Shown here: in pieces, positions 1 through 20,176 of the stretch | How the letters are laid out: each line of letters begins with the position of its first letter | Numbering within the stretch: position 1 is the stretch's first letter | Source of the DNA: a virus | Length of the DNA stretch: 20,176 nucleotides | IMG/VR virus record: IMGVR_UViG_3300022214_000023 | Location: 1-20,176 of that record | Strand: one strand, 5' to 3' | Notes under the pieces: generated by a model | The model's database searches: none | What the model saw: only the letters and a program-made list of their open reading frames with translations | Told to the model about the DNA's origin: nothing | Program-made: the position numbers and the translations under genes

Positions 1-190
1 CCAGGCCCGGGGTGCGCACGTTGCCGTGCGCGTACAGACCAGCAGCGGCACCGCCCGGCTTGCCACCCCAGTACGGATAGGTGACGTTGTGCTTGAGCAG
101 GCGGCCCATGTCGGCCATTGCGGGCCACATGGCGGCCGGAGCAGCCAGCGCGGCAGCCACGGCCAGGTGCGTCATGTTGATGCGTTTCAT
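1..190 (-). CDS. Exported small protein, partial (C-terminus beyond window)
   Basis: The frame opens with ATG at 190 and runs off the left edge, so only 63 codons are visible. An AGAAGGA ribosome binding site lies about 8 bases upstream. The protein begins MKRINMTHLAVAAALAAPAA, followed by MWPAMA. This is a short basic start, an alanine-rich hydrophobic stretch and a plausible signal peptidase site after AMA near residue 26. The visible mature part is rich in glycine, tyrosine and tryptophan (YPYWGGKPGGAAAG). It follows the coat gene after 66 bases that hold a strong hairpin, so it may be expressed at a different level from the coat. I do not recognise the family. Export is inferred from the leader only. 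Confidence 0.7.
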   Translation of the reverse strand, partial: MKRINMTHLAVAAALAAPAAMWPAMADMGRLLKHNVTYPYWGGKPGGAAAGLYAHGNVRTPGL

Positions 191-210
191 GTTTGCGTTT
201 CCTTCTAAAC

Positions 211-234
211 GGGGGCGCCAACCTGCGCGCCCCC
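211..234 (-). terminator. GC-rich stem-loop after the coat gene (terminator-like)
   Basis: Bases 211-218 (GGGGGCGC) and 227-234 (GCGCCCCC) form a perfect 8-bp stem with an 8-base loop, in the gap between the coat stop codon and the next gene. Only GTTTAG follows on the minus strand, with no proper T-tract, so an intrinsic terminator is uncertain. It may be a partial terminator or a stem that protects the 3' end of the coat mRNA. Confidence 0.45.
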
Positions 235-256
235 TTGGGTCATGGAATCAGCCGGC

Positions 257-1273
257 TTAGCCCTTGCGGACGTAGCCCAGCCCCAGCGCCTCGGTCTTGA
301 TGACCTCGAAGCCGTACACGTTCAGCCCGCGGACCAGCGTGCCAAAGGTGCTTTCGGCCTTGAGGCTGTCCATTTCGGTCATCTGCGCGGCGAACGTGAT
401 GGCCGACTTGTGGCCGAAGAGCACGTTGTAGGCGGTGAAGCCGCCGTCCGACGCCGTGGAAATGTTGTTCGACACGTACATCATGAAGCGGTCGATCATC
501 CCCAGGCGGCCATTGCGCAGGATCGAGGACTCGTCGCCCGCGAGGCTTGCGTTTTTCAGGTCGCTGTTCATGAGCAGGAAGCGCATCCACGGCGGGATCA
601 CCATCCAGCGCCCGCCTTCCGGCCAGTTCTGCTCGTCCGCAACCGTCGAGCACGCCGTGATGAACTCCACGACGTTCGCGGCGGTGAGCACGAACGGCGT
701 GCCCGTGGTGCCCAGGTTGAAGCTGGCGGACTTGCGGCCGGCAGTCAGGCCCTTGTTCGCGGCCGGTACATCGGCGACGACGGTGCCCAGGACTTGCGTG
801 TCGATCACGATCTTCATCTGCTCGCCGCCATCACCGGCCCAGTCGTCCATGAGGCTCAGGTCGGACTGGAACTTGTCGATGTCGTCGACCACGAAGGCAA
901 AATACTTCGCCTTGTCGATGAGGAGCTCGACGTTCGGGCTTTCCGGGCGCTGGTACTGCAGATTGGCGCCCTTCTGGTAGTCCCGGATCACGATCGTGGG
1001 CACGGTGCGGATGATCACCTTGTCGCCCATCTTCGAGATCTCGCCCTCGTAGTCGGTATTCGCGATTTCACCGAACACGGTGGCGTCGTAGAACTTCTCC
1101 ACGAGCTTCCCGGACCAGATTTCCGGGATGAAGGTGCCGCTGTACTGGGGATGGCCCGCGGCTGCTGGCACGCCGACGTAGAACCGGTACTCGCGCGGCG
1201 ACGCAAACAGCGCCAGGACGCTCGCAAGGAGCGTGGCTGCCATGCTCTTGGCTTTGTTGATGAAGGCTTTCAT
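257..1273 (-). CDS. Major capsid (coat) protein, P22-type HK97 fold
   Basis: This 338-residue protein is the likely main shell subunit. From about residue 44 the sequence (YSGTFIPEIWSGKLVEKFYD, then TDYEGEISKMGDKVIIRTVP and a segment containing KYFAFVVDDIDK) matches the pattern I know from P22-like phage coat proteins. That pattern includes the FIPEIWS start of the N-arm and the GDKV/IRTVPT strands. Length and position fit, since the gene directly follows a scaffold-like gene. ATG at 1273 has an AGGAGA ribosome binding site about 6 bases upstream. Oddly, the first 30 residues add a basic and hydrophobic leader (MKAFINKAKS, then MAATLLASVLALFAS) that I would not expect on a cytoplasmic coat protein. 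The ATG at residue 11 has no good ribosome binding site, so the longer start is preferred. Function is fairly sure; processing of the leader is unknown. Confidence 0.88.
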   Translation of the reverse strand: MKAFINKAKSMAATLLASVLALFASPREYRFYVGVPAAAGHPQYSGTFIPEIWSGKLVEKFYDATVFGEIANTDYEGEISKMGDKVIIRTVPTIVIRDYQKGANLQYQRPESPNVELLIDKAKYFAFVVDDIDKFQSDLSLMDDWAGDGGEQMKIVIDTQVLGTVVADVPAANKGLTAGRKSASFNLGTTGTPFVLTAANVVEFITACSTVADEQNWPEGGRWMVIPPWMRFLLMNSDLKNASLAGDESSILRNGRLGMIDRFMMYVSNNISTASDGGFTAYNVLFGHKSAITFAAQMTEMDSLKAESTFGTLVRGLNVYGFEVIKTEALGLGYVRKG

Positions 1274-1316
1274 GCGGTTTCTCCTGACCGCTTTCAAAGG
1301 CGCCGGACCGGTTCCT

Positions 1317-2249
1317 TTAACCGGAGATACGGCCATCCCTCTGGGCGGCGAAAATTTCTTGTTCGACCTCGCGCGCCTTCGCCTTGCCCTGCACCCCCTG
1401 GTATTTCGGAGAGAGATTCTTCTCCTTGTAAAACTGCGCGATCTCCGCCCTCGACCAGATCTTGCCTTTCGGCTGATCAATCGGCGGCTGACTGTCTCCG
1501 CCTTGCGGTGGATCCACGCGGGGAGTTCTGGGCTTGGGCGGCGCAGTGCGCGCCCCAATGTCCCGACCTTCCCTGAAAGCGTTGACGATTTCGACGATGG
1601 CATGACCCTGCCGGGCCGCCTCCGCGTTCTTGAGCAGAGTCCATCGCGTCCTGTTCGTCTCGGGGTCCATGCTCTGCAGCCAGTTGAGGAACTTCGGGTC
1701 GTCGTTGATGCTCGACCCATCGGTGGCGTCCCATCCGGGAATGCCGGCATCGAGCGTGGCGTAGTAGCTCGCCTCGTGCTGCCGCTCGAAATTTCCCAGC
1801 TTTTCGTTGACGGACTTCAAGCGAGCATCGATGGTGCCTTCGGCCACTTCGCGCGCGACCTTTGCCACAACGTCCAGCATCGGGCCCGCGAGGCTGCGTT
1901 CCTCATCGGTCACCGAAGTCAGTACGCCGGCTTCTACTTTGCGCTGCGCAGCGGCTTGCAGCTCCTCGAGTTGCTTCTTGAGTGCGTCGTTCTCGGACAT
2001 CAGGCGCGGCGTCTCCTTGTCGTACTTCGACTGCAGTACGCGCACGGAAGCGTTGAGCCTGCGGATTTCTCCGGTAAGTCTCTCGTTTTCGGCTTGCAGC
2101 GCAGCCGTGTCCGACGCCGCGACCGGCCCGGATGCTCCGGGTGTCGGTGGCTGGTCGACGGGCGGTTGCTGCCCACGCGCCGCGATTTCGCGCGACAACT
2201 CATGGGCCTTCTGGACGTTGCGTTGTGCCGCTTCAGGTAGTGGTGGCAT
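1317..2249 (-). CDS. Scaffold-like head assembly protein
   Basis: This is a 310-residue, highly charged protein encoded directly upstream of the coat gene, where tailed phages usually keep their scaffold. It has a proline-rich N-terminus (about residues 25-45). A long predicted coiled coil follows at about 48-105, with heptad-like leucines in ENERLTGEIRRLNASVRVLQ and LMSENDALKKQLEELQAAAQ. After that come an acidic helical middle, a second proline-rich linker near residue 240, and a basic C-terminal helix-rich end. A basic C-terminus is where P22 scaffold binds coat. The ATG at 2249 has GAGGAAG 5 bases upstream. Scaffolding is inferred from position, composition and coiled coil, not from a recognised signature. 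A minor head or internal protein is the alternative. Confidence 0.7.
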   Translation of the reverse strand: MPPLPEAAQRNVQKAHELSREIAARGQQPPVDQPPTPGASGPVAASDTAALQAENERLTGEIRRLNASVRVLQSKYDKETPRLMSENDALKKQLEELQAAAQRKVEAGVLTSVTDEERSLAGPMLDVVAKVAREVAEGTIDARLKSVNEKLGNFERQHEASYYATLDAGIPGWDATDGSSINDDPKFLNWLQSMDPETNRTRWTLLKNAEAARQGHAIVEIVNAFREGRDIGARTAPPKPRTPRVDPPQGGDSQPPIDQPKGKIWSRAEIAQFYKEKNLSPKYQGVQGKAKAREVEQEIFAAQRDGRISG

Positions 2250-2299
2250 TTCTTCCTCGAGCCGTTGGGTTGGGGTGTTCCGCTAAGGAGCCTTGGCCT

Positions 2300-2581
2300 T
2301 CACGGTGTTCGTTGCCCCACGGGCCCGGAGAGGGTGTCGCGCGGAGCAATTGCGGTCGCCTTGTTGACGCCATTTCCGTGATCGACGAATTCGGCAACCG
2401 CCTTGGCTGCCCCTTGCTGCATGCGCAGGACAACCGCATCCGCCGTCACACGTTTCGCCCGGTCGAGCTCCTGCACGGAGTGTTCGAGCCAGGCGAGGAC
2501 TTGCATGAAATCGGGATCCCCGCGAAGGCGCGCCAGCGCTTTCACGACGCGCGCATCGGGGGATTTGAGCCAGCCGCTCAT
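2300..2581 (-). CDS. Hypothetical helical protein, 93 residues
   Basis: The ATG at 2581 shares its A with the TGA stop of the preceding gene (TGATG), so it is probably translated by re-initiation. The same frame is open further upstream, but that stretch is arginine- and histidine-rich out-of-frame sequence, so the coupled ATG is chosen. The product is mainly alpha-helical and charged: an MSGWLKSPDA start, then helices around RVVKALARLR, QVLAWLEHSVQELDRAK and RMQQGAAKAVAEFVD. The C-terminus looks unstructured. I do not recognise it. Its place between a putative beta-rich virion protein and the scaffold suggests a small head-assembly or head-completion role, by context only. Confidence 0.65.
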   Translation of the reverse strand: MSGWLKSPDARVVKALARLRGDPDFMQVLAWLEHSVQELDRAKRVTADAVVLRMQQGAAKAVAEFVDHGNGVNKATAIAPRDTLSGPVGQRTP

Positions 2582-3201
2582 CAGTACAGATACGCGATCG
2601 GCCCGGCGTCGGCCACGATCGTGGCGGGCACCGCGATGGCGCCCGGGATCGTGCCGAAGGAGCCGGCGATCGTGCTGGCCCTGTTCAGGTAGGTGCTCGC
2701 CGCGATGCGGCGGGTCGTCGCCGTGACCCCGTTGCACTGGAGCACGATGTGGTACTTCTCGTCGCTGTCCAGGTCGAGTGGCCTGGTGAACGGGATCTGC
2801 TGGAAGGCATTCGCACCTGCCGACACGACTCCGGCCAGGGCCGAATGCGCAAGACGCACGCCGGTGGCGTTGTAGAGCGCCACGATGAGGTTGTCGGTGC
2901 CCACGGTCACGCCGTTCAGCACGCCGATGCCGGTCACCAGCTTGGTCCGCGGAACGTAAATCTCTGACACGTACAACGTGCCAGCGACGTGCACGGCACT
3001 CGTGCCGAGCGCGGCGTAGGCCACCGGACCGATGGGAATGTTGCTCATCAGGAACGGCGAGTGCGTGCGGTCGTCGGTGCGCTTGATCTTGCGCACAAAC
3101 AGGTTCTCGTAAAAAGCGTAGTGGAGCAGCCCGGCGCGCGCGAGATAGCGCTCCAGCTGGGCGTCGATCGGGCGAAGCGCGTTCAGGATGGCGGTTTTCA
3201 T
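2581..3201 (-). CDS. Beta-rich structural protein, probable virion component
   Basis: This 206-residue protein starts at ATG 3201 with AGGAG about 7 bases upstream. The first 50 residues are helical and basic. From about residue 60 it becomes a run of beta strands (LYVSEIYVPRTKLVTGIGVL, LIVALYNATGVRLAHS, FQQIPFTRPLDLDSDEKYHI, VLQCNGVTAT). That alternation, with D/G turns and a final PGAIAVPATIVADAGPIAYL strand set, is typical of a jelly-roll-like sandwich seen in phage and exopolysaccharide-binding modules. It lies between the promoter at 3637-3665 and the scaffold and coat genes. A head-decoration or minor virion role is likely but inferred. Confidence 0.72.
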   Translation of the reverse strand: MKTAILNALRPIDAQLERYLARAGLLHYAFYENLFVRKIKRTDDRTHSPFLMSNIPIGPVAYAALGTSAVHVAGTLYVSEIYVPRTKLVTGIGVLNGVTVGTDNLIVALYNATGVRLAHSALAGVVSAGANAFQQIPFTRPLDLDSDEKYHIVLQCNGVTATTRRIAASTYLNRASTIAGSFGTIPGAIAVPATIVADAGPIAYLY

Positions 3202-3232
3202 TGCTGTTCTCCTTCTCAGTGTCGTTGACGGA

Positions 3233-3601
3233 TCACTGCACCAACTCCAGCGACGCGGAGTACGTAATCGAGTCCCCGTTCGCATGGGCAAAATTCACTT
3301 CGATCAGCGGTGGCATGACGTCATTCGCGACCAGGTTCGCCGCGGCGGTGAGGGCCGGGCCGACTTTCAGGACCGTGGTGGCCACACCGGTGAGGGCCAC
3401 GCTGGCGAGGACGTCGGACTTCTTTCCCGACACCCGATCCACGGCCCGGATCGTGGCAACGACACTTGGCGCCGTCACGATGCCGGTCACGTCGATGACG
3501 AGTCGACCATATTTCCCGTGCGGGTTGCGAATTTGGGCCGCCCATGACGCCGTGCGCGCCAAGGACTCCGCCACTTTAACTGTATCGTTCAGATTGCTCA
3601 C
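3233..3601 (-). CDS. Small beta-rich virion-type protein
   Basis: This 122-residue protein begins with GTG at 3601, with AAGGGGA about 4 bases upstream. It is the first gene after the promoter at 3637-3665, and the predicted transcript would have a leader of about 30 bases. The product has strands near GRLVIDVTGIVTAPSVVATI and an ending IEVNFAHANGDSITYSASLE. That ending resembles a short phage protein often found near head genes whose C-terminus reads roughly VxHxDxDSITYS. Its function is not established. I infer a small head or accessory structural protein co-expressed with the coat. Confidence 0.72.
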   Translation of the reverse strand: MSNLNDTVKVAESLARTASWAAQIRNPHGKYGRLVIDVTGIVTAPSVVATIRAVDRVSGKKSDVLASVALTGVATTVLKVGPALTAAANLVANDVMPPLIEVNFAHANGDSITYSASLELVQ

Positions 3602-3636
3602 GGCGTCCCCTTATGATGGCTGGCCACGTGCGAGCG

Positions 3637-3665
3637 ATAATCCCCCACCCTATAGGGGTTGTCAA
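3637..3665 (-). promoter_or_regulatory. Sigma70-type promoter with palindrome in the spacer
   Basis: On the minus strand, TTGACA (3665-3660, a perfect -35) is followed after exactly 17 bases by GATTAT (3642-3637), which matches four of six -10 bases. The -35 overlaps the TGA of the 168-residue gene, and the start would fall near 3630, just before the GTG at 3601. Between the boxes, 3648-3657 is the perfect palindrome CCCTATAGGG, an operator-like site. It lies in a 60-base gap, one of the longest in the window. Confidence 0.68.
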
Positions 3666-4168
3666 ACGATCCGACCCAAGATCTTGAGTGCATCCTCGTC
3701 GCTGATCGGGCGTTTGGACAGCGGGTCGAGCTCGATTTCTGCGGCGGCCGTCAATAGTATGTGCACTTCGACGATCACGTCCCGCCTGGTCGAGACGTCC
3801 GCATTCGACCCAACGCCGAGCGGAATCTCGTCGAGAGTCAACGCTTCAAGATTCGCCGTGACGGCAGAACCAACCTCAGGGAAACCAATGACCGCTTGTT
3901 GGTGCGCCTCGATGCCGGAGTAAACGGATAGCGCCAATCCCAGCCCGATTACCGCTGGCGCCTCTATGTAGGTCGGCGCCGGCGGCTCCGGGATCGGGAT
4001 CGGTGGCTGGACGACAACTTCGGGCTCGCGCCGATTTGGGATGAACTCTGGTCGGTAGCCGCGCCCGCGGCGGTGCGGGCGCCCGATCGGGGTTTCCTGC
4101 TCGACCGCGGGCCCCTGCTGGTAAGCAGGAAGCGGCTGGAACGCCCCGACTTGGAAACCGCCGATCAT
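3662..4168 (-). CDS. Hypothetical protein with Pro/Arg-rich N-terminus, 168 residues
   Basis: The ATG at 4168 overlaps the methyltransferase stop as ATGA, so translation is probably coupled. Residues 1-75 are low complexity: glutamine- and proline-rich, then arginine-rich (GRPHRRGRGYRPEF) and proline-rich again (VVVQPPIPIPEPPAPTYIEA). Residues 76-168 look folded and beta-rich, with an acidic helical end (ISDEDALKILGRIV). I do not recognise it. A disordered linker followed by a compact domain would suit a small virion or adaptor protein. It is the last gene before the internal promoter, whose -35 box includes its stop codon. Confidence 0.65.
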   Translation of the reverse strand: MIGGFQVGAFQPLPAYQQGPAVEQETPIGRPHRRGRGYRPEFIPNRREPEVVVQPPIPIPEPPAPTYIEAPAVIGLGLALSVYSGIEAHQQAVIGFPEVGSAVTANLEALTLDEIPLGVGSNADVSTRRDVIVEVHILLTAAAEIELDPLSKRPISDEDALKILGRIV

Positions 4169-4746
4169 TTGCCCTTCTTGGCCTCGATCTTGGTGAAGGT
4201 GGCGATCGTGTCCTGCGCCGCCTCCTTGTTGAACTTGAGCGCCTCCTGCTGGTACTCAGGGTTGCGCTGCTGGATTTCAGGGTGCAGGTTGTAGCCCCAG
4301 CCCACGGCGAAGTCGCACTCGTACTTGTCGTTGTGCGGCGCGTTCGCCGCGCGCCACGGCTTGGACAGGTAGTAGAACCAGAACTCGCTGACCGGCGGCC
4401 ATTGGTGCGTGAGATCACCGTACGCGCGCCCGCTCGCCCAGTGCGGCACGATCACCAAGCACTTCCCGTCAGGGATGAGCACGCGGTAGAGCTCGTTCAC
4501 GAAGTGAATGCGCTGCTCGCCGGTCAGGTGCTCGATGAAATGCGAGCAATGCGCCTCCTCCACCGACCCGTTCTTCCACGGCCAGGGCTTGGTCAGATCG
4601 ACGATGTGCTTCTGCCCGAAGTCCCGAGCGTCCACGCCCTCGAATCCCTCACGCGGCGTTTTGCCGCAGCCGAAGTCCAGCTTCAACAGCTTGTGGGTCT
4701 TGACTACCTTCTTCTTCTTCAACGTCCGTCGTTGCTTCCGATTCAT
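4165..4746 (-). CDS. Class I SAM-dependent methyltransferase
   Basis: This 193-residue protein starts at ATG 4746 with AGGAGG 8 bases upstream. After a very basic start (MNRKQRRTLKKKK), motif I reads LDFGCGKT at residues 23-30, the SAM-binding glycine loop. An acidic residue in GVDARD closes the next strand. The segments CSHFIEHLTGEQRIHFVNEL and YRVLIPDGKCLVIVPH match motifs IV-VI of the methyltransferase type 11 group, which often acts on small molecules, sugars or lipids. No (D/N)PPY DNA-methylase motif is visible, so a DNA methyltransferase role is unlikely. It follows a glycosyltransferase-like gene by 20 bases, and the two may modify the same glycan or surface target. The substrate is unknown. 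Confidence 0.85.
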   Translation of the reverse strand: MNRKQRRTLKKKKVVKTHKLLKLDFGCGKTPREGFEGVDARDFGQKHIVDLTKPWPWKNGSVEEAHCSHFIEHLTGEQRIHFVNELYRVLIPDGKCLVIVPHWASGRAYGDLTHQWPPVSEFWFYYLSKPWRAANAPHNDKYECDFAVGWGYNLHPEIQQRNPEYQQEALKFNKEAAQDTIATFTKIEAKKGK

Positions 4747-4766
4747 TGCGTTCTCCTCCTGCGTTG

Positions 4767-5501
4767 TTAATACATCTTGTCGGGCGGGCCGTACTCGCCT
4801 TTCCAGTCGTAGTGCCCGACCCTCACGGAGCAATCGACAGCACAGCGATAGCCGTACTTTCGCGCATCGCTCCAGAAATAGAGATCCTGCGTGGCCACGC
4901 CACCGTGACGCTGCGTCACGAACCATGGTTTGCGCAATCTCCCGTCCTTGAACATCTTCATTCGGAACAGGCTGAACCCCATGCCGGTGCCGCAACATTC
5001 CTGCAGCCCGCCGGTCGGGATCTGAGGCATGTAGTTCTGCGGGATCTTCGGATCACCCCAGATCTGCGCTACGCCCTGCGGTCCTTTGGTGAAGTACAGG
5101 CCGCCGATGCAGGCGAATTCCGGGTGCGCCTCCATTTGCGCGATCAAGTTGATGAGGCCGTCCGGCGGCGGGGCGTTGTCGTGCTCGAGAGTAAGCATGA
5201 ATTCCCAGTTTTTCAGCTCCGGGTGTGCGAGCACTGCCTCTACCGCGCTTGAATATGCGATCCCTACCTCCTCGCCCAACGTGACGATCTTAGCCACGCC
5301 GTTGTTCGGGGCAAACGCGAGATTCCAGTACGACAGCATCACCTTCGCCGGGATCGCCTCGCTCATCGGGACGACGACTACAACACGCTGCCTCTTCCAC
5401 GATGCGCCCTTGATCAGGCGGGATCGTGTCGCGGCGAGATTGGCGGAATGCTCACCGCCGAAGTCCTGCATGATGATTTGCGGTTTATTTTCCTTATCCA
5501 T
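4767..5501 (-). CDS. Glycosyltransferase-like protein, GT-A type
   Basis: This 244-residue protein starts at ATG 5501 with a run of GGAGGAGGAGG upstream. The start lies 8 bases inside the preceding gene. The N-terminal half has a nucleotide-sugar type core: strand RVVVVVPMSEAIPAKV, a NGVAKIVTLGEEVG segment, SSAVEAVLAHPELKNWEFML, then a DxD-like LEHDNAPPPD at about 104-113. The second half contains CIGGLYFTKG, ECCGTGMGFSLFRMKMFK and a late RHGGVATQDLYFWSDARKYG. The G-T-G-F and TQD/W features are common in family 2-like phage glycosyltransferases. It could glycosylate a virion protein, DNA or host surface polymer. Pairing with the methyltransferase suggests one pathway, but the substrate is not shown. 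Confidence 0.78.
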   Translation of the reverse strand: MDKENKPQIIMQDFGGEHSANLAATRSRLIKGASWKRQRVVVVVPMSEAIPAKVMLSYWNLAFAPNNGVAKIVTLGEEVGIAYSSAVEAVLAHPELKNWEFMLTLEHDNAPPPDGLINLIAQMEAHPEFACIGGLYFTKGPQGVAQIWGDPKIPQNYMPQIPTGGLQECCGTGMGFSLFRMKMFKDGRLRKPWFVTQRHGGVATQDLYFWSDARKYGYRCAVDCSVRVGHYDWKGEYGPPDKMY

Positions 5502-5694
5502 CCTCCTCCTCCTGCTGTTCGGTCATTGTCGGCGGAGAGCGCTGCGGATCTTTCAGTGCTGCCGCATCCAGGTTGTAGACAGGGCCAAAGGCGACCGCCT
5601 GGCGTATGGCAATTTCAATGCTCACTCGTGCCCTGTAGAGTTTTGCCGTGCCAGTCGCGATTAAGTCACCACCCACCACCAGCTTGCGACTCAC
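5494..5694 (-). CDS. Small hypothetical protein, 66 residues
   Basis: The GTG at 5694 overlaps the preceding TGA as GTGA and is chosen as the start. The frame is open further upstream, but there it lies antisense-like inside the 159-residue gene. The product has a beta-rich middle (LIATGTAKLYRARVSIEIAI), a short loop (FGPVYNLDAAALK) and a very acidic end (TEQQEEEDG). That acidic end is encoded by the GAGGAGGAGG stretch that also acts as ribosome binding site for the glycosyltransferase-like gene, so the tail may partly reflect that constraint. No family is recognised. Confidence 0.58.
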   Translation of the reverse strand: MSRKLVVGGDLIATGTAKLYRARVSIEIAIRQAVAFGPVYNLDAAALKDPQRSPPTMTEQQEEEDG

Positions 5695-6170
5695 TTGAGC
5701 GCGACCACGATAGGCGTCTCTGCCCAAAGCCCGCTTACGCGATCGAACTTCAACGAATAACCTTCGCCTGGCTTCGCGCGAAGCGGGAGGAACACTCCCG
5801 CAAGCAAGCATTCGCTGGCGCTGCAATTGGTGTACTTCGTGACATTGAGGCGATTCGACCACGGCAATTTCAACATCACCCGATATGTCACTGCAATAAT
5901 TTCTGGGCACGCGGACTTCGTGTTCCAGCACGGCACCACATAGTTCAGGTAGCGCGCGTTGTAATCCTTGAACACGACCTTCTCTATGCGACGTGTTGGC
6001 AGATCGGACAGGACGCTCACCTGGGAACCAGCGGCTGGCGGGCCTTTCATGCGCAGCTCGATCTCAAGGTTTTGGCCAAACCAATTAGGGCTCGTCGGCT
6101 GAGACACGGGAACCTGAGCTCCCAGGCTCACCGGACATAGCGTAAGAAAAAGAAACAGTGCCCGCGTCAT
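5691..6170 (-). CDS. Exported protein, 159 residues, function unknown
   Basis: The ATG at 6170 has GGAGG about 5 bases upstream and overlaps the stop of a 24-codon mini-ORF (ATGA). The first 18 residues form a clear signal peptide (MTRALFLFLTLCPVSLGAQV) with likely cleavage after LGA. The mature protein is beta-rich and has four cysteines in two close pairs (CWNTKSAC and CSASEC), spaced as for disulfide bonds, which fits a periplasmic or extracellular protein. The end (SLKFDRVSGLWAETPIVVALK) is strand-rich. I do not recognise it. In a phage, such a protein could act at the cell surface, for example in superinfection exclusion or host-envelope interaction. That is inference from the leader and cysteines. 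Confidence 0.7.
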   Translation of the reverse strand: MTRALFLFLTLCPVSLGAQVPVSQPTSPNWFGQNLEIELRMKGPPAAGSQVSVLSDLPTRRIEKVVFKDYNARYLNYVVPCWNTKSACPEIIAVTYRVMLKLPWSNRLNVTKYTNCSASECLLAGVFLPLRAKPGEGYSLKFDRVSGLWAETPIVVALK

Positions 6171-6241
6171 TGACCCTCCAGTCTATAAAGATAGCGCGAG
6201 TGACCGCGCGAATCGACCTGCCGTTTCATGCTCTGAGCCAA
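6167..6241 (-). CDS. Possible 24-residue leader peptide (mini-ORF)
   Basis: TTG at 6241 has a perfect AGGAGG (6251-6246 region) 6 bases upstream, and the frame ends at TGA 6169-6167, overlapping the ATG of the exported-protein gene. The product would be small and basic (MAQSMKRQVD, then SRGHSRYLYRLEGQ). An in-frame ATG at 6229 lies 18 bases from the AGGAGG, so TTG fits better. Its role could be purely to couple ribosomes into the next gene. Confidence 0.42.
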   Translation of the reverse strand: MAQSMKRQVDSRGHSRYLYRLEGQ

Positions 6242-6251
6242 GCTAGACCTC

Positions 6252-6884
6252 CTATGCAGTTATCCACGCAAGCCCGCCGCCGGCCGTGGCAGCCTCGTCC
6301 CAAATCTCCACGTTGTCGTGGTTTGACAAATCAACGGTTGCGCCCACGTTGAGTCCGGGCTGCCCGCTTTGCAATCGCGCCGCGTCGGAGTCATTGTAAG
6401 TAACAATCGCGGGGCCGTTGGTGTCATCCCCGAGTTCGATAGCACAAGGATTTGTTCCCGTGACCTTGGCGTAGGCGTTCGTATAGGTCGTTGCTGAGAC
6501 AGACCCACCGAAAGCAATTTGGTTGTATGACCCACCACTTCCCCCGGTGAAGCCGGTGGCACGGTAGAGATAGATGCCGTTTTCAGCACTGTCCCATTCG
6601 ATGTAGTAGCAGTTTTGATCGGCATCGCATCGCAGAACAAGACCCGGCCACTGACCAGTGGAGCCAATATCGATGTCGCTGACGATCTTCTGGTCTAGGA
6701 CTGTCTGCCCTGTCCACCGGCTGACGCCGTTGATACTAGCGTTGGTGTACACCTTGTCCGTGGCAGCAAGGATGTGAAGCTGGTGCGTCCCAGAATTGAC
6801 CACATCCCAGTTGGCATCGTAGGTGATTAGGTTTGTGTCGCTGCCGACCGTGAACGCATCCGGCCCGTAAATGAGCGCGCTCAC
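6252..6884 (-). CDS. LamG/concanavalin-like virion protein
   Basis: This 210-residue protein starts at GTG 6884, overlapping the preceding TGA (GTGA). Its strand pattern is that of concanavalin A-like lectin/glucanase modules used by phage tail proteins. It runs from an opening DAFTVGSDTNLITYDANWDV and HQLHILAATDKVYTN, through VSDIDIGSTGQWPGLVLRCD and NCYYIEWDSAENGIYLYRAT, to LQSGQPGLNVGATVDLSNHD. The W-P-G-L-V-L-R and G-L-N-V-G elements are characteristic of the laminin-G-like fold in carbohydrate-binding phage proteins. It lies near the long fibre gene, so a host-glycan binding role on the tail is likely. The exact ligand and location are inferred. Confidence 0.75.
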   Translation of the reverse strand: MSALIYGPDAFTVGSDTNLITYDANWDVVNSGTHQLHILAATDKVYTNASINGVSRWTGQTVLDQKIVSDIDIGSTGQWPGLVLRCDADQNCYYIEWDSAENGIYLYRATGFTGGSGGSYNQIAFGGSVSATTYTNAYAKVTGTNPCAIELGDDTNGPAIVTYNDSDAARLQSGQPGLNVGATVDLSNHDNVEIWDEAATAGGGLAWITA

Positions 6885-7189
6885 GGTAGCGGCCTCTTAA
6901 CCCAGTCCGAGCGCACCAGCGACTCGAAATCGGCCACTTTGTCGCGCAAGTCAGCATCGAGAAGCTGCTCCGCTCGTGCGTTCTGTACAACCCTGCACTG
7001 TGGGTCTGCCGCGATCAGGTCAAGCTGCGCCTGCGTTCCCTCGATCACGATTGCTGCAACACCGTTGCGGGACTCGTAGAAAGACACGCCCCTCGCGGCG
7101 AATGCAGTGGACGCATACTTTGGCCGAATGCGCGTCCCGCCGCGAAACGGCTCAGACACCAGCGGCATGAGGACAAGTGCGACAGGCAT
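6881..7189 (-). CDS. Hypothetical tail-region protein, 102 residues
   Basis: ATG at 7189 has only a weak GGGACGG ribosome binding site. The protein opens MPVALVLMPLVSEPFRGGTR, then IRPKYASTAF. That opening resembles a group of phage tail-region proteins I have seen that begin with a short strand, a GT/TR turn and RPKYAxD. The middle (SRNGVAAIVIEGTQAQLDLI) and end are a beta-alpha-beta unit plus an amphipathic helix. Members I recall are longer, so this may be a shortened version. It is coupled to the LamG-like gene by GTGA, which suggests a shared structural role. Function is not established. Confidence 0.65.
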   Translation of the reverse strand: MPVALVLMPLVSEPFRGGTRIRPKYASTAFAARGVSFYESRNGVAAIVIEGTQAQLDLIAADPQCRVVQNARAEQLLDADLRDKVADFESLVRSDWVKRPLP

Positions 7190-7211
7190 TTACGCCGTCC
7201 CGCTGGCGAGC

Positions 7212-7394
7212 TTAGTCATTGTTGAACCCGATCCACGTGCCGCTCGGGCTACAGGTTTCTGGCTTTCTCTCCAGCACGAAAGTCACGTTGGTGGCGGCGT
7301 AGTCCCATTCGAGTCGCGCCTCGGTCGGAGCGACGGTCTGAGCCATCGCCGGCAGGGCCGCGACAAGCGCGAGAAGAGCAATCATACGTTTCAT
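7212..7394 (-). CDS. Small exported protein, 60 residues
   Basis: ATG at 7394 has a strong AGGAGG 6 bases upstream. The first 19 residues are a textbook signal peptide (MKRMIALLALVAALPAMAQT) with cleavage after AMA. The remaining 40 residues form a short beta-rich domain (LEWDYAATNVTFVLERKPE) with one cysteine. That segment loosely resembles fibronectin type III strands (A.L.WD....V..F.LER), too short for a complete module. Its good ribosome binding site and compact size suggest it is really made. Function unknown; a periplasmic decoy or exclusion peptide is one possibility without direct evidence. Confidence 0.7.
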   Translation of the reverse strand: MKRMIALLALVAALPAMAQTVAPTEARLEWDYAATNVTFVLERKPETCSPSGTWIGFNND

Positions 7395-7440
7395 GTGACC
7401 TCCTTTAGTGTGCGTTAAACACGATTCGCGCCACGACCAC

Positions 7441-10296
7441 TTACCAGACGCTCCAGTTGCGCAGATCGACCCACAAGTTGGCGAGCGTGGCGCTGTTCCC
7501 CGCTTGCCCCGTCAGGTCGCTGAACGCGATGGAAGCGCGCGTCACGCTGGTGGAGAAGATGCCGAGCCCAACCATCGCGCCGCGCGTGTTGGTCGTGGCC
7601 GCGCCGAACGGATCAAGCCCGGCCATGGCTGATGCGAGGCTGGGCAGTACAGCCATCGAGAGCGACTTGGCGAGGCTGATCTGGCCGCTGGTCGTGGTCC
7701 TGACATGCACCGCCATCCAGTACTCGTCGGGCACGAGCGTGGTCGCGCTCGCGAAGTTCACGGTCAGCGCGCGCGCGCCGAACATGCTGGCGGTGGAGTT
7801 GCTCTGGTGGAAGCCGCTGAACGTGTTAGAGCCGGAGTTGACCGACGAGAGGGTCGAGCCGTTCCTCGTGTAGAGCACCATCGAGATAGACACCATGAAA
7901 CCAGCGCTCGAAGTGTTCGTCGTCGTCGCCCCGCCGATCGACATGCCGAAGCGCGCGTTGCTGATAGCGAGGTTGCCACCGATGTTGAACGGGAAGATGC
8001 TGGCCGACGTGTTGTGCTGCGTGCTGCCAGCCTGCGTCATGATCGGCAAGCGGATCCAGCGGTCTACCGGCGCGCCACCACCGCCGGCCGCGACGCTAAA
8101 GCCAATCGTCGATCCTGTCGTGCCGATCGTGATGTTCGTGATCGCCGAAAGACTCGAGGTCGCGGGCGCGGAAATCACAATCTGGCTGCCGTTCGTCCCC
8201 GAGAGCGTGAGGTTCAGTCCCGACAGGCCGATGGTCGAGCCGCTCGCGGTCGTGTTGCCGGCCGTGTTCGCGCCGAGCAGGTGATGCCAGTTGTTCTCCG
8301 CCGCTGCGCCCGGCGCGTTTGCCGAGAGGCTGAGCGTGAAGCCGGCGCTGTTCGATGCGGTCGTGCCGCTCAGGTTGGTCAGGTTGAGCGTCGGGTTGCC
8401 GTGCGAGTGATCGCTCGCGGCGTAATTCGTGTTGACCGAGAAGCCGATCGTGTTGAGCGCGCCGGCCGCGGTGCTCTGGTTCAGCGTGACCCCGTTCTGG
8501 CCCTGCAGCACGAAGCGCCCGACGTCCACGCGAGTATTGCCGCCGGTGTTGCCGAGGGTCGACACGCCGAACGAGAACACGCCGGGGTGCACATGGTCGT
8601 CTGCCGCGAAGCGCGACGTGTTCGTCCCGGATCCGCTGGCCGAGCCCACCGCCTGAATCGCGTTCGATACCACCGGCACGCTGTAGCTGCCCTGCACCGC
8701 GCCGCCCACGTTGGAGAAGGTGAAGCCGTTGGCGTTGTTGAACGAGAGTGTCTGGAACGCGCTCGATCCGCCCGCTGCTGAGAATGCTTGGTTCGACTGG
8801 CTGGTCAGGCCATTGTGGCTCGCCACGACCTGGCTGCCGGTCGTCGTCTGGAATGAAACGCCATTCGAGTTGAGAAAGCCCAGCGTCTGGAATGTGAAGC
8901 TCCCGTTCGCCGCGCTCGCCGCCTGATTGCTCTGGCTGGTAAGCCCGTTGTGCGATGCCGTGACGGTCGATCCGTTCAGCCCGAAGCTCACGCCGTTGGC
9001 ATTGTTGAACTCGAATTTCGACAGGTTCTGGCTCGTCGTCCCAGCGCTCACGTTGATGTTCGTGATCCCGCCTCCGCCGGATGGCACGGAAACGATGAGC
9101 GCACCGTTCGACCAGCCCATGGAGGCCACACCCATGCCGCTGACGGAGAAGCTGCGTGCATCGAACGTGCTGCTCGAGGACTGCCCGACCGTGTTTCCGA
9201 GGGCATAGCCGCCCAAGGTCTGGTTCGTCTGCGAGGTAATGCCGTTGTGGCTGGCGGTGACGGTGTTGCCGTCGACACCAAAGCTGATGCCGTTCAGGTT
9301 TCCGAAAACGGCAGCGCCGGAAGTGAACTGCGTCGTCCCCGCAGAGATCGCCTGAATCCCGAACTCGCCGCGAGCGCCAGCGACCAAGACGAGCAGTTTG
9401 CCTTGCGTGGCGTGGGCGTTTATGACGATGGCGACGCGCTGACGCAGGTTCGGATAGGCCGGCTCGGTTGCCGTGAGATCCCCGGCTGTGACCGCTGATA
9501 CCCACAGTCGATCGCCCTCGGTGAATGAGGAAGTATCAAGTCCGTCGGCAACGCCGCCGACCATCACCCGGCCAAAGCCGTTGTTGGAGATCGCATCCAC
9601 CGTCACGCCGATGGCGGGCATGGTGCTGCCGGCATCCGCCTTGGCCGGAGAGATATTCGGCGTCTGCCCGGTCGAGCCCGTGACGTACACCGCCTTGCCG
9701 GCCGCTATTGCGCCACCCGAGGTATTGCGCGCAATGATGAACTGGTCTTGCGCATGCGTAATCTGCGAGCCGTCTGGCGTGACCATACCAAGGCGCGTCT
9801 TGCCTTGTTCGTTGAAGCCATAGAGGATAATGCGCCCGGCGCTCGCGGCCGGAACGCCCGCCGTACCGATCGATATGGCGTTGTTGCCGAAGTCCTGCAC
9901 CGCGTTCGGGATGATGTTGCCCGAATGACCCGCGCTGTCGTGCACCGGTAGGGCGGTGAGGCCGTTGTGGCTGCCGGTGATTACCGACCCATTCAGCCCA
10001 AAGCTGATCCCGTTCAGGTTGTCGAACGTGAGGCGCGAGAGGTTCTGGCTGGTCGTGCCGGCCGAGACGTTGATGTTGGTGATGCCACCGCCGCCAGCGG
10101 GCGCGGCGGCCGTGATCTTGCCATCGGTGTCCAGCCCGAAGCTGACGCCGCCGTCGTTCTTGAACGCGCCGATTACCTCGGAGCCAACGACCGTCAGGCT
10201 TACCGGGTGGCTGTCATTCCAGTGCGACGGACGGAGCTCGTATAGCGGATCATCCGGCGTCGTCGCTACGAGGTTGTGGTATGCAATGCCCGGCAT
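7441..10296 (-). CDS. Long repetitive tail fibre/receptor-binding protein
   Basis: This 951-residue protein starts at ATG 10296 with GGGGGAG upstream. The N-terminus has HWNDSHP (25-31), seen in phage fibres. Residues 60-545 contain repeated glycine/asparagine/serine-rich units with the core NG(I/V)SFG...TASHNGLTSQSNQ at about 95, 335, 434 and 478, plus a divergent NGFTF copy near 523. A 21-residue block starting GGGGITNINVSAG occurs twice (68-88 and 407-427). Two DHxH motifs (567-570, 629-632) match HxH sites used by trimeric fibres to bind metal. The last 200 residues (from VDRWIRLPIM near 744) look like a separate beta-sandwich tip. It should form a trimer that contacts the host surface. 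Position between portal and coat is unusual. Confidence 0.85.
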   Translation of the reverse strand: MPGIAYHNLVATTPDDPLYELRPSHWNDSHPVSLTVVGSEVIGAFKNDGGVSFGLDTDGKITAAAPAGGGGITNINVSAGTTSQNLSRLTFDNLNGISFGLNGSVITGSHNGLTALPVHDSAGHSGNIIPNAVQDFGNNAISIGTAGVPAASAGRIILYGFNEQGKTRLGMVTPDGSQITHAQDQFIIARNTSGGAIAAGKAVYVTGSTGQTPNISPAKADAGSTMPAIGVTVDAISNNGFGRVMVGGVADGLDTSSFTEGDRLWVSAVTAGDLTATEPAYPNLRQRVAIVINAHATQGKLLVLVAGARGEFGIQAISAGTTQFTSGAAVFGNLNGISFGVDGNTVTASHNGITSQTNQTLGGYALGNTVGQSSSSTFDARSFSVSGMGVASMGWSNGALIVSVPSGGGGITNINVSAGTTSQNLSKFEFNNANGVSFGLNGSTVTASHNGLTSQSNQAASAANGSFTFQTLGFLNSNGVSFQTTTGSQVVASHNGLTSQSNQAFSAAGGSSAFQTLSFNNANGFTFSNVGGAVQGSYSVPVVSNAIQAVGSASGSGTNTSRFAADDHVHPGVFSFGVSTLGNTGGNTRVDVGRFVLQGQNGVTLNQSTAAGALNTIGFSVNTNYAASDHSHGNPTLNLTNLSGTTASNSAGFTLSLSANAPGAAAENNWHHLLGANTAGNTTASGSTIGLSGLNLTLSGTNGSQIVISAPATSSLSAITNITIGTTGSTIGFSVAAGGGGAPVDRWIRLPIMTQAGSTQHNTSASIFPFNIGGNLAISNARFGMSIGGATTTNTSSAGFMVSISMVLYTRNGSTLSSVNSGSNTFSGFHQSNSTASMFGARALTVNFASATTLVPDEYWMAVHVRTTTSGQISLAKSLSMAVLPSLASAMAGLDPFGAATTNTRGAMVGLGIFSTSVTRASIAFSDLTGQAGNSATLANLWVDLRNWSVW
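9016..9078 (-). repeat. Fibre module repeat, copy 2
   Basis: This 63-base segment encodes fibre residues 407-427 (GGGGITNINVSAG then TTSQNLSK). It is the second copy of the segment at 10033-10095. The two peptides differ only at the last residue (R or K), while several third-codon bases differ. Confidence 0.85.
10033..10095 (-). repeat. Fibre module repeat, copy 1
   Basis: This 63-base segment encodes fibre residues 68-88 (GGGGITNINVSAG then TTSQNLSR). The same peptide recurs at 9016-9078 with mostly synonymous base changes. In both copies it is followed by the NG(I/V)SFG...SHNG unit, so a larger module of roughly 45 residues is duplicated. Confidence 0.85.
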
Positions 10297-10306
10297 TGCT
10301 CCCCCG

Positions 10307-10687
10307 TCAGGCGGCTACGTCGCGCAGCGCCAGGACTGGCCTGACCGCCACCTTGTCCTCGATGGAATTGACCGGGTAGGGCTCCGGATAGTAGTCATAT
10401 CCCACGATCACCTGATCCTTTTTCGTGGCGAGATACCAGCCAGCGATTTTTTCTCCAGCGGCGGAGAAAGAGAATGTGCGCTTGTCGGCGCGCGCGATGA
10501 TTGCTTCTTCATCCACCAGCCAATCCCGAAACTGCAGCGCGTGCATCTGGGTGCTCTTCGGGAGGATGAAGTCGCTGCGCGAGGCATTGTCGTTCTTGCG
10601 ATTCGGGCCCTTGGTGAAGAGGCACAGCTGCATTGGCTCAGTGATCAGCAGTCGAAGCAGCAGCACGCGGCCCTCTTTTGGCGTCAT
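10307..10687 (-). CDS. Hypothetical structural protein after portal, 126 residues
   Basis: ATG at 10687 is chosen because AGGAG lies 8 bases upstream. A TTG at 10693 would leave only 2 bases to that site. The protein has a hydrophobic start (EGRVLLLRLLITEPMQLCLF), a central domain (MHALQFRDWLVDEEAIIARA) and strands ending in GWYLATKKDQVIVGYDYYPE and VRPVLALRDVAA. Its opening (xLCLFTKGPNRKND) recalls short phage proteins beginning LxLFTNxxTP that lie next to fibre or portal genes. It sits 2 bases after portal and 10 before the fibre, so a connector or fibre-attachment role is possible. Not recognised with confidence. Confidence 0.68.
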   Translation of the reverse strand: MTPKEGRVLLLRLLITEPMQLCLFTKGPNRKNDNASRSDFILPKSTQMHALQFRDWLVDEEAIIARADKRTFSFSAAGEKIAGWYLATKKDQVIVGYDYYPEPYPVNSIEDKVAVRPVLALRDVAA

Positions 10688-10689
10688 GA

Positions 10690-12879
10690 TCAAAGCTCCT
10701 CGGCCATCATTTCACCGTCCGGGCTGCGCCACATCTTGAAGCGACGCGGCGGCGGGGTAATCGGCATACCGCTGATCACCATGCCGCCATCCCGGTAGCC
10801 CTGCGTCTGCTCGCGCACGCGCGTGCCCTGCGGCGGATTCCCAGCGACGTCCTGATTCTCCGGACCTTCGGGCGTGCCGCCACCGGCGCCACGACCAGGC
10901 TCCTCGGCCGCATTGGGCCCGGTTTTGCCGAGCAGCTGGGCGGGCGGCGGCATCGTCGCCATGGCGAGCTCGAGCTCCATTTCGGTCGGCAAGATCTTCT
11001 CGACCGGGAATTCGGCCGCTCTGAGCGCCGGGCGCAGCATTTCCATGCGCCCGCGCGGGCCGATGATCTGCGCATCCAGCGGGTTGAGGGTCGCCTGCAG
11101 CATTTCCTTCTGCCGCAGGGCGATCTGGTCCTTGATGAGCATCGCCACACTGCCGCGCGCCACCGGGCGGAGGTCGAACTTGATCGCCGGGTCTGGGTGA
11201 TACTCCATGTTGTAGTCGAAGGTGCGGGCGACGCACTCCTCGATCACGTAGAGATCCACGTTCGCCACCACGCGGCGCACGCCCTTGCCCAGGTTGCTCA
11301 TCAGCTGCGACAGGCCGCTCGACGTGCGCGCGGCGCCGCTCGCCTTGCTGTCGCCGGTGGAGTACTTCGGGAACCCGCTCTCGTTGTCCGCCTCCGACGA
11401 GAAGTGCTGGTAGATCATCAGCAATTCCTGCACGTGCATCTGCGGCTGGGAGAAGCGAATCGCGGATTGGTTGTTGCCTGTGAGGTCGGTGGTCGTCTGC
11501 CACAACTTCCACGGGAACATCTTCGTCACCGGCTCGCCATCGGCCAGCCGATCGACGGTGACTTCGACTTGCGGGCCGCTCGCGATCGCCGCGTTGTTCG
11601 AGATTGAACGCGCGGCGGCGTTGCACATCGCCTGGCTATCCTTGATCACGTCGGGCAGGCCCAAGCCCCAGAATGCGCCCGCGATGTTCTCGAACGATGC
11701 CTTGCTGTAGGGCTTCTTGCCGAGCGGGTTGGGATTGACCTGGGCCTTGATCACGAACCGGCCGACCTTCCACGCCTCTATCTTGTACTCCCGATGCGGC
11801 TCGATTTCGGTGTCGGACTCTACCCTGTTCTGGTAGTGCCACTCCAGCAGCCTGTGCCCCGGACACGAGCCCCAGTAGTCCAGCGCCTCGATGGTGCCCT
11901 CGGGGTCGTACTCCTCGTTGCGGCGCAATTCCAGAATCGCGCGCTGGTGGTCGTTCATCTGGCGCGATGTGTAGCCGCGCTCTCCGTAGGCTTCCAACAC
12001 CTGCGTGATTGCGTCATCGGAATAACCGGGGACGCCGAGCAACTCCTGAAGATGCTCTCGCGTGAAATGGTGCCGGTCGATCAGGCTGCCGTACTGGATA
12101 TTGCGCATCGCCGGCGCCGGGAAGATGTCGAAGGGGCTGCGCCGCTCGTAGCAGGGGGCGACGGCATCTTCGACCACCGCATTCCACTGGCCGCCAGGCC
12201 CCGGGCGCCACTTCAGCGTTTTCTTCATGCGCATCACCGGCCCCTTGATGAAGGCGGCGGGGAAGGTGATCAGATCGTAGATGAACTCGTCCAGGGCGGT
12301 TTTCCAACCGCCCTCGGCGAATTGGTCGGCGATCACCAACTCGTGGCGTTCCGCGACCTTGAGCGAGAGGCTCATCATGCGCTTGTAGGCGAGCGTCTTG
12401 ATCGTGAGCAACCGCTCGCTGACCTGGCTGTCGTCCACTTCCCAGCCTGCGGCCATCGCTTCCAGCACGACGGCATTGACGATGGCCTGCTGCACCGCAG
12501 GCGGCAGATCCGGGATCGGCGTTGGCTCCAGCCCCCAAGGCCTCTCGACCTCGCTCATCAGGATCTCGCGTAGCCACGACTCGGCGCCGCGGCACTTCGC
12601 GCTGGTGAGCATCATGAAGATTTCGCTGCCGCCCTGCTGGCGGATCAGCGCAAGATCGGTGGGCTCGTAGACTCCGGTGCGCTGGCGCAGCGCGCGCAGC
12701 ATGGTGTCTTCGATGCTGCGCTTTGCGTGCTGTGCGGCCTGCCAGAAGCGCTCGATGTGGCCGGCGATGCCCTGCAGGAACATGTCCTGCGATTGCTGTT
12801 CTCGCTGCGCGGCGAAGCGAGCTTCCTGATTGGCGTTGATCTGCTGGTTGCTGACGACGCGAAGGCCGATGGCGGGCAT
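10690..12879 (-). CDS. Portal protein (head-tail connector)
   Basis: At 729 residues this matches the size of P22-like portals, the dodecameric ring at one capsid vertex through which DNA is packaged. The ATG at 12879 directly abuts the preceding TAA, with GAGGGT upstream. The pattern is portal-like: helical N-terminal half (QHAKRSIEDTMLRALRQRTG), wing strands with PCYERRSPFDIFPAPAMRN, the KKPYSKASFENIAGAFWGLG segment (FxxxxGxFWGxGLPD), and a stem region followed by DSQAMCNAAARSISNNAAIA and a long C-terminal helix set. The last 100 residues are glycine/proline-rich and probably flexible, and include GYRDGG at 694-699. Gene order terminase-portal supports the call. Confidence 0.9.
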   Translation of the reverse strand: MPAIGLRVVSNQQINANQEARFAAQREQQSQDMFLQGIAGHIERFWQAAQHAKRSIEDTMLRALRQRTGVYEPTDLALIRQQGGSEIFMMLTSAKCRGAESWLREILMSEVERPWGLEPTPIPDLPPAVQQAIVNAVVLEAMAAGWEVDDSQVSERLLTIKTLAYKRMMSLSLKVAERHELVIADQFAEGGWKTALDEFIYDLITFPAAFIKGPVMRMKKTLKWRPGPGGQWNAVVEDAVAPCYERRSPFDIFPAPAMRNIQYGSLIDRHHFTREHLQELLGVPGYSDDAITQVLEAYGERGYTSRQMNDHQRAILELRRNEEYDPEGTIEALDYWGSCPGHRLLEWHYQNRVESDTEIEPHREYKIEAWKVGRFVIKAQVNPNPLGKKPYSKASFENIAGAFWGLGLPDVIKDSQAMCNAAARSISNNAAIASGPQVEVTVDRLADGEPVTKMFPWKLWQTTTDLTGNNQSAIRFSQPQMHVQELLMIYQHFSSEADNESGFPKYSTGDSKASGAARTSSGLSQLMSNLGKGVRRVVANVDLYVIEECVARTFDYNMEYHPDPAIKFDLRPVARGSVAMLIKDQIALRQKEMLQATLNPLDAQIIGPRGRMEMLRPALRAAEFPVEKILPTEMELELAMATMPPPAQLLGKTGPNAAEEPGRGAGGGTPEGPENQDVAGNPPQGTRVREQTQGYRDGGMVISGMPITPPPRRFKMWRSPDGEMMAEEL

Positions 12880-13104
12880 TTACCCTCGAACGAACCGGTT
12901 GAGCTTGTCGTTGATCTGGACCGGTTTACGGTCGCTCTTTGGTGGAATGTCGGCTTTGATCGCGTCACGCACACTGCGCTCAGCTGCCGGTGTAGCACGC
13001 GGCCCGGGATTGTCCTGCAACTCGTTCGTTTCGATCTTCCCGCCGTCGCGATAGCCGGATGGCCGTTTCGACTTGCGCGCCATCTTGCGCTGGTGATTGT
13101 TCAT
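12880..13104 (-). CDS. Small basic protein, 74 residues
   Basis: ATG at 13104 overlaps the preceding TGA as ATGA. The protein is short, basic and probably unstructured. Its first 18 residues (MNNHQRKMARKSKRPSGY) match 15 of 18 positions in the neighbouring metallopeptidase-like protein from its internal GTG at 13583. It then reads RDGGKIETNELQDNPGP. GYRDGG also occurs near the C-terminus of the portal. The end is DIPPKSDRKPVQINDKLNRF. No domain is recognised. Its position against the portal and shared motif suggest a connector or internal head role, inferred only. Confidence 0.65.
   Translation of the reverse strand: MNNHQRKMARKSKRPSGYRDGGKIETNELQDNPGPRATPAAERSVRDAIKADIPPKSDRKPVQINDKLNRFVRG
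13051..13104 (-). repeat. Diverged 54-base repeat, copy A
   Basis: This segment encodes the first 18 residues of the 74-residue protein and matches 13530-13583 at 42 of 54 bases. Most differences are synonymous or conservative. The sequence upstream of each start is unrelated, so similarity begins at the start codon. Confidence 0.8.
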
Positions 13105-13679
13105 CGCTGTCTCTCGAGAATTGAGGGCAGCGGCGCTCCCAGGCTGTGGCCGTAGCCGGGATGGTCGTACCCCATCACGTGCATCTTTTCATGTTGGTGC
13201 ACTTCGTCGTAGTTGCGCGCGTTGGATCGCATGACCACGTTGCAGTTGCGTGCCGGCTTGTCGCAAACGGTGTAGCCCTGCACTCCCTCGCCGCCCGGGA
13301 TGCCCTTGTCGACGCTCTTCGTGTCGTAGCGCGTGGCGCCTTCCCACGTGCGCTTCCAGTACTCGGGCGAGCGTTTCAGCGCGGCGTCGATGTGGTCTTG
13401 TTGCAAAAGCGGCTCGGTGTCGGGCACCGTTTCCATCTGCGGCTTCCCGAACCGCCAGCTGTCGTATTGCGCGGGATCCTGCGCCGCGCGCTGGCCGGCG
13501 TCGGCCAGTTGCAGATACGCATCCGGGTGATAGCCCGATGGCTCCCTCGACTTGCGTGCCATTTTTCTCTGGTGGTCGTTCACATCACTCCCGCGAACGG
13601 CTGAAACGCCGACAGCGTATCCGCTCATCCCCACGGCCGCAAGCGAGAGCAGGACCGCCGCCTTGCAGAAGGCGTTCAT
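13101..13679 (-). CDS. Exported HExxHxxGxxH (metzincin-like) metallopeptidase
   Basis: From ATG 13679 the product is 192 residues, with a signal-like leader (MNAFCKAAVLLSLAAVGMSG, then YAVGVSAVRG). Near the C-terminus it has HEKMHVMGYDH (163-173), a complete HExxHxxGxxH zinc motif, and two cysteines (139, 146) that could form a disulfide. This suggests a secreted or virion zinc peptidase acting outside the cytoplasm. No other catalytic segment is recognised, so activity is not certain. An alternative start, GTG at 13583 with GGGAG upstream, would remove the leader and give 160 residues beginning (M)NDHQRKMARKS, matching the next gene's start. The longer form is preferred because it fills the gap to the terminase stop, leaving 11 bases, but it lacks a ribosome binding site. 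The two forms might both exist. Confidence 0.7.
   Translation of the reverse strand: MNAFCKAAVLLSLAAVGMSGYAVGVSAVRGSDVNDHQRKMARKSREPSGYHPDAYLQLADAGQRAAQDPAQYDSWRFGKPQMETVPDTEPLLQQDHIDAALKRSPEYWKRTWEGATRYDTKSVDKGIPGGEGVQGYTVCDKPARNCNVVMRSNARNYDEVHQHEKMHVMGYDHPGYGHSLGAPLPSILERQR
13530..13583 (-). repeat. Diverged 54-base repeat, copy B
   Basis: This copy lies inside the metallopeptidase-like gene and begins at a GTG (13583) that could act as a start. The encoded peptide is (V/M)NDHQRKMARKSREPSGY, 15 of 18 residues the same as in copy A at 13051-13104. Confidence 0.8.
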
Positions 13680-13690
13680 CCGGTCAACGG

Positions 13691-15244
13691 TTAGGTCGCG
13701 AAATTGCTGCCGAGCACGGTACGCGCCCGGGTGTTCCCATGACCGACAACCCCAGCCGACATGGCGCCCGTCATGAGGGCGGACGAGCAGTGGGAATGCT
13801 CGTCGTGCCGGGGCTCGGACATGTAGCTTTGCAGGTTCTCGTTCCACTCAAAGCGGAAGTTCTCCAGGTGGGCGATGCCGACGTCGCAGTTTTCCTCGTC
13901 GAAGTAGCACATCGGGATCAGGTTGCGGCCGGCCTCGATCTGGTCGGACACGTCCCACTGCTTGCCCACGATGAAGTTCAGGCCCGCGGCTTTGGCCTGC
14001 ATAACGCGCGATTTCTTCGTGAACAGGTCGCGGACTTCGAGGTCGTGCGGCCCGATGTGGTGCCGGTAGTGCCACTTGCGCTCCGTCTTGAGGTCGGCGA
14101 GCAGCCGGATATGCCACTCCAGCGATTGATTCTCGATCTCGTGGTAGTAGATAAATCGAAACTGCATCCCGAGTTGCTGCACGAACCAAATCGCCATCTT
14201 GTCGCGCAGGCCCAAGTCCCACCAGGTGTCGACCGACAGCCCGGGGTCGAATGGCACCTTGGTGATCCGATTCTCCTCGCGTGCCTTGGCCATCTGCGTG
14301 CCAAAGATGGCGCCGCGAATCACCGCTTCAAACGGCTCCCTGTCCGTGCTGGGGTACTCGCGGAACATCAGATCGCCGTTCCATTCCTTTTTCTTCACGT
14401 ACCACGCGCGCTGACCCAGATCGAGCGTTGTCCCGGTCATGCGCTCGACCTTGGTGAAGTAGGCGGTGTGCTCGCGCGTGAACACGACGTGGCGCGCCTC
14501 ATCCAGCGGCAGCCGGTATTTCTTGTTCAGCCACCACGGATAGAAGTGCAGCTTGAAGTCCATTTTGGTGAGCGGCTTGCCCATGCGCTGCGCGTTCTGG
14601 GTCTTCGTCACGAGCTCGTGGAACTTGCCGCCTTTGCCGTAGCCCGTCGACTCGACGAAGATGTAGTTGCCCGGGTGCACCGTATTGAACGAGCCAGTCT
14701 GAATCTCCTCGGCCTTCTCCGGGTACTTGTGGGAAATGATGCCGTACTCGGACACGTGCAGGTAGGACAGCGTGCCCGCGCGCATCGACGTGCCCACGCT
14801 GATTTCGCTCTTGTTGGCGAACACCAATTCCTGCGCGCTGTCGTTGGTCGCCGGGTTCGCGGCGCGGATCGCCTCGGGCAGTCGATCGTAGGGATACTTG
14901 ATCTTGCGCCGGAAGATCTTGCGCACGTCGTCCAGGGTGTGCGCGATGATGCCGCCCACCTGACCCGGGTGCCAAATGCACTCGTCGAGGATGAACAGGT
15001 CGATGAACGTGGTGAAGCCGTGCTGGCGACCCTTCAAAATCACGTTCAAGTACCACATGTCGTTCCAGAACTTCACCTGCATGTCGTTCGGGACGAACTT
15101 AACTTCCAGATTCAGCTCGTCGAGAATGTAGTACAGGTTCGCCATGCGCCATTTCTTGTCGGCGAATTGGTCGACGACCTCGATGTCGATCGCCGACTGC
15201 GGCGCGACCGGCTCAGATTGCTCGGCGGGCGGGTCGAAGGCCAT
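13691..15244 (-). CDS. Terminase large subunit
   Basis: This 517-residue protein is the DNA-packaging motor ATPase and nuclease. Residues 72-79 (GRQHGFTT) are a Walker A variant of the GRQxGFTT type, in which the usual lysine is absent, as is common in this branch. HVSEY (163-167) fits Walker B with its catalytic glutamate, and VEST (197-200) fits the coupling motif. The nuclease half starts near DTWWDLG (339-345), with its first aspartate at 343. It ends with HDEHSHCSSALMTG (480-493), replacing the usual HDHxxDA-type last acidic site. ATG at 15244 shares its A with the previous stop (TGATG). No clear small terminase subunit is seen next to it; the 85-residue protein directly upstream or the HTH protein at 16564-17082 are candidates. 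Confidence 0.92.
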   Translation of the reverse strand: MAFDPPAEQSEPVAPQSAIDIEVVDQFADKKWRMANLYYILDELNLEVKFVPNDMQVKFWNDMWYLNVILKGRQHGFTTFIDLFILDECIWHPGQVGGIIAHTLDDVRKIFRRKIKYPYDRLPEAIRAANPATNDSAQELVFANKSEISVGTSMRAGTLSYLHVSEYGIISHKYPEKAEEIQTGSFNTVHPGNYIFVESTGYGKGGKFHELVTKTQNAQRMGKPLTKMDFKLHFYPWWLNKKYRLPLDEARHVVFTREHTAYFTKVERMTGTTLDLGQRAWYVKKKEWNGDLMFREYPSTDREPFEAVIRGAIFGTQMAKAREENRITKVPFDPGLSVDTWWDLGLRDKMAIWFVQQLGMQFRFIYYHEIENQSLEWHIRLLADLKTERKWHYRHHIGPHDLEVRDLFTKKSRVMQAKAAGLNFIVGKQWDVSDQIEAGRNLIPMCYFDEENCDVGIAHLENFRFEWNENLQSYMSEPRHDEHSHCSSALMTGAMSAGVVGHGNTRARTVLGSNFAT

Positions 15245-15501
15245 CAGCTGCCGGCGCGGTCCATCGACTCACGCACGCACGACTGCGCGAATTCCATCAG
15301 CGCGATCGCCATGGTGCACAGCTTGAGATAGTCGGTGTTGGCCTTGGCCCACTTTATGTTCTGCTCGCCCTGGTCATTCGTCTCCACCCACACCGCGACG
15401 AAAGGCGCGTCGTTCGGGACGCGATTGAGCGCGTCGCCGGCCGCGGCCTTCGAGCCCCACGACTTGCCGGTCTTCGTGTCGAGTCCGGTGATTTCCCCCA
15501 T
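15244..15501 (-). CDS. Hypothetical protein upstream of terminase, 85 residues
   Basis: ATG at 15501 follows the preceding TAG by 2 bases, with a weak GTGAG ribosome binding site. The protein starts with glycine- and lysine-rich residues (MGEITGLDTKTGKSWGSK), has a strand (APFVAVWVETNDQGEQNI) and ends with a long helix holding two cysteines (YLKLCTMAIALMEFAQSC). Direct coupling to the large terminase (TGATG) raises the possibility of a packaging accessory, even a reduced small terminase. No DNA-binding motif is visible, so this stays an inference from position. Confidence 0.6.
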   Translation of the reverse strand: MGEITGLDTKTGKSWGSKAAAGDALNRVPNDAPFVAVWVETNDQGEQNIKWAKANTDYLKLCTMAIALMEFAQSCVRESMDRAGS

Positions 15502-15503
15502 GG

Positions 15504-15821
15504 CTACTCACGCGGCGGCCAGCACCACGACCCCTGGACGTATGACCCTGGAACGCTCGGAGTTTCGCTGAACGGGACGGACGTGACCCACAACACGTCA
15601 TTGCCGTCGAGATACACCTGGCCATTGACCACGTTGTCGGACCACACTTGCACGATCATCATCGGCAGAACGTCGCCCGCGCCGGTCGCGTTGCCGACGT
15701 GCGCCTGCGCGCCGCCTGGCCAAGCCGCGTCCTGCGTTCGCGCGACCCGCCGTCGATTGATGGCCCTCGAGTCCTGATCGGAGAGCGTGTAGTGGACGAT
15801 CCTGCCTTTCGTTGCGTTCAT
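15504..15821 (-). CDS. Small conserved-type phage protein, 105 residues
   Basis: ATG at 15821 has AAGGATC about 9 bases upstream. The sequence MNATKGRIVHYTLSDQDSRA, then a basic turn INRRRVAR, a GDVLPMMIVQVW strand and VNGQVYLDGNDVLWVTSVPF match a pattern I know from short phage proteins of unknown function (GRIVHYxLSxxDAxxINRRR ... VNGQVxLDGND). The form is a compact beta-rich fold of about 100 residues with a tryptophan-rich end (SWCWPP). The family is often encoded among late or packaging genes, as here. Its role is not known to me. Confidence 0.72.
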   Translation of the reverse strand: MNATKGRIVHYTLSDQDSRAINRRRVARTQDAAWPGGAQAHVGNATGAGDVLPMMIVQVWSDNVVNGQVYLDGNDVLWVTSVPFSETPSVPGSYVQGSWCWPPRE

Positions 15822-15834
15822 CGTCGCCGATCCT

Positions 15835-16023
15835 TTATGTTGGTGATGCCGGTCTATTCATGAAGGCGTTGAATTCAGTGCTGCACTGCGCGCACAGGTC
15901 GATGTCTTCTTCCGAACGGTCCACGTCCTCTTCCGTGGTGGCCTCGTGCACGTCCAGGGTGATGGCCCCGATGACGCGCGAGAAGAAGGCGCCGCAGCGA
16001 TCGCATTGCCGAGCTCGGCTCAT
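15835..16023 (-). CDS. Zinc-ribbon-like small protein, 62 residues
   Basis: ATG at 16023 overlaps the preceding TGA as ATGA, and is preferred over an upstream in-frame ATG inside the neighbouring gene. The product has two CxxC pairs, CDRC (7-10) and CAQC (43-46), separated by 32 residues that include an acidic stretch (EATTEEDVDRSEEDIDL). That arrangement fits a zinc ribbon that could bind nucleic acid or protein. The acidic loop is more typical of a protein-binding form. Function unknown; regulation of late genes would be one possibility, by analogy only. Confidence 0.66.
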   Translation of the reverse strand: MSRARQCDRCGAFFSRVIGAITLDVHEATTEEDVDRSEEDIDLCAQCSTEFNAFMNRPASPT

Positions 16024-16247
16024 GGATAAGCCCCTATTTGAAAATGCGTCGCGGCCATCTTGCAGACGAGGTACAAATCGCCCTCTTGGAAATGCTGTAC
16101 GTACGGGTGTGCGGCGCCAACGCGCACCACGAGCTTCCATGGTAGCCCGTCACAAACCTCATAGACCTCGACGAAGTGAGCATCGGGAAGATGCTTCTTC
16201 GCCGTCTCCGTGAGGGCCGTGCGGCTGGCGACGGGCGCGAATCCCAT
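16020..16247 (-). CDS. Hypothetical protein, 75 residues
   Basis: ATG at 16247 has GGAGT 5 bases upstream and follows the preceding TAA by 2 bases. The protein has a helix (ASRTALTETAKKHLPD), then strands (AHFVEVYEVCDGLPWKLVVR) and an ending GDLYLVCKMAATHFQIGAYP. It is small, mixed alpha/beta, and has two cysteines. No family is recognised. The ATGA coupling to the CxxC protein suggests the two are made together. Confidence 0.6.
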   Translation of the reverse strand: MGFAPVASRTALTETAKKHLPDAHFVEVYEVCDGLPWKLVVRVGAAHPYVQHFQEGDLYLVCKMAATHFQIGAYP

Positions 16248-16249
16248 GG

Positions 16250-16555
16250 TTACTCCGGCGTCGCCTGCGGCGGGGACGGCTCTGGCGGGGGCGGCGGCGC
16301 CGGGCGCAGATACGACGGCGGCGTGGGCGCCGGTTTGGGCATCGACTGCGCGTACTCGAAGAGCCTGCGGCGCACCGCGGCCATCATTTCGTTCATGCGG
16401 CGCGTGTACGTTTCGTGCTCGCGGTGGATCGTCTCCAGGTGCTCGATCAAATCCTGCACACTCGGCGCGACCGGCACCATCGGCCCCTGCTCGTTCGTCC
16501 AGACCTTCCAGAATTCACCGGCCAAAGCGGGCCGATATTGAACGTCGTTTGGCAT
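16250..16555 (-). CDS. Hypothetical protein with proline-rich tail, 101 residues
   Basis: ATG at 16555 is taken because the AGGAGG at about 16565 is 4 bases from it, but only 1 base from the alternative GTG at 16558. The first 70 residues contain a helical region (SVQDLIEHLETIHREHETYT, then RRMNEMMAAVRRRLFEYAQS). The last 30 are nearly all proline, alanine and serine (PKPAPTPPSYLRPAPPPPP...). A helical bundle with a flexible proline tail would suit a small scaffold or adaptor, without clear function. Its ribosome binding site overlaps the TAG of the upstream gene. Confidence 0.6.
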   Translation of the reverse strand: MPNDVQYRPALAGEFWKVWTNEQGPMVPVAPSVQDLIEHLETIHREHETYTRRMNEMMAAVRRRLFEYAQSMPKPAPTPPSYLRPAPPPPPEPSPPQATPE

Positions 16556-16563
16556 CACCCCTC

Positions 16564-17082
16564 CTATTCGAACCCTTCGAGTTTCACGTCGCGATGCTCG
16601 CGCGCGCGCTGGCTTGGCTTGGTGAGCTCGGGCAGCTTTGGCCAGAAATGTTTCGGATCCAGCCCCGACTTGAGAATGTGCGCCGCCATCGCGTCCGCCC
16701 AGGCTTTATAGCGCAACAGTTGAATCGGCCATTTGTGCATCGGGAATCCGTACCACTGATAGAAGGCCCCTTGGCTGATGCCCGAGAATTCGAGGAATTG
16801 CGCGATGGTCATGTTGTTGACTTTGATCAGGCCGTATAGCTCGCTCATGGGGGCGAACTCGTGGCGGCGCTTTTGCTGCGCCGGCCCCATGTTTTTTTTC
16901 GTCATCCTTGGATACCTCAATTTGGCTCGTTTGCGATGGTAGGCCAAGTGCCGCGCGCGCTTTCGCGTCTGCAGGACCGAGAGGAAACGCTCGAGGCTCA
17001 CGCCCACGTGGTCAGCGGTGCGCTGCGCGATCGCGCGGCGCTGCGGATGGGTAAACGGTCGCTTGGCGGCGCAGAAGTTCAT
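16564..17082 (-). CDS. DNA-binding protein: DnaA domain IV-like segment plus HTH
   Basis: This 172-residue protein starts at ATG 17082, sharing its A with the radical SAM gene's stop (TGATG). Residues 13-66 (ADHVGVSLERFLSVLQTRKR, then ARHLAYHRKRAKLRYPRMTK) resemble the DnaA C-terminal DNA-binding domain, where GVSxEDLLSxxRxRxxxxARHLAxYL is usual. The later GRDHTTV signature is missing. Residues 82-125 (YGLIKVNNMTIAQFLEFSGI, then SQGAFYQWYGFP) look like a Cro-type helix-turn-helix. It may bind phage DNA for replication, transcription or packaging. An A8 run at 16892-16899 lies between the two parts, and ATG at residue 60 has GAGG about 9 bases upstream, so a shorter HTH-only form is possible. 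Confidence 0.66.
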   Translation of the reverse strand: MNFCAAKRPFTHPQRRAIAQRTADHVGVSLERFLSVLQTRKRARHLAYHRKRAKLRYPRMTKKNMGPAQQKRRHEFAPMSELYGLIKVNNMTIAQFLEFSGISQGAFYQWYGFPMHKWPIQLLRYKAWADAMAAHILKSGLDPKHFWPKLPELTKPSQRAREHRDVKLEGFE

Positions 17083-17996
17083 CAAACGAATAACCCTTGC
17101 TGTTCGTCATAGATTTCAGCCGGCCTGTTGCCGCGATAGTAGCGGTCGTAGTCTTCGAATGGCCCGCGTTTCCAGATGAATCCATTCGCCCAGCGCGCCA
17201 CGTCCTTGAGTTTTTGGACCGTCCAATCGTAGCGCGCGACCGGTTCGCGTTCGAGCGCGTTGAGTTTTAGATACGGCTGCACGTGGGGCTCGCAGCCAGC
17301 GTCGAGCACTTCTTGAATGCGCGCCATGCACTCGGCATAAGGTTCATTTCCAACCAGCACGTAGACCCGCTTCCGTTTCTGTGGCTCCTCGGCCAGCATC
17401 TTCATCACCTGGCGCACTTGCGGCCCTTCCTTCGTTTCGTCGAAGGCGAAGCGCCACGGGCCACCGCCAGAATTGAGCAGTGGTCGCCAGCGCCGATAGA
17501 CCTCCTCGGTGAACGTGATCGGCTCGAATCCAGAGTTGGCGTCGATGAGCTTCACACCCTCGGCCTGGTAGCGCCGAATAATATGCTCCTGATATTCCGC
17601 AGGAAGGGCGCTCAGGTTGTTGTCGCAGAGAATCGGCCGCACCGGGAAATCAGGAATCAGCGTGAACTCGCGCCCTTCCATCGCGGGCACGATACAGAAC
17701 CAGCACCCAACCGGGCAACCCCGCGAGGCGAAGGTGGCGAGAGGGTTGTGCTTGAAGATTGCGTCCGGGTAGTCCTGCCTGATTTCTGCCACGTCCGCGA
17801 GAATGTGCTGCATCTTGATGAGGAACAACGCGGGGCCACCAGCGACCACCCTTTTCCCGCAAGCGCGCGCGAATAAGGCGCGGCTGTACGCCTCGTCGAG
17901 CTTGTAGGTGAAAACGATCGACAGATACTTCACGTCGCCGTCGTCCCATTCCGCCAGCCCACCAATCCATTTACCGACCTCTTGTCTTTTACTCAC
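17082..17996 (-). CDS. Radical SAM enzyme, function unknown
   Basis: This 304-residue protein starts with GTG 17996, overlapping the previous TGA (GTGA). In-frame sequence further upstream lies inside the 93-residue gene and is arginine-rich, so it is not used. Cysteines 94, 98 and 101 in RGCPVGCWFC form the CxxxCxxC motif that binds the 4Fe-4S cluster. The N-terminal part (YLSIVFTYKLDEAYSRALFA and a VVAGGPA at 50-56) resembles the Rossmann-like/B12-binding-type region that precedes the barrel in many radical SAM enzymes, with GGP as its usual loop. The barrel continues with LCDNNLSALPAEYQEHIIRR and IDANSGFEP. The C-terminus has no extra cysteine cluster. Such enzymes modify tRNA, DNA bases, peptides or lipids; the substrate cannot be read here. 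Confidence 0.85.
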   Translation of the reverse strand: MSKRQEVGKWIGGLAEWDDGDVKYLSIVFTYKLDEAYSRALFARACGKRVVAGGPALFLIKMQHILADVAEIRQDYPDAIFKHNPLATFASRGCPVGCWFCIVPAMEGREFTLIPDFPVRPILCDNNLSALPAEYQEHIIRRYQAEGVKLIDANSGFEPITFTEEVYRRWRPLLNSGGGPWRFAFDETKEGPQVRQVMKMLAEEPQKRKRVYVLVGNEPYAECMARIQEVLDAGCEPHVQPYLKLNALEREPVARYDWTVQKLKDVARWANGFIWKRGPFEDYDRYYRGNRPAEIYDEQQGLFV

Positions 17997-18274
17997 CGCA
18001 GGATCCTGGTGGCGGCATGATCGGCGGCACGCCGCCCAATTTCCTCGGTGAGCTCTTCCAGGCAGGCTTTGCCCAAGTCCTTCATGATCCGCTCCACCGG
18101 CGCGTCGCCGCGCTTCGTGCGCACGCCGGCGAGGTAGTGTAAGCGGTCGCTCACTTTCAGGGATTTGACGTACCGACACTCACACTCGTGCCTATATTGC
18201 TCGGACCCGGTGTCGAACACGGGCGGCTTGGGCTCTGGTGGCGCGGCGTCGCGCGGCGGCGGATCGAACGGCAT
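17993..18274 (-). CDS. Hypothetical protein, 93 residues
   Basis: ATG at 18274 has GAGG about 6 bases upstream, overlapping the stop of the upstream gene. The N-terminal 20 residues are proline-rich and disordered. Then comes EQYRHECECRYVKSLKVSDR and helical LHYLAGVRTKRGDAPVERIM. It faintly recalls a family of short phage proteins with HECxxRxxL...RxxYLxxVxxxRG, seen near replication genes. A proposed link is weak. Two cysteines (HECEC) are close but not in a CxxC pair. It is coupled to the radical SAM gene by GTGA; a joint role is not shown. Confidence 0.62.
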   Translation of the reverse strand: MPFDPPPRDAAPPEPKPPVFDTGSEQYRHECECRYVKSLKVSDRLHYLAGVRTKRGDAPVERIMKDLGKACLEELTEEIGRRAADHAATRILR

Positions 18275-18277
18275 CGG

Positions 18278-18832
18278 CTACCTCGTTTCACATGGAACGG
18301 AATCGTTGACGAGCATCAAATCCGCCAACACATCGACCGGAATCCCGGTCATGAGCCGGGCGTACTCGTGGGCTGCGAACTCGCGGCTTTCCTCGCCAGA
18401 GCTCCAGGCCTCGTCGTGGATCCCAAGAAAGTACCGTCGCGTGTTTGCGGCGACTGTCGCGACCACGCTGGTGTGCCCCATGCGGTGGTGGCCGAGCTCG
18501 TGCCCGACCACGAAGAGCAGCTGGATCAGCGAGCCGGTTTTCAGGAAGATCCGGTCGACCACGATCACGTTGATGAACGGCGTCAGCTGCATGGCGTAGC
18601 CAAGGATTCGACGCCCTTGGTGGTTGCGCTTGGCATCATCGAGCATCAGCAACACCCGAGGCACCCGCGAGCGCGTGATCAGGTCGCGCACCGCGTAGGG
18701 CATGGGGTCGAACAACTCGGCGCGGCGCAGCGACCACATCGGCCCGAAGAACATCAGCGTCAGGACCATCGTCAGCCATGGCACAAGGAGCGCCACGAGC
18801 AGCGCATACAGGAAGAATTCGATGTAGATCAT
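18278..18832 (-). CDS. Membrane HExxH metallopeptidase-like protein
   Basis: ATG at 18832 overlaps the preceding TGA as ATGA. The 184-residue product begins with a long hydrophobic region (IEFFLYALLVALLVPWLTMV, continuing to about residue 30), which should anchor it in the inner membrane. HELGH at 111-115 is an HExxH zinc site. A later EESREFAAHEYA (147-158) can give the third ligand, as in M48-type peptidases, and HHRMGH follows the site. The length is short compared with HtpX-like M48 proteins. It probably faces the cytoplasm or periplasm as an active or remnant protease. A phage use might be host membrane protein turnover, which is speculative. It lies among replication-like genes, away from the structural block. 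Confidence 0.76.
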   Translation of the reverse strand: MIYIEFFLYALLVALLVPWLTMVLTLMFFGPMWSLRRAELFDPMPYAVRDLITRSRVPRVLLMLDDAKRNHQGRRILGYAMQLTPFINVIVVDRIFLKTGSLIQLLFVVGHELGHHRMGHTSVVATVAANTRRYFLGIHDEAWSSGEESREFAAHEYARLMTGIPVDVLADLMLVNDSVPCETR

Positions 18833-19413
18833 GCGCTGGGCAGGAATTTCAACGGTTTTGCGGCGAGCAGCCGCGCGGTGACGCCTTCGTCGGTGTGGTG
18901 GTGGGGTAGGAGCATCTGCGCTACATCGTGGGTGATGCGGCCCTTTTCCAGCGCGTCGATCACCACCAGCTCGCGCCCCGCCTTGTCGGTGCCCGGCGTG
19001 AACTGCCAGGCGACCGGCCGGTGCGCATCGCGCGCAAACTGAACCGTTGACCGGTACGTCTCGAGAAAAGCCATGCGCGCCTGCACCATGTCCCCAGACT
19101 CGATCAACGGCCGGGCGACGAAGTACGCGGCGCGCATTTCGTCGGTCCAGAAGGCGCTCATGGCCTCGGTGTGCGGGATTATCGACCAGGCCTCTTCCGG
19201 GCCCGGCCGTCCGTCCTGGAGTCGCTGCAGCACATCGGCGATCGTCAGGCGGCCCTTCAACTCACGCCGGCAGCGCACGAGCGCGGCGAGCACCTGGTCC
19301 TCGGGATACTTCGACAGGTCGCTTGCCATGACTTGCGCCGCGGCGGTGGAAATCTGCGTGTTCGTGAGCTCGCACGTCACGGCGAGCGCCTGCAGGAGAG
19401 TTTTCGTCGCCAT
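18829..19413 (-). CDS. Replication-type helical protein, 194 residues
   Basis: ATG at 19413 shares its A with the previous TGA (TGATG); a GTG at 19416 is less likely. The first 70 residues (TLLQALAVTCELTNTQISTA, then MASDLSKYPEDQVLAALVRC and RRELKGRLTIADVLQRLQDG) match a pattern I know from phage helicase-loader or replisome-type proteins, RCRRELKGRLTxADIxxRxxDGRP. After that are RPGPEEAWSI and a helical C-terminal half ending ITHDVAQMLLPHHHTDEG. It may load the host DnaB-like helicase, but no ATPase site is visible. That role is inferred from resemblance; another replication role is possible. Confidence 0.68.
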   Translation of the reverse strand: MATKTLLQALAVTCELTNTQISTAAAQVMASDLSKYPEDQVLAALVRCRRELKGRLTIADVLQRLQDGRPGPEEAWSIIPHTEAMSAFWTDEMRAAYFVARPLIESGDMVQARMAFLETYRSTVQFARDAHRPVAWQFTPGTDKAGRELVVIDALEKGRITHDVAQMLLPHHHTDEGVTARLLAAKPLKFLPSA

Positions 19414-19676
19414 CACCGCCCCCGCTGTTTGATCATGGCGTCGGCGTAGCGATACGCGCCGAGTGCCACGGCGTGATAGCCGAAGAATTCCGGTCCGGGA
19501 TCATCGTCCATGCTGGAGCAGAGAATCGGTGGCGACTTGGCGATCATCGCCTGCATTGCCTTCGCCGCGAAGTAGTCGCGCAGGGACATGCCGTCACAGG
19601 TCTGGCGACTACCATCCGCGCGTTCGAGCGGCGCCTCCAGGTCATCAACCCCCAGCTGGATCTTGCCCGTGCTCAT
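19413..19676 (-). CDS. Hypothetical protein, 87 residues
   Basis: ATG at 19676 overlaps the preceding TGA as ATGA, with GGAG about 5 bases upstream. The protein opens MSTGKIQLGVDDLEAPLERA and continues SLRDYFAAKAMQAMIAKSPP. It ends with a short FFGYHAVALGAYRYADAMIK helix. The SLRDYFAAKAMQ(A/G) motif is common in short phage and prophage proteins of unknown function, usually encoded near replication genes. The pattern M(S)LRDYFA...A..Y..ADAM(I/L) is well kept here, which supports a real gene. Function is unknown. Confidence 0.75.
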   Translation of the reverse strand: MSTGKIQLGVDDLEAPLERADGSRQTCDGMSLRDYFAAKAMQAMIAKSPPILCSSMDDDPGPEFFGYHAVALGAYRYADAMIKQRGR

Positions 19677-19882
19677 GGGAGCTCCAGCGCTTCGCGCACT
19701 TTCGACAACGTGATGGTGGCGGTTCCGGCGATGCCGAGCGCGTGATACAGCGCGCGCTTCCATCGGCCGTTGTCGTAACTCCCGGCCTGATTCCGGATCC
19801 GGGCGATCGAGCGCGCGATGTTGTGCGTTTCCGCAAGCTCGATCATGTTCGTTTGGCGCTGCTGTTTCAGTCCGGCGGTCAT
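19673..19882 (-). CDS. Small hypothetical protein, 69 residues
   Basis: ATG at 19882 overlaps the preceding TGA as ATGA and has AGGAGGG about 4 bases upstream. The product is helical and basic: MTAGLKQQRQTNMIELAETH, RSIARIRNQAGSY and YHALGIAGTATITLSKVREA. The order of helices and the final TLSKVREALE could form a small DNA-binding helix-turn-helix, but that is not clear. No family is recognised. The strong ribosome binding site and double overlap support translation. Confidence 0.62.
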   Translation of the reverse strand: MTAGLKQQRQTNMIELAETHNIARSIARIRNQAGSYDNGRWKRALYHALGIAGTATITLSKVREALELP

Positions 19883-20175
19883 TGGCCCTCCTTGCGATCT
19901 GCTTCGTCCAGCATTGGACGAAAGGCTTCGAATCGTGTGGCGCTCTGGTCGCCCTGGCGCGCAGCGCCATCGGTGCCGTGCCTGCCGGTCAGCCACTCGG
20001 TGCGTAGCGCTTGCGCGTCTCTCACGGCGAGGTTGAGCGGGTGCTTGGCCGAGACGTACAGGCCGCGCGGGGAGCGCAGGTAGAACGCGATGACGTCGGG
20101 GGCTTCGGCCTCGGGCATGGACTTGGAGAACCGGGAGCAGAACGAATTCGCCGCGGCGTTGCGCGCGGGCGCCAC
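19879..20175 (-). CDS. Hypothetical protein, 5' end probably beyond window
   Basis: The frame is open to the right edge, so the true start is unclear. A GTG at 20175 lies at the very edge, and ATG at 20119 has no good ribosome binding site. The visible 98 residues include FYLRSPRGLYVSAKHPLNLA, then VRDAQALRTEWLTGR and ATRFEAFRPMLDEA. The (K)HPLxLAVRDAxxLRTEW element resembles small phage proteins encoded near replication genes. No catalytic motif is seen. It probably belongs to the same operon as the genes to its left through ATGA coupling. Confidence 0.6.
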   Translation of the reverse strand: MAPARNAAANSFCSRFSKSMPEAEAPDVIAFYLRSPRGLYVSAKHPLNLAVRDAQALRTEWLTGRHGTDGAARQGDQSATRFEAFRPMLDEADRKEGQ

Positions 20176-20176
20176 G

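Follow-up and report, generated by a model that had tools for sequence, protein, structure and literature searches.

A Mobile Radical SAM Gene of Phages with Archaeal Relatives in Defence Loci: A Possible DNA-Modifying Enzyme

A virus record of 20,176 bases, analysed over its whole length and called the window below, encodes a predicted radical SAM enzyme whose relatives occur in at least 451 viral contigs and, as a putative sister branch, in archaeal chromosomes. We propose that the phage protein may be a stand-alone DNA-modifying enzyme whose action marks phage DNA or shields it, a reading to which we give nearly even credence. DNA modification is favoured because the archaeal sister branch has an obligate DndB-family partner and lies beside modification-type defence modules.

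Gene Context and Predicted Fold

The window comes from a tailed phage, with terminase, portal, and capsid genes recognisable by Pfam and PHROGs; no tRNA genes were found in it. An earlier sequence-only reading had described a reverse-strand open reading frame of 304 codons with a CPVGCWFC motif and a GGP tripeptide, all of which are present (Table 1). Because the frame overlaps each neighbour by a few bases, joint translation of the three genes is probable. These overlaps had been described correctly, whereas the label "DnaA-like/HTH" given to the downstream neighbour finds no support in Pfam or PHROGs, and membership in an early-type gene group was not established, the gene lying in a block of small genes, with the large terminase gene about 1.8 kb downstream. 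Two genes upstream, in a block of phage genes, is a gene for an M48-type metallopeptidase whose N-terminus is of membrane type (18278-18832; PF01435, E 8e-6). Elsewhere in the window, in the structural region (4165-5501), genes for a SAM-dependent methyltransferase (phrog_6636) and a glycosyltransferase (phrog_12406) overlap one another.

Table 1. Coordinates of the radical SAM gene, its sequence features, and its surroundings in the window
Feature	Position	Strand	Evidence and remarks
Radical SAM enzyme, PHROG 9298 family, 304 aa	17082..17996	-	GTG start at 17996; phrog_9298 E 4.7e-16; pLDDT 93.2, pTM 0.87; AprD4 Z 16.3
CxxxCxxC [4Fe-4S] cluster motif CPVGCWFC, residues 94-101	17694..17717	-	Three cysteines invariant in 86 relatives
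Truncated cobalamin-type half-domain, residues 14-60, GG(P) at 53-55	17817..17957	-	Model and fold matches; no Pfam B12-binding match
DNN signature, residues 125-127	17616..17624	-	Common to archaeal defence-branch relatives; absent from 5 outgroup B12-type radical SAM proteins
DxNxG signature, residues 152-156	17529..17543	-	Alignment of relatives; comparison with archaeal branch
93-aa DUF7696 protein, directly upstream, 4-base overlap	17993..18274	-	PF24751 E 1.9e-11; adjacency to enzyme not kept in relatives
173-aa protein, directly downstream, 4-base overlap	16564..17085	-	No family in Pfam or PHROGs; adjacency to enzyme not kept in relatives
Large terminase subunit (context: tailed phage)	13691..15244	-	phrog_2 E 4.6e-17
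Portal / head-tail adaptor protein (context)	10690..12879	-	phrog_332 E 1.4e-38

Membership of the protein in the radical SAM superfamily is supported by its motif and its predicted barrel. The match to PHROG 9298 ("radical SAM domain protein") is nearly full length, residues 10-283 aligning with positions 34-291 of the profile; the Pfam Radical_SAM domain (PF04055) stayed below its cut-off, at 16.6 against 29.5 bits. A confident AlphaFold2 model, built with 86 relatives as input, contains a radical SAM partial TIM barrel whose first strand is followed by the loop that bears the motif, as judged from the model alignments. Motif, profile, model, and fold matches all agree with the earlier assignment as a radical SAM enzyme; the lack of a SAM barrel or cluster site, which the sequence-only reading had named as grounds for giving it up, is not what was found, both being present in the predicted structure and the sequence.

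Among solved structures the model is most similar to AprD4 (258 residues, 3.3 A), followed by MgmA (Z 15.1), a glutamine methylase of a protein; values for TsrM, MiaB (249 residues, 3.5 A), and RimO are Z 14.2, 13.8, and 13.6. The cobalamin-type class as a whole (AprD4, MgmA, TsrM, CysS, and TokK) spans Z 11.6-16.3 and solved radical SAM enzymes overall Z 8-16, compared with Z 6-7 for unrelated barrels. Foldseek alone gave E values of about 0.01 at best and a mixture of TIM barrels; VIA alignment resolved the fold. The best viral structure match was a COG1032 Fe-S oxidoreductase (E 6e-4) with no function attached. Direct sequence comparison of the window protein with solved structures gave no credible match, and PADLOC gave none for it either. 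Matches to PPR designs in the profile search were rejected as repeat artefacts.

The predicted architecture is that of a compact B12-type radical SAM enzyme. The overall fold is that of the cobalamin-type enzymes (AprD4, MgmA, TsrM, CysS, TokK, and OxsB), but the protein is only 304 residues long, its N-terminal domain is truncated, and DNN and DxNxG stand in place of the residues usual in B12-type radical SAM enzymes. It begins in the middle of the N-terminal domain and keeps the strand end that carries GGP. The Pfam B12-binding domain (PF02310) is matched by 19 of 89 relatives but not by the window protein, which probably does not bind cobalamin. With MiaB and RimO it has in common the fold and a CxxxCxxCxVPxxxG stretch, whereas their second-cluster cysteines and TRAM domain are missing. 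Since no auxiliary-cluster cysteine beyond positions 94, 98, and 101 is conserved in the alignment of 86 relatives, and no Pfam TRAM match was found in any of the 89 family members, the protein is not a MiaB-type methylthiotransferase. The PHROG 9298 members (LoVEphage, vir215, and Phocaeicola and Bacteroides phages) resemble it in profile, signature residues, and carriage by phages; the window clade differs from them in its half N-terminal domain, its W/F-rich core motifs, and a sequence identity of only about 25%, and the PHROG itself has no assigned function.

Twelve positions are invariant in the 86 non-redundant relatives (F29, G53, G54, G93, C94, C98, C101, D125, N127, D152, G156, and D186), and R92, V103, P104, E107, G108, N126, N154, R182, Y212, and R226 are nearly so. 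The gene is under strong purifying selection, with dN/dS of 0.03-0.13 between close relatives, where dS is unsaturated. The frame thus goes well beyond what chance would produce. One relative (L050:334-1332), otherwise conserved in sequence, has a widened cluster motif, CPGMGTEANPKPCTFC (C-x11-C-x2-C).

Single-Gene Mobility among Phages

In addition to the viral contigs, relatives are found in prophages, among them those of Rhizobium (for example Rhizobium sp. BK313, locus L089), Mesorhizobium, Roseibium, Chelatococcus, and Methylobacterium, and the LoVEphage-type ones of Bacteroides and Phocaeicola. The gene travels singly between unrelated phages. Of the 284 core-family pairs that are 70-90% identical, 244 have no further open reading frame in common within the flanking sequence available (up to 8-10 kb per side). 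None of the other window genes is shared with the closest relatives, whose enzymes reach 80% identity, and the only such gene with a clear relation elsewhere is the terminase, shared weakly with one more distant locus. Neighbour clustering found no operon partner in phages. The absence of shared neighbours means that no dedicated phage protein partner is needed, and with a gene this mobile the neighbours in the window tell little about its function.

The sequence-only reading had argued from the neighbours to a role in DNA or RNA modification. That argument fails, both because the neighbours are not shared with relatives and because methyltransferases near the gene are close to background. As controls we used 40 phages that have Bet but lack the radical SAM gene. 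C5 methyltransferase neighbours were found in 10 of 38 phages with the gene and 9 of 40 controls; for N6/N4 methyltransferases the counts were 15 of 38 and 7 of 40, a difference (p 0.044 before multiple-test correction) that is not robust. DUF5131 and PAPS-reductase genes were about equally common in the two sets. The phage neighbourhood by itself thus gives DNA modification no support; DNA modification is nevertheless favoured, by way of the archaeal branch.

A gene fusion provides a further hint toward DNA, from a single gut-phage lineage. In a goat-colon metagenome-assembled genome (L141:57-3554) and in a separate IMG/VR assembly (L167:5926-9498), one open reading frame of 1165-1190 residues joins the radical SAM enzyme to a DNA polymerase and Erf, the two radical SAM stretches being 99% identical; in another relative (L170) the two are separate, the radical SAM gene overlapping the beginning of a large polymerase-type frame. 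The chromosome of Lentisphaerae bacterium WC36 has a relative at three places (L117, L118, and L119), all three copies matching equally well, which suggests repeated prophages or mobile elements.

Archaeal Relatives and Their Defence Partners

Sixteen chromosomal archaeal relatives carry the signature residues of the phage enzyme, which are missing from five further B12-type radical SAM proteins encoded in those genomes. Alignment of the phage profile with the archaeal one spans 260 columns (hhalign, E 4.6e-22), compared with 29 columns for the phage profile and the outgroup set. In a tree the two branches form one clade against the outgroup (SH-aLRT 99); given the long branches and an outgroup of just five sequences, this speaks for their monophyly but falls short of proof. 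Identity between the branches is 22-27%, and half of the N-terminal domain has been lost in the phage branch.

In a survey of 199 archaeal genomes of one class, every relative at least 58% identical to the query has a DndB-family partner, a protein of about 470 residues with a zinc-ribbon-like N-terminal stretch and a DndB domain (PF14072; DpdB in PADLOC). Conversely, close matches of this partner adjoin a radical SAM relative in all ten of their loci (nine genomes), with gaps of -1 to 17 bases. DndB is therefore an obligate partner of the archaeal branch. In a second archaeal group (L104, L105, L109, L126, L131, L132, and L144), a GHKL ATPase of about 585 residues (HATPase_c_3) is directly upstream of the radical SAM gene in place of DndB. 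DndC scored above cut-off in only one of 17 genomes with these archaeal loci, on a different contig.

Both kinds of unit are found beside restriction-type modules. The DndB pair adjoins the DISARM core DrmA-DrmB-DrmC in five loci (L106, L125, L285, L290, and L291) and PbeA-PbeC with a protein of about 139 residues in three (L286, L288, and L289); the GHKL unit adjoins the same Pbe arrangement in L131 and DrmA-DrmB in L105. Of these loci, L125 belongs to Methanoculleus sediminis S3Fa and L131 to Methanohalophilus euhalobius. A DISARM core is normally accompanied by a DNA methyltransferase. No DNA methyltransferase or DndC was recognised beside the archaeal Drm and Pbe modules. The five DISARM-core loci show an operon-like cassette (L125, 9620-18382) of radical SAM, zinc-ribbon/DndB, DrmA-DrmB-DrmC, and a 1109-residue protein that has no Pfam or PADLOC match; by analogy, this looks like a DISARM-type system with the radical SAM unit in the methyltransferase's place.

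Pbe has been described together with the phosphorothioate enzymes DndCDEA, and its modules reportedly require a DNA mark; the same study gives 165 of 553 PbeAC loci as having no known modification gene in their vicinity (PMC6459918). Compared with DISARM (DrmABC and a methyltransferase) and with Dnd-Pbe (DndCDEA-PbeABCD; PMC6459918), the archaeal relatives occupy the place expected for the modification enzyme beside DrmABC or PbeA/PbeC, but a radical SAM protein and DndB replace the methyltransferase or DndCDEA. The radical SAM unit, with DndB or GHKL, is the element common to the Drm and Pbe settings, which makes it a candidate modification enzyme; in L286, L288, L289, and L131 it is, on the same analogy, a candidate modification partner of "solitary" Pbe modules, and it could fill part of the 165-locus gap. 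The association could also be partly that of a bystander, because defence genes cluster in islands, and the presence of operon proteins with no family, such as the 1109-residue one, also counts against the reading. Among the open-access papers searched, none connects the enzyme family with DISARM, Pbe, or DndB.

Searches with the archaeal DndB, Drm, Pbe, and GHKL proteins gave no match in any of the other loci, and no DndB or ParB neighbours were found in phage loci at the sensitivity of tblastn; the defence link is thus seen only in the archaeal branch. The window protein falls outside the class of archaeal radical SAM-DndB cassettes: it is a homologous enzyme with no adjacent DndB or restriction-type module, and at most works alike. 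Since the phage branch lacks DndB and half of a domain, its substrate may differ.

Two bacterial cassettes of the Dehalococcoidia (L103:5886-11236 and L115:9902-15197) contain, in different gene orders, the radical SAM gene, two ParB-like genes, a 136-residue nuclease-like protein, and an SNF2 helicase. Assignment of the ParB-like partners, in Zixibacteria as well as in Dehalococcoidia, is weaker, having been made by eye and with Pfam. The Dehalococcoidia cassette is possibly a new defence system, and appears similar to the archaeal logic built from other parts.

Proposed Function and Alternatives

As we picture the reaction, a [4Fe-4S] cluster on C94, C98, and C101 would cleave SAM to give a 5'-deoxyadenosyl radical, which would abstract hydrogen from a substrate held over the conserved face of DNN, DxNxG, RxxxD, Y, and R residues. 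The most likely substrate would be DNA or its nucleotide precursor. Like phage methyltransferases of the orphan type, the phage enzyme would act singly, either giving phage DNA a mark of self or protecting it from restriction. A precedent for phage-borne radical SAM enzymes comes from the Thermus phages phiMa and Cumys, for whose rSAM-DUF483 module the authors propose an unknown DNA modification (PMC11437467). That module comprises three genes with a DUF483 partner, unlike the stand-alone window gene, and a tblastn search with the window protein hit no Thermus phage.

The kinship of fold with MiaB, among the best structural matches, and the finding of RimO and MiaB by the family profile over the cluster motif could instead point to RNA: a MiaB-like modification of host tRNA or phage mRNA might aid phage translation, or repair or evade RNA-targeting defence, and in PV4-TP1 a gene annotated as tRNA-splicing ligase lies a few genes downstream. 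We consider this unlikely, given that the family lacks a TRAM domain and conserved auxiliary cysteines, that the window has no tRNA genes, and that the archaeal sister branch adjoins DISARM-core and Pbe modules, not translation genes. It is quite unlikely that the enzyme acts on a free nucleotide, dNTP or other, whether to feed the phage polymerase a modified building block or, in the defence cassettes, to make an antiviral-type nucleotide. The polymerase fused to the gene, or overlapping it downstream, would fit such a role, as would the membership of DndB in the ParB superfamily, for which a nucleotide-degrading activity has been proposed (PMC10853773); the polymerase link, however, is confined to one lineage, the gene is also present in phages with no polymerase nearby, and the reported need of Pbe modules for a DNA mark (PMC6459918) argues for the polymer.

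A protein or peptide as substrate, whether in a host-takeover modification, in SuiB-like RiPP-type chemistry, or in MgmA-type protein methylation, would agree with the rank of MgmA as second-best structural match and with a RiPP epimerase among the weak NCBIfam matches. We judge it very unlikely: there is no conserved small neighbouring frame or precursor, SPASM or auxiliary-cluster cysteines are lacking, and the window protein has no cobalamin domain match.

Returning to DNA modification, we suggest tentatively, as a possibility that we would still sooner doubt than assert, that one radical SAM family installs an undescribed DNA modification on both sides of the conflict. It would serve phages as a mobile one-gene shield and, with DndB/ParB or GHKL partners, would serve archaea and some bacteria as the modification half of DISARM-like or Pbe-type defence, which could include some of the PbeAC loci with no modification genes nearby. 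If this is true, a single signature would locate a new DNA modification both in a set of archaeal defence operons and in phages, where at least 451 contigs are concerned, and would offer a candidate answer for the mark read by solitary Pbe modules and by DISARM cores that lack a methyltransferase. Radical chemistry would then be added to the enzymology by which restriction-type systems label self DNA.
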